A stretch of DNA of 64,000 nt from Tricholomella constricta. Its lineage: Eukaryota; Basidiomycota; Agaricomycetes; Agaricales; Lyophyllaceae. The notes below the pieces were generated by a model, which saw only the letters and a list, made by a program, of their open reading frames with translations, had not been told where the DNA came from and made no database searches. Made by a program: the position numbers and the translations under genes. How positions within the stretch are numbered: position 1 is the first letter of the stretch; every line of letters begins with the position of its first letter. The DNA lies in contig JAACJP010000037.1 in the NCBI GenBank assembly GCA_013368375.1, positions 372,001 through 436,000 on the forward strand, in the 5' to 3' direction. Below are positions 1 through 64,000 of this stretch, piece after piece.

Positions 1-3
1 ATC

Positions 4-435
4 ATGATAATGGTCGACGCGAGAGAACAGATAGAAAGCATCGTCGACAGCGGGTGCCAGATCATAGCCATGTCGGAAGAAGTTTGCCATGGACTAGGGG
101 TCAAATACGACCCAACTATAGTGCTGCAGATGCAATCAGCGAATGGAACAACCGACCCGTCGCTCGGTCTAGCACGAAACGTACCTTGTACGATAGGAGA
201 GGTCACGCTCTACCTCCAAATGCACGTCATTCGCAATCCCGCATACGATATACTCCTCGGCCGCCCGTTCGACGTACTTACTTGCTCTAACGTGAAAACG
301 AGATCCGCCGACGATACGATCATAACCATCACCGACCCGAACACTCGAGAGGTCATCGCGATACCGACCTTCGCGCGCGGACAACGTCGCCGCCCCAAGA
401 CCGACGTAAATTTTCGTATACTCTCGAGGAAATAA
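4..435 (+). CDS. Retropepsin-like aspartic protease, element 1 (partial)
   Basis: This is the 3' end of the gag-pro region of element 1; the frame is open to the window edge, so the true start is upstream. It would process the Gag-Pol polyprotein. The sequence IVDSGCQI near the start matches the D-S/T-G active site of clan AA retropepsins, and the downstream hydrophobic stretch with ILLGRPF (codons near 255) matches the ILG motif of that fold. The frame closes at a TAA at 433-435. Coding resumes in another frame (from about 411 on) and runs into pol without a stop, so a -1 shift or one indel separates protease from RT. Confidence 0.75.
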   Translation: MIMVDAREQIESIVDSGCQIIAMSEEVCHGLGVKYDPTIVLQMQSANGTTDPSLGLARNVPCTIGEVTLYLQMHVIRNPAYDILLGRPFDVLTCSNVKTRSADDTIITITDPNTREVIAIPTFARGQRRRPKTDVNFRILSRK

Positions 436-3400
436 GTCGAGATCACGGCGATCTTGCACTCCTCCTCGAGTACGACCCACTAAGCTATACCCCGACTGTC
501 CTTTCTTTCTGTGAACTACCGACCGAATTTAATAGCGACGCCACCTACGACGCGCAACTAGCCTCACTCTACGTCGCGGCATCCGAACTAACCGCACCAG
601 CAATCGCCGACCAATCCGATAATACCAACTCTAACCCTCAAAAACGAACGACCCTCTGCACTATTTTACCGCACAACGAGCGCCATAGTGGACGCCACAC
701 CCAATCCCTGACCAACGCCGCCACCGACGCCTTCGTGGTGAAAATCAAAGGCGTACAAACCAAAAAGAAGTACAAACCAGTAGCGCAAAAAGTGCGATCG
801 ATCATAGCAAGTTGTCCCGACCACTTCCGCATCGAGCGCAAAATATTGGGCGACCCTCTCGCCAACATGCCGACTCTGCTCCCCAACCCGCCACCTTTCC
901 AACCCACCGGCCGCTACACTCTAGAGCGAAAAGACGACTTAGACCGTGAACACCCAGACTTCTTAACGCCCTCCGAACGAGCAATTATGCACGACCTCAT
1001 GTGTAAGCAGAATCTCGCTTTCGCATGGGACGACTCCGAACGCGGTAGTTTTCGATCGGATTTCTTTCCCCCTATCGATATCCCGGTCGTCGCACACACA
1101 CCCTGGATCGAACGAAATATCCCCATACCGCCTGGCATCTACGATGAAGTTTGCGACATTATCAAAACTAAACTCGCCGCTGGCGTTTACGAACCGTCCA
1201 ACTCCAGCTACCGATCGCGTTGGTTTTGCACTCTAAAGAAAAATGGCAAGTTCCGCCTCGTCCACAGCCTCGAACCGCTCAACCGAGTAACTATCCGACA
1301 CTCGGGGGTCACTCCGATACCAGACCATGTCGCCGAACAATTCGCCGGTCGCATTTGTGGCGCAATGTTGGACCTGTTTGTCGGCTACGACGAACGGCTA
1401 ATCGCACCATCGTCGCGCGACCTTACCACTTTCCAAACACCTTTCGGCGCGTTACGCCTAGTCACCTTACCTATGGGCTGGACCAACTCCGTCCCAATCT
1501 TCCACGACGACGTCACTCACATCCTACAACCGGAGATCCCGGACTATACACTACCTTATATCGACGACGCTGCTATAAAGGGACCAGCAACTTGGTACCC
1601 CGACCCGGACACAGGATTGCCGAAAACACACCCCGACAATGCCGATGTGCGATTCGCGATCTGGGAGTTCTTCAACAACGTCAACCGAATCCTCCAGCGC
1701 ATGAAGTACTGCGGCGGCACCTTCTCCGGCAAGAAGCTGATTTTATGCGCACCACAATTTAAAGTCCTCGGACACGTCTGCACGCCCAAGGGTCGCATAC
1801 CCGACGTGGACCGACTCGCTTTACTGCGTAATTGGAAGTCGTGCGCCACCCTATCAGAGTTACGCGCGTTTTTAGGAACAGTCGGAGTACTAAGGATATT
1901 CGTCAAAAACTTTGCTCATCGCGCACACCACCTCGTAAAACTAACTCGCAAGGACGCAGTCTTCGAATTCGGCCCCGACCAGATCGCAGCACAGCGTGAC
2001 ATCGTCGAGGCGATCGCAGAAGCGAAACCCCTCGTACCCATCGACTACGCCTCGGATGACCCCGTCATCCTGGCCGTCGACACTTCACACATAGCAGTCG
2101 GATTCTACCTCTGTCAAGCCGACCCCGTCGATCGGAAACGACGCAGATACAATCGGTTCGGTTCCATTACACTGAACGACCGCGAATCACGGTTCTCTCA
2201 ACCAAAACTCGAATTTTACGGCCTATTTCGGGCGCTTGGCGCTTTACGCCTGTACGTTATAGGCGTCCGCAACTTGGTCGTCGAAGTCGACGCGCGCTAC
2301 ATTAAAGGAATGCTCTCCAACCCCGACATCCAGCCGTCAGCTTCCATAAACAGGTGGATCGTATCTGTCCTCATGTTCCACTTCGAACTTGTCCATGTTA
2401 AAGGCACGTTCCATGGACCCGACGGTTTGTCCCGGCGCCCACGACAACCCGACGATCCAGCCGACAACTACGACGCAGAAGAAGCCGACTTCGAAGATTG
2501 GGTCGACCGAATGCAAGGACTCATGCACATTATTCAACCGCTGCCACAGCCGCCGTCGCCATTACACATATGCCAGATCTTCGCTATGGCTCAGGTCTCA
2601 AGTAAGGAGGAGATGGGGGCAGTATACACGGACGCGGTACCACCAGACTCAACGACTCACGAACTCGCAACCGATTCCCCACGACAACCCAGAATCCGTA
2701 CCGACGACGATACAGGAATAACCGACCCAAATGCGAATTCGACCGACATGTCATACGACGACGTACCCAGGACCGACGCCGCTAAAGCCCAAGACCAACG
2801 CATAGATGCGGTTAGACAATGGTTGACCAACCTCGAACGGCCAGAAGGCATGTCCGACGATCAGTACGCCACCTTCATTCGATACGCCACCGGATTCTTC
2901 CTAGACGGAACACGACTCTGGAGAAGAGATAGCCAAGGCGCACATAAACTAGTCGCCCGCCCCAATGCACGATTAGAGATTCTGCGATCCGTCCACGACA
3001 ACCTCGGACATAAGCGCTTCTACGCGACACGCGCAACCTTGCTCGAACGCTTCTGGTGGCCTAATGTTCGGGCCGACGTCGTGTGGTTCGTACAGACATG
3101 TCACATATGCCAGATCCAGCAAACGACCAAGGTCCTGATCCCCCCGGTCGTTGCGACACCCGCGCCACTGTTTGCAAAAATGTACATCGACACTATGCAC
3201 CTACCGCCGTCGAATGGTTTCAAATACATTGTCCAAGGTCGTTGCTCCTTGATTCACTTTCCTGAATGGCGCGCGCTCCGAAAGGAAAACAGTCGCACCC
3301 TCGGCGATTGGATGTACGAAGACATCATCTGCCGGTGGGGCGGACTGCGCGAAATCGTAACCGACAACGGCCCAGCCTTCATCAAAGCCGCCGAACACCT

Positions 3401-4178
3401 CACAAAGAAATACCACATACACAACATTCGGATCTCAGGTTACAACTCTAGAGCCAACGGGCTAGTCGAGCGATCCCACTTCGACGTCCGGCAATCTCTT
3501 TTCAAAGCCGCCGACGGAATCGAAAATAAATGGTCGCAAGCCGCCTACTCCGTTTTCTGGGCGGAACGCGTCACAATCCGCAAACGAATGGGATGTTCCC
3601 CCTACTACGCTGCGACAGGCACGCAGCCCCTCCTGCCACTCGATATCGTCGAAGCCACGTACCTCCAACCGCCACCCGACTCAATACTGTCCTCCACCGA
3701 CCTCTTGACACGACGCGCGATCGCCCTACAAAAACGAACGACCGACCTAGAGCGACTGCATTCAGACGTATACGCGGCGCGACGACAAGCGGCGATTCGC
3801 TTTGAGCTTCAACACGCCAGAACCTTGCGCGACTATAACTTTAAACGCGGAGACCTCATCCTCATGCGCAACACGAAAATCGAGAAGTCGCTCAACCGCA
3901 AAATGCGATCTAGATACCTAGGTCCGCTCGTTGTGATCTCACGCAACCGTGGAGGCGCCTACATCCTCTGCGAATTGGATGGCACCGTCTTACACCGGCC
4001 TGTAGCAGCGTTCCGACTCACCCCCTACTTCGCGCGAAATAATATTCTCCTACCCGATAACGCGCTGGACATAGACACCAAACGACTCCGAGAACTAGAG
4101 GCGACGACGATCACCGACAATGAAGACCGACCCGAAGTCGTAAGCGACGACTCGGAGTCGGAAGAAGAGCAGAACTGA
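411..4178 (+). CDS. Pol of element 1: RT, RNase H, integrase
   Basis: The frame is open from before 411 to the stop at 4178, about 1250 codons; there is no obvious own ATG, so it is probably made as a fusion with the upstream protease by frameshifting. RT: conserved blocks run from about 1140 to 1600, with the catalytic YIDD at 1557-1568. RNase H: about 2060-2440, with VDTS, PKLE and VEVDAR carrying acidic residues. Integrase: HHCC zinc finger (H..H, CHIC) near 2990-3110, then the D,D,E core at YIDTMH (3183), TDNGPAF (3361) and LVERSHF (3463). The C-terminus has no chromodomain. No in-frame stop is seen, so this copy may be young. An 18-nt copy of the 3' PPT lies within the tether between RNase H and integrase. 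Confidence 0.85.
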   Translation, partial: FSYTLEEISRDHGDLALLLEYDPLSYTPTVLSFCELPTEFNSDATYDAQLASLYVAASELTAPAIADQSDNTNSNPQKRTTLCTILPHNERHSGRHTQSLTNAATDAFVVKIKGVQTKKKYKPVAQKVRSIIASCPDHFRIERKILGDPLANMPTLLPNPPPFQPTGRYTLERKDDLDREHPDFLTPSERAIMHDLMCKQNLAFAWDDSERGSFRSDFFPPIDIPVVAHTPWIERNIPIPPGIYDEVCDIIKTKLAAGVYEPSNSSYRSRWFCTLKKNGKFRLVHSLEPLNRVTIRHSGVTPIPDHVAEQFAGRICGAMLDLFVGYDERLIAPSSRDLTTFQTPFGALRLVTLPMGWTNSVPIFHDDVTHILQPEIPDYTLPYIDDAAIKGPATWYPDPDTGLPKTHPDNADVRFAIWEFFNNVNRILQRMKYCGGTFSGKKLILCAPQFKVLGHVCTPKGRIPDVDRLALLRNWKSCATLSELRAFLGTVGVLRIFVKNFAHRAHHLVKLTRKDAVFEFGPDQIAAQRDIVEAIAEAKPLVPIDYASDDPVILAVDTSHIAVGFYLCQADPVDRKRRRYNRFGSITLNDRESRFSQPKLEFYGLFRALGALRLYVIGVRNLVVEVDARYIKGMLSNPDIQPSASINRWIVSVLMFHFELVHVKGTFHGPDGLSRRPRQPDDPADNYDAEEADFEDWVDRMQGLMHIIQPLPQPPSPLHICQIFAMAQVSSKEEMGAVYTDAVPPDSTTHELATDSPRQPRIRTDDDTGITDPNANSTDMSYDDVPRTDAAKAQDQRIDAVRQWLTNLERPEGMSDDQYATFIRYATGFFLDGTRLWRRDSQGAHKLVARPNARLEILRSVHDNLGHKRFYATRATLLERFWWPNVRADVVWFVQTCHICQIQQTTKVLIPPVVATPAPLFAKMYIDTMHLPPSNGFKYIVQGRCSLIHFPEWRALRKENSRTLGDWMYEDIICRWGGLREIVTDNGPAFIKAAEHLTKKYHIHNIRISGYNSRANGLVERSHFDVRQSLFKAADGIENKWSQAAYSVFWAERVTIRKRMGCSPYYAATGTQPLLPLDIVEATYLQPPPDSILSSTDLLTRRAIALQKRTTDLERLHSDVYAARRQAAIRFELQHARTLRDYNFKRGDLILMRNTKIEKSLNRKMRSRYLGPLVVISRNRGGAYILCELDGTVLHRPVAAFRLTPYFARNNILLPDNALDIDTKRLRELEATTITDNEDRPEVVSDDSESEEEQN
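2598..2615 (+). promoter_or_regulatory. Candidate central polypurine tract in pol
   Basis: The 18 nt TCAAGTAAGGAGGAGATG are identical to the polypurine tract before the 3' LTR (8273-8290). Retroviruses such as HIV-1, and yeast Ty1, use an internal PPT copy as a second plus-strand primer; this role is inferred here from identity and position only. Confidence 0.5.
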
Positions 4179-4663
4179 TCGACATTCCGCGAAACCATAT
4201 ACCCTCCCTTTTAATCAGCACCCTTCTCACCGACACACACCGTTCGACCGACCGAATATACCGACGACCTATGCTCTCATTTTTCAGTTCCGACCCAAAC
4301 CGACCATACCCCGATTCGCGTTTACGATTCACTATGTTCCGACCAAAACTCCACTCAATCTCACTTTCCACCAAATCTTTCGTCACTTAATCGCCCAAAA
4401 AAAAAAAAGAAAATCAACACCGGACGTATTATATTATATAGCGGTTCCATAAAGGACCGCCCAGACGCAGACCACAAGAAAAAACAAAATGTACAAAGGC
4501 CGAGCGAGCGACCAAGATCCCAAGCGCGCCCAAGCCGACCGACACCCGACGACGCGACCACCGCCTGCTCACCCCATTACGACGTCGCCACCTCAATCCC
4601 GTCACCACCCTCCGCGATTCCGTCGTCTCTCGCCGTCGCCCTCAGCATCTTCATCGTCGGTGC
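4179..4663. other. Gene-free spacer after pol of element 1
   Basis: No supported gene. It holds an A-rich run (AAAAAAAAAAAAGAAAA, about 4391-4407), a short AT-rich TATATT stretch near 4430-4440 and C-rich low-complexity sequence. It separates convergent transcription of pol (+) and the opposite-strand gene ending at 4664, so it may hold both 3' ends. Confidence 0.5.
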
Positions 4664-6411
4664 TCACAGCGCTCCCTTCACTCGAGCCAGACTCGCCCAG
4701 CCCGTTCCTCGAGCCAACTCCGAACGCCGTTCATGGAGCGCTCTCAAGGCATCCAGCGTACCGGTGACTTGCTGGTAAACAGGCGCAGCTGCCAGCCGAA
4801 TCAGCTCCTGACGGGACTCCAGAACCTGCGTCTCCTGCACCAGTGTCCGAAGGAAAGAGTTGCGCGCGAAGAGGGCGCGATCCACGTCGTTAAGACCGAA
4901 CTTCTCCACGATCGACGTCGGCACCAGTACCCCAGACCCTCCAAGTCCTCGTTGTAGAGCGGAGCCTCCGCGTTAGGTAAACTCTCCCTGCGACAAGAAG
5001 TCCAGCCCCATACCTGCAGAACCGTCGGACTGGACCATCAGGAGGTGATGGACGGCGGCCGCTAGTTGGCGTTCGCGGGCCCGAACCTCTGCCACGGACG
5101 GAGGCGGCGGGTGGCGCACCACGAGCGAGGGTGCGACCACAGGCTTTTGCTCCTCGGCCTCCTCGACTGTGGGGCGCGACAAAGGGCGACGCCGCGACCG
5201 CGAACCTGAAGCCACTGGGACGCCGGCCGGCGCACTGTCGCGGACTGTCTCGCACTTCTTGGCATGTATCTTGCAGAGCGCGCAGATACCACCGTCCGGC
5301 TTCTGAAGGCAATCGACGCCGGCGTCCATGCAACGGTCGCACTTGGAAAGAAGTGAGTGCAAAAAAGAAAAAGACAAGACACGATTAAAGACCTACGGGC
5401 ACGTCGCGCACGAAGTGATTGGGGCACTTCTTCTTGAAGTCCTCCAGACGCGAAAGCCATTTATCGCCGGTCGCGCGCCGCTTCCCCTTTGCCTTCACCG
5501 GTTCCTCCTCGAAGACGTCCCCGACCGACACTTCTCCGTCGTCCGCGACGTCGCGCTTGCGCTTGCGAACCGGAGACGCGACCTCGTTCCCGTCGTTGGC
5601 GGCAGGCGTCGTTTCTGCCAAACTTGTTAGTGGCAGACCACTGACGGGGCTGAAAACGAGCCCCGATCGATGAGCGGACTCACGCGCGCGACGAGACCGC
5701 GGTGTCGGGAGTACAGACTGCGGAACGTTAGTGATTCAACCACGATAAACTAAGTACACAAGACCCACTTCCAAAACACCGTCGCTAACGGCCTGCGACC
5801 CACCACCGACCGACCTACGGGGCATGTAGACGAAGGGACGAGGAGGTTTGCCTTTTCCTTTGGCCTTCGGTGCTACGGAAACGCCGGGTAAAGACCCACC
5901 CATGACCAACGGCGGGGTCGCCCCCTCGCTACCGCGCACCGGCGCCGCCCCTTCGCCGCCGCAACCGGCTCGGCGGACAACCCTCCCTCAAGCCCCACAG
6001 TCACGGCCGGTGGCGCTGGCCCAGCGCTTCGTGCAGCGTCCGACAGGAGGCGTCGCTCGCGACGCCGGCGGGTGTATTCGTCCTGAGGGATGACCACCAC
6101 AAGTCAGTTACCCGCGCACCAACGAACAGGAACGAACACACCTCGGGCTCTAAAGCTGCAAAATTTTTCTTCCACTCCTCATCGTCCTTAATGCGCGACC
6201 ATATCAGGGTCAGCGCTTCCTGCTCCTCCCGCCATTCCACCCGTCCAGGACCCGCCCCTTGGTTGCGCAGCGCGGCCAGGCCGTCCCGGATATCTTCGAG
6301 CGCCTCAGTGCGCTGTTCGCGAGTAGCGTCGACGGGCAGTTGACACCACCGGACGTAGTCCGTGCTCAGATAACGAAGGACGCGCTTGAAGTCCGAAATG
6401 GCAGCAGTCAT
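4664..6411 (-). pseudogene. Opposite-strand Zn2Cys6-like gene in element 1, copy 2 (decaying)
   Basis: Paralogue of the gene at 6811-8107. Model: complement(6411-6142, 6082-5769, 5717-5397, 5341-4664); every junction has GT/AG and CTRAC-like branch sites. Exon 1 encodes exactly 90 codons, as in the other copy, and the first intron starts with the same GTGTGTTC. Exon 4 opens with the cysteine cluster C-x2-C-x6-C-x8-C-x2-C-x6-C (CDRC...CALC), again right after an intron. Exon 2 changes frame near 5935, and exon 4 has two frame changes (near 4980 and 4945) before the conserved C-terminal helix (VDRALFAR, FLRTLVQE, VLESRQEL). I read this as a copy accumulating indels. Function is unknown; a nucleic-acid-binding role is inferred from the cysteine spacing only. 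Confidence 0.6.
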
Positions 6412-6554
6412 GGTGGTTGAAAAAGACAGGGAACCGAAAAAGGGAGGCGTCACTTTAAACAAGCTGGGATGCGCCATCAAAATTCAGTTGCACCGCCACC
6501 GCCGTCTCACGCCACACACGCGTCCGTTCTAGAATTCTCTCGACCGGCCTCCGG

Positions 6555-6597
6555 ACCGACTGAGGGCAGTCGGCATTTCAAGTCAGGAGGAGACATG
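6555..6597 (+). repeat. Internal duplicate of the PPT region of element 1
   Basis: This 43-nt stretch (GACCGACTGAGGGCAGTCGG followed by TTCAAGTCAGGAGGAGACAT) is nearly identical to 8249-8293, which ends in the polypurine tract before the 3' LTR. A short inverted repeat (GACTGAGGGCAGTC) sits in both. It marks the left edge of a tandem duplication that copied one opposite-strand gene together with the PPT region. Confidence 0.65.
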
Positions 6598-6810
6598 ACC
6601 GGCAGATTGAGAGGTGGCCGACGCCAGTGACAGACACCGCCGATGATAAAACCGACCGACACGACGAACCGACCTGCGCCACTAAAAACACGAAAAGTTT
6701 GAACTATAAAGAACGACCCGATTTTAGGGCCCGCACGACAAAACAGGTATATACGGAATACGCGACCGACAACGAGCGCAACCCGACCGCACAACACGCC
6801 AGACCCGGAG

Positions 6811-8107
6811 TCAAGACGACGAACCTTCGCCACAACCTTCGCCACCATTGTCGCGGACGCCACCGCCGACACCGCTACCCCCACTTCGCGCGTTATCCGT
6901 CGCAGACACACCGATTAACTCTGCGCGACGGGCCTGAAGCAAATCAAGGGCCGTCGACGTAGATGCGACCTGCTGGTAAAGCTGACGAGCCGACGAACGC
7001 ATGATCTCTTGGCGCGATTCGAGGACTTGAGCTTCCTGGACCAAAGTGCGCAGGAAAACGGTACGCGCCGATAGCGCCCGATCTACATCCGCAAGATCGA
7101 ACCGCGAAATAACCGACAACGGCTGGGTGAAGCCCAAGCCACGCAAATCTTCGTTATGGAGAAGGTCATCGAGGCGAAGCAACGGACCCTGATAAAAGAA
7201 ACCCGCGTCCCGGTCCGCCGAACTCGCGGAACGAGTCGCGACAAGGCGCTGGGCGACCCTCGCCAGATCGGGCGAACGAACCTCGTCAAACAACGGAGGT
7301 GTGCACACATCGCAAGAGTGTTCCTCTACTGAGCACGACACAAACTGGTGCGGAGCCTGCAGAAACGACCCCACCTCGTTCGTCTCACATTGCCTGGATT
7401 GGAGTTCGCAAACCGCGCAAGCGTCATTTCCGATACGCTGAACGCAGTCCAAACCGTAGCTCACGCAGCGATCGCACTAGCCAACGAATGAGCAGAAGAA
7501 CGAAGCCACACGAGAACCGACGACTTACCGCTTCACTACGAGTGTAATGCTCGGGGTATTCCTTCCTAAATTCCTCGAGACGCTCCAGCCACGAATCGTG
7601 TCGCCTCCCTTGCGCCGCCAATACCGACTCCCCAGAAATCTCGACTACGGACTCTTCCTCGTCCGCGTCCCCAACAGAGGGAGCGCACGTACATTCCCGA
7701 ACGACAGGCTCGGCCCCTTCTCCAACAGAGGCGGCGCGCGCAGGCTCCCGAACGACCGACCGACGATGGGGGTAATCAGACTGTAAACCAGCACGTCAGT
7801 CACCAAAAACGACCGAACCACCAAAGGGTGAACACACATCCGGTTGCAGATCCGCAAACCGCTCGGACCATTCCGGGTCGGACGCGATCGTAGACCATAT
7901 GGCGAGCAATGCCTCTCCCTCGTCGCGCCACATCCAACGCCAGGGGCTAGCTGCCGGCGACCTAAGCACTCCGACGCTGTTTGACAAGTACTGCAGCACG
8001 CGGGTGCGCGCGTAACGAGGCGAGTCGGCCGACAGCGATTGCCATTCGTCCCAGTCTCGTTCCAAGAAGCGGAGAGTACGCTGAAGATCGACAGGAGGTC
8101 TCGACAT
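6811..8107 (-). CDS. Opposite-strand Zn2Cys6-like/coiled-coil gene in element 1, copy 1 (intact)
   Basis: Model: complement(8107-7838, 7780-7529, 7476-6811), 395 aa with one frame across three exons. Introns of 57 and 52 nt have GTGTGT/CAG and GTAAGT/TAG ends. Residues 1-90 are a helical Trp-rich domain (EALLAIWSTI). Residues 91-174 are acidic and disordered, then WLERLEEFRKEYPEHY. Residues 175-204 form C175-x2-C-x6-C-x8-C-x2-C-x6-C204, the exact spacing of fungal Gal4-type Zn2Cys6 clusters, though the usual Lys/Arg residues between the cysteines are few. A CDVC pair follows near residue 230, then a long helix (VDRALSAR, FLRTLVQE, VLESRQE). It lies head-on to pol, inside the element. It could regulate element transcription or act as a structural accessory; no known family was identified. 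Confidence 0.7.
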
Positions 8108-8126
8108 AAAGATGGATAAACCAAAC

Positions 8127-8166
8127 AAAAAAAAAAAAAAAAAAAAAAAAACCCTGGATATATATA
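8127..8166 (-). promoter_or_regulatory. TATA box and poly(T) leader of the opposite-strand gene
   Basis: Reading the minus strand, TATATATAT (8166-8158) lies 51 nt before the ATG at 8107, and a run of 25 T follows (8151-8127). This looks like an autonomous promoter for the opposite-strand gene, about 120 nt inside the PPT. Confidence 0.5.
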
Positions 8167-8272
8167 CGTCGCCAGCACGTCGGCACCGCCACCTCCTCCT
8201 ATCCCTACCCTTCTTTTCCAAGACGTACGCCCCCTGACCGATGCACGAGACCGACTGAGGACAGTCGGTATT

Positions 8273-8290
8273 TCAAGTAAGGAGGAGATG
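8273..8290 (+). promoter_or_regulatory. Polypurine tract of element 1
   Basis: The purine-rich TCAAGTAAGGAGGAGATG directly precedes TGATGAACACC, a plausible LTR start with TG. It primes plus-strand DNA synthesis in LTR elements. An identical 18 nt occurs in pol (2598-2615) and a near copy at 6577-6596. Confidence 0.65.
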
Positions 8291-9196
8291 ATGAACACCG
8301 TCCCGCGCTGTACACCGAACCTACCCATAATACGGACATCAACCGCTGCGCCACGACGAACACGGCCCCGAATACGATCAAAGCGCTAAACGGACCGACT
8401 GACAATACGACCGACCGACCGACAATACGACCAAATGACCGACGCACCGACCAAGAGACAAAGTAACTTGAAACGCCAGTTCTCTTCTCTGGGCGCACGG
8501 AGCACGGAACGCCGTATAACCTGTCAACGACCGCGCACGTTTGTATGCCAAGGTCTCAACCCGGCGACAACCAAACCCGATTTGAAATGATCTTAGGAAA
8601 CGCCGTTGCCCAGCCAGTCGCAGGAAGGATCCGGCCGTACCACGGAGTTCCGCACCCAAGAGCCACTACCGATCGCAAAGCCACCACCGATCATACATCC
8701 GACCCGACGCCTCGAGCCGATCAACAGCCCCTTTGCCGAGCCGAAGAGCGCCACACTCTCTAAAAAGCATCGCGCGGTACCAAGCTTGGCAGCGCTTCTC
8801 CCAATAAACCAGTAAAACACCTGCCTCGCCGGCTCGCGCGAGGCGAGTCGGTCGTATAGTATAAAAACATACCCGTGTATTACCTACTTCGCCCAGTGAA
8901 TTACAGCCCGTATTTTCCCTCACTCTCAGAGTTAATAGCTCAAAGCCGTCGTCTCTGTCGTCTCCGCATCGTTCTCATCGTATAACCCGTCGCCACCGTC
9001 GTAAACCTCGTAACCGTCGTCTCTGTCGTCTCGTAACCGTCGCCCGAACCCGTGAGTTCTTCGTATTCGTCTCGTTCGTCTCGTTGTCGCACAACCGACA
9101 CAAAGGTCGTGTTACCGACCCGTTCCGCCTGGGAACAATCGTATTCTATCGCGTCGCCGTCGGCTCGACTAATTACGAGTCGGATCGTCTTTACTC
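8289..9196 (+). repeat. 3' LTR of element 1 (right edge uncertain)
   Basis: It starts after the PPT. It contains a GC-rich inverted repeat CTCGCC...GGCGAG at 8824-8848, then the TATA box TATAAAAA (8860-8867). From 8940 to 9075 it has irregular repeats of CGTCTCTGTCGTCTC and CGTAACCGTCGT, typical of R/U5 leader sequence. The end is not defined. An 86-codon opposite-strand frame (8940-9200) is low complexity (Thr/Arg repeats) and is not taken as a gene. Confidence 0.5.
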
Positions 9197-9523
9197 TCAT
9201 CCCACCACCACTTTCAAACCCTGCACACTCGCGTGTTTGGGAACTTTTAACATTTCTCGCCCCCCATAGTTGTTAGTTGTTTTGTTGTTGTGCACAGCAC
9301 CTACAGGCCTTCTAGCTCTATCAGCGTGCATTGATAGTAGCTCCAGGCTACTTACCGCTGTTGGTCCCTCTGCTGCTGCTACACCTTGCCCGACTTCGTC
9401 CGAACGACGTTGAGGCGGCACATAGGCTATAGGAGGTCGCGGTACCGGCGGATCGACGATAGATTGTATCGTTGGTGTGTTTTCAGAGCTGGTAGCGCTC
9501 GGTGGCGCTCGGTTTGGATCCAT
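9197..9523 (-). CDS. 5' end of an unidentified, probably truncated gene
   Basis: A Met at 9523 (MDPNRAPPSATSS) starts a Pro/Ser-rich, disordered reading frame. After about 55 codons it meets a consensus donor GTAAGT (minus strand, near 9355), so the remaining codons are probably intron. No matching downstream exon was found before the LTR of element 1, so the rest may have been cut off by that insertion. It is not recognisable as a known family; a Gag N-terminus of another element is an alternative. Confidence 0.3.
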   Translation of the reverse strand: MDPNRAPPSATSSENTPTIQSIVDPPVPRPPIAYVPPQRRSDEVGQGVAAAEGPTAVSSLELLSMHADRARRPVGAVHNNKTTNNYGGREMLKVPKHASVQGLKVVVG

Positions 9524-9739
9524 CGCAGATAGATCTTCGTTTCAGGGTTGTGGTGATGGTGATGGCGCTGATAAGCGAGTCGACGTCGACGATAGAGAGC
9601 AGTTAAGCAGATAGCAAAGCTGGGTAGCTTAAAAAAGTGTAACGGTTGTACGGGGTTGGGGGATCCTTGCGAGACACCAGACACGTTAAGCTAGACCAAT
9701 CTGTGGGATTCTGCTAAGTACGTGTACAGGGTGAAGGTG

Positions 9740-12700
9740 CAAAGGATTATCTAAGCATAAACTGTACAGGACATTTATATACGCATAACAAAGATGGTCG
9801 TGCATTACCAGAAGGTAATGCCAAACAGGTCGCTTCTCAATATAGACGTATTGTAACGCGCCGTCGTTACAGATATGTTGTAGACGCGGTTCTACGCTAT
9901 GACGGTCACTCCGAACGGGTGCTGTTCGCAGTCGCAGGCATCGGGAAGCAGGATCTCATCCTCGGATTCACCTGGCTTCGAGACCACAACCCCGACATTG
10001 ATTGGGCGACGAAGAGGGTGAAAATGAGTCGGGCGCCGTCGCGTTGCGACACCTGCAAGGTTGAGGCCAAGGAAGAGCGGCGCTCGCGCACCAAACTGCG
10101 ACCTGCCATTCGGGCCTGTCGGGCGGAAGGATTTCCGACCACAGAGCCGGATCTGCGTGCCCCGACCAGCCCCTACGTCGAGGACGACTCTGACATGGAT
10201 GAATTCCTCCCCTACACCCCAGTCATGGAGGAACCCGATCCAGAGTCGGACGACTTCCTTGCGGAGACCTTCCTGAACGGCGACCGCATCTTTGCGACTG
10301 CGATCCACCCTCCTCCGACTGTGGCGCACATCCGTGCCAGTTAAACGACATCGCAGCGACTCGCGGAAGCGCATGCCGCGAACTCTGTGCCCAAGTCGTT
10401 CCGCGACGCCGTTCCGACCCACCTCCATGACTTTGAGGACGTTTTCTCCAAGGTCGCGTTTGACGAACTCCCCGATCGCAAACAGTGGGATCACGCGATT
10501 GAGTTGGAGCCGGGCGCTTCGCCGTCCGGCACCAAAGTCTACCCACTGTCGCCGGCGGAGCAAGTCGAGCTCGATGCGTTCCTCAAGGAGAACCTCGAGT
10601 CGGGTCGGATCCGTCCGTCGAAGTCACCCATGGCTTCGCCAGTGTTCTTCATCAAGAAGAAGGATGGTGCGCTCCGGCTGGTGCAGGACTATCGGACGCT
10701 CAACGCGCTTACGGTGAAGAACCGGTACCCACTACCACTCATTAGCGAACTGGTGAACAACCTCCGCGGCGCGCGGTACTTCACCAAGCTGGACGTCCGA
10801 TGGGGGTACAACAACGTTCGGATCAAGGAAGGCGACGAGTGGAAGGCAGCGTTTCGGACGAACCGCGGTCTCTTTGAGCCGCTCGTCATGTTCTTCGGCC
10901 TCACGAACAGCCCCGCCACATTCCAGACCATGATGAATGACATCTTCCGCGATCTGATCGCCGAGGGTGTTGTTTGCGTGTACCTCGACGATATCTTGAT
11001 TTACACCAAGACTCTCGAGGAACACCGTCGGGTCGCGCGACTCGTACTGGACCGACTCCGCGAACATAAGTTGTTCTTAAAACCCGAGAAATGCGAGTTC
11101 GAACAGACCAAGGTCGAGTATCTTGGGCTGATCATCTCGCACGGGCAAGCGGAAATGGATCCGGTCAAGGTCGCTGGAGTGTCGGAGTGGCCGGCGCCGA
11201 GGAACAAGAAGGAGGTGCAAGCGTTCTTGGGCTTCACCAATTTCTACCGACGGTTCATCCAGGACTTCTCGCACCACGCCCGACCCCTGTTCGATCTGAC
11301 GGGCAAGGATGTTGCCTGGCGCTGGGAAGCGTCGGAACAGTCGGCCTTTGACCTCCTGAAGTCTGCGATCACGTCGCGACCAGTGCTTGCATTCCCCGAC
11401 GACGACCGACCGTACCGCATCGAAGCTGATTCGTCCGACTTTGCGACGGGCACGGTCCTGTCACAAGAGTCGCCATCTGATGGCAAGTGGCACCCGGTCG
11501 CGTTCTACTCGAAGAGCTTGAACGCAGTCGAGCGGAACTACGAGATCCATGACAAGGAGATGCTGGCGATCATCCGGTCTCTGGAGGAGTGGCGACATTT
11601 TGTGGAAGGCGCAAAGCACAAGGTAGTGATCTTGACCGACCACAAAAACCTTGAGTACTTCCTCACCGCGAAGAAACTCAATCGGCGGCAAGCCCGCTGG
11701 TCGCTCTACCTCGCCAACTTCGACTTCACCCTCCACCACCGTCCGGGACGCAGCATGGGCAAACCCGACGCCCTGTCGCGTCGCGCTGACCACGGCGACG
11801 GAAGTGGCGACAATGCTGACATTGTGCTCCTCAAACCCGAGTTCTTCGCGATCCGCGCGACCGAAGGTCTGGTACTGGTCGGAGAAGAAGACGATGTGCT
11901 GAAGGCGATTCGCAAGGGCAATCGCGACGGCGCACAGGAGGACGCGGTCGCGAAAGCAGCGCAACTGGTCAAGGCATCCAAGACTGCCGGTCGCTCCCTA
12001 CGCTTCGGCGAGTGGGGGGAGGAAGGCGGTCTGCTCACGTTCCGTGGACGGATCTATGTCCCAAACGTTCCTGACCTTCGCCGACGCATTGTGGAACAAC
12101 ACCACGACTCCAAGATCGCCGGTCACCCGGGTCGCTGGAAGACGTTAGAGCTGGTGTCGCGCAACTACTGGTGGCCTCAGATGTCGCGCTTTGTCGGTTC
12201 CTACACCAGCACCTGCGACATGTGCTTGCGCACGAAACCCCGCCGCCAACTCCCCGTCGGACAGCTGCAGCCGCTCCCAATCCCCGAAGGTCGATGGAAC
12301 GTCGTATCGGTGGACTTCATCACTGAGCTCCCTGAGTCCAACGGCCACGACGCGATCATGAACGTCGTGGATTCGGTCGGAAAGCGAGCGCACTTCATTG
12401 CATCGCACACAACCTGTTCGGCCTTGGGAGCTGCCAACCTCTACCGTCGTCACGTCTGGAAGCTGCACGGTCTCCCCGACGCATTCGTCTCCGATCGAGG
12501 TCCACAGTTCGTAGCCGAGTTCACGCGCGAGCTGTACCGACTCCTGCGTATCAAGCTGTCAGCTTCGACGGCGTACCACCCGCAGACCGACGGGCAGACT
12601 GAGCGCGTCAACCAGGAGCTGGAACAATTCCTGCGGGTCTTCTGCAACGAGCGCCAGAACAACTGGGAGGACCTGTTGCCCGACGCCGAATTCAGTTACA

Positions 12701-13447
12701 ACAACCATGTACACTCGGCGACGCAACAGACCCCCTTCCTGCTCGACACTGGTCGGCATCCGCGCATGGGCTTTGAGCCGCGTCAGGGCGCTTCCAAGAA
12801 TGAGTCAGCCGAAGAGTTCGTGGAGCGCATGAAGGAAGCCCAGGAGGAAGCCAAGGCGGCGCTTGCAAAGGCAAAGGACGACATGGAGCGGTATTACAAC
12901 CAGCGACACACCCCCGCGCCCGACTACCAGCCTGGCGACAAGGTGTACTTGGACGCGACCGACATTTCTACGACCCGACCATCTAAGAAGTTGTCGCATT
13001 GCTACCTCGGCCCTTTCGTCGTGCAAAGGCGAGTCGGCCCGCTCGCATATCGCCTTCTGTTGCCTCAGTCCATGAAGCGCATCCATCCGGTCTTCCACGT
13101 CGTAAAGCTTGTCCCCGCCGTCGCGGACCCCATCGAAGGTCAGCAGTCTGATCCACCGCCCGCCCCCAGATATCATCAACGACGAGCCCCACTACGAAGT
13201 CCACAAAATCCTCGACAGCCGCATCTTTCGCAAGAAACTCCAGTACAAGATCTTGTGGAAAGGCTACGGCTACGAAGAAGCTTCGTGGGAGCCCCGGGAG
13301 AATGTCGTCGCCCCCGACCTGTTGCGCAAATTCCACCGCGACAATCCCGATGCTGCGCGCCACATCCGTGGCATCTTCACTCTGTCCCCCGCCGTCTTCG
13401 CCACCGTCACCCCGCACCGAGCCGTTGCGATTCAAGAGGGGGGGTGA
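9740..13447 (+). pseudogene. Chromovirus Pol (protease-RT-RNase H-integrase-chromodomain), inactivated
   Basis: Element 2. Protease-like homology starts around 9745 (KDYLS, NKDGR) and becomes clear at 9901 (HSERVLFAV, LILGFTWL). An in-frame TAA at 10342-10344 splits an otherwise continuous frame; one C-to-T change of a Gln codon would explain it. RT runs about 10550-11000 with YLDD at 10981-10992; RNase H about 11410-11790 (IEADSS, DKEML, TDHKN); integrase HHCC at 12090-12240 and D,D,E at VDFITEL, SDRGPQF, TERVNQE. After the integrase C-terminus the frame slips by one base in a C-run near 13160. The chromodomain follows in the next frame (YEVHKILDSR, ILWKGYG, SWEPRENV) up to 13446. GC content drops left of about 9885, which suggests a hybrid or rearranged 5' part; gag and the 5' LTR are missing. 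Confidence 0.8.
13431..13447 (+). promoter_or_regulatory. Polypurine tract of element 2
   Basis: AAGAGGGGGGGTGA lies between the chromodomain stop and the LTR start TGTTAGGG, the usual place and composition of a Gypsy PPT. Confidence 0.6.
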
Positions 13448-13916
13448 TGTTAGGGGAACTCCCTTTCGCGCCCTCCGACGCTCACCGATCGTCCCCCCGC
13501 TCATGCGATCACTCCCCCGACCGTTCGCGATCCCGACCCCCGACGCTCCGACCCAAGCGTCGGTGTATATACTTACACACTTCCTGTCGTTCCCATCTCT
13601 CCCTGCACGCGCCCGACGCCGATCCCGACCACCCGACATCCCGACGTCGGCTGTCCCAACTCGTGCCCGTACCCTGAGCCATGAGGATCGGACAGCGTCG
13701 GGAACGTGTCCATACACGCGCCGCAGACCATTCCTTGATTATTATGTACAGTACTCGTATATAGTCGGCCCACTGGCATTGGGGATCCTTAGTCTATTCT
13801 CTTCGGATTCCCCTCTGCCAGGTAAGCCCCTCTTTACATTCCTCACTGTACTTAATATAACTTCGGATTCCCCTCTGCCAGTACGACTCAGCTCTGCTCG
13901 TGAGGTCGCCCTAACA
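13448..13916 (+). repeat. 3' LTR of element 2 (469 bp)
   Basis: It begins TGTTAGGG and ends CCCTAACA, a perfect 8-bp terminal inverted repeat. A hairpin CCGACGCT...AGCGTCGG is at about 13540-13564, followed by TATATAC. A 20-bp direct repeat (TTCGGATTCCCCTCTGCCAG) occurs at about 13803 and 13863, an internal duplication. A related LTR lies at 60998. The flanking GCGCC (13917-13921) would be the target-site copy, but the 5' LTR is absent so this cannot be tested. Confidence 0.8.
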
Positions 13917-15270
13917 GCGCCCCAGCTCCCAGCCCACCGTTTTTCTATACCTAGTGCCGCTTGATGATAGCATGGATTACCTACCTCAGACTATCTTGCC
14001 AACAAGTTCCATTTCTCGAATTCTGTTTTATCTTTTTTTTCGGAGTCCGCGACTGGAATTTAGAGAGACCCAAAGTTGCTTAGAGTATCGTTCAGTTTTA
14101 TATACATTTTGATTTGTCTACGGAAATCGTCGCGTCCCCATACTACACGCGTTTTCTGCTGGTCGGCTGACTGTTGTCTGGATCAGGGTCCAACACCATA
14201 TATAGCACCGGGTGACTGAACAATTACTTTTCCAGTTGTTCTACCTTTTGGGGTAACGGTGAGCGCGGTTCTCTTGGACGGATTACAGTCGGGAGGGAAA
14301 GGATGTGACTGATAATAGAGCAAGTAAGTCATACTGATAATCCAACATATCCGGATGGTAATGTGCAGGCGAGCAGGAACTCCGGGGAAGAGTCCGATGA
14401 TCATGATGTTTGTACTACTACTATATTCATCCATCCATCCATAACAAATGTTCTCATAATTCTCTTTGTGAACTGGTTATTTCATTCTGGAAGATCGCAG
14501 TACAGTATACCAACTGAGAGGTGCAGACATCAATATCTCTTATTCCCTGAATCCAATCGGATCGTTATTTTGATTTGTGGCGCTTTTATTTGGCAAATAC
14601 CAATTTGTTTGAAGCCGAGTCACCCGATTACACTAATCCACTTCCTGGTGGCTTCCCAGCTCTCCTTCGAATGACCTGCTGACTCCCATTGCACTTACAT
14701 TATCAAAAGGTTGACAAGGTCCGCAAGTTTTAATGCGACCTTGTATCGTTGCGTTTGAAAATCCTGATGTTTGGTCCGGTGACTCTCATACGGTCAGTGA
14801 CCACCTTCTGACCATCACTAATGCTGTCCAAGGTTGCGTCGAGGAGAAGAAGACATGTTTATGCATCTCGATTGGACATCGGTTCTACTTCCGACAACTC
14901 ATCACCTTAAATGGCTTCTTGTACTACACGCTCCACACCTTCTCCACCCACCCGGATGGAAAGCGGTCTCTCACGAGCTCAAACATGGATGACATTGCAA
15001 GGCACGCAATGGATGAAACGGAAGAGCAGGGGATAAACTGCGGATATGACCGATCATACCGTGCTTCCTATGATGACCGATGATACGCTTCCTATGATGA
15101 CTGATGAACCTCTTCGAGCTCCCCCAGAATATACTCTAGTGCCACAATGCTTTGAAATTATTTGCCAAGGTAAGTCTACAGCACCGTCTGCTCTTCACGT
15201 TGCTCCGTTATCCGCCTGGCGTGCCACATGCCTGAGGGGTCATCCGGACCGCCATTCTAGAGCAGGATAC
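13917..15270. other. Gene-poor region right of element 2
   Basis: No protein family was recognised. Short open frames (for example 14733-15083) lack conserved motifs. At 15044-15118 there is a short imperfect tandem repeat, about 24 nt per unit, of CCTATGATGACCGATGATAC type. Confidence 0.4.
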
Positions 15271-15271
15271 G

Positions 15272-15279
15272 TATAAAAG
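15272..15279 (+). promoter_or_regulatory. TATA box of the intradiol dioxygenase-like gene
   Basis: TATAAAAG lies 63 nt before the ATG at 15335, a normal distance for a fungal core promoter with a short leader. Confidence 0.55.
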
Positions 15280-15334
15280 AGGCTTACTGACGGCTCTGAA
15301 ACCCAGAAAATCCAAGCAATCGCTCGCCTTAACC

Positions 15335-16516
15335 ATGCATATCTTCTCGCTTATCCCTCTCCTTGCTCTTTGCAGTGTTGTATCTGGTCAGCACTCTCCT
15401 TTTCTCTCTTGAGGTTGAAGCAAGTTCTCATGGTGATTTTTCTAGCCTACCCTTCTGAAAAGTCGGGCGCCATCGCTGCAAGGAGCTGTCAACAGGAGGT
15501 TGCAGCATTCAATCTCGCAAGAAGGGAGAAACGCGGACACGTCAAAAGGACTTTCTTTCCTGTCCTGCAGAACGTAGGTTTCCTTATACATTGGCAATAA
15601 CATCAAGTGAAGAGCTTACGTCTTTATAGCTTACCTGCGTTGCAGCTCCAGAGACCCCTCGAGGTAGACAACCTGTGCACACTCGAGATAGTCTTGAACT
15701 GACACGGATTTCTTAGTTGACTATCTTCCCCCGGTAAAGCCCAGTCCATTCCTCTCCTTGGGGTGCCTTCTAACATTCTACAGCTTCTGCGCCAAAATGT
15801 TACTGAAGGCCAAATGTGAGTAATCTTTGCTGAATTCGGATCATGACGGTAACGGTTCTCAGCGGGGTTTCTCTTACGCTCGACATTGGCGTTTTGGATG
15901 TGACCACATGCAAGCCCCTCCCGAACGTAATGGTCGAAGTTTGGTCTAGTGCGTGCTACGCTGAATGGAAAAAGAATTGTCGTAAGAATGAATGCTGATT
16001 TATTTATATAGCCAATGCACTCGGAAAGTACGGATCTACCTTCCTTCGGGGAGCCACCACTTCTTCCAGTACCGGGATCGCAGAGTTCCAGACCATATTC
16101 CCTGGCCACAATTCTTACAGCGCGAATCACATCAATCTAATGATCCACACGACCTCATCGATGTCCGGTGCTATCTCTCACGTCGGTCAGATCTTCTTCA
16201 CGGATCGTTGGACCGAGGTCGTTGGCATGTACAGGAACTATGCTAAGAACAAGAACCCACGCGTGTTGAATAAACAGGACCCCAACTTCAAGTTAGCCCA
16301 CAGCGCCGGGTTCGGCGCAATAGTCGAGTGCGTTATTTCTCGTGTTGCATGTGAGGAGCCCAACCTAACGTCACTTGCTTCAGCATCATGTCCATTAATG
16401 ACGACTGGCCTCTCGGTGTCACTGGGTATATCAGTATGTTCATGGCTATTCACTGTACGCGTACATGCTCATCAGGAATTGCAGCCGTCGGAGTAGACCC
16501 ACACAGGAAAGCCTGA
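15335..16516 (+). CDS. Secreted intradiol ring-cleavage dioxygenase-like protein
   Basis: Nine-exon model, 251 aa: 15335-15386, 15446-15573, 15630-15663, 15717-15733, 15784-15815, 15863-15948, 16012-16327, 16384-16433, 16476-16516; all phases agree. The first exon is a signal peptide (MHIFSLIPLLALCSVVS, cleaved before AYP). Family marks in order: a CVAAPE/VDYLPP segment matching the usual C-x-PE...GPYY, then LLRQNVTEGQ, TLDIGVLDVTTCKPLPNV, VEVWS, GATTSSSTGIAEFQTIFPGH and the ANHINLMIH segment. Intradiol enzymes bind Fe(III) through two Tyr and two His. Here the second His of the usual HIH is Asn (NHIN) and the Tyr after PGH is Asn, so the iron site may be altered. The lactonase-like gene 690 bp downstream fits the next pathway step. 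First donor is GTCAGC, weak but frame-consistent. Confidence 0.8.
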
Positions 16517-17204
16517 TACGGAGTACTAGGAGAGAGATGTAACTACGCTACTCGTTTGATTTCAATGACTAACTGCCGAGAGCGTGACCGAGGAAAGGGT
16601 AAATATGATACTTGAAAGCCTATGGCGAGGCAATATAAAGCTTTGCAGTATAAGATCATATACGCAGCCCCAAGTTTCGAGGGAACTCTTGTTAGCTACA
16701 AGAACAGCCAGGCTTCCACCTGAGTTATTCAGGGCCGCCCCTAAGTTCGTGCCGGAGTTCTCTTGTATTCGCATCATTCGGCATAAGTTCATCTTCTCTT
16801 ATGAAATTGATATCTTCAGTTACGTTCCAATGTAGAACACGACTCTATACGCACAACTCTCCACACATAACACTTGGATCTACATGGACATGTCTTTGAT
16901 CTCGGTGTCGACACCAATTCGCGAAGGATAACCTGGTGCTCAGAATATCGAGCAGTATCTGAACGCCGGAGATGTAATAACTTGAACACAGCTATCCTTT
17001 GTACTGGCCAGTCCTACAGGGAGCAATCTTTTTTAAAACAGAACAATGACGGGTCGCTGTGGCATTCCGTTGTTTGTTCGGCACGTTGCCAGCCTCGCGC
17101 CTCGCGTTCTCTTTCCTCGCTCCTCAGCAGGCCCAGTGCCAGTTTACACTCTCTTCTTCCACCCAACGCTATTTCTGCGCTAGTCGCTCATCGTATACAC
17201 CGCC
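16517..17204. other. Intergenic, promoter side of the lactonase gene
   Basis: No gene seen. Short frames are unspliced and unconserved. The last 200 nt before 17205 probably hold the lactonase promoter; no clear TATA box was found. Confidence 0.4.
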
Positions 17205-18592
17205 ATGGTCAAATTCATGATCCTCGCAGGCGGATTCTCCCAGTTCATCGCCACATACCTGTTCGATTCGGACGCCAGCAGCCTTACACTCATAAAACAC
17301 AGCCAGACCGGAGAAAACCCATCCTGGATCGCGTCTCATCCCAAGAACAGCAGTGTACTTTAGTGAGTATGCGCGAGACTATCCGTAATTCTCCGAGTTA
17401 ATCTTATGTGGCACATTCTTTGAAAATTCCACTAGTGCTGTCAACGAAATCTCGCCCATTGGGAATCTGCAATCTTTCGTCGTTGAATCGGATGGTGGAC
17501 TTACGTTGGTCGATACAGTGTCCTCTGGTGGTAATGGACCCACCTTCACGAACCCACTTTCAACTGGGGAGGTCTCAGCGATGAACGTGAGTTTAATGTT
17601 CAGTTTTCTTTCTGTAGACTGTGGGCTGAGAGTGTTGATGCAAGTTCGGATCACCGAACTGCTCTCTCGTCGCCACTCTTCCTGGAGATCCACTCCGTTT
17701 CCTAAAGGATTCTCCGATTGTCAAATTTCCAGTAGGTGATGGGCCATCGCATCCACACATGTCTCTTGAGTACAATGGCGAGGTTTTTGTCCCAGACTTG
17801 GTTCGTCCTCTCTATTCTGTGTATGACGCTGACTTACCCTGTGCAGGGAGCTAACAAAATATGGAGGCTTGTGAATGACGGGGCAGCCGGCAAGTTCAAG
17901 GTTCAAGGACAAATTGACGTTGACGCTGGCTCTGGACCACGTCATATAGCAATTCACGGTAAATGATCCTTCCCAACTTCTCATTTTATAACTGATTAGA
18001 GCATGGAATAGACAATATTCTGTTCACGTTGAACGAGCTTACTTCCACCCTCACCGCCCAATACATCCCTCGAGCCCCGAACGGAACGGCGCTCCCCCTC
18101 ATTGCAAACGTTTCCATCGTCCCTCCCCACACCTACAAGGGAAAGTTCGCAGCGGCGGAGATCCTCATCTCCAAACCATCAGAGAAGTATCCCGACCCGC
18201 TCATCTACGTGAGCAACCGCAACCTCGGTCCCGAGTTCGATTCGCGAGGCGACACCATCGCCATCTTCGAGTACAAGAAGGGCACGAGCTCCCCCGAATG
18301 CTCCAGTCTGAGCCACTCAGCGAAACGAATGGTCAGGCGGGCCCATCACATACGCCGCCGGGACCCGGGCAACCCCAGCTTGTCGCTCGTTGCGCAGGTG
18401 TTTACTGGCCTTAAGCAGATCCGGAGCATGAGTCTTGGGCCGGTGGAGGGCGGTGGCGATGAGTTCCTGGTCGCGGGCGCAAATGTTGATGGGGGTGTCG
18501 TTATGTTCCGCAGGGTGGATGGCGGAAGAAATTTGATTGAGATGGTGAGGAATGAAGAGATTGCGAATAGGACGAGCTTCGTGTTTGTGTAA
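17205..18592 (+). CDS. Seven-bladed beta-propeller lactonase (carboxymuconate cyclase-like)
   Basis: Five-exon model, 385 aa: 17205-17362, 17436-17586, 17645-17800, 17847-17958, 18012-18592, one frame throughout. The sequence has repeated propeller-blade signatures: NPSWIASHP, NGPTFTNPLS, GDGPSHPHMSLEYNG, VFVPDLGANKIW, DAGSGPRHIAIH, LIYVSNRNL and GDTIAIFEY. These match the Lactonase family (6-phosphogluconolactonase / fungal 3-carboxy-cis,cis-muconate lactonising enzyme). In the beta-ketoadipate pathway this enzyme closes the lactone ring of the product made by an intradiol dioxygenase, which is the upstream neighbour. The N-terminal MVKFMILAGGFSQFIATYLF might be the first blade (AGGF..FI) rather than a signal peptide. 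Exact substrate is not readable from sequence. Confidence 0.85.
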
Positions 18593-19181
18593 GTCGTTTA
18601 GATAGTACTGCAATCGTTTAATAGCTATTTAGTCTGTCGGTTTTGAATATATTGAACATGAGAGCAATTCTCCCTTAAGTCGGGCCCTTGGAGGGAAACA
18701 CGGCTAGCATCCACTGTGGCGTAGCACTGGTCCAACTTCTATCTTCAAAAACACAAACTGAAATGTTCATGAGGCGTGTTGAAGCGACGACGTGCACGGA
18801 AAGAACGATATCGGCGGTTGAAAATCAAGGTAATTGATCAATGGTACGAGACTACCGCAAGGCAGTTGAGAGAGCGATAGGGCATACCTTGTAGCAACAA
18901 GTATTATCCAGATGTTCCAAGTCTTGGATCCGGGTTCGAAGCCGCAGGATATCCTCAATGGAGCGGGGTTGGAGCTTCTTCCAGGATTCCGGAGCAACTC
19001 GTATGTACAGCGAGAGCGGGGCCTCTCGGATTCAGAGAACGGAAGCAAACCGGAACGCACGTGCGTAACAGTCCGATCACCAATCGATCGAAAGAATCAG
19101 GTTTTCCTTGCTTTTTCAAGTTTCTTAGAGTAGAGCTCAACGCCTGCCTGTCTTGTCACCGGCGTTGAAGAAAAAGGTAAG
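18593..19181. other. Intergenic between lactonase and SET gene
   Basis: No gene seen; short frames on both strands without motifs. Holds the lactonase 3' end and the SET gene promoter. Confidence 0.4.
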
Positions 19182-20301
19182 ATGATCTCTGAAGCACCGA
19201 TGACCTCTCCCATTTGTTTACGGACGACTCCCTACGGCGGCCGTGGTCTCTTCGCAACTGAACAGATACCTAAAGACACTCTCTTGGTCACCTGCGATTC
19301 GCCGTACGCAACCGTCATCTTCAAGAAATTCCGCAAAGAAGTCTGTGGGAACTGTTTTGCGTACGCTTTTGAGGCTCGTAAAAACACCTGGAACATCAAG
19401 TACGACGGTGCAGAAGGCAGCGGGGTGTGGTTTTGCACCGTGGAATGCAGGGATGCGTGGGCAGCGGAACAGAATGCCGAGGGGCTTCAAGGGCTGATGA
19501 ACGCAGGTGTCGAGAAGCTCGTCAAAAGCATGAAGCGGCCTAAAGGTCCCTGTCCCGTATCTTCCATCGAATCCATGCGTCCTGAAGATATAACGCTTGA
19601 AATCCACGATCTTGCTTGGAAACACGCCGAAGAGACGTACGCGCGGCCCGGATGCCCTGTTCAATATCTGGACGAACTCGAACTGGATACTGTGCGATTC
19701 CTTGTCTCGGCGATTGTACGACGGTACTTCGAGGAGAGGAACCCGCTCGCGGCGGGATCCTTGAGCTGGGCTGCCCTGCTTCAGCTCCAGAACAACGAGA
19801 TCCTCCATATACGCTCAAGGCCCTACATGCTCGATTCGCACACGCGGATATATGGGTTTCTGCGCAAAGTAGTGCTTCCGGTCCTGCAACCTTACGTTAA
19901 GACGTCGGAAATGGTTCGTGCTATCCTCGCCCGCGATCAAGGAAATGTTTTCGGCCTTTGGGATATGGCGACGACGGGGGACAGCGAGATGTTGGGATGG
20001 AGCATGTATGTCTCCGGGGCCTATTTTAATCATGGTATGGCTACTCCCTTTTCCCCGAAGCTGATCATCTTTATTTTGTTTCCTAGACTGTTCGCCGAAC
20101 GTCTGCAAGAAACGAATTCAGAAGTCACTATGCTTTTTTACGACACGAGATGTGGATATCGGAGAAGAGCTATGTATCAGCTACGTCGACGTGAAGGATG
20201 AAGTCGCTGGGCGACGAGCTGCACTCTCGGAGAACTGGTACTTTGATTGTGGATGCAAACGCTGCCACAAGGAGCTTGAAATTGAAGATTACCCCAAATG
20301 A
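19182..20301 (+). CDS. SET-domain protein (SMYD/Set5-like)
   Basis: Two exons, 19182-20034 and 20087-20301 (intron GTATGG...CCTAG, 52 nt), 355 aa. The N-terminal half of the SET fold is seen at residues 15-40 (YGGRGLFATEQIPKDTLL). A cysteine insert follows (VCGNCFAY, WFCTVEC), partly like a MYND finger, and then a helical insert. After the intron come the catalytic core motifs: YFNHDCSPN (SAM/catalytic pseudoknot) and GEELCISYVD, ending with post-SET-like cysteines (CGCKRCH). This is the split-SET layout of SMYD and fungal Set5/Set6 lysine methyltransferases. The substrate (histone or other protein) cannot be told. A second Met six codons in (19200) is an alternative start. Confidence 0.85.
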
Positions 20302-21666
20302 CAGAAGAACGCGGATTTTCATGCTGTGCGCTTGTCCTGTCAAATCAGCCTCATGCCGTTCTGACAGCGCGAAATTTTCTGTTAGGCTTACTGGGAATGT
20401 GGGCCACCATAGAGTTAAATTTGCTGTTCATTGGGCGCGGAAATAGATTTTCCTAGGGACACGGGCTTACGATAGATTTAGAATTTCGCTTTCGGGGCAT
20501 CATAGGGTATACACAGTTATGCGCATTCGAAGGTCGCCGTGGGATTGCTCGCACTTCCCATTTACCTTTTCGGTACGGGCGTCTGAGAGAAAACACGCGT
20601 GTTCAACGTGTTTCTTCATTCGCGGGCAAGTTTGGAAGAGGCCGAAGACATACTATGCCTTATTAAACCAATCCTTGCGTGCAGAACCACGTTAAGTTGC
20701 CACACAGGAACTCTGTAGGTTCGTCATCATCGTGCATCAACATCCACCCAAAGTCCATTGTCTGTATTTGCGAGAGACGGAAGGTGTGGGTTTTGTGCGA
20801 CTTCGGCAATACGCAACGTGTAAGCAGCAAGGGTGTCCAAAATAAACAAGTTAGCCGTACGCTTTCCAAGTGAGAAGGGAAAAGAATTGAACTGTTCCTT
20901 CGACAATTGGTGACGTTCCACAATAGTACCCAATGCTATGACGTGGAAGCGCTTCTCAACTGGCAGACCGGTGAATCATCTCTGAAAGAAAGAAATAGTT
21001 TCCCGATTTGGATAAGAGAGGTACCCTCGTAGCAAGGGTCGGCGGGAAAATAGGGAGTACACTTCTCACCCCAGTTGCCCATGTAAGTATAAAATATCTC
21101 TGCCAAACAGGCCTTCTGTGGGACCCTGTGAGACCTCTAAGCTGGAGGCAAATCCATGAACCTGTCTATGTGGATGCAGGGTCGCAGGAGGGAACGTAGT
21201 GAACATGCGATTGAAGAAGCTAGAAAAATACCGGGGCCTGTTTGTTTGCAGAAGGAGAACCGGGCGAGCTGCTCGGGTGACTGCGGATTGTCACTAGGAA
21301 GCGCGCATGTCGAGCCGCTTAGTTTGAGTCGGTACTGTGACGCCAATGGGGCGCCTGGAGGACCAGTCACGTTCCGTTTTATGAAGCGGGCGGCAACTTG
21401 AAGAGCCCCAACAGGACCGGAACGAGATAGTCAACACCCAGATATGTCACAGGGTTTATACGGTGCTTGCTATAGGGTGTTCAGCATTTCGTACGGGAGA
21501 AGAACCTGCTCACGGGAACGGATGGAGTGGTATAAAATAAGCAGGTGCCCCTCCAGAGCCAATTTTTTTGTACAACGGGAATGGTGGGTAATAAAATACC
21601 GTATGACCACTATTCCACTCTCTCTTACAAGCCCAACATCGCACAGGTACGTGAGTCGAAGTCCGT
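20302..21666. other. Intergenic after the SET gene
   Basis: No supported gene. Frames at 20679-20933 and 21156-21401 show no motif and no plausible splice partners. It holds the 3' sides of two convergent genes (SET +, SEC61 beta -). Confidence 0.4.
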
Positions 21667-22118
21667 TTACTTCGTGAATGCCCGAATGACCTTGGCGGAG
21701 ATATGTAGAAAGAAGATCGAGCCAATGAAGGAGAGCGAGAGGACGAGGACAATGAATGGGTCACTAATGGAGTATGGGTCAATAATCATGAACAATGAAA
21801 GCTGGTGCAACTCTGGGCTTACACTCGAAGCCCGGGTGAATCGTCAGTGTAGAGTTTGAGCATGGTGTTCGAGGATCCACCAGCGCCAGCAGCGCGGGAA
21901 GAGTTCGGTCTCGACGCTTGCGTGGTACCAGCAGCGCGACGTCTAATTTCACAATAATTAGAATCAACCAAGAAGTAAGTTAAACAACCTGACCGAATTT
22001 GGGCACCAGGAGGTCTAGCTACCGTTGAGCTTGCACTACGACCGTTAACACGAGGAGAGTCCGAGTCCGACTAGGGAAATGTTAGCTGGGAAGCAGGGGG
22101 AAATAAAGGGCTTACCAT
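21667..22118 (-). CDS. SBH1: Protein translocon subunit Sec61 beta
   Basis: Model: complement(22118-22116, 22070-21994, 21942-21823, 21763-21667), 98 aa. The coding part of exon 1 is only the ATG, followed by GTAAGC. The protein has a disordered Ser/Pro N-terminus, the family signature SNTMLKLYTDDSPGLRVDP and one tail-anchor transmembrane helix (FIVLVLSLSFIGSIFFLHI), ending SAKVIRAFTK. This is the small tail-anchored beta subunit of the ER Sec61 channel, which helps co-translational translocation. Length matches the family (about 90-100 aa). The third donor (GTAAGC at 21822) restores VDP across the junction. Yeast homologues are Sbh1/Sbh2; the symbol is by homology. Confidence 0.9.
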
Positions 22119-24480
22119 TGTGGTGTAGAAGAGAGTGGATGGGTGTAGAGCTGGAGTTGTCGTGCTGGCAGAGAAAGTGAAACGTCAGTCGGGATGGTGT
22201 GACCGTGGGTAATAGCTCACGTGAGCTTCGCGTTACTAAATAAAACATTTGCCACGATCTCTTTGTCTTCGAACGACGATGACTGATAACTGATCATCTC
22301 AAGCTCTGCGAAACCATGCTATCCTCGCCTTCAAACTCTTGGATTGACGCTCGCTGATTCTCTTTACTCTGGGTTCGGGATGGAGTATTGCCACCCCGGC
22401 CAGGCTGTGCTGGGCTATCAATCTTTCCGATTCAACTTGGACATGGATCACGACAGAATCGCCGAACTCTTTAGGAGCCCAAGCTCGGGCTTATGATTGA
22501 TTAATATGGTACAAGGTAGCGTAGACAGTACGATGGCCTTGTATAATCACTACATGCGAGTCTGCATGTTAAACAACCCCATTGCAATCTCTTTGTCAGT
22601 CGACTCGGCTCGTGTCTTTCATTCTGCATATATGGAACTTAAACCTATCCTGGAAACCGCCCTCCTGGCAAAGCGCCGGGGGGGTAATTTACGGCTCGGA
22701 AGGCCTCGACATCGACCTTCGACTTAAGAATGCTTGTGAATCGTTCTTTTCATAGATCGCGATTGGGAAGATCTAGCGTGGAACTTGGTATGTTATATGA
22801 CTCGTCTAAACCGTTTTGAATGTCGCTGTCGTAAACGCCGTCAATCTGGACGCTCTGGGTAAAATTTCTCTCATTCACACAGCCTCCTTGTTGACAACAT
22901 ACCTTCTAGGTATCATGAAGAATCTGTGAATGTCTGATTTGTCACTTGGCGGTCAATGTTGGCTGATTCCTCCAACGATTCCCGAACATCCGAGGGCAAA
23001 ATGCGAACGGCAAACTCCTTTGCTGTTGTTCGGGGAAGAAGATAGTGGACACAACGCTCGCATCTTCTCATGACAACTCTATACCATCGTGGAGAAAACT
23101 CCCTGGACCTCGGAAGTGCACCTGGTCGTCTCATAGGTCGGGCCTGCTAATTTCCGAATTCAAAGGTCTAGGTCTATCATCACTCTGAGCACGTATCGTT
23201 CATTTGTCCCTAGGGCGCCACCAAGGTCAGATGCTCTCTTCGATCCCTCGTCCACCATCTACGGTTGCTTTTCTCTTGACTGTCCATCAGATAACGATGG
23301 TCGACTTGATAAGCCATCCAGGAATCAGAAGAGTCTGGAGAGCCACATGTTCCTGTCACGGGACCTGATCGACAGTGGCCGGGTCCATTATTGAGATCAA
23401 CGCTCCCTTGGGAGCTGCGCGCTCTGTAGTCTATGTATCCATCCCCATGATTTATCCTTTTTCCGCTTAATGTTACGCCTACCGATAACTCCGCCATGCC
23501 GCGGAATGATGATGGCGGGCGCTCCGCCGGCTCTTGTGATGAACAGTATTGCGTGGTCTACCTCAACTGCGCCTCTGGAAATTCGACCATATACATCAGA
23601 TCGAGTCCTGGAGAATCGTCTACGTATCATCTGTGATTGTGAAATCCAGTTGTCTCTGCTTGAGAAATCTGCCAAGTATACGCCGAACAATTTACATACC
23701 TACTATACATCTACTCCGACCAAGCCTAATCGACGCCTCATCATTCTGGAGTCTCGATTGCCCAGGCGCTCGAGCCCCTGTGCTTTGGCTTTGACCACTG
23801 TTGTATGACGGTAGAAGGACGCTGACGGGACCTCTGTTAATGATGTCAGGCTTGTAAACTGAACCACTCAAATGAAGCTTTCTTGGGATAATGACCCGAC
23901 GAAGTTGATGATCTTCCCGGTACCTGTTAGGCAGAGATCTCTCGCGATAAACTTGAGCTGAGAGCACTCCAGAAGAACTACAAGCACAGGGTCTGTTCCC
24001 ATCGTACAATTCATGTCACATAATATCATTTTTCGAGTCAAATGGCCGTTTGCATCGTAAATAACGAACAATGCAGTTCTGTGTATGTGATCGGCAACTG
24101 TCGCACGGTCACGGCAGGGGCCAGTTCTTCTTTCATGTTGCTTGCTGTGCACCACGAGGACAGTGTATCGATCCGGAATCCGTCCTGGCCAGTGCTGTGG
24201 GTGTCAGCTGCCAAAGCCAGGGCTTTGAGTGTCACAGAAAGCCTGGTTTGATCTAGTTTGCGAACGTTCACAGGCGGAGGAGGTTCTATTAGAACTGATT
24301 TGTGACGGCCTCGTTACAGGGTGCTTATCCTGGAGACTTGTCGTCACTTCGACCGGGTACACGCATCCAGAAGCTGGTCCCTTTGTTCATCCCACCATAT
24401 CGTTCGGAGAACCAATTTGCAACTCTTGATGTGAAGGAACGGCCGGGTGACATGTTCGATTTGCCTGCTCGCCGAGTAAG
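22119..24480. other. Long region without a recognised gene
   Basis: Several short frames exist (23470-23808 +, 23397-23690 -, 23868-24155 -, 24302-24493 +). Some have protein-like composition (for example CDMNCTMGTDPVLVVLLE on the minus strand), but none could be joined into a gene or matched to a family. Remnant genes or lineage-specific genes are possible. Confidence 0.35.
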
Positions 24481-24579
24481 TGACCTCCCTTAGCGGCGGC
24501 CTCGTGTCTCCATAAATACTCCCTACCCCATTTCTGATATATCCCGTTAGCGAGGACTACTGTCCTTCCCTCACACTCA

Positions 24580-25270
24580 ACATCCCTTGGGCACGTGTAA
24601 CCGGCCGTTACACCTCCCTTCGCTCTTATACCCAGGTCGCCGTCTCCTAAGGATCGTTAATACCTTTGTGTATTAATCGTTCCTTCAGGTCACTGTACGG
24701 TCCTCATCACTCGGAGTACGTATTGGCGTTCAAATGACCATAAGCGGCCTATTCACGTTTTGACTGTTCTAGGATCGTTAATTCCTTGATTGGGTTAATC
24801 TTTCTCCTTGTCTGTTGTTCTCTCGGGTACGTCTTAAGCGCGTGCACAGCGATAATTTTCCACAAAATGACCTATAAAATCCAGTGTGAGTAACACCTTC
24901 GTGTATTACCACTTGATCCTCAACCACTACCATCGCTACATCCTGAGGGTACGCATTACAGTTTGCCTTCCTCTCTCGTTGGCTTGATTTATTTCCCCTC
25001 AGGCTTGCCAATACCTTCGTGTATTAAGCCTTTTCCTGGTTATTTGCCGCCACACTATTCTAATCGCCACACTATCGCCCAAGTCGTTAACAGCATTAGC
25101 TTTAACGGACTACCTCTCATCTGGAATCGCTCAGAAGAACTTCCGACACCTCTCCGTTTTCAGTGCCCTTCCTCTAGCCCCTCGATCGTCTGCCTTTTGT
25201 GTCTCTGTGCCTCTGCGCCTTCTCTTCCACTTCTTCTCTCTTAGGATCGTTAATACCCCCGCGTATCAAC
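24580..25270 (+). repeat. Cluster of short palindromes upstream of RING gene 1
   Basis: About five related units occur at roughly 24645-24680, 24771-24800, 24888-24915, 25003-25030 and 25242-25270. The best form is TTAATAC-CTTTGT-GTATTAA; others are AATAC-CTTCGT-GTATT and TTAATAC-CCCCGC-GTATCAA. Three share the left flank AGGATCGTTAAT. A separate inverted repeat GTGTAAC-CGGCC-GTTACAC is near 24596-24614. They lie in the 800 bp before the ATG at 25299 and may be regulator sites or tiny hairpin repeats. Confidence 0.55.
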
Positions 25271-25298
25271 CTGTCCTGTCTCGTCTCTATCTCCTGGT

Positions 25299-27768
25299 AT
25301 GCTTACCATTGGACCTGGGTCTACTTGTGACGTCTGCTTAGAGCCTTACGGCCGTGGTCTCAGAGCACCTTGTTCCATACTATGTGGCCACGTATTTTGT
25401 ATCGAGTGAGTGAAGTCGCCTCGTCCGCATCAAAACATCCGCTGAGTTTTGTCTATTTCCTCAAGATGTGTTAACCATCTGCGAGTCGGAAACGCGAACA
25501 GTTCCCACCCTGAGGATTATGGAGCGCCGTGCCCGCTGTGTCGTACCCTCTTCGACCATCGATCAATGGTTAAGCTTCACATTGATGTCGATAATCCTAA
25601 TACAACGCCTCCAAGGGCAACTTGCCTTTCCTCCGCTGAAGCAGAGGCCAAACGACTTCAGGAAGCGATAGCCAATGTGGCCAACGAGGGGACAACTGAG
25701 GCTCGTTTGCGCCAGCTGATATCGGATGCGACTACCTTTTTGGGGCTTCACCCACGCGATCAAGTAAGGTCCCGCGTCACCGTTAATTGATCAGCTCTTA
25801 CTCGTATTCCACAGTTTGTAGACCTGAGAGTCAGTCATAGGATGATCGCTTACCTATGTGACACGAAGAGCAAACTTCGCAGCCAGAAGATAGAATTCGA
25901 CGAACGGATTACGAAGTTGCAGGAGGAGAAGGCGGAGCTGGAACGTAAAGCGGAAGTCGCAGCCTCCCAGCGGAGAGACGAGAGGGAGTCGGCCCTGGTG
26001 ATCGAGATGAGCCTCAGGGAACATTGTGGACGTGCCCACAGGGCTTACGAGGACATGGTTGCGTGAGTCGTCGCCGAGTCTGATAACCGGTATAAACGTG
26101 CTGACAATGATTTCTCGCTCGCCAGACACGTAAGTAGCTATCTATGCGGATCACCGTTAAACTAATCATAATCCACAGTACAACTTCATCGTGGCCGAGT
26201 GGACCAAGCTTGGCGAACAGCTCGCCCAGCTCCGCGTAACTCAGACTCAGATCTTCCACGAAAACTCAAACTCTGTTTCTCGGAGGTCCGATACTACCAA
26301 CACCCCCGAATCCCTGTTGACCATCGATGCGAAATTATCGTCATACCACGATGAACGGATGAGGCCCAGTGGAGCTGCTGTCACGGATTCGGGCTCGTTC
26401 CTTGTTTCTCCACTTCCCCAATTCACTGGCGGCTTCCCGACTCTAACCATGAACGCATTCCCCCTTCCCGAAATTGAGAGCGATGTAGACATGAGACCTG
26501 AAGTCAGGCAAGCCGGATCATCCCTTACTTCGTCGTCGTCTAACTGCAATGCACGTGGACACCCTGTTGCCTGCCCCTGTATTGAAACTGATCCTATGCC
26601 GGAACCCGCTCGTACGGCCCACTCGGCATATCAATCCACCACTTCCCGCAGTCGCAGCGCGTCTACGAATGATTCCCCTGCCGCAGCCCTCACCCGTTCG
26701 GCTCCGATACCTATACCTGAGTCCGAACGGCAGGTTATCTACGACGGCGATAATAATTACGACACCTTCCAGCGATCGTCATCGCATAATAACCGGTCCC
26801 CGAGCCGCAGTCGTCCTCACAGCGGAAGTCGTACATCCAGCGAGGCGTTTTTACGACCCCCCTCGCCGTCACGACATATTTCCTCACCTTCCGCAGCCTC
26901 AAGGAATGCCGGCCGTATGCCTACCACTGCCTATGAAAGTGTTCCATCTTCACTGAACACTCCCATCCCTACGACGTCACAAGCTCACAGCTACAAGCAT
27001 CCTAGATTACAAGACCTGCTCACCGACACCCCGACGAGCATGTCATCCTCGCTTCCTAATCCGTCCATACATTCTTCTCCCTCCACTCGCCGTGATTTGT
27101 ACAACTCACGCGAGAATAGGTCTTTCCCCTATCCCCAACAACATCCCCCTCTGCTCCCTCAAGACCGCCAGAACCAAGTCGCAAATGATCCTTCTCCTCC
27201 CCCAGCACCAGCTCGCCGCAGCCCGCCTGCAGCTTATGATCCCTTGACTGCACCCGTCTCCTCCGCAAGTACCGCTGCGAAGGCCATAGAAAAGGCCAAG
27301 TACGAACGTGAGCAGGCTGAGAAGGCTGAGCGGCGAGAGAGGGAGAGGGAGAGGGAGAGGGAAAGAGAGCGTTCCAAAGGATCGTCGCGCGAGAACGTAG
27401 ATCAATATGCTGAAAGTTCCGACAGGCACCGGCGCAAGGCAGGCGAGAGCTCCAGCTCCAGCTCGACGTCGGCCCAAAACAAGTACTCTCGATCTGACCC
27501 TGTCGATAATATGGACCGCTCTCAGATCGCACCATCGTCTTCACGGCACTCTTCTTCTTTGCGAGACTCGGCTCAGTCCTCTACCAGCACCTCGACCTCG
27601 ACCTCGACCTCGACCTCGACTTATGGCTCGCAACGGACTGCCAGTGGCAGCCACAGTAGTAGTATGCGGTCCGGCGGCTCGAGTTCGCTCCGCACAAACC
27701 CGTACGGCGCTGACAAGTACGGATCCACCAAGGCGACTATGCCAGTTCTCTCAGCTACGAGGGCCTAG
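25299..27768 (+). CDS. RING-finger protein 1 with coiled coil and long disordered tail
   Basis: Model: 25299-25405, 25466-25763, 25815-26062, 26126-26129, 26179-27768; 748 aa in one frame. Residues 10-75 are a C3HC4 RING (CDVC, LCGHVFCIEC, CPLC), the usual E3 ubiquitin-ligase fold. A coiled coil of about 100 residues follows (KLQEEKAELERKAEV), then a Ser/Pro/Arg-rich disordered tail with an (RE)n run near 27325-27370 and a (Thr-Ser)n run encoded by a hexanucleotide repeat ACCTCG near 27590-27620. The fourth coding exon is only 4 nt (ACAC). Without it the frame would hit a TGA at 26064; with it the protein reads MVA-H-YNFIVAEW. RING gene 2 (41889-43439, minus) has the same layout. Substrate unknown. 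Confidence 0.75.
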
Positions 27769-28727
27769 TTTTCGGATAGCCTCCGTCTTCTCGCATTCAT
27801 TGAATTTGAATGATTACCGTTGTATATCTCCAGGACTATCGACACTCTGGTATGCTTTCTTTGCTACCGTTATCGTGATCGCAACACCCGAAATTTTACT
27901 AGAATGATCTGACGACTCCGAAGCCCACCTTTCCCACATTCAACACTCCAATCGTCTTTTTCATATGTTTATAGTTCTCAATTGCAGAACAAGTTATTTG
28001 ACCCAGTGGTTTGTATTGTTACCCCTTACTCCATGTCGCTCGCCACCATGTACTTATTTGTTGTATCAGCTACCCCATTGCAATAATAATAAGGTCTCAC
28101 GCCATTGGTTCCTCTGTCCAATTTCAGATCCCTTTGGAATAACTGTTTTTGGGACTGTCAGTACTTAAAAAGTGCTGTGATCACGAGTCAGCCTAGAGCA
28201 AGGCTAGGGGAAACTTGTCAAGAAGCTGTTTCAAGATCCGAAAGCTTGTGAGGTCTCCGAAGGATCAGGAGAACGTGGATCGATGGTCCACGAGAGACTT
28301 GTGAGGGCAGTACACTACTGCAGCCAAGCGCCAGCAACGTCAGGATTGCCGATCTAAGCTCATTGGATGACCTCGTTCATGTTGCTACGAAATACTGGTG
28401 AACTTGATTAGGTTAGGTGCGAGGTGGTCCCGCACGACCATCAGGCATGGGACCCGGTAACAGACACCGAGGAGTTACAGTTCCTATCCACGCTGAAGCC
28501 GATCATCTTGTGGTGCAGTCGTGTGAATGTGTTAATCCAGGAGGCGAGTCGCGAAAAGGCAAGACCCGAATCGTACAACGTCTGAGATGGTTCGAGTACA
28601 AGACATATGAGGGAAATAACTAGGAAGCAGCAGTTAGAAGTATAATAAGTAAGAGTGTCCTCACGATATAACATATGAACACGACCAGCGGGCAATTAAC
28701 AAGAAGTGGGGGAAAGCCTCATGGCTT
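27769..28727. other. Intergenic between RING gene 1 and R-SNARE gene
   Basis: Convergent 3' ends. No supported gene; the frame 28417-28623 has no motif. Confidence 0.4.
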
Positions 28728-29707
28728 CTATGACTTTGAGCCGCAATGATTCAGACCGGCACCACAGAACTGCGCAGCGATGATCCACAAGATAATCTAT
28801 CGAGAGGCGTCCATTTCAACATCCCGATCATGAAAGACAAAGTTTGTTAACTCACCAGCCCGACGAAAAAAGAAAGCGCCAAGATCTTGCTATTCCTCCA
28901 CCACATCTGCCTCCTCACGCTTCTGGCGCCCCGTCTAAATGCTGTGGCTTGCCCGGCCATGACGTCAGTCTTGTCAACGAGAAGTTCAATCCTCTCCCCT
29001 CGACTGAGTATCTGCTCCACATTTTGCACCATGATATCCTTCACTTGGTTCAGCTCCGTTTGTGCGCGAGTCAGCTCGTCCACGGGGGGCGCGGTATTGT
29101 AAGTATGCATCAGGGCTGAAATGGTTGGGCCGAAGCTGCCTTGTAGACCGTACGCGGGCGTTTCATCGGATGATGAGGATGATGGAGCGGCCGTAAACTA
29201 TATCTCGGGTGTTACGGATGTTCAAAGAGGGTGTGTGAGACATACCTTGCGCTGTAGATCGGTCAGGAAAGCGAAAGGCATTCTCCTGCATAGATCGCTC
29301 GTTTAGCGTTCAAAAACATTCCTCAGGAACTTACCGTCCAGCAGCATCATCTGCCATAACCAAGTACGTGAATCCTCCCTCCGATACATAATGGAAAAGG
29401 TATTGTTCCCAAACATAAGTGAGTTTACTGTTGATAACATGTATAAGTGTCGGGATGGGTGTAGGGTTCACAAAGAGTAAGTACCTATTGTTTGGAGGGA
29501 TCTTCGACAGGATAGTCTGCGTTGCTATGAACTTAGTTCAGAATCTGCAGTTGGTCCTGCGAAACATAATGCAAACCTTGGGAGAAATCTCGTTTTCCCG
29601 CCTGATGTTCGGCAAGTATAGTCGACCCTCTGGCTACAAGAGCATGAATCTATGGAAATATAGACATTATAGCCTTAAAAGAATTGATAAGGACATACCA
29701 GTGACAT
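28728..29707 (-). CDS. VAMP7-type R-SNARE (longin, SNARE, membrane anchor)
   Basis: Seven-exon model: complement(29707-29699, 29649-29577, 29524-29485, 29427-29335, 29285-29246, 29197-28856, 28796-28728); 222 codons, all phases consistent. Residues 1-110 form a longin domain (MSLIHALVARGSTILAEH, ATQTILSKIPPNNSKLTY, YLFHYVSEGGFTYLVMADD, FAFLTDLQRK). An Asp/Ser linker follows, then the R-SNARE motif (ELTRAQTELNQVKDIMVQNV with the zero-layer Arg in LSRGERIELLVDKTD). The C-terminal helix crosses an intron: KILALSFFVGL then IILWIIAAQFCGAGL. Without the last short exon the anchor would be cut in half. R-SNAREs of this class (yeast Nyv1, animal VAMP7) act in fusion with vacuole, endosome or plasma membrane. 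Confidence 0.88.
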
Positions 29708-32252
29708 CACGACTCCGTAGTAGTTGTACAAGGCGGGAAGAGGAGAAGGAGGACAGCGGGAGTGCAATTGTTAATGAGGCTTGTACTTCACGTTTCTCAC
29801 GGTCGGACTGCGGATTTCTTCGCCACTCTGCCGGGCCGGTAAACATCCTTTCGTCTGTACGACGCTCAAGGCAGGAATGGACGGTACGTCTTTTTTGTTT
29901 TTTGATGCAGCATGCAATATAGGTTGAAAATACAAAGGATTCAACTTCACTGCAACCGATGCTACGGCCTGCGTACGGTCACAATGTTGGGTCTGCTTTG
30001 AAGGAAAAATTGCTTGGAAGTAGCCATCTTTTCTTCTAAAGCAGCGTTCTTTAACTGAAATCAGCGTCGTAACGCGCTGAGCGTAATATTTCGTCATCCA
30101 CTGGAAATTTACGTGACGATCTTCAGATATGTGGCAACCGCAAAGCCCAAGTCCATCGAGGGTTATTGGATCTATGTAATCCACCTATGCTCACATTGGC
30201 GTTGAAATTCACTGATTCTGGTTGGATAACACCATTTCTCATTTGTCATGGGCGACTGAGATGGTACGCAGGCGACTGCACCCTTGACTTTTAGGATTGC
30301 TTTCGGCGACTGTGATGGAATGATATTATACACCAAGCTTCTGCAATTTACAGATCCTTGAAAGGAACAGTATTGTTCAATGCTTCTACATCCTATCTCA
30401 AACAACCTTGACGTTTCTATCGACCAAAGCAGCGAACGTGTCTGGCTCCTCGACGACCTCATATCCAGGTCTCCGCAACTGATTGACCTGTGTCTTTTCG
30501 GTTGCGGCATGAAATGGCAAGGACTCACCTTCAATTTCCATATTCTGCACGACTTCCAATCTCGACCCGTAATCGGAGGCAATTTTTTCTCTTATCCGTG
30601 AATTGGCCGAGAAGCTCAACCGCAGGATGGAGGGTCCGATTCGCATCCTCAAAATCCAGCCGATCCTAAGCTGGAGATCTACCAAAGCTCATCTGAGCAC
30701 TGCCGATGATCGATTTCGAAATCGACGTTTACCCGGAACTACCCAGCCAATTTTACAAGGAAACTTTCAGCGAAGGAGCTTTGAAAGCCGCATCCGTTGA
30801 ATAAGTTGACGGAATACGGATCCCCCTGTTATCCTCCGAGATTTTCATTAATCGTTTGCTTGTATCACATTCGATTTCAAGAACCCGCTCATATTCACGG
30901 ATTTCTTACAGGAGCCTCTGAAATCGTTCGATCAGAGTGTGGCGCATACGACGAATTACGAGCCTCGAACCGATAAATAGTGACCACGTTCATGGTAGAC
31001 ATATCCTGTCAGGAAGCCATCCCGTCAGAAAAAGTCTGCCCCACCTCGAGACCGTTCGAGTCGCTGGATGATGAATGGGGTACGAGCATAAGCGGCGTTG
31101 GATCGTCAAGTTCGTTGTCAGACAGACTCAACCTTTCATCGCTTGCTTCGATCGCGCTTGGCATGGAATCACCAAGGTGGGTGGTCGTCGATCCAGTGTT
31201 GATCCCGAATGCACCCTAAAACCATATGCATATGCTTGGGTGACACTTCTCTTTTCTCCGAAACAGAAAGCACACTCTATGGGTGCCAGAACCTGTTAGT
31301 AGTGATTGACTTTTCAATCCGCATTACTCCGATTCGTGTAGGCCTTCAAAGCAATTCCAATGATATCACCCAGGCACCTCGCATTCACAACGTAATCACA
31401 TTCTGCTCCATGCGGACAAGGACGAACGTTGCCTTTGATTGAGGCCCGAGCATTCCCGAGCCAGCCGGCGGGCTCAGTTAATTTAACGCTTAAATCTTAA
31501 TCCCGCGCGTCCAAACCCGGCGAGGTCTGGTTTCCGATGTTTGATCTTTCCAAGTTCGACTCGCCATGCATCAAAATCAAAGGATATCGGTGGCTATCGG
31601 CGGTTGGCCATCTCATCGATAGGAACGCGTGATTATCTGCCCAAGTCTCCAAGCTTTGGGGTACAGAACGACAGATCGGTTCAAAGGTCGAAGCTATATG
31701 TCAGTGTAGCCTGGGTACTACGACCCTCTTTTTTTCCTTTCAAGATTTACATATGTGAACTGTTGGACAGCGGTTCCATACTCAATCAGCTTCATCGATA
31801 TCGATCCTTTGATAAGTTTAGAAAATCTTAAGTTCCCGAGGACGGTCTAGACTTGCCTTGCGCGCGGGTGACCCGACAACAGTTTTTGCGATTTGCTGAT
31901 TCAAGGATAAGACAAGATGCATGTAAGTTGATCAGAATCCATTGTTCACGGCATGTGTGATACATATACTAGTGTATGCGGTCCAAGGAAAATGATAGGA
32001 AGAGGTGAGTTCAAAATAGTCAGTCTACTAGTAAATGTTTCTGGTGTAAGTATACGGCACGGTAGGTTGAAAGTGGTGGTGATATTCAACCTACAAGCCA
32101 TTAGGTTGAAAATACAACCTGTCCGAGCGCCATAGAGGACAATGCTGAATTTGTTGTTGTTGTGGGTGTATACAAGGCCACACTCCTGTATGGGAATGGT
32201 CACCCAAAATTCGCTGTCGCGAGTCTAGCGGCTCCTCACTCTTATCATCATC
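29708..32252. other. Region with unassigned coding-like fragments
   Basis: On the minus strand, stretches near 31215-30985 (ending SDNELDDPTPLMLV...FSDGMAS) and 30600-30398 (KIASDYGSRLEVV, LRRPGYEVVEEPDTF) look protein-coding in composition, but a continuous gene model was not found and no family is recognised. Near 32060-32125 there are short inverted copies of TAGGTTGAA / TTCAACCTA; a partial copy (AGGTTGAAAATACAA) is also at 29921. Confidence 0.35.
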
Positions 32253-33525
32253 ATGTCTAATCTCCCTCCCGTCAATAGTCCTGAAGTGGCTCAGTTGGGA
32301 CCCAGCGAGCTCAGTGCATACAGGGTTTGCCTCGCCTTTGAACAGCAAGTCACTGAACAAATTTCCGTCATCCACGCACGAATTCTCGGCTACTTGATTC
32401 TCCATGCTCCCACCGAGAACGGGCGTCATGAGGTCGTCAAGGCTATTCACTCCTGCAATAAGGACTTTGAAGTCTTGTCTGAACTTGGCCAGGCTTTTCT
32501 TGATTACTTTATTCGCCCATGTAAGTTCTCCTTTTGTGATCAAGAAAGATCTGGGGGATAACTCCCGCTCAGTCAAGGAGCTCAGACGGTGGACGCCAGC
32601 CTCCTCGGACAATTCGAGTCGAACCTCGTCCGATGAAGACGAGGAAGATCTTCAGGAACTTGAAACGATTCCAAAGCCTGAGGCACCGAAGAATCGCCTG
32701 GACGCGAAAAATCAGGTAAGTAGGTTGTGTTCTATATACCATAGCACAGTCTCATGAAGTCTCCTTGTCCGAGTCCAGGCTCTTGAAAGGGATGGGCTTC
32801 GTTGCGTAGTCACTGGACTGTACGATCATGATGCAGCAATCACAAAAATCAGCGTCGAAGAGATCGTTGCTGCGGGCGGTGCCGTTGGCACGGGGTGCGC
32901 TTACATCGTACCGGACCCTGCTTATCTCGACGCCTTTAATACACCCATGAGCTCGCCCTTGGAAGTAAGTCTTATATATGTGTTTCTATTGCTACCACGG
33001 AGCTAAATCGTACCCAGAAAAAGTATTCAGCCTCCGTGCTAGCGATCTTAAAAGACTTCGGCTATGATGTCGAGAGCCTAACCGATCCCAACGTGCATTC
33101 GCTCTTCAATGTCATGACAATGCAATTTGACGTACACGTCTTCTTTGATCGGCTGAATATGTGGTTCGAGGGGACAGTAAGTGAATTCATACTTATAGAT
33201 ACTTATCCTAATCGACTGCTCTGAAACCTAGGAAATCGCAAACTTCTACAAGATCCAGACAATCTCCGAATGGATTAAGGTACCAAAGCTAGTCAACTTC
33301 ACCTCGTCAAATCCTACAAAATATCCCGACCTCCCCTCTCCGAAGCTTCTGGCCTTGCATGCAGCTTGTGCCAAGGTCGCACATTTATCAGGTGCAGGTG
33401 AATATATTGACTCTCTTATTGCTGATCTGGACTATTTGGATGAATTGGCGTTCGATGGGAGTACATCCGCTGTCCTGAATCATGCCCTTATGAATAAGGC
33501 GGCCCGTTCTATCGGAGCCTGGTGA
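32253..33525 (+). CDS. HNH-nuclease-family protein of the agaric-expanded type
   Basis: Five exons: 32253-32520, 32573-32715, 32779-32964, 33018-33176, 33232-33525; 349 aa in one frame. The N-terminal helical region is followed by an acidic linker (SSDEDEEDLQELE). The HNH-like part starts at ERDGLRCVVTGLYD and continues with CAYIVPDP, where related proteins have CAHIFP. It ends with NVMTMQFDVHVFFDRLNMWF and LLALHAACAKVAHLSGAGEYID, the conserved C-terminal block. The first His of the HNH triad (AHI) is replaced by Tyr (AYI), so DNA-cleaving activity is doubtful. Such proteins occur in many copies in mushrooms, with unknown role. The first intron (GTAAGT...GCTCAG, 52 nt) was chosen because it restores FIRPF. 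Confidence 0.75.
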
Positions 33526-34362
33526 TGGGGTGAGAGGAAGCAGAAATGCGGGACTTCAGTCCTTTTGTTAATTAGGCATGTAGTATTCCAGAGAGCACAG
33601 TTTAGTACCGAAATGTTCACTTGAAAACCTAGCCCGGGTCAAGCTCTCCGCCTTAATTTTCACAAAGCGATTCTACCCTCAGCGTCCAGTGAGCCCTGGT
33701 ATCGTGGTTATACATACATAACACATCACAGTACTTGAATTAATATTATGAACGATGCTCTTAAGCATGCTCTTCTCCTCCTGCACAAAATTCCATCAAA
33801 GGCGCATCAACGTTTAGTGAACAGAGCCTTAAGTCGGAGGCTTCTTATGCCAGGATCATCCACGAAACCAACAAGGGCGCGCATGTTGTTAGATTTGAAT
33901 TCCTCGAGCCTCACCTCGTGCTTCCTTTGGAAATATTCTCCAAAATCGTCGAAGGATGACTCTTTCAGCCGGACCGTCAGAAAAGTGATTCAGGAGGAAT
34001 CTGGATATTTGAGCGGAGATTTTCTCGGCGTTTATAGTGAACGCTCCTACACTAGAACAATGCATGTGCGGATGGATAATCAACGAAGATGATTGATTTG
34101 TGAACCAGTGTGCTGAACCATGACGCGCTCGTGTCGACGGCGGTATGGCCTTGTGTAAACAATTGTTTAAACCCGATAAATTCCGCTACGCCAGAACTCT
34201 TCGACATTTCCGCGCGCCACCTGATACCTGTGCTCCCTGGACGCACAACGATTGAGGCATACAGACAGTGAGATTCAAGTACTCAGCAACGAAAGCATTA
34301 TAATCTAGAGGGTACATAATAAGTGGAGAATATAGCAAATAACAAAAAATACCAGTTCCTCT
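33526..34362. other. Intergenic with a dispersed repeat
   Basis: No gene recognised (33748-34092 is an open frame without motifs). At about 34150-34177 lies CTTGTGTAAACAATTGTTTA followed by AACCCGAT; an inverted near-copy is at about 49587-49614. Confidence 0.4.
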
Positions 34363-36670
34363 CTACCAGAAAGATCCCATACGGCCGTTCTTCTGCCTCA
34401 AGAAAAGTGCGACCTCATCATCGCCCCTACTCCTCAAATACGCCTTCAACGCGGCAGATGCCTCTTCCCGTGCTGTAAGGAGAGGTCTAATCAATTTCCT
34501 CGAAGGTATACGCTTCCGCGTTCCAATCTCGCACGCAGGTACAACGTCCTCCTTTTTCTTGATGAAAGGATTAGGGGGTGGCGTAGGCGGACGGGTGTAC
34601 CCCTCCAGATCTGCCGGCGACGCCGAACGCTGGGGGAATAAACCCAGACAAAGCTTGTGGAACGTCACAAGAGTTTTCAACCGCTTATAGTTGCCTATGC
34701 AGAAAGCAATATCCAGGTCAACAACACGAGCACGACAAGGCGCAAACCCACGTACTGTATACCAGCGCATTATGCCACTTCACAAGCAGATACACACCAC
34801 TATAAGCTCCACCGAGCACCCCCACAATTCTCTTGACGCCCTCCCCCGGTTCCCCCATCGCGCCGAGAAAAAGATCCCACAATAAGCCTGACCGCCCAAG
34901 CCTCTTCATCACACCCATCGCAGACCCCACACCCACGCCCAGCCCAAGCCCGCCCACGACCGCCTTAAACTGCGCTTCCGCTTCTGTTTCGCCTTTCGGC
35001 ACGATCAACCGCCGCGCGAGGCTCCCGGCGACATATGCGGGGATGTGGAACATCATGGGCGGGGCAAAAAGAAGGAGGCTGATTAGCGCGGCAGGGAGGT
35101 GCAGTAAAGCGCGGAGGAGAAGCCATGGGGCTGGAGAGCCAGTGCGAGTCATGGGGAGGAGAGTGTTAAGTGCGGAGTGTTCGATGTGCGTGTAATGCAG
35201 GAGGGCATAGTACTTGGTGAGAGCGGTTTTCGCGCTCGTTAGATGTGTGTTAACTGTAGGTGGGGAAGTCGTAGAAACAGTGAAGAGCTCCACGAGGCTG
35301 TGGAGTTAATGACAGACTTCGAGTTATGCGTGAATATATGAAGATTGCGGGATGGACAAACGTTTGAGAGATGAATACCCAGTCCTTCAACGGGATGTTC
35401 GCGGGATCTTCCCATAGTAGGTCTCTGGCCATCTGCGCCGCATATAAGGTATCCCTTGCGAAGTAAAAAATTGCATTAGCGCAGTTGGAGTAACAAACAA
35501 CATGAACCCCTCACCAATCTGGTGCATTCACTGACATCGCCCTCAACTGCTTCTCGACCTCCACCATAACTAGCTTCACGGAAATTCTCGCTTCCGCATC
35601 GGCATCGGCGCCCTCTTCAAAAATATTATCCGTGTATGAGCTAACGGTGATCGGCTCGCCGTACCTGCATCCATTTCAGTCACTTAGCCTCGCCTTCACA
35701 AGTGAAGACATATAACGGACCTGACACAAACCTACAATAGGGCTCTGGAAGTAAGCACACAAACAAACCCACACCAACAGCATAAGGACACTCACCCGAC
35801 TCTGATAGCGCGATTTATCCGTATACACAATCCCAACAGGGACAATTGTTAGCTCCCTCTCATCGACATTCGCCTTGCCATTCTCATCGACCTGCTCACG
35901 CGCGCCCCGAACGTAGTCCACCGCAGCCCACGCCGCCCCAGACATGACCTGCATGATGCTGGGTTGGGTGTAGCTCGTGCCCTCTGGGAAAACTCCGATA
36001 ACCTGCCCCGCGGCGAGAGCATTTGATGATTCACGGAAGAGGCTCGCCTGCGGGGCGCACCCGTTGCCGTCGCCGTTGCCATTTCCATTGCCGTTATTGG
36101 GATTCCGCCGGACGGGAATGGCGCCAGAAGAGACGAGGATGGCGCGGGTGATGGGGTTGGCGAACATGGAGGATTTGGCCCAGAAGGAGAGGTGGCGCCG
36201 GTAGGGTATCGTTGCCGCTATGTGTGTGTTCATTTGAGTGTTAGAAAGGAGTGATAAGGAAATCTCCTTACCAAGAGTAGCAATGTCGATGATTTCATTG
36301 TGATGGGTCGACGCGCTGTGAGATCAATAGTTATATTAGTACTGAAGTAGATTTGAATGAGAGGTGATTTTAGTGGAATAGGGGCGATAGCGCCTGCGCT
36401 CCGGAGGATACGGTCCCGCCGAACCCTCGGACGTCGCGACTGCTCGCGAGTTCTCCACCGCACCTCTCGGGACAGTCAGGGCCGTCCTATTACCCCATTT
36501 CGAGCAGAAAAAATGTGAAATATTCTCGACGCGAAAGATAATACGCACATGATAAGCGGGCCGTCTCTTCTTACATTCTCTTGACCCTCGACGTGCACTT
36601 CTGAGTAGAACCCTCCGACGGACCAATCGGAAACCTTACGGAGCGCGCGGTAGACGAGTTTGAGCTCCAT
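34363..36670 (-). CDS. Glycerol-3-phosphate/DHAP acyltransferase-like (PlsC family)
   Basis: Eight exons: complement(36670-36549, 36315-36272, 36217-35796, 35731-35721, 35664-35515, 35454-35362, 35297-34756, 34694-34363); 571 aa, all phases agree. Acyltransferase motifs: block I H-x4-D as THHNEIID, block II GAIPVRR, block III VFPEGTS, block IV VPVGIVY. The segment RSRVCVRYGEPI crosses an 11-nt exon. After the catalytic domain there are hydrophobic stretches (ALISLLLFAPPMMFHIPAYV and a Gly-rich GGLGLGVGVGSAMG) that suggest membrane anchoring in the ER, and a C-terminal Pro-rich tail. Yeast Gat1/Gat2 (SCT1/GPT2) are the likely functional relatives, doing the first step of phospholipid synthesis, but this protein is shorter. 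Asn-Gly repeats (GNGNGNGDGNG) interrupt the domain. Confidence 0.85.
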
Positions 36671-37163
36671 GGCGGTTGTAAGTCAGGGAGACAGACGTCT
36701 ATAGGATGGGGCAAGTCTCAAGGTGCCGATGTCGCCGTTTCCGTGACGTTCAGATTCAACCTGCAAGCACCGGATCGCCTCGCCGACACGGCCTCAAATG
36801 GGAATCCCTAGTCCACAAGCCTAAAGTTGACGTTGACGTTGACGAAAGATTGGATGTTAATTCGGGTATTGCGACGAAGGTCGTGGTTGATGCAGATGGG
36901 CAAGGCAACTCGACGACCGGTTATTAAAATCTCAGTCACTCAATCGAATTTGCACAATTCACGAAAACAGACACCACGCCCAGAACTTGAGAGACAACGC
37001 CAACACAAATTGGAGTGGACGACCGCGGATCAGGGTCATTGTAATGAACCTGATGCGCGTCGAGCGGCGACATACAATTGGCAAAAAAACTAGCTACAAC
37101 ACCACATGGAACAGTATCTTGATTCTAAGCCAACCGCGAGCAGAGCCCTTGAAACCAGTACGA
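36671..37163. other. Intergenic between acyltransferase and RPS14
   Basis: No gene seen. A short GTTGAC hexamer repeat occurs at about 36826-36842. Confidence 0.45.
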
Positions 37164-37853
37164 TCACAGACGACGACCACGGCGACCACCCTATGTGCCA
37201 ATATATCAGCACATGAAAAAAAGATTGATCCTCGGGTAACATAACGCACCTTGCGCCTGGTGGAATCTGTGGGGACGGGAGTCACGTCCTCAATACGGCC
37301 GATACGCATGCCAGCACGGGCGAGGGCGCGGAGAGCGCTCTGTGCACCGGGGCCTGGGGTTTTGGTGCCAGTTCCGCCAGTCGCGCGAAGCTTGATGTGC
37401 AGGGCGGTGATGCCAACCTCACGGCAGCGAGTGGCGACGTCCTGCGCGGCTAACATGGCAGCGTAGGGAGACGACTCGTCTCTGTCGGCTTTTACTTTCA
37501 TTCCGCCTGAATACCAAGCGTCAGAAGTCTGCATTGTGAGTTCTGAGATGGGGACGCACCGGTAACGCGGGAAATGGTCTCCTTGCCTGACAGATCGGTG
37601 ATGTGCACAAAGGTGTCGTTGAAGGATGCAAAGATATGGGCAACACCGAAAACGAGCTCTCCCTCAGCGACTTGGGGACCGAGCGAAACGGTGTTCTCCT
37701 CCTTGGGCGCCTTGACTTTCTTGGGGGGCTAGAAACGACATCCAGGCGTCAGTCTTACGATCCATCGGTTCTGATGCGATTTCGATTCCGAAACCTCAAC
37801 AGATAGCACAGAGAGGGCCTTCGGAATCGTATCGAAGCGGTGAGACGCACCAT
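37164..37853 (-). CDS. RPS14: 40S ribosomal protein S14 (uS11)
   Basis: Model: complement(37853-37851, 37728-37560, 37506-37250, 37190-37164); 151 aa, the exact length usual for eukaryotic uS11. The first coding exon is the ATG alone, followed by GTGCGT. The sequence shows the full family pattern: [73 protein letters not shown], and the basic tail GGRRGRRL encoded by a separate 27-nt last exon. uS11 binds 18S rRNA in the platform of the small subunit. Confidence 0.95.
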
Positions 37854-39256
37854 TTTGTTGATATGAAGTGGAGGAGGCTTGAGGATTGCTGAGGCGAACG
37901 ACCAGCAGCCGCGAAATTTGGGAATCAGACGTAACAATGACAAACAAATTACAACTCGAAACAAATAACGCGCTTGCCCTTCCCCATTTCTCCCGCACCC
38001 GTAAACAAGAACATTGTTTTCTGATCAAGGTATTTCTGACAAAAGACTTACTCCGGGTATCCCATCCCCGTGTGGCTTGGGCTAGAGACTGGTAGCTTGT
38101 TACTTGCCCGTCTACGTCCTATGAAACCCCCGAGAACCAGGATGCATGGTGCCATGGCCGTTTACGCTCGTTTCTGGAACCTCTCATCGCCGGCTGCGAA
38201 TGCCAGTATCCAGCGCCATCATACTTGCCAGCGCCCACCATGTCCGACGTGGTTCCTCCTGTGATGTACCTCATTCCTCCCACCGACATGCTGAACTAGA
38301 ACTTTTGGTTGGACCCTCTTGCATTATTTCATGGCAGCAAAAAAATGTCAACTCTCCCAAAGCAAAAGGAACACTCACCTTGAACGTTCGGGCTTCTCTT
38401 CGCCGCCCAGGATTCCCCAGCCAAAGCATGCCTTGGTCCATGAGGGCCCAGAAGGCGATTACGGGCCATACGACTCCAACTCATGGCCTGAATGTGACTG
38501 TTACATGCTTCCTGTGATCCCAATTGAGGGTGCATATCAAATATGCGAACGTTACCGTTCGAATTGTGATGACCAGGTACTGGAGGTGTGACCAGGATTT
38601 TGCATTTTTTTCAACCGACAGGATCACCGATCCGACTGGCTGACAAATTACATCCTTCAACCAACATAGCTCTATGTGACTCCGAGTCAACTTCACAAAG
38701 GACGGCCCCCCGCCCTGCTTCCGCTGCATTGGTCGTTGTTCGTTTCTCAGATTTTTTTATGCCGTCCTTGTTGATTCGCGTGGCTTTATCTGAGTAATTC
38801 AGCACAATCATATGCTTGGACTACCTACCCGCTGTCATTTCAGTCTCGCCTTGATTTGTTCTACTCAGTGATATCTGTATTTGCAGAGTCAAGTTCTGTC
38901 GACATATTTGCCCAGTCTTGGTGCTAAGGCTGCACGTCATACTCAGTCAACTTCACAAATACAATCATAGTAATTTCTGGGTCCGTATCACTGTTGCGAG
39001 TACTTCTCTGAGTACACGCGTCCTGCCATGACCGCATCCAGCCTCCAGCGATTCACTGTCCAGACCATAATCCATCGATAAGGTCATCTGACATATCCAT
39101 CACTGCCGGCTATACGACCTGTTCCAAATTCAGCATTTCGGGTATCCGCTTTGAGCACGAGCCGTCGCGTTTATAGCTCTTCGATATCCTCGCAGATCCT
39201 TTCCAGCTCTCGAAGTTCCATCAACGTCCTTGAAGCCCACCTCCCACTATACAACC
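37854..39256. other. Intergenic between RPS14 and the HTH gene
   Basis: Divergent promoter region plus filler; no gene recognised. GAGTCAACTTCACAAA and CAGTCAACTTCACAAA (about 38690 and 38944) are a short direct repeat. Confidence 0.4.
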
Positions 39257-39668
39257 ATGGCCCCCGACCCACAGTGCACTGCTCTCGCCGCTGCGAAGGA
39301 GAAATCAGGTACCCTGAGCGATGTATCCGTAGATTTTGACGTCGGTTGACGACCATTATCCGCAGGTCTCTCCTACGCCGACATCGCCAGCAAGATTGGC
39401 CAGTCCGAACAGCATGTCATCGACAGTGCGCACAGCTCCCCTTCCTTCCCCGCAGCCTCAGCCCCCTAACTGATCTGTGTTCAATTCACTTTTTTCTAGT
39501 CTGCACTGGCAAGGTGAAGCCGACTGCGGCTGAATTCGATGCCCTGGCCAAGGCCTTGAACATCTCGGGAGGCGTGAGTCGTGCAAGCTCGCCCTCGTAT
39601 AAGACCACTCATTCATCATTATCGTTGATCACCAGGTCCCCAAGGATAGCGCTCATGTCGCCGCGTAG
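39257..39668 (+). CDS. Small helix-turn-helix protein like the cyanase N-terminal domain
   Basis: Four exons, 39257-39308, 39366-39425, 39500-39573, 39636-39668, 72 aa. The protein reads CTALAAAKEKSGLSYADIAS, KIGQSEQHVIDICTGKVKP, TAAEFDALAKALNI, closing with VPKDSAHVAA. This matches the N-terminal lambda-repressor-like helical domain of cyanate hydratase (CynS), but the C-terminal catalytic domain with its Arg, Glu and Ser is absent and no further exon encodes it within the next 2 kb. It is therefore not expected to degrade cyanate. It could be a free-standing DNA-binding or oligomerisation module; similar short proteins are remembered from other mushrooms. Confidence 0.75.
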
Positions 39669-41888
39669 TCATTCAGCATTCCGTACACTACCTTTTTATG
39701 TGTATAAATATCGCAGAACAGTTCCCTCTGTATCACAGGCTTGTACGATGAACGCAAGCTCTCTAAGCCGAACCAACAATCTTATCGCTCGCATCTTATC
39801 AATCTGATTCCGTCCATGTCGTCATTTGCCTCCGAACGAACGTCAGGAGCTCGGAAGTCGGAGCTGGATTGATATCCCCAGAATATTCAATATCCAGGAT
39901 TGTTTGTGCGGCCCATCAGATCCAAGTGTTACATGGTACCTCGCACGCGTTGGAACGTGGTCACTACCCACTCTCGCCACGTCTCATCCCATCCAATTCA
40001 TCCGTGCTTCCCCCCCCGCCCAAGTTCCACATCATCATCTTCGGAGCTCCGAGTCAATGAGTCGTCTGCTTCTTGTCTCATGACCTGCTCTAGTACACCC
40101 AGACTTGAACGGACTAGAGAACAACTTAACTGGGTGACGTGGTCGACGCATGGGTGAGCTGGCACTTCCAGAGGTACAATATATGCGTGCTGGCCCCGTG
40201 CTTCTCACCCCAACTGCTTCCACGGACATACTCGACTCGGGGAGCGCCGAGTCGCCGACCTACGAGCCCCTGTCGACTCGAAAAGGGCTTCATTTCATTT
40301 CTCGTGTGACTTTTCTTTTGATCAGTCCATCGCTGTCGCTGGTCCTCTCTCCGTCGTCGTTCTGTTCTGCTCTTCCTTGGTCTTCGCATGGGTGGCGCTT
40401 CTCTTCTTCTGTGATCACCGTCTGTTCTGCTCGTCTCGAGAAAGACATGAATCACCGTGGATAGGCGAACAGAACTTTCTATCATGCTTGATGAGTTTTA
40501 TGGGCGGGCTTCTGGCGTTTTCATTTTCGCCTTTCCTCACTGGATGCTGCAAGGCGACTGTAACCACCGCTGCTGGCCCAGAGAATGCTTTGCTAAGCGA
40601 CCTCTGTGGCTTGAAGTCACCTTACTAACAGTTGTCTGACTGCGCGCATCTGGCCTGGTTCTGAAACCCAGCAATGATCGACAAACGCCTGATTGGGGCA
40701 CCATGACGGCCTGGACTAATTCATATCGCATCGAGGGGAATATTAAACACATTAGACAAGTGCATGGCCTAATGCACAGATAGTCCTCGACAGCGCAGGA
40801 ACATGCTTATACCCTGCCACGACGGAGCTGCAACCAGGGAGTGTATACACTAGGCAAACCCCATGACATCGACAGAACACACTTACTCCCCCATCTCTCA
40901 CGGCGTCTCGGAGCCAAAACGGTTATTTTGGCCCACCCACCAAGCCCCGCACTCGGACTGTCAGCGGAAAATGTGGAGATGGAAGCTCAAATGCCGAGGC
41001 GCCCTGGCTGCCTTGCCTGTGCAAGCCGTGGTCAGGGTTTTCATTGACGAACCAAGGGTGCAGGGAAGCCGCGATGTCGACGTTGAGTATATCTTGCGGC
41101 GCGCGGCAAGTTTACGGCAAGAGCCCCTCTGATAACGATATCATTATGAAAGGCGAGCTCGGCAAATGCGATAAGCATGTAGTGAGCGAGAGCTTCTATG
41201 CCTGTACTCATATTGCGAAGTTTCATAAATCCAGGCCTGTGAAACTCAACGCCGCCATACTGTAGTTAACGTTGGCGAGCACGATGCGCTCGGCAAGAAA
41301 TTACACATGTTTGCCATGAGGCTTTCCCAAGGCGCACCAGATCTCGATCCACAGAAAGAAAGTTTTAGGGAAAAAAAAGGGCAAAACGTTTACATTATAC
41401 GGTGGGTTAGTATATACGGGGCAGGGGGCAGGGGCAGTACGTAGGTAGGTATATGAACGCGAATAACCAAGCTGTGATAGAGAGAGAAAATTGCTACAAG
41501 AATGGGGTGCTGAATGATATGACTGTTCAGCTCTAGGGGATAGAAGATAGCGATAACAACAGGGACAACAGGGTGCTGGGCAAAGGGCAAAGGGGCAAAA
41601 GAGAGCGGCCGCTCTCGATAACAATTATATGGTGCAAAGGCGAAAAGAGCGATGAAGGAAAGGAAGGTGAAGGTCACATCTGGACAGTAGAAGTGAAGGA
41701 GGGGGTATAAAGTATCTACAACGAAAGTGAGGCGAAAGCGATTCCGGATAATCCAATCGAGGGTCGGGCAGCGAAGGGGGGGTAATCAAAATGGGTCGGT
41801 ACGTAGATAGACGGCTAATAAGATACATATGCACGCGAAGGATAACTGGGTGTTCCGGATAAGAAAGATGGTCCGAGGCACAGAGTGT
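39669..41888. other. Gene-free stretch between HTH gene and RING gene 2
   Basis: No protein motif was found in the short frames here. The segment from 41350 to 41830 is a purine-rich + strand that probably includes the 3' untranslated part of RING gene 2. Confidence 0.4.
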
Positions 41889-43439
41889 TCAAGGGGACTG
41901 GTGGTAGCGCATGGCGGAGGAGCTGTACGAGGCGGTGCGGGACGGTGGGCGCGCCATATACTTAGACTGGTCCATCTCGGGCGGGATCCAGCGTTGATGG
42001 AGCTCAGCCTTCTCTTCCGAACTTGAGCGCATCATTTTGGGGGGTGACGGAGTCGACAACCTGCGGGGCTTGGGAGGGATGGGAGGTGGCGCCGGTGTTG
42101 TTGTCCGCAGGAAGCTGGGGGCAGGTGTCGTCGTGCGCATCGTTGGCAGCGCGGGGGTGTACGACCGTATAGACGGTGTTTGGGACCGTACGGACGGTGT
42201 CTGAGACCTGGCCAGGGGAGGCCCAGGTGTTTGGGTCCTGAGGGGAGCAGGTGTTTGAGTCCTCGAGAGAGGAGCGGGTGTTTGAGTCCTCGAAAGAGGA
42301 GCTGGTGTATATGATCGTGATGGTGAAGGCGTAGCAGGCGTAGACGGTCGTGAGGACATGGAAGCTGACCTCTGATGGACAGAGTTAAATCGTGAAAGGG
42401 GTGATTGAGTTGTTGGGCTGTATGGCGGCACAGGGGACGTCGATGGTGGCGTTGGCGAGGTCGCAGATTGGCGGGAATCCGGTGGAATGCCCAATGACCC
42501 TTTCAATCGGTTCAACTCGATGCATACTGTATGGTAGTCTTGCGCCTTTTGTGAGTATTGTTGGCGCTGTGAGCAAATGATCAGTGGATTGTTGACGTAA
42601 AATGGGAAATATGACTCACTTGTCTAACGAAGAGAAGATGGGGGCCGTCAATGAAAATTTCATGCACTAAGGCACAACGGGACGCACTTTCGTAATTCAG
42701 ATTCTAATTTTTCATTTGTTATTTCCAGATCGTCGATTTTGGTTTTAAGATTTGCTTCGACGGTCTTCGCATTCCTACTGGCTTCGGAATGCGCGAGGTG
42801 ATTCATGAGTATGGCCCGCAAGAGAGCGGCGCTGAGGTGAAGGGAAGTCTATGGCACGATATTAGGGCCGCAGGGATGCGAGAGACAGGAGGAACGCACT
42901 TGGTCATCCTTCACATCAGACGTAAGCCAATCCTCGAGTTCTCTGTGAAGGGTTGAGACCTCCTCCACCGAACATTTTTTGGCGGCGACCTTCGCCACTT
43001 TGTCCTCAAGCCTCCGCGCCTCCAGACGGGTCCGCGAACAACCCTCGGAGAGCAACAGTCTCTCTGTCTTCCGCGCCCACATCTCCGCAAAGTCAGCTTG
43101 ACTGGACTCGATGGGATGTTGAGGCATGCGCCGCGGCGTGCTCCAACCGCTGGAATTGAAATCCATCCGGATGAGGCGGATAGAGTCGCCGGTGAAAGTT
43201 TCGCGACAAAAGGGACAGACGGGGGCGAGGCGAGAGGGCGTCTTTTCAACTATGGTACTGCAGCAACTCGCGCACAGAACATGTCCTGCAGAAACAAGAA
43301 ATTTGTGGGATGAGAAAAATTTCACGGAGCAGAAATATGTTTTTCCTGACTCACCGCAGGGAATCGAGTGAGGATGGCATTGAGCGCCATACTCCTCCGC
43401 GCACACGTCGCAGGCTGAACCGGGAGTTAGAGTTAGCAT
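41889..43439 (-). CDS. RING-finger protein 2 with coiled coil and TP-rich tail
   Basis: Model: complement(43439-43355, 43285-42900, 42848-42688, 42623-42620, 42566-41889); 437 aa in one frame. Residues 10-65 are a C3HC4 RING (CDVC, IPCGHVLCASC, CPFC), beginning MLTLTPGSACDVC as in RING gene 1 (MLTIGPGSTCDVC). Two helical stretches follow (EARRLEDKVAKVAAKK; KTKIDDLEITNEKLESELRK), then a 4-nt exon (ACAA) and a coiled start of the last exon (RQQYSQKAQDYHTVCIELNR). The tail contains repeats of TPAPLSRTQ / TPSVRSQ type. A TATA-like CTATATATCC lies about 95 nt before the ATG. A likely E3 ubiquitin ligase, substrate unknown. The first intron is a multiple of three without stop, so retention would insert 23 residues in the RING. 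Confidence 0.75.
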
Positions 43440-46374
43440 TAGACCAGCCAGTTGAAAGCACCTCTAGGGTGGTGGAGAGAAAGTGAAGTGGAACAGGGCG
43501 AAGGGGAAAAAATTCGCTTGAAACGATGATGGATATATAGGACAATGGACGTAAGCCCATATATGGTAATCAGTCCTGTACAGCGGCTTACAAACAAACT
43601 CCCTCGGCTTCCTTCATACATGATCCTTTCATCGGCATTCTCGCTGTGCATTCCCCGTCAGATTCATCTCGGACCTTATCTCCCTTTCTAATTCAAAATT
43701 GACTGCAAGGCGTGCCCGCCATACTCTCCTTGTCAAACAATTGCGAAAAAATATACTCCTGAACTAGGGTTAGGGGCCAAACAAAACACCTCGTGCCACG
43801 TCGAGCTCGAATCACATCTGATCGTTTGAGCTGTTTCAATACATTCGGCTGCCAGGTACAGCGCGGACTTTTTTTGATGCGCTCTCACAGGCAGGGCGGC
43901 TGACGCAGCTTGCCGAAGGCGTTCGGCGAAATGGAGGGGAACTCTGCTCACACCATCACACGTATCTCCTCAGCAGTGACTGATGGCACACGTAGTCCAC
44001 CGTACCCGATTGCCCATGATTGAGCCGCTGCGGACTTGGGGAATGTACGGCATGCCCGCGGAAAGGACTAACCCTGCGCCAGATCCGATGTGAACAAAAT
44101 GCAGAAATGCCCACGACTCCACCAAGGTGTGAGGGCAGTTTCGTTCGTCCCGGGCGCCGCCTGTCTGTAGGAAATCTCATGCACAGAACATGACAAGTCC
44201 ATGACATAGAGACACCGTCATACGATATCACCCTCCACCAAATGAACTTCTTCACCTTCTATTACTCTTTGTCGTGGACATAGCACTCTTCGACCATGCT
44301 ATCGCAGCTCCTCATCGATAATCGCGACAGTTGTGGAAGGTATAACGCCCGTGTTTTTTTCTGCGATTTCAAAGGGAACGACACATCGCTCCCTGGATCT
44401 TGCCCTTGTGCAATCGATCGGGACACGTTTTGGTGTCGATTGCCTGTGCCGATCCCGGTGATCTGGGACCCTTTGATCTGAATCTTATCGCCCTTGGCCA
44501 TGACCATGACGGAACTATAACCTTGGATTTCATCTCGCAAAACTTACGCAAAGACACCCAGCTTCTGTGACAGTGTGCACCTCTAACGAAATGCTTTGTA
44601 CTTTTTCTCTGGCACACCCCTTATGAAAGGGAGCCCCCGTGAAGGACTCGCTCACTGGACCGCCACAGACCGAAGGAAACTGCTTCTTATTCCTTTGAGC
44701 CGCCTCGAGGAGTCGGGGACATGGCTTCGACATAAATTCACACCAGATAAATCTCTACAAGGCGGACATAGGTACAACGACCGCACATGGGTTGGGCAGT
44801 GGGCGCTCGTTTGCACTGCTACTTGCGGACCGAAACCACGCTGTTTACACGAGGCTACCCATATCTGGAAGACTTATCTCTTGAGATCAGAGCCTCTCCG
44901 CACGGCTGAATTGCAGGACGGGTTCGACGCCACAACACCTCAGTCGCGTTTTCTTCCTCATAGCGATATTGATTTGCCAAGAATCGAATACCCCTGTCAT
45001 TTGGCCAAGAAGAGCGGGATCGAAGCCTGTGGTGGTATGCGTATGGCCCCAACAAGGAGTATAGAAACCCTGGACCAACAACACCCAGGCTTGCACATCC
45101 CTAGGTATGTCAAGCACGTTGGAGCCTATCTGGTTTAGAGCGGACGGACACATCCATATATCCAGAACAGAATCTCTACACCGGGAAGGCGGTGAGTCAG
45201 CTCCAAAAACACGCGATGCATGAGTGCAGTGTGAAATTTCGCATACAGGCCACGGGTGTCGATGAGTGACTCGACTAAGCGCGTTCCTAACCGAATTCAA
45301 CCGCGCGCGACCGACGCGTAGGAGTAGCCTGGGCAAAGGGGAAGACAACGCGGTGTGCATAAATGGCAGAGCGGCAGCACTAATTCATGTTGCTCCACGC
45401 TGCGAGGGACCTGAACTGTATCAAAAAAGGAGAGGTATGCTATTTAAAAATTAGAAGCAAATTTCAGCGAAATTTTACCTGATGAGCACCGTTGTATTGA
45501 GAGATAGGTCTTCCGGAGTCACTGTAAAGTCGATGTCCTTACGCTATCGGTCTCGAGTCAAGTTACCCTTGAATATTAAGGTTTGTTGGGACGGAGGGTA
45601 CAGGTTGACGAGGTGACGGGGACCGCCACTTGATTTGATCTTTGGGGCTCAAACTCCTCTAGCGGACCCTGCCTCTATAGGCTTTCGAAATGATATTTGG
45701 CGACAGCGGCAATCGACACGAAGTACTCGGGTTTCTCAATTCAGCAACCTCTGCATTTAAACTTTCTCAGTGCTCAAGACTGGCTTGTCATCTCTGGCGA
45801 TGTCGCGAGAGCCTCACAGCTCTTCTAGCCATTCGCTCCCAGATCCAGGTTGCGCCAAGGCTGACATCAAGAACCCCTCGAGAATATCCGGTTGACGGTA
45901 AACACCTCGTCAACTTGTCAAAAAGGGAAGAGAAGAAAGAAAGGAGCGCAAAAGGGCATCGGAGACGATAGGGAGGTGACAGAGTTGAGATTTTCCGGAC
46001 TGGTGATTCGAAGAAGAAGGACAGGGGAGTGTGTCGCTGCGCGTCGGACAATGCCCCAGAAACAACCAGCTTGAATGAGGTATTCCAACTACAATTTCAG
46101 TCTAGTTTTTTAAGATAAAATCAATTCCGATGCTGAGAGACATGGGACGAGGTATGGATAGCAAGTCAAGAGTCGATGATAGTCAAAACGAGATGATGTC
46201 CACTACGGAAAGATAGATAAAAAAAATGTGCATACCGGAAACACTGTAATAAATAGTTCAGATATACAAGTGCACTTGAGACAAGGGAACAAGGTAGGAG
46301 GCAACATGCTTGCGCATGTAAAATTAAAAAGAGTGCAAGAGTGGAAAAGTCGGAGCGAGATTGATGTTCCACGT
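43440..46374. other. Long region without recognised gene
   Basis: Open frames up to 180 codons exist (44596-45138 +, 44887-45360 -), but they lack motifs and splice partners, and their coding character is doubtful. AT-rich sequence at 46080-46350 may be the 3' end of the next minus-strand gene. Confidence 0.35.
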
Positions 46375-47300
46375 TCAAGCACTGCTTGAACCACATGTGG
46401 CGCCCGCGAAACAGCTGGCGGCCGAGAAGCTGATTACAGACTCATTGACAGAAGCATGGGCTTGGACATTCTCGTGCGTCAAGCGTGTGTGTTGTTCGGC
46501 GCTTCCAGAGCCAGGCTCGACGGCCGTCCGAGATGACGCGCAGCGCGAGCATAGAAAAGGCCGCTGATCTGCGCCGCTTCCGTGAAGTGTTATGGGGTCC
46601 CTGCAAGCAATCGTCGGAATTCAGCCTTGATGTCGGGGAATAATATAAATAGAGACTCACGTTTGGCATTCCCGACTTTCATACCTTATCAGATGGCCTA
46701 CAAGTGGATAGGCAGGAGGAAGGTCCCTGAAATTGCCCTGGTTTGCGGCTTCAAGTGCTCGTTGTTCCCGCTCTTCCTTTTTCTCAGCGGATAGTGTCTG
46801 CCAACCAAGTTAGTCCGTGTCAGAAAATCGAAATATAACCCACTCTGTAATTCTTCTCGCATTTGCATAAATCCGCGGCACAATCACCTATTTCTTTCAT
46901 CAAGGAATTGCGTTTAAGAAGGTTGATCTTTGAGATCTTCATGGCACAAGCCTCGAGCTCCTCGGCTGAGCCAAGGAGCCTGGGACGAGTTATTATAGTT
47001 GTCAATAAGTGTGGGGGAACGCACGTACTGATTCAAGACTACCTTTGTCTTGCTTTTCAGCTCCTCGTCGGGCTCTTCGCAAACTGCAGACATTTGTTGG
47101 TCGCAATAAGCTCGAAGCTTGGAGGCTTCACTCGTAGGAGAACTAAGCATTCGCCGAAGCTTTGATTGCTTCTTGAATGAAATAGTTGTTTGGGAGTTAT
47201 GTAGCTCCGACTCGTGACTGCTGGGCCCTTCAGAGGGAGGCTGTAACTCTGTGTGTGGTATTTCAAGCAGAGATTGAACTTTCTCGTCCGAGATAATCAT
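46375..47300 (-). CDS. Coiled-coil protein of unknown function
   Basis: Model: complement(47300-47029, 46979-46844, 46797-46661, 46600-46375); 256 aa, no stop in any exon and all phases fit. The N-terminal 60 residues are Ser/Glu-rich; then helices with heptads follow (KLRAYCDQQMSAVCEEPDEE, GSAEELEACAMKISKINLLK, LSAEKKEEREQRALEAANQ). The C-terminus has a CSRC pair and a Ser-rich end. No family recognised. The gene is divergent from the kinase at 47734; the 430 bp between them hold a segment duplicated at 49130. Start chosen at the ATG at 47300, the first in frame. Confidence 0.6.
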
Positions 47301-47622
47301 GATGTGCGCTGAAGAAACGGAAGACACCTGGGCATGTCATCACGACATTTATACCGCGGAGCATGCAGGACATGCGTATGAGTGTTGTCAGCAGTAGTAG
47401 ACCTCGTTGCAGCTGCATTGCGGACTTCAGGTGACTGGCGACTTTAGCTCATTTATGTGGGATCGGGATCTTCCGGCCTAAGTTCGAGCACGTCGCTTTC
47501 CAGAAGCGACTTATGTTCTGTATACGGCCCCAAGGATAGAACTGTCCGTAGCAGCGTTCGGCAGTCCTGGACCTATGGCGAAATGCCGAGGCAGAATGTG
47601 AGAGCCGGTTGTGGTGGAACTT
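47294..47622 (+). repeat. Duplicated segment, copy A (divergent promoter of kinase)
   Basis: About 330 bp matching 49132-49465 in direct orientation with scattered differences. Shared stretches include ATCATGATGTG, GAAGACACCTGG, GTGTTGTCAGCAG, GCTGCATTGCGGACTTCAGG (followed by TGAC), GTTCGAGCACGTC and GTGTTCGGCAGTCCT-like blocks. Confidence 0.65.
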
Positions 47623-47733
47623 AGGACTCGGACTGATCGAAAGAGTTGATCCGACTCGTGGTAGAGTCGTGGTAGTTGACTTTGACTGCGGCTTCTCACA
47701 GAACGCTAACAAGCTGTTTGGCCCACTCACTCG

Positions 47734-49039
47734 ATGCCATTCTCACAGGAAGAAATAGAGGAGGCATACCGGCAAGCCACAAGTCGAACTTCCAGTCTCA
47801 GCCGCGAGCTTTTCTTCGGTATATTAAATGATGGTGAACGATTTTGGGTGGACATCCAACCGTTTCTTCTCTCTCGCGGTTATCGCTTGCGGCCCCGCTA
47901 TAATCCCGAATGGAAACCACCCTGGCTGCTTGGCAGCACAATCAATACCCGTATATATGCCTACGAAGAGGCACTGAGTCTGTTTGTAAGTTCGTATCAA
48001 TCAGACGTCATGCATTTCCTCACTTCTGGCAGCATGGTCGACACTTGAACGACGCCGTCCGCGTGTCTGATGGTTATAGGGTCGTACTGAAATCTATCGA
48101 CACGTCGAAAGAAGAGATTCCTGTTGCACAATTCCTCTCGTCGCCAGAACTGCGGTCGGATCCAAGAAATCACACCGTTCCAATCTTGGACATCATTCTC
48201 CTGCCGAACGACGACACCAGGGCATTACTCGTCATGCCACAGCTACTCCACTTCGATGACCTACCATTTCTGTATTTGAAGGAATTTACTGATGCTGTTC
48301 GCCAATTTCTCGAGGTCAGTAATTTCCAAAATGTTGAGTGCATTGCCTTCACAGCGTTGCTGGATACAGGGACTCGAATTCATGCATCAAAATAATACAA
48401 CACACGGGTATGAACTTTGAAGGGTCATCTATTTTATCGCTGAATATCCGCCGCTGTCCAGCGACGCGTGCTACTTTAATCTTATGGTAGATTCTACCGA
48501 ACTTATCCCCCGAGGCGTTCACTTCATCAAACCGCGCACCCATGATGGAGTAACATGGGGGCGTGACTGGAACACGCGTTCCTCTGTGGGCCCGCTCAAG
48601 TACTATTTCATTGACTTCGGCCTTTCTGCGCATTACCTTCCGGGGCAAGACATCATGTTCGAGGGACCGTATGGGCAGGACCGAAGCGTACCGGAACACA
48701 GTCTACCAGAACCGTACGACACTTTCAAGGTCGACATATACCAACTCGGAAACGTTATCAAACAGATGATAGATGTAAGCTGAGGTTTCCACAGCTTGCA
48801 CACCCATCCTGAATATTCTCTAGGAATACGACGGTCTAGAACCGTTACTCCCTATCGCACTCGGAATGACGCGAAAAAACCCTCAAGATCGGATGTCCCT
48901 CCGAGAGGCTTTGGAGAAGCTCGATCAAATTCCCAAGAAGGTCCTTAAACGTCGAGTTTGGAAGCAGACGACACCGGACGAAATACGGTTTCTCGTGCGA
49001 TTCTGCTGTGCGAACCCCACTTCACGCTGGGCCTTGTAA
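47734..49039 (+). CDS. Agaric-type protein kinase-like protein
   Basis: Five exons, 47734-47985, 48033-48314, 48370-48407, 48462-48774, 48824-49039; 366 aa in one frame. Kinase features in order: YRVVLKSID (VAIK-type Lys), QFLSSPELRSDPRNHTVPIL, hinge LLVMPQL, GLEFMHQNNTTHGD-x4-N (HRD reads HGD; catalytic Asp and Asn kept), YYFIDFGLSAHY (DFG kept), then PEPYDTFKVDIYQLGNVI and LGMTRKNPQDRMSLREALE (lobe end, R of subdomain XI). This small single-domain type is expanded in mushroom genomes, with unknown targets. Missing Arg in HRD suggests it is not activation-loop regulated. Flanked on both sides by copies of the same 330 bp segment. Confidence 0.8.
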
Positions 49040-49131
49040 TACATTTGTAATGTCACGCCAGATCTATTTTGATTACGAGCCCGAATTTAGGATTTCAATG
49101 CCACTCGACATCATTGCTGTCGATACCCATA

Positions 49132-49465
49132 AAATCATGATGTGAGCTGAAAAAACAGAAGACACCTGGCCATGTAATCATGGCAATTATAATTATACCA
49201 CGGATGCAGGACAAGAGCCATTAATGCATATGCATGTGTGTTGTCAGCAGTTTCAGACCACATTAGAGCTGCATTGCGGACTTCAGGTGACCGCCGGCAA
49301 CTTCAATTCCAGCTCATGTTCGAGCACGTCACTTTCCATAAGTGAAATAAATTATGTATATGGTCCCAAGAAAAGAGAGTTCTCCAAGAGTTCTCCATAG
49401 CAGTGTTCGGCAGTCCTATGGCGGAATCTCGAGGTAGAATGTGAAAGCCGATTGTGGTGGAATCA
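49132..49465 (+). repeat. Duplicated segment, copy B (downstream of kinase)
   Basis: Direct copy of 47294-47622. Starts with the same ATCATGATGTG and ends near GATTGTGGTGGAA. It carries no coding part; the copy has an AT-rich insertion (AATTATAATTATA, about 49188) and other small differences. Confidence 0.65.
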
Positions 49466-51796
49466 AGGGGAGGGCAGCGGGGAAGTCCGAGACGTCCTCC
49501 TCCCTCGTCCTCCCGGACCCTTTTTTACGACGGGGAACCATCCATATTGGGAATCTCGCATCATTATCGTTCGTCATTGTCAGTAATCGGGTTTAAACAA
49601 ATGTTTACACAAGACCAATGAAAAAATCCGCAGCCTCTGACCCAGGATTACGTAAGGTCAGCCGCCCTTGGGGATCCAGTTGGCGAGACTCCTCTTAGGA
49701 TCTCACCACAACACTGATTCCCCCCTCAGGTGAGCCTGACCTTTTCGTAGGGATCTCAGCATATAACGGAGTCCCTCATCAGACAAGGACTTTTTTCGGT
49801 ATCTTATTTCGAGTTACCCACCCACCTCTACCCTGTATTCTTTTGTATTTATTGGTACAGCCATACCTGAACAAATTTAAAATACATCACTCGGTCCCAG
49901 CAGCCCTCCCGCGGCACGATCCAGACTTTGCTATATTTCCCGCCTGTCAGTTCATCACTGGATAAAAATCTTTGGTACTACAAAATCTATGTTTTTAGCA
50001 CATTAAAGGAGATTATTTCAAAACACTACCACTGCTCATGGCTGCGTGGAAGGCTGCGGAAAGTTGAAATCGGTCAATTTGTCGTGTCGTTGTTGTTAGG
50101 CGTGGGGTCAGAAATGGTTTACACAGGATGTGATGTTTCGCAGGCAGAGCGTGCATCTAGATACTGAAGAAGGGAATCGTCCGATTGCTGTGGTCACTGG
50201 TGGAGCGATAGGATCATACATAGCTGAAGCGTCCAAGTCCAAGACAAAGGGAAGTGGTGCTGAGAGGACATCCAACATTAATTTCAAACGGAGAAACCTG
50301 GAGAATTAGGAAGATCGCACCACTTGGCAGCCAGCCAGTCCCTTCAGCACCTGTACCTTTTCCTCCCTGACCTCAGCCATCACCGAGATAGAAAGAATAC
50401 TGGTTGGAGGCTAGTGGTACAAGAAAAATCAGGTATACATGTGTACCAGAACAAGAAACGTTGCGGGGACAAGGGCGGGTGACGGGCAAGGGGGTGGCGG
50501 AACGCGAAAATCCGATGTACACTCGTACTTTTTCTTAAGGCGCCGCTTGCTACCCCCCCCCCTCCCCCCCTTACCATATTAGGCAATTTTTCAGCACTAA
50601 GTCGCAATCAAACCATGCCAAAAAAATTCGGAGTAAGAGTATGATCATTGCAAGGGAAATATACAGTTGATTACATTCAGAAAATACTAATAAATCTTCT
50701 GTCATACAATATCAGACCGAAATCAGACCCGTTGCCGCTTCGGTGCAGTCAAAATGAGTCGGTATCTATTTGAAATTTCAGCCAAGAGCCCGGAAGATCT
50801 CCCCCTTACACTCAGGGATCATCATTTTCATATCAAAACTTGCTGGTCAACACTTCTGCACACAGAACAACTGTATATAGCCAAAAAAACATATGTCCAA
50901 CTTTTTTTTAACAGAAAAAAGCGGACCCCCCCCCCCAACCTCATGTTCGGGATCCGGGTTCCGCCACCCCCTTGGTGACGGGTGGAAACATCACGTAAGC
51001 CGGCCCGATGGCGGGGTGTCACACTTGCTGGAGGTATCGTTCGATTGGTATTATAAGATCCAGGAACAACTGCCTGAAAGAGCGTGAGGGGCTGATGGAT
51101 GATGGTGATGGGATTCGTCAGCAGCTGATTGCATCTTATCTGCTGATTCAGCAGATCAGCCCCGGTTTGTCCGTCCGCGGCCGTTATCTCACTCGAACAA
51201 TTATTTTATATCAGTATTTCCTCTTCTCCTCCTGTCACACCATCGACGAGCGGCGATCCTTTGATGCCTACATCGCGATGCCTGCACCTGCCCTTGTAAA
51301 GGCATAGCACGCTGCTGCCGCGTCCTGGACTCGGAGTATCGAGATTTGGACCTCGGCACCCGGAATCAAGATAGAGTATGAGATTTTACAGTGGTTTGTT
51401 GAATCCGCAGATTCTCGAGCCTCTGCAACCATTCACGGCATGTCTAGGTGCAGATAATAATAAGGTTCTCTGACCTTTGTAATGGGTATGTGATTTGTAG
51501 CCAATTTCTTCCTACCCGGAGCTCAAACACATTTTTACCATCTCAGAAACCATCATATTACAGTTCTCCGCCTGCCCCTGCACGCTAAGGGGGCTCCGTT
51601 TGTGCCCAGGGCACTATGTACAATGCATGTTGCCTCTTGTGGAGTGTCGGCTTTCTAGGTAATTTCCTGTTCGCACTTTGGGTCAACCGTCTTGGTGGGA
51701 TAAATCAAATATAAAGAGACACTTAAGAAGGTATCTTTCATCTACTCCATCCGCAGCTTGTTATCATCTGCCTTACACTCATTCCAGATTTACACT
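49466..51796. other. Gene-poor region with inverted repeats
   Basis: No gene recognised. The GGGTTTAAACAAATGTTTAC block at 49587-49614 is an inverted near-copy of about 34150-34177. An inverted pair CAAGGGGGTGGCGGAAC (about 50487-50503) and GTTCCGCCACCCCCTTG (about 50958-50974), with C-runs on the inner side, flanks about 450 bp. This has the look of a small non-autonomous transposon; a partial GCCACCCCCTTGG is also at about 54190. Confidence 0.4.
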
Positions 51797-52998
51797 ATGT
51801 CATCACCACTCCTTTCTGGCCGTACCCCGCCTTCTACTTCTCGTGCTCGCACGCTCTCTTTCCCTCCCATTTATGCCGGGCGGCCAGTCCACTCGGCGTC
51901 CGACCCTTTTGGCCTCCTTCCCTACAATCGTCGCATTCGCCGCACCACGCAGTGTGTCCTGACATGGTGCAACAAAATCCGCGAGCTCGTTCCATGGGGC
52001 TGGTATGTCTTCGCTTGCAGTCTTGATTTAATTTTTACTCACAAGTCCATCTTGCAGGCCGGTTCTCGAGAGTCAGCGAGTCCCACCTTCTGACTTCGAT
52101 GCGCTGCGCCGATCCAGCCTCTTTCGCGGACCGAGCTGCCTCTGCGCGTCTCAAGATCCTGACCCAGACGCCTATACCGAGGCCGCCGTATTTATGGTCA
52201 CAACTGGCAATCTCGCTGGTCAGTACGTTGCAGCGTGCACTCGCGGCAGATGTAAATACTGGAGTGTGTATGGTTTCTACAGCTATCAACAGTTCATTGA
52301 CTTACCGGTTATTTTAGTTTTTTTAGAAAAATTTTACATCAAACGAGGGCTCTCCCTCAAGGTATATCTACCTCGAGGTATATGTTCTACTGCTTATCAT
52401 GGGAACCATACTCTAATACACTCTTCGCAAGACCCCGAAGATGCTGTGCCGCCCCCAGTGCATATGTTGGTACAACTGGACGAAAACGGTGCCTTTCCGG
52501 CAACTCTTGCTGCGTCCCTCAGTGCGATTTTTCTAATCCTCTTCCTGACATACTAACTTCTAAATGTCCTTTAGATCGCAGCACACCAATAAACTCTCGC
52601 CGTCGCCCCGCATCAAGTGTGACTCCCGAGAGCGATGCAGAGGAACGTGCACCAAGACGACGACGCATTGCAATTGGTGAGTTCATAGGAGTGAAATATC
52701 TTGAATGCAATAACAATCATTTACAAGCTTCCAACCAGCGGCTGACCCCTTCGACGTGTTCGGTGCTGCCCCGCCTGCTAGGCCCCGTCCAGAGGACCCG
52801 TTCGGCTTGTTAATGAAGATGGATGCTACGGTTGCCGCAGGGATCACCGTCAACGAATTCCAGGCCTTACTTGCGAGGTGCCAGGCATGTAACCTGGTTA
52901 TGACGAAGCGCGTCTTTGATGATCATATCTGTGGACCTGCCCGTCTTCCCTCTCTGCCTATTGAAATCATCGATCTCACTGGAGAAGACGACGATTAG
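51797..52998 (+). CDS. Unknown protein with cysteine motifs and acidic C-terminus
   Basis: Exons 51797-52002, 52058-52263, (52459-52488 tentative), 52575-52676 and 52739-52998 keep one frame, about 267 aa. Exon 2 contains FMVTTGNLAGQYVAACTRGRCKYW, resembling the start of a GRF-like zinc-binding segment. The basic region SRRRPASSV/APRRRRIAI may be a nuclear signal. The last exon has CQACNLVMTKRVFDDHIC (C-x2-C...H-x2-C), a treble-clef-like zinc motif, and ends LPIEIIDLTGEDDD, which resembles a SUMO-interacting motif (hydrophobic core plus acidic run). Function is not known. The short third exon is the weakest part of the model. Confidence 0.5.
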
Positions 52999-54020
52999 GG
53001 TTGTTTGTTATATTGCTACTTTTCAACTTTTCTAACTACTTTGATTCTTTTGACGGCACCTACCGCACCTTTGACACAAACCTCGCTCCTTAGTTAACCC
53101 CCACTCCTTAGTTACCTTATATGTGATAGATACATTTTAATGTGACTTGGACACCACGGAACGAGCTGCGGTCATATCACGAGCTGGGTAAAATGCACCC
53201 AGTGCGCGATATCACTCCAGGAGCCTTGACGCAGCCTGAGCATCCAGACGCAAACATCAAATAGTCTTACAGCTACTTATAACTCAAGATTTCGATGATA
53301 TCAGTCAGTTTGGTTGATTCGGGTCAAGGGAATTCACCGTCGCACTGCATTGTTTCCTCGACTTCCAGATCTCAGGGTGACATAGGTAGGCATCAAGTGA
53401 GCCGTCCACCTTCTTCCAGGTTCGGTATGTCCTCCATTCTCCCATATTTCATCAAGTTTTCTAGAAAAACAGCGAACTCGAGTTTTCGAGTCGCATCTGC
53501 GATGTCAATTGAACTCAGTCTCAGTGACTACGGGGGATAGCCTTCATATATAGCTAATTCCTTTTGTCTTAATAATGCCCCAATGCACGTCTCATCCCTC
53601 TCAGCCCTCAGGTTGCAGTATCGGCTGCAAAGTTAATCTTGAAAACATCAATTACTCTAGTTGAAAACGTTTTCGCCTCCAACTCGGACTTGAACTGCAG
53701 AGTAGAGAACTGGCGACCGTGTGCCTATGGTGCGTCAATTTTGCTTGTTTGATTGCCTTCTCGCTCACATTTTCAAGACAGATTGCCTGCACTATCAAAT
53801 CATTATCGAGTCGTCATGAAGGATCAGTAAGTATTGGATCACCTACATTACATGCTCAGCTCATGCCTTTCAAACCATTTCCCTTTGCCATGCTGGGTCA
53901 GGATCACAACCGTACGAAGTGGTCGTTTGAAGCTCGCACCAAGGACGGCAAAGTACTCGGGTCCAGCTCGCGCTTTATACCTCTGAGTGGTGTGCTTGGC
54001 AACTTCATAGTTGTTTCACT
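52999..54020. other. Intergenic with weak coding remnants
   Basis: A frame near 53875-53995 (RTKWSFEARTKDGKVLG) looks coding but is isolated. It may belong to the decayed genes to the right. Confidence 0.35.
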
Positions 54021-54715
54021 TTTTTTAAGAAATTTACCGACGTACGCTTCATTCGCAGAGATCGTGCTGGTGCCGTCGCCTCAAAGCGATTTGACTTCTA
54101 CGATGACCGCCAGCTATTGATCGAGTTCCTCTGGTGCTTCTCCCATCTCAATGATGCGCTGGGCATGAGCGGGATCCAACTGTCCGCCCCGCCACCCCCT
54201 TGGAAATTAAACATGCTCGGGAGCAACTGTGGGAGTGGAGGCCAGAGGCGGAGCGCCGGTCGTTGTGTTCAATATCCCTGGTGTAGATAATAAGCGTTGG
54301 TTCATCGCTCATCGAGAGCCCTCCGCTTCACCCTCGACGACTGGGACACCACCTCCGAAGTCGCAACCCACTACACTGCCTCCCTCCCCGCTCTCTCGCC
54401 CGCCCTCTTCGCCCCCGGCGCAAGCCTCACCCCCTCCGTCACACCCGCGATACAGGGCTAAGACAGCACGGGCCCGCCTGCATGGGACCGCTTCGCATTC
54501 ACCATCTGCCTCGACGGCTATGCACCCTCACTTGCACGGTGCACGCTCTGGCTCGTCGCCCGCTTCAGTACCCTTGCCCCGCTTCCACCCCTGCCATGGC
54601 ACTTTGTCCATACCCCACTCAGCGCTGCAGAGGTGGATGAAGACGGCGCCGGGGAGTGGTGGGACACAATGCAGGCCGGAATTACAAGATGCTTTTACCG
54701 CTAGGGAGGTGCCTG
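54021..54715 (+). pseudogene. Decayed agaric hypothetical gene
   Basis: Protein-like sequence is readable only by changing frame. First DRAGAVASKRFDFYDDRQLL, IEFLWCFSHLNDALG; after a break RFTLDDWDTTSEVATHY with an in-frame TAG near 54460; then WDRFAFTICLDGYAPSLARC, TLWLVARF and EWWDTMQAGITRCF. The fragments resemble mushroom proteins of kinase-associated type, but the family is not certain. Stop and frameshifts argue for a pseudogene. Confidence 0.4.
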
Positions 54716-54786
54716 TCGGTGACGACTCCTCATCGTCTTCGGGTTCCTCAGGGGAGGAAAGGGCATCTTTAGGAAGGCGGAGGTGA

Positions 54787-55092
54787 ACAACAAGATTGTG
54801 AAGGGCTATGTTGACCAGGGTGTCGCGGAGGTGGTTCCTGCGGTCGTCTTTATCGATGAGGTGAGCCTTGTCGTGCCCATGTTTCTTGCGCACATCCAGA
54901 CTTACAGCTTATGTGTCGCCAGGTTCATATGCTCGACATTGAATGCTTCTTCACCTACCTGAATGCACTTCTAGAGTCTCGATGCCCCGACTGTCATATT
55001 CGCTGCCAACAGAGGACACTCCTTAGTGCGCGGACCTTCTGACGTTGTCTCGTTGTCTCGCTACATGGCGTTCCGGCGGATCTGCTGGATCG
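54787..55092 (+). pseudogene. RuvB-like 1 (RVB1) AAA+ helicase remnant
   Basis: Two pieces around a GTGAGC...CGCCAG intron: VNNKIVKGYVDQGVAEVVP with Walker B VVFIDE, then VHMLDIECFFTYLNALLE. After a small frame change come TVIFAANRGHSLVRGPSDVV and HGVPADLLDR, again ending at a GTAAGC donor. This order and spacing match the RUVBL1/Rvb1 subunit of INO80/SWR/R2TP complexes. The Walker A half, the insertion domain and the C-terminus are missing. Single-residue duplications (NN, FF) and an 8-nt repeat (TCGTTGTC) add to the picture of decay, so an intact RVB1 should exist elsewhere. Confidence 0.65.
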
Positions 55093-56729
55093 GTAAGCGT
55101 GTTCAGGCTTCCTTTTATAGGCGGATGTGCGCTTATCCTGCATCCTACGTCTTCATTTGCACTGGAACATATCCTGTTTTTGAGATCCAGACGGCGAGAT
55201 TGTATTTTCTCAAGCACACCTGGCGCGCTCACAACATGGGATAAGAAGCTAAGATTCTTCATGATCTCGACAGCGCCGGCGTCCAACAGATGCAAACACG
55301 ACAACGGCCCCGCGGCACTTGCGCTCTCTTTGCCGCATCCCATACGCTCACCCGGGCGACACCTCGCTGCTCATCACGCAGTTCTCGCACGTGTACGCAT
55401 ACTTGTACCCCTCTGGATCGCCATCACGGGAGTGGAAGTTGGACCGGGACTGGGACAACGGCGGGCTCTGGCTCTGGGAATCATGCAAATGGGACGAACA
55501 CGATGGCGAGACGCATGTAGCTATATGAAAGGCTGTGTTTGCAAATATATTAAAACTCCTAGAGTGCGCTGCGGAGATGTCGCTTCCTACGTGGGCGATA
55601 GTTTTTGATCTACACTGCCATGTAAGTACATCCCTTCCTATACGCAGATGTTCTCCTCAAAGATTCAACACTCCAGAATTGTGGCTTTTTCAATGTGAAG
55701 AATGTCGTTGACTTCATCCTGCGGACACAACTGTGCCGGCCCTACACAATAATGGTAAGCTACCGCTGTATTCTGGCGTAAGCAGTAACATATTGAGCTG
55801 TTACTAGGATCTGCCAAGTCTTGTTTGATCGACAGGCGAGACGGCCTGTTGAAGAAAGTCGAAAATCTTGACTGCCCTCGTCAGGAATTCGTAGACAACA
55901 CCAGGAGCAAGATCAATGCGCGCATTGAGGTGTGTGAATGGTTCAGAAATAGAGGACGTGGCTAAGAAGACTCTGCCAGCATGGAGAATGATGCCACGCC
56001 TGGTTGAAGGAAGAAACCAAGGAGCAAGAGAAGGAACTCAACGACATCAGGTTGGCTAGAAAGACGGGTAAGTTCAGATCTTCTTGTTGGTCGCCAATCG
56101 TGACAAATGAACTTGTCACCTTACTACTAGAATTGTCGACAAGCTCACGGAAATAGGCTACAGGGAGGAGGTCGAATATTTATTATACCTCGAACACGAC
56201 GTAGTCCATGCAGGTGTTCAGCCAGGTGTCATGCTCCTTGCCAAACATCCGTCGGTATGAGTCGCGAAACTGCTAACCAATCAGAGTAAGTCGTGTCCCA
56301 ACCAGGCTGCTCACCCTTGCATCTTACTCGACTCACGCAGTATGGTCCAGCATCGGGGGAAAATGATCATTCTACACGGATCAAGTTAAGGTGCACATCA
56401 CTCGGGAGGAACGGCTCAAGCTGTTGGAAACCCGAAAAGGCATCGCCCTACAAGCGTGGCGTGATTATCGCTGAATCACCTTACGGACTTTTTCATGCCC
56501 AGCCCTCTCGACAATTTCGAAGTCCATAACATCCGTAAAATTATCCCCACTTCTCTTATGTGACCGTCCCCTCATCCCGCATTGCCGCCAGATCCGCTGC
56601 GTTGCCTTGTTCATCACTGGGAATACTGTCGCAGCTGCAGCCGCCTCGTGAATTAGCTCAGGTGGCCGGCCGTTCAAGGGGAGGTGTGTCAAGACTCGGG
56701 CAAACAGTTATATATATATTCTGGTAGGT
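55093..56729. other. Gene graveyard right of the RVB1 remnant
   Basis: Fragments only: near 55319-55528 a frame with EWKLDRDWDNGGLWLWESCK; near 55840-55960 RRDGLLKKVENLDCPRQEF; near 56130-56200 IVDKLTEIGYREEVEYL, reminiscent of the C-terminal part of an agaric F-box-type family. None is complete, and the pieces are separated by stops. Confidence 0.35.
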
Positions 56730-59700
56730 TTAGATGGAACCCCTCCCTTGACTATGGCGTGCAACCACATCAGGAGGTAACAAAATACCTACTTTCCCTG
56801 AACCAGACCCGACAACCTGCAAACTTTGAGTGATAGCCTTTTCACAGGCTGCATCTGCGCGCTCCAATGCCTTTGTAGCTCGCTCAAGTGCTGTCGAGGT
56901 CCCCGAACCCTCCGCTAACGATACAAGCATCTCAGCTGCACTTGTCTTCACATCGAAGGCAAGCCTCAACCGTTTGTTTCGATGTGTGATGGTGTCATCT
57001 ATTTTTTGAAGTCCTTCATGGTGCACAACAGCTGGGTGCGACTCGAAATCAGTTTATTGAGATAGCTACAGCACCTGCAGACACGAACAGACCTTTTCGC
57101 TTGAGACTGCGAATTGTGCTCTCTGTGACATGATCTCGCTTATAACTTGGTCGGATCCCTGAAACTTCCCAAGTCTGTTATGTTGAAAAATCAGTCAAGT
57201 TCTCGGTCATCATGAATATAATAATCTTCCAACCTGGAGTGTTTTTTGCTGAAGGAGATCAAAATGTTGTCCTTTCTTGACTCCCCCAAGAAGTGTGCAT
57301 GAGACACCTTCACGGTTGACATTGGCATGCAGGGACTCGATAATATTGCTGGTAGAATCTCCGACTTGCCAAATCAGCCGTGGGATGAGGCTCTTCTTCC
57401 AGCAGATACCGGGAAATGCAAACTTGCTCCGCACTTTATCAGCTAGCCAGTCTGAATGTGTTAATTTGAGCACAAGTTACACTAGGTGGGCATGGTAGCA
57501 CATACCCTTTCCGCTCTTCCCTCCCTCAGCCTCAATAGCTTTCAAGGTATTGTCCCAATCAGAATGTTCCATGCATTCAAGGCTGCGCATCTTGATGCGG
57601 ACTGAGTCAGGCACAGCGCACTGCTGAATATTGCGTCGAAAATGCACAGTACAGAGGCGAAGAATGCGGCGAAGGTGGTCATATTCGTCAAGGTCCTGAA
57701 GTTGCCGTTGGGGTTCATGTAGATCTTGACGGTTGGGCAGTGATTGAGCGACATCCTTGAGATATAGACCTAGACCTGGTACGAATATGGGTCAACAGGA
57801 TGTTAGTGAGACGAGATCATATTCGATATATAGTACATGCCTTTGGCTTGGCCGCCGTGTTGGTCTACTGTTATCTGATATATACCTCTGGCTTCTGTCA
57901 GATTAGCGCTGAGCGAGTGCAGATGGCGCCATTGGAGGCGGCATCCAGTATCTGTCTCCACGATGTCATCGATCTTGTTGAAGACATATCGATGGGCCTC
58001 CGCGGTTTGACGATTGAGATAAATTCGGCAGTATAGGTAACCTGGAGAATATAAAATAAGAAATTACCAGAGTTAAAATGAACGATATACTTCGTCGTGA
58101 ATCTAATTCCATGCCACCCAACTCAAATTCCTTGAAGCCGACAATCCGCTTGAATCCAATATCACTCTGCAGAAACTGGGCACAGAGGAGACGACGACTG
58201 CTCTCCTTCGTCATGCAAATTGCAATGCGAAATGGAATGTTGTGCATTCCATCATCTGGCATTTCATCGTCATCGGCACTTACTACTGTAGTTCCAAGTG
58301 ATGGAACCTCAGCAATAAACCGAATGTAGGAGTCTGAAGATGCTGATTTATCTTGCTTTTGCTTTAGATACAGCAAGCCTGAAGGATTTGAGGGTGATCA
58401 GTAAGAGTTGCAAGATTCAGAACATCAAAGACGGTTCACCTTCCCATCCAGTTCCATCTGGATACAGTGTTTCCTGGACTTTGCTGATGTAACTTCGTAG
58501 ATGATCACGATTTGCCAACGATGGGTGGAGATCAACAAGCGTTGCGCCTTGAATATCAGGAAATTTTATTTTCAGAAAATTCTGCGTGACCGAGTGCCGA
58601 AGAAACCGCCTAGGTGTTAAGTCTGGAATTTCGTGGTCAATGGAATAAAGGAGTTCAAAAATTTCGGCTCGGATCGAAGGTGGAGTTTTTGTTGGAAGAG
58701 GAATTGGGTGTCTGTGTTCTCCATGGCAGACAATCAGGACCTTGGGACACTGTACTCGAAATTCCTCCAAAGGTTCGAAGACTCGAAATGTTACAGCACA
58801 TTTGAGATGCTCTAATTCTGGTGCAACCAGGTTTCCTTTGTCGTTTCGGTGTTCTGTCGCTGAAAATGATTCTGTTCAGTCATCGGTGAACATAATGAAT
58901 ATAATATCACGCACAACAATGGACTTTCACACTTGAAAAGTTGGCGACCGTTGAACAGCTTGATAATGGCCCAGTATTGCCCAACACTGCATCCTCTTCA
59001 ATGTCTTCAAGTATCTCACGATCATTAGTGAATAAAGCCGCCAGGTAAGTTATATCATAATGGCCCCGCGATGCACTATAATCTATCAGGTGGTCACGGT
59101 TGACACGATAATCATAGTGTTCGCATCTTTGAAGTAGGGTCAAATTGAGCTTCAAATACCCAGACATTAAGTGACGTACCGAACAAATGGACGCCCACTG
59201 GAAGAATATTCAAACACTAGCCTACCCATGCACATCTGTTTCTCCGAAGCATGTCCTCGCTGGGATCTCTCCCTTTCAGAAATCTTATGATCGTGAGCTG
59301 CGGACTGATCTTCCGCATAGTGTGTTGGTTCATGCAGTGGGCCTGTGCATCCAAGTCGTTGTATTGAAGTGAAGTAAGAGAAGGTCTTCTGAAAGAGCTG
59401 AGCCTGTAATGTCATTGTGGTTCGGCGATGCTGTTGTTCTTCTCGCAATCGGCGTTCCAGTTCTTCTCGAGATGCTTTGATATGGGGCTGCTCAATGCTT
59501 GCACGGTCCACAAAGGGGCAGATCTTGCTTCCTTGGCCTACCAGACAAACACGAGTGTATTCAAGATGAGGAAAGTGATTTTATTGTAGGTTACAATATG
59601 TCGAGTACATACAGGTAGAATGCGACACGCGAAACGGCACCTGGTTGCCATTGTCATCAACAAGGACCGTGCATTTAGTTCCTCCTTTCAATCGACCTCT

Positions 59701-60306
59701 CGGTTCTCCTTGAGAGTAAGTAATGCTCCTTGCAGGGTCAGACCAGGTGGCTGCAGAGCTCATGATGAAGAGATGCCCGACAAAGCCGCGTTTGCTGGTT
59801 TCGGGATAATCAATGATGGTGTTGGGCTGATAGGTATACAGCACATCAAGAGTTGTTTTTCGGTTGAGTTTGACATGATACTGAGTTATGGGAAGGGAAT
59901 TGGGCGAAGCAGAGACAAGAAGAGTGCTTCGAGCACTTGGAATGCAGGGGACAGTGGGCAATCGTGATGATTGAGAGTGTTGCAGCTCATATGGCAAGGA
60001 AGGAGTGGCGGTATTTTCAGAAAAGAACGAAATAATGGTATCCAATGCAAGCTCAACGTGTCGAGGAACGTGAAGGTCGCTTTGGGACCGGACAAGTTGA
60101 GCCAGTACTGTGAGCTGAGAAGTGACGTTGCACCTCTCGCTGCCAACATTCGATGACATCAAGTTAGGTGCCTCCAGAACTGGATTGAGGAGGGCTGCGA
60201 GAGGAGGCGTAGGCATATTCACCAGTGGCAGAGAATTCAGACGACGGACAGACTCAGAAGATTCAATGCGAGATCCGGACTTTGGTGGCACCAGTGCGCA
60301 CACCAT
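56730..60306 (-). CDS. MULE-like transposase of a basidiomycete-expanded family
   Basis: Ten-exon model: complement(60306-59613, 59537-59180, 59126-58933, 58859-58440, 58378-58091, 58041-57841, 57775-57506, 57451-57234, 57174-57093, 57031-56730); 1008 aa, with no stop and every phase consistent. The N-terminal third is low complexity. The core has RRFLRHSVTQNFLKIKFP, AQFLQSDIGFKRIVGFKEFE (candidate first Asp), TVDQHGGQAKGLGLYL (second Asp), and WQVGDSTSNIIESLHANVNR (candidate Glu), preceded by helical CTVHFRRNIQQCAVP and KMRSLECMEHSDWD. This D-D-E layout resembles Mutator-like transposases. The sixth intron begins with GC rather than GT (AAAG-GCATGT). Terminal inverted repeats were not found by eye, so it could be a domesticated or immobile copy. 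The family name is an inference. Confidence 0.6.
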
Positions 60307-60997
60307 CCTTATTCCCCGTTTGCTCGATTCTGCAGGCCAAGGACCTGGGCAGGTCAGTGTTAGAACGATGAAATGAGTGGAATCTAGACCATGTAGTTAT
60401 TCATCTAACTCTTCGTGGATTGGATTTGCTCAGGCGGCGAACAGAGGGATTATTGAGGTACAAGTATTGTGACAAGTCACTGCCAGATATATTGTAGAAA
60501 TCCTAAGAATTTTCTCAGAAAAGGGCCCAAGGACGGCCAGCCCGGAGGGAAGAGCGGCCAGATAACATCTGCGTTCGGCGACATGATCTTATCATCATCG
60601 TTCATCATCACGACAAGACCCTTAACTGTTTTTGCCCATGCGTACCTGGATCGTATAATACCAATCGAAGTATTACTCCACTTGCTGGTAACGTTGCAGT
60701 TTCGGCGCCTGGTGCGACCGCAAATGCTGGTCCCCGCTCCCCTTGATAGCCCTCGGTAGACCAAACTGCAACTTTTTTTTGCATGACAGAACATCCTTTG
60801 CATCTTTTGTATGAGATCACGTCCAAATCAGGAATCATGAAAGTACTTGTTCTCGCTCTCCGCTCCGATTCCAACAAGGGTGCCTGTTCACACCTGCATC
60901 GCTCTTGCTGCACAGTCTCACTCTTGGGCCTCTAATGAGACTTTGCACTGCGCTCACTTGCCCCGATCACCTTGAACGGCATGTGGGGCACCCGTTC
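60307..60997. other. Intergenic left of the nested LTRs
   Basis: No gene recognised; short frames without motifs. Confidence 0.4.
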
Positions 60998-61385
60998 TGT
61001 TAGGGGAACGCCCGTTCACGCCCTCCGACGCTCACCGACTGTCCCCCGACATGTGCGATCGCTCCCGACCGATCGCGCCCCCGAACCCCGACGCTCCGAC
61101 CCAAGCGTCGGTGCACATACTTATACATCCCTGTCGCTACCTCCCCTTCCAGCGCGCGCCCGATCCCGACATCCAATATCCTGACGTCCGACATCCCGAC
61201 GTCGGTCGCCCGACCTCGTGCCCGCACCCTGAGCCACGAGGATTGGACAGTGTCGGGAACGTGTACATACACGCGCCGCTGCCCATCCGTTATCATTTAC
61301 GTACCATACACCCCAGAGAGCCGGCCCTCACGTATCTTACTCGTATATAGTCGTCCTCCTGACATGGGGGAATCCTTTACTCTAT
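60998..61385 (+). repeat. Element-2-type LTR, interrupted
   Basis: Begins TGTTAGGGGAACGCCCG and is collinear with the LTR at 13448-13916 (shared GCCCTCCGACGCTCACCGA, CGACGCTCCGACCCAAGCG, CCTGAGCCA, GGGAACGTGT, ACGCGCCGC, CTCGTATATAGTCG). Homology stops at about 61385, about 120 bp before the expected end, exactly where another LTR starts. No PPT precedes it, so it is a solo or 5' LTR. Confidence 0.75.
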
Positions 61386-61743
61386 TGTTAGGACCTGTGT
61401 AGCACGCCGGTTACAGAGTTATTCTGGAACCACCGAAGCGGACAGGCCTGACGTCCGTCAAGGAAGACGGCCTACGAAGGAGTATTCGGAGGTCGTGAGC
61501 GTTGACGGAGGTGTTCACCGGGGCTAATTCGAACGAACGAGCTCAAGTGATACGGGTGTGAAGCCAAATAGATTGAGAGAGAGAGAGAGAAACGAGAACG
61601 AGAATCGAGAACTAGTCTTAACAATAGGTAATATCGAGGTAAGGTGTCCGAAAAGAAAGTGGTGTCATATATGTACGGCGGACGTGCGTGGGAAAGCGTA
61701 GTGGGTGTGACTTTAGGGGTGGTCGTTAGGGACGTTCGTGACA
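61386..61743 (-). repeat. 3' LTR of a minus-strand Gypsy element (358 bp)
   Basis: On the minus strand it starts TGTCACGAACG at 61743 and ends GGTCCTAACA at 61386 (TG...CA). The minus-strand sequence just before it is GAGGAGGGGGTAA (61759-61744), a polypurine tract. The element body therefore extends right, beyond the window. A GA dinucleotide run lies at about 61575-61590. Inserted in the LTR at 60998; TCTAT (61381-61385) is the predicted target-site copy. Confidence 0.7.
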
Positions 61744-61759
61744 TTACCCCCTCCTCAAG
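61744..61759 (-). promoter_or_regulatory. Polypurine tract of the right-end element
   Basis: Minus strand GAGGAGGGGGTAA immediately before the LTR start TGTCAC. It fixes orientation of the element as minus. Confidence 0.6.
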
Positions 61760-61841
61760 CGTCGAGCCACTGAGACGCGGAAAAATGTTCGGATACGGGG
61801 AGTGTGGCGTTTGTTTTTCCTTTTTGGTGCGCGCGCGCGGT

Positions 61842-61858
61842 CACGTGAGGGGCACGTG
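61842..61858 (+). promoter_or_regulatory. Tandem CACGTG E-boxes
   Basis: Two CACGTG palindromes (61842-61847 and 61853-61858) lie 105-120 bp before the ATG at 61963. CACGTG is the site of bHLH regulators such as Cbf1/Pho4-type factors. Use here is inferred. Confidence 0.4.
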
Positions 61859-61962
61859 AGGGCCTCGGTTGTGGGTCCTTGTGGGTGTTTTGAGGATCTC
61901 GGAGATCGAAAAAGAGAAAAACTTGGTCGTTTTTCTTCTTCTGTTTCCATTCTGTCGACCTC

Positions 61963-63959
61963 ATGTCGCCTGCTATGCCCCGTGTCGCGTCTCCTCCTCC
62001 TAATGCCCCCGCTTTGCGAGATCCGGACGTGGCGCCTTTGATCGACGAAGATCGGTCGCGCGTCGCGTCCTTAGACGCGCCTCAACCCGTTTCCCCGGCG
62101 CCCTCTCTCCCTGGGATTGCCACCCTTCTCGATGGGAGTGACGGGGCGGTCCCCGAGTCGTCCCCCGTTCTTCTCCCACCTCCTGTCCCTCGTCTGATCA
62201 TCCGCCTGCCCATTCGATCCCAACAGATCCGTCGCCCTCGTTCCACCACTCCCGAGGCCGATTTCGAGTTTGCTAGTGACCCTGTGTCGCTTCCGGCGGC
62301 GACTTCGTTGTCGTGGGGGCCCCTCTTCACTGATGCGATTTTGGCGGAGGTGTTGCGTACCGCTGTGCGGGTTCCTCCCTCCTTGGCGTGGTGTGAGGCG
62401 CATGAGCCGGTATGTCGCCCTTCTTCTGCGATCGAGTCCAGCGTTTCAGCTGATTCCTTTTTGGGGTCTTCGTTAGTGTGATCGGTGTCGGACGCGTCGG
62501 CTGTCTTGTCGATTTCAGGAGGTTCGTCTTCGCGGGACCCTGCCCTGTGTTGAGTGTCGTGCGGCGCATTCCCTGTGCTCGCTTTCGTTGGACCATGGCC
62601 TAGAGGTGGCAGCTAGGCAGTTGGGAATTCCGTTGGAGTGGCTTCGCTCTCGCGCCGAGGGTTTTACTTTCTCCCGCACTGGCGTTGCGATGTCTTTTAC
62701 CAGCATCCGTCGCGCCCTGCGTTTGCCAATCCCGCCTCCTCTTCCCGCCGCCTCTTCGTCCGTTGTAGGGACTGGTGCCGTTTCACTTCCTCCTGCTCCC
62801 CCTCCTCGTGCTATTTTCCGTGGTACGCGAGGTCAGGGACGAAGGTCTGTGCCTGTCGGTCGTGGGGGTGCGCGCTTGTCTGTTCCGGAGGCGCGCCCTT
62901 CGCCTATGCCTGGTTATTCTCCTCCCCCCTCCGATAGCTCGGTTTCCCCTTTCCCTGTTCGTCGTCTTGGGGCCGCCATGCGTGCCGCTTCTCCGGATTC
63001 TCCCATCGTCGGGCCCTCGGAGCCTCTCTTTTTAAAGAGTTCGTCTGAATCGGTCTCTCCCTCACCGGTTCTGCACCAGGCTTCCCCTCCTGCTATGTTG
63101 ATGTCGTCCCCCCCCGCTGCTCCTGCCCCTCTTGCTCCTTCGCCTGAGGAGCACCTCCGTCTTCGGCGCCTCTATGACCAGGAGGTCGCGCGTGCGCAGG
63201 CTTTGTCCCTCCAGGTAGAGCGTCTCCAGGCCGAGGGCGAACGCAACAAGGGTCGTTTTCGTGGAGTCCTAGCCGAACTCGCCGACGAGCGTGAACGTTT
63301 CCTTCATCTGCAGGCGCAGACATCGAGTGCCGTGGAGGTCGTCGACGTCGATCGTGACGCCGAGGTCGAGGATCTGCGGATGGAGGTTGCGGGTCTTGAG
63401 GATGAGGTTGCGGGTCTGAAGGGGCACGTCGTCCATCTCCAGGGGGTTCGGGACTATTGGCGTGGTCATGCCTTGGACCTTCGCGTTCGCACCGATGGTG
63501 AGTCTTTCTTTTGTCTTCTTTTGTTCTCTTTTTTCACCTCCGGAATTTGTTGTAGCTCTTGAGCTTGCGCGTGTTGTTTTCGCATCCGATATGTTTGTTG
63601 CGGATGGCGCTCTGCGTTGCGCCCTCGTCGAGATGGAGGCGTCGCCGGTCCGGGGTATCGTCGACGCCGCTCACCAGATTCTTGAGCAGCATTCTCTCCG
63701 CGAGCTTTTTCGCCCTCCCGTCGATCCCGAGTCCCCTTTTCCCGCCTTCGAGCATTTCCTTGCTCTTCATCGTCCATCTCTCACTCGTGAAGACGCCCTT
63801 GCGGGGTTCGTGTCTCAGTCTCAATTGATCGCCGACGACGAGCAGGATATCGCGTCGATGCTTCCTCTGGAGGTAGGGGTGGTTGGGGAGGTGGGGGTTG
63901 GGCGCGAGGACGGTTCCTCTGCCAGTGCAGGTCCCTCCAAGCGTCGTCGCATCGAGTAG
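61963..63959 (+). CDS. Opposite-strand Cys-motif/coiled-coil gene in the right-end element
   Basis: Three exons, 61963-62409, 62519-63497, 63556-63959; 609 aa in one frame, with GTATGT/TTTCAG and GTGAGT/TTGTAG introns. Residues 1-120 are Pro/Ser/Asp-rich. Residues 120-170 carry WCEAHEP and then C159-x2-C162-x6-C169, the same half-cluster spacing as in the element 1 genes, with an intron placed just before it. LDHGLEVAARQLGIPLEWLR follows, then a Pro/Ser-rich linker, two long coiled coils (about 360-475), and a helical C-terminus ending in a basic KRRRIE. The gene runs opposite to its host element and starts 220 bp inside the LTR. Function unknown; binding of nucleic acid is inferred. Confidence 0.7.
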
Positions 63960-64000
63960 ACGGTCTTTTTCGCGGTGTCTTGGACTTCCTTCATTTCCTT
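63960..64000. other. Window end inside the minus-strand element
   Basis: Only 41 nt; the pol of the minus-strand element is expected to the right. Confidence 0.4.

What the first reader, a model, noticed from the sequence alone, without database searches (positions are those of the whole stretch)
4664..8107. Spliced opposite-strand genes with a Zn2Cys6-like cluster inside a Gypsy element
Between pol and the 3' LTR of element 1 lie two tandem multi-exon genes on the other strand. The intact copy encodes 395 aa with C-x2-C-x6-C-x8-C-x2-C-x6-C, the exact spacing of Gal4-type clusters, starting exactly at an exon boundary, followed by a helical region. It has its own TATA box. Clean introns on this strand mean it is transcribed and spliced as an independent gene, not as part of the element RNA. 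A retroelement that carries a regulator-like gene in reverse would be an unusual cargo system.
Basis: partly seen in the sequence, partly recalled or inferred. Interest (0 to 1): 0.88.

Follow-up and report, generated by a model that had tools for sequence, protein, structure and literature searches.

The report
Spliced antisense gene pair in retrotransposon
A family of retrotransposons in what looks like a mushroom-type fungus carries, backwards behind its enzyme gene, two intron-containing genes for zinc-cluster-like proteins that almost all copies possess and that are shuffled between copies, which looks like a built-in control system of the jumping gene rather than a stray passenger.

Summary
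Behind pol of this roughly 12.7-kb Gypsy element lie two tandem spliced genes on the other strand: B (8107-6811, 3 exons, 395 aa, intact) and A (about 6411-4569, about 5 exons, broken here). Of 81 integrase copies counted in the host genome, 77 have a match to such a gene on the opposite strand within 7 kb. The last exon opens with C-x2-C-x6-C-x8-C-x2-C-x6-C in 18/18 A and 18/19 B models. Both proteins are under purifying selection (dN/dS 0.28 and 0.30). B has a TATA box in 18/19 copies; one short promoter motif precedes both genes. Gene A seems exchanged between elements: two copies with pol dS 0.000 differ by A dS 0.84 and B dS 0.40. Two sister-family elements lack the cassette. Best reading: trans-acting regulators of the element's own LTR, inferred, not shown. 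Antisense accessory ORFs are known from plant Grande/RIRE2/Retand and fungal Boty, so this is a new variant. The cluster does not pass Pfam's Gal4-cluster test.

The parts
735..4178 (+). pol (RNase H, integrase; RT by position and homology) of the Gypsy element; part of an open frame of up to 1295 aa in other copies
   Evidence: ORF; Pfam RT_RNaseH, Integrase_H2C2; other copies
4569..6411 (-). antisense gene A: exons about 6411-6142, 6082-5769 (one of two possible donors), 5717-5684, 5614-5397, 5341-4569; broken at least in the last exon in this copy; appears exchanged between elements
   Evidence: spliced models of 18 copies; stop read by eye from the sequence
5252..5341 (-). six-cysteine cluster of gene A at the start of its last exon
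6490..6499 (-). promoter 10-mer GTGGCGGTGC upstream of gene A
6811..8107 (-). antisense gene B: exons 8107-7838, 7780-7529, 7476-6814 and stop; 395 aa, intact
   Evidence: spliced models in other copies
7387..7476 (-). six-cysteine cluster of gene B, starting at the first codon of exon 3
8159..8166 (-). TATA box of gene B, about 57 nt upstream of the ATG
   Evidence: present in 18 of 19 copies
8183..8192 (-). promoter 10-mer GTGGCGGTGC upstream of gene B
8281..8288 (+). polypurine tract GGAGGAGA before the 3' LTR; further copies at 2606 (in pol) and 6586 (upstream of gene A)
   Evidence: all three in 9 of 9 elements
8289..9323 (+). 3' LTR (TGATGA...TATCA); probable 5' LTR outside the window at C37:368611-369639
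   Evidence: ends read by eye
8393..8443 (+). tandem array in U3 built on CGACCGAC (CGG triplets on the other strand); candidate target of the A/B proteins
   Evidence: TRF; motif counts

Best explanation
A Gypsy retrotransposon family of what looks like an agaric-type fungus carries, between pol and the 3' LTR, a standing two-gene accessory module in antisense. SHOWN by sequence: two paralogous gene models, each with an N-terminal domain, a six-cysteine cluster that opens the last exon and a C-terminal part; introns at the same places; promoter-like elements of their own; purifying selection; presence in nearly all counted copies including very young ones; gene A much more diverged than pol, LTR and B between the same elements. 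INFERRED: both are transcribed from their own promoters and spliced; the antisense orientation lets the introns survive, because the sense genomic RNA that is reverse transcribed is not spliced at them; the proteins are nuclear, dimerise by a C-terminal helix and bind the element's own control DNA (candidate: the CGACCGAC array in U3), where they activate the LTR or keep it from being silenced; gene A, the most variable, is moved between elements by recombination and is the part under pressure from the host or from rival elements. My split: real conserved protein genes about 0.95; acting on the element's own expression about 0.5; positive rather than negative action only slightly favoured.
For: 77 of 81 counted integrase copies with an opposite-strand match (72, 5 more by eye). 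LTR pairs of copies with the module: C10 100%, C16 100%, C20 99.8%, C3 99.2% (of 8 family copies looked at, C12 has 89.9% and three gave no clear pair); 4-bp target duplications in C10, C16 and C20, not in C3 and C12. dN/dS 0.30 (B, 13 intact copies, 76 pairs) and 0.28 (A, 10 copies, 43 of 44 pairs) against medians of 0.94-1.40 in four other frames. B spliced frame intact in 16 of 19 copies. Cluster at the exon start in 36 of 37 gene models; six Cys invariant in 15 chosen last exons. Intron 1 is less alike than exon 1 in six elements (62-72% against 82-94%). TATA in 18 of 19 B; GTGGCGGTGC before both genes and absent from 7 of 8 5' stretches. Basic, NLS-like stretches and an acidic tail in A, by eye. 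U3 array, absent from the LTRs of two sister-family elements without the module.
Against: No RNA, protein or binding data. The splice aligner demands GT-AG and was led by a query whose last exon begins with the cluster, so exon starts are not wholly independent. Intron 2 is hardly less alike than its exons (74-88%). A is intact in only 10 of 18 models. The U3 array may serve a host factor, and the motif is also raised in other parts of the element (pol 0.6, antisense region 1.8, spacer 3.5 per kb). LTR sequence does not follow gene A type (p 0.21, 15 non-duplicate copies; best of 13 windows p 0.005; with duplicates p 0.07 and two windows at 0.001). One B type (C7) lacks cluster and TATA. The cluster does not pass Pfam Zn_clus.
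Confidence: 0.5

Rival explanations
1. Negative self-control: A/B are repressors that limit copy number or exclude rival elements, and gene A types are different exclusion specificities, like immunity regions of phages (analogy recalled).
For: Gene A falls into about five types by my naming, found on backbones that are far more alike; the promoter motif shared by A and B suggests common control.
Against: LTRs do not follow the A type; one genome holds many copies of several types side by side, so exclusion would be weak.
Confidence: 0.2
2. The proteins act after transcription, in nuclear entry or in steering integration (tether), as proposed for accessory proteins of plant elements.
For: Basic stretches and cysteine clusters fit DNA or chromatin contact; precedent proposals in PMC7264820.
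Against: Such a role would not need independent spliced antisense expression; no insertion-site preference was tested.
Confidence: 0.15
3. The antisense RNA itself, not the protein, regulates the element, as Ty1 antisense RNA does (passage in PMC5389150).
For: The orientation makes double-stranded RNA possible.
Against: Protein-level constraint in the coding frame and its mirror frame only, invariant cysteines, conserved intron places.
Confidence: 0.07
4. Captured host gene carried as a passenger, or an artefact of one insertion.
For: Regulator-like cysteine spacing. 17 of the 147 matches had no counted integrase copy beside them; three of these (on C11, C33, C57) lie beside LTR copies, the others were not followed up, so a host relative is not excluded.
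Against: 77 of 81 copies hold it in the same place and strand; selection across 13 B and 10 A copies.
Confidence: 0.05

Closest known systems
[quoted passage not shown] PMC7264820, PMC11963269)
   Same: Place, orientation, presence in most copies, promoter of its own (Grande), nuclear or DNA-binding suggestion
   Different: Here two tandem intron-containing gene models with a six-cysteine cluster, gene A apparently exchanged between elements; no sequence relation shown. I saw no report of introns in the plant antisense ORFs in what I read ('intron' does not occur in PMC11963269)
Boty-like elements of Botrytis cinerea with antisense gene brtn (Zhao et al. 2011, seen only as a citation)
   Same: Fungal Gypsy element with an extra antisense gene
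   Different: The paper was not read; no sequence comparison made; the Boty-like gag-pol has a chromodomain (passage); no paired genes or zinc cluster mentioned in what I saw
VANC anti-silencing proteins of Arabidopsis VANDAL transposons (PMC5735166, abstract)
   Same: Would be alike if A/B act on the element's own non-coding DNA: element-encoded, diverging proteins, targets that often form tandem repeats
   Different: No homology tested or shown; there targets vary between related elements, here the candidate array does not follow gene A type
Gal4-type Zn2Cys6 regulators (Pfam PF00172)
   Same: Cysteine spacing, basic residues in one half, a helix predicted further on
   Different: Below the Pfam cut-off in natural order; the basic half seems to come second, not first
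Antisense HBZ gene of HTLV-1 (recalled; HTLV antisense promoter mentioned in PMC7264820)
   Same: Antisense regulatory gene in a retroelement
   Different: HBZ is a bZIP protein driven from the 3' LTR (recalled); here internal promoters and six-cysteine clusters

Membership tests
Ty3/Gypsy LTR retrotransposon | LTRs, PBS, PPT, gag, RT-RNase H-integrase order, target duplication | tested here: met
   LTRs 1.03-1.04 kb in 5 copies, PPT, and a 4-bp duplication in 3 of 5 copies; RNase H and integrase domains; long gag-protease frame in L013; the tRNA match of the PBS was not tested
[quoted passage not shown]
   77 of 81 copies
Retand / TRP28 antisense ORF | TRP28 (transposase 28) domain | tested here: not met
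   no such Pfam match in gene B or in 15 last exons; full-length gene A not scanned
Gal4-type Zn2Cys6 protein (PF00172) | C-x2-C-x6-C-x5-12-C-x2-C-x6-8-C spacing (recalled) | tested here: met
   36 of 37 gene models
Gal4-type Zn2Cys6 protein (PF00172) | score over the Pfam cut-off (21 bits) | tested here: not met
   no Zn_clus match in 15 last exons at E up to 1; natural-order pieces of true sequence 12.9-20.0 bits; one piece with a mistyped flank gave 22.6, its true sequence 20.0 and the whole exon 14.4
Gal4-type Zn2Cys6 protein (PF00172) | binds two zinc ions and CGG triplets | not testable with these tools
   needs protein
Boty brtn | sequence homology to BRTN | not tested
   sequence not at hand, paper not read
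VANC-like anti-silencing protein | loss of silencing at target DNA | not testable with these tools
   needs expression and chromatin assays

The most novel reading that the evidence does not exclude
Gene A is an exchangeable specificity module: a family of zinc-cluster regulators whose types are older than the pol and LTR sequences they now travel with, kept side by side and shuffled by recombination among retrotransposon backbones, so that elements differ in control type as phages differ in immunity type or VANDALs in VANC type, while gene B is the more constant partner.
Probability: 0.22. Interest if true: 0.9.

Novelty: new variant of a known kind. Interest (0 to 1): 0.72.

Why it matters
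For antisense accessory ORFs of LTR retrotransposons the review and paper I read give no proven function. Here is a system with young copies, two genes, conserved introns and promoter motifs, and a ready-made natural experiment: near-identical backbones with different gene A types. It makes testable whether retrotransposons encode their own transcriptional control in trans. It would also show in nature what the antisense-intron reporter trick (recalled) uses in the laboratory: reverse orientation lets introns survive reverse transcription.

Tried and rejected
Passenger or chance insertion: made unlikely by the family-wide count. Sense-strand ORF under the antisense genes: none of 120 aa or more. 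A known domain: none over its cut-off in Pfam for gene B or for 15 last exons (Lentiviral_Tat at E 0.013 is below its cut-off and taken as chance); no PDB sequence match below E 0.2; no fold match at E 0.001 or better for the N-terminal domain (model pLDDT 85.9 from two rows); exon 3 model poor (48.5) apart from a long C-terminal helix. Each A type fitted to its own LTR: not supported. Half-swapped cluster: putting the second half first raises Zn_clus to 23.0 bits for B (15.0 natural) and 20.8 for A1 (14.5), but not clearly for A3 (15.4 against 15.1) or the C7 type (19.6 against 20.0); a lead only. Relatives elsewhere: a gene A last exon and the 15-row alignment found none in the protein database (3727 and 7994 candidates), while pol found 1390 among 7995; pol was not found in viral contigs. 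Full-length gene B could not be searched. The spread of the cassette in other species stays unknown, and the word-based search may miss quickly evolving proteins.

Full report
What is there. The window is G000:C37:372001-436000 of a 44.1-Mb assembly. The Gypsy element enters from the left; a 96% LTR match that is probably its 5' LTR lies outside the window at C37:368611-369639, and its 3' LTR is at window 8289-9323 (ends by eye). That the host is a mushroom-type fungus is an inference: 157 KDZ transposase matches (that KDZ marks such fungi is recalled), 22 fungal zinc-cluster places, and relatives of pol named from Mycena and Agrocybe.

Gene B. On the minus strand, ATG at 8107, GT-AG introns of 57 and 52 nt, 395 aa. 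I fetched 18 other antisense regions of the family and modelled all 19 with a spliced aligner. B keeps a full spliced frame in 16 of 19: 13, and 3 more (376 aa) once a misplaced intron was corrected. L035 has a frameshift and L038 a stop; the C7-type copy L020 could not be modelled with this query. Intron 1 is 57-61 nt in 17 of the 18 modelled genes and 56 in the other; intron 2 is 51-57 nt.

Gene A. A tandem paralogue next to B on the same strand. By model it has five exons in the window and in several A1 copies; the aligner gives 4 to 8 exons in other copies, where the middle is uncertain. Of 18 modelled copies 10 are intact, 530-545 aa (one of the ten lacks the ATG at the expected place). 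The window copy is broken at least in the last exon. In A as in B the last exon opens with the six-cysteine cluster: 18 of 18 A and 18 of 19 B models. The aligner was led by a query with that exon start, so this is not a fully independent result. The 19th B, of the C7 type, shows no cluster, while the C7 gene A does. In 15 chosen last exons the six cysteines and parts of a C-terminal signature are invariant.

Family-wide. The window's exon 3 has 147 matches in the genome, its own place included (150 of 174 candidates scored; 133 without a stop); an integrase piece has 106 (150 of 196). From the 106 I took 81 rows and left out 25: rows of 30-50% identity, second pieces of copies already counted, and separate short fragments (C72:7257, C20:264349 and the C24:534 kb pair). 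Of the 81, 72 have an opposite-strand match within 7 kb downstream. Five more gain one, by eye, with the hits, making 77. C47:209760 has one at 7.3 kb; C6:1443331, C16:735932 and C19:610366 (same-strand match only) have none. Four other rows show an additional same-strand match at 5.9-6.4 kb, where a neighbouring element stands. Seventeen of the 147 matches had no counted integrase copy beside them. Two sister-family elements (integrase about 50% identical) have 355-361-bp LTRs that follow the end of pol closely, with no cassette. Four of eight family copies looked at have LTRs 99.2-100% alike; C12 has 89.9%, three gave no clear pair.

Selection. For pairs under 97% protein identity, median dN/dS is 0.30 for B (76 pairs, 13 copies) and 0.28 for A (43 of 44 pairs, 10 copies); four other frames lie at 0.94-1.40. 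The mirror frame is low too (0.36, 0.43), as expected from third positions that line up. These sets were chosen for intact frames. Pol over its last 589 codons is far more constrained, at 0.056 (24 of 28 pairs with dS above 0.05).

Exchange of gene A. In eight elements compared, C12 and C2 have pol dS 0.000, yet A dS 0.84 and B dS 0.40; C3 and C16 have pol 0.165, B 0.121 and A 1.81 (38% amino-acid identity). C12 and C3 have broken A genes read across the damage; the pair C2 and C16, both intact, has pol 0.328, B 0.336 and A 1.26. Along the DNA, identity with the window falls to about 50-56% in the A region of C3 and C37b; matches stop at 4176-4215 (5353 for C16 and C20) and resume at 6419-6545, near the A start codon. 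I name types A1-A4 plus the C7 type by similarity. Recombination between element lineages is the simplest reading; no formal recombination test was made.

Own promoters. B has TATAWA within 160 nt upstream in 18 of 19 copies, A in 0 of 18 (shuffle rates 3.6% and 1.5%). TGGCGGTGC lies 62-97 nt upstream in 18 of 19 B and 18 of 18 A; the 10-mer GTGGCGGTGC is absent from 7 of 8 5' stretches, and the eighth reaches a neighbouring element's cassette. Intron 1 is less alike than exon 1 in six elements; intron 2 is hardly less alike than its exons. No RNA evidence was at hand.

A candidate target. The LTR has a tandem array near position 100-150 built on CGACCGAC. The motif stands at 6.1 per kb in LTRs against 0.09 in the rest of the window, but is also raised in other parts of the element (0.6 in pol, 1.8 in the antisense region, 3.5 in the spacer). 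Three or more within 80 nt occur in 16 of 19 LTR stretches, two of which duplicate others; the exceptions are C19, C28 and the partial C7 stretch. In an order-5 null trained on the element, 5 of 300 sequences reach three and none four. The two sister LTRs have none. The C7 U3 no longer aligns but has two copies at 92 and 116. That the array is bound by A or B is a guess from CGG triplets (recalled) and is the point to test. LTR distances do not follow A types (p 0.21 over 15 non-duplicate copies; 0.07 with duplicates).

Is it Gal4-like? Spacing yes, Pfam family no: none of 15 last exons matches Zn_clus at E up to 1, and natural-order pieces of true sequence score 12.9-20.0 bits against a cut-off of 21. 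For B and A4 the first half aligns to the second half of the profile, so the basic half seems to come second. I therefore call it a six-cysteine cluster of Gal4-like spacing.

Why antisense. An intron-bearing gene in sense would lose its introns through the spliced genomic RNA; in antisense they are not recognised. This is the logic of retrotransposition reporters (recalled), applied here as inference.

Known kin. Plant Grande, RIRE2 and Retand carry antisense ORFs in the same place; the review says their roles are undetermined and that Grande gene23 has its own promoter and a nuclear product (PMC7264820, parts 1 and 2 of 3 read; PMC11963269, abstract, Discussion and passages). Boty of Botrytis carries antisense brtn (Boty named in the review; brtn in citations and passages of PMC8365987 and PMC4227169). 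My searches for a fungal element with such genes (listings only) showed none with paired spliced antisense zinc-cluster genes; the library lacks most subscription papers. VANC is cited from its abstract.

Verdict. The mechanism remains inference.

Noticed in passing
window 2606, 6586, 8281: Three polypurine tracts GGAGGAGA are conserved in 9 of 9 elements: inside pol, upstream of gene A and before the 3' LTR; internal plus-strand primers are suggested.
   Followed up: partly
window 6555-6590 and 8250-8288; L026, L028: A stem-loop (CCGACTG-AGGA-CAGTCGG, one mismatch in two of the internal copies) stands just before the internal and the 3' PPT; two sister-family elements have a stem of different sequence but the same shape before their PPT, as compensatory change would give (by eye).
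   Followed up: partly
G000:C11:898268-904662: A 6.4-kb LTR-to-LTR derivative holds gene B and part of gene A matches but no pol match among the rows listed.
   Followed up: no
L020 (C7-type element): A subfamily whose gene B lacks the zinc cluster and the TATA box while its gene A keeps the cluster; its U3 is not alignable with the others.
   Followed up: partly
L009/L010 (C12): A copy with LTRs only 90% alike and no target duplication, whose flanks look like sequence of other copies: nested or recombinant (by eye).
   Followed up: no
window 10387-13677: A second, ordinary Gypsy pol follows element 1; repeats at 13495-13754 recur at 61043-61309.
   Followed up: no
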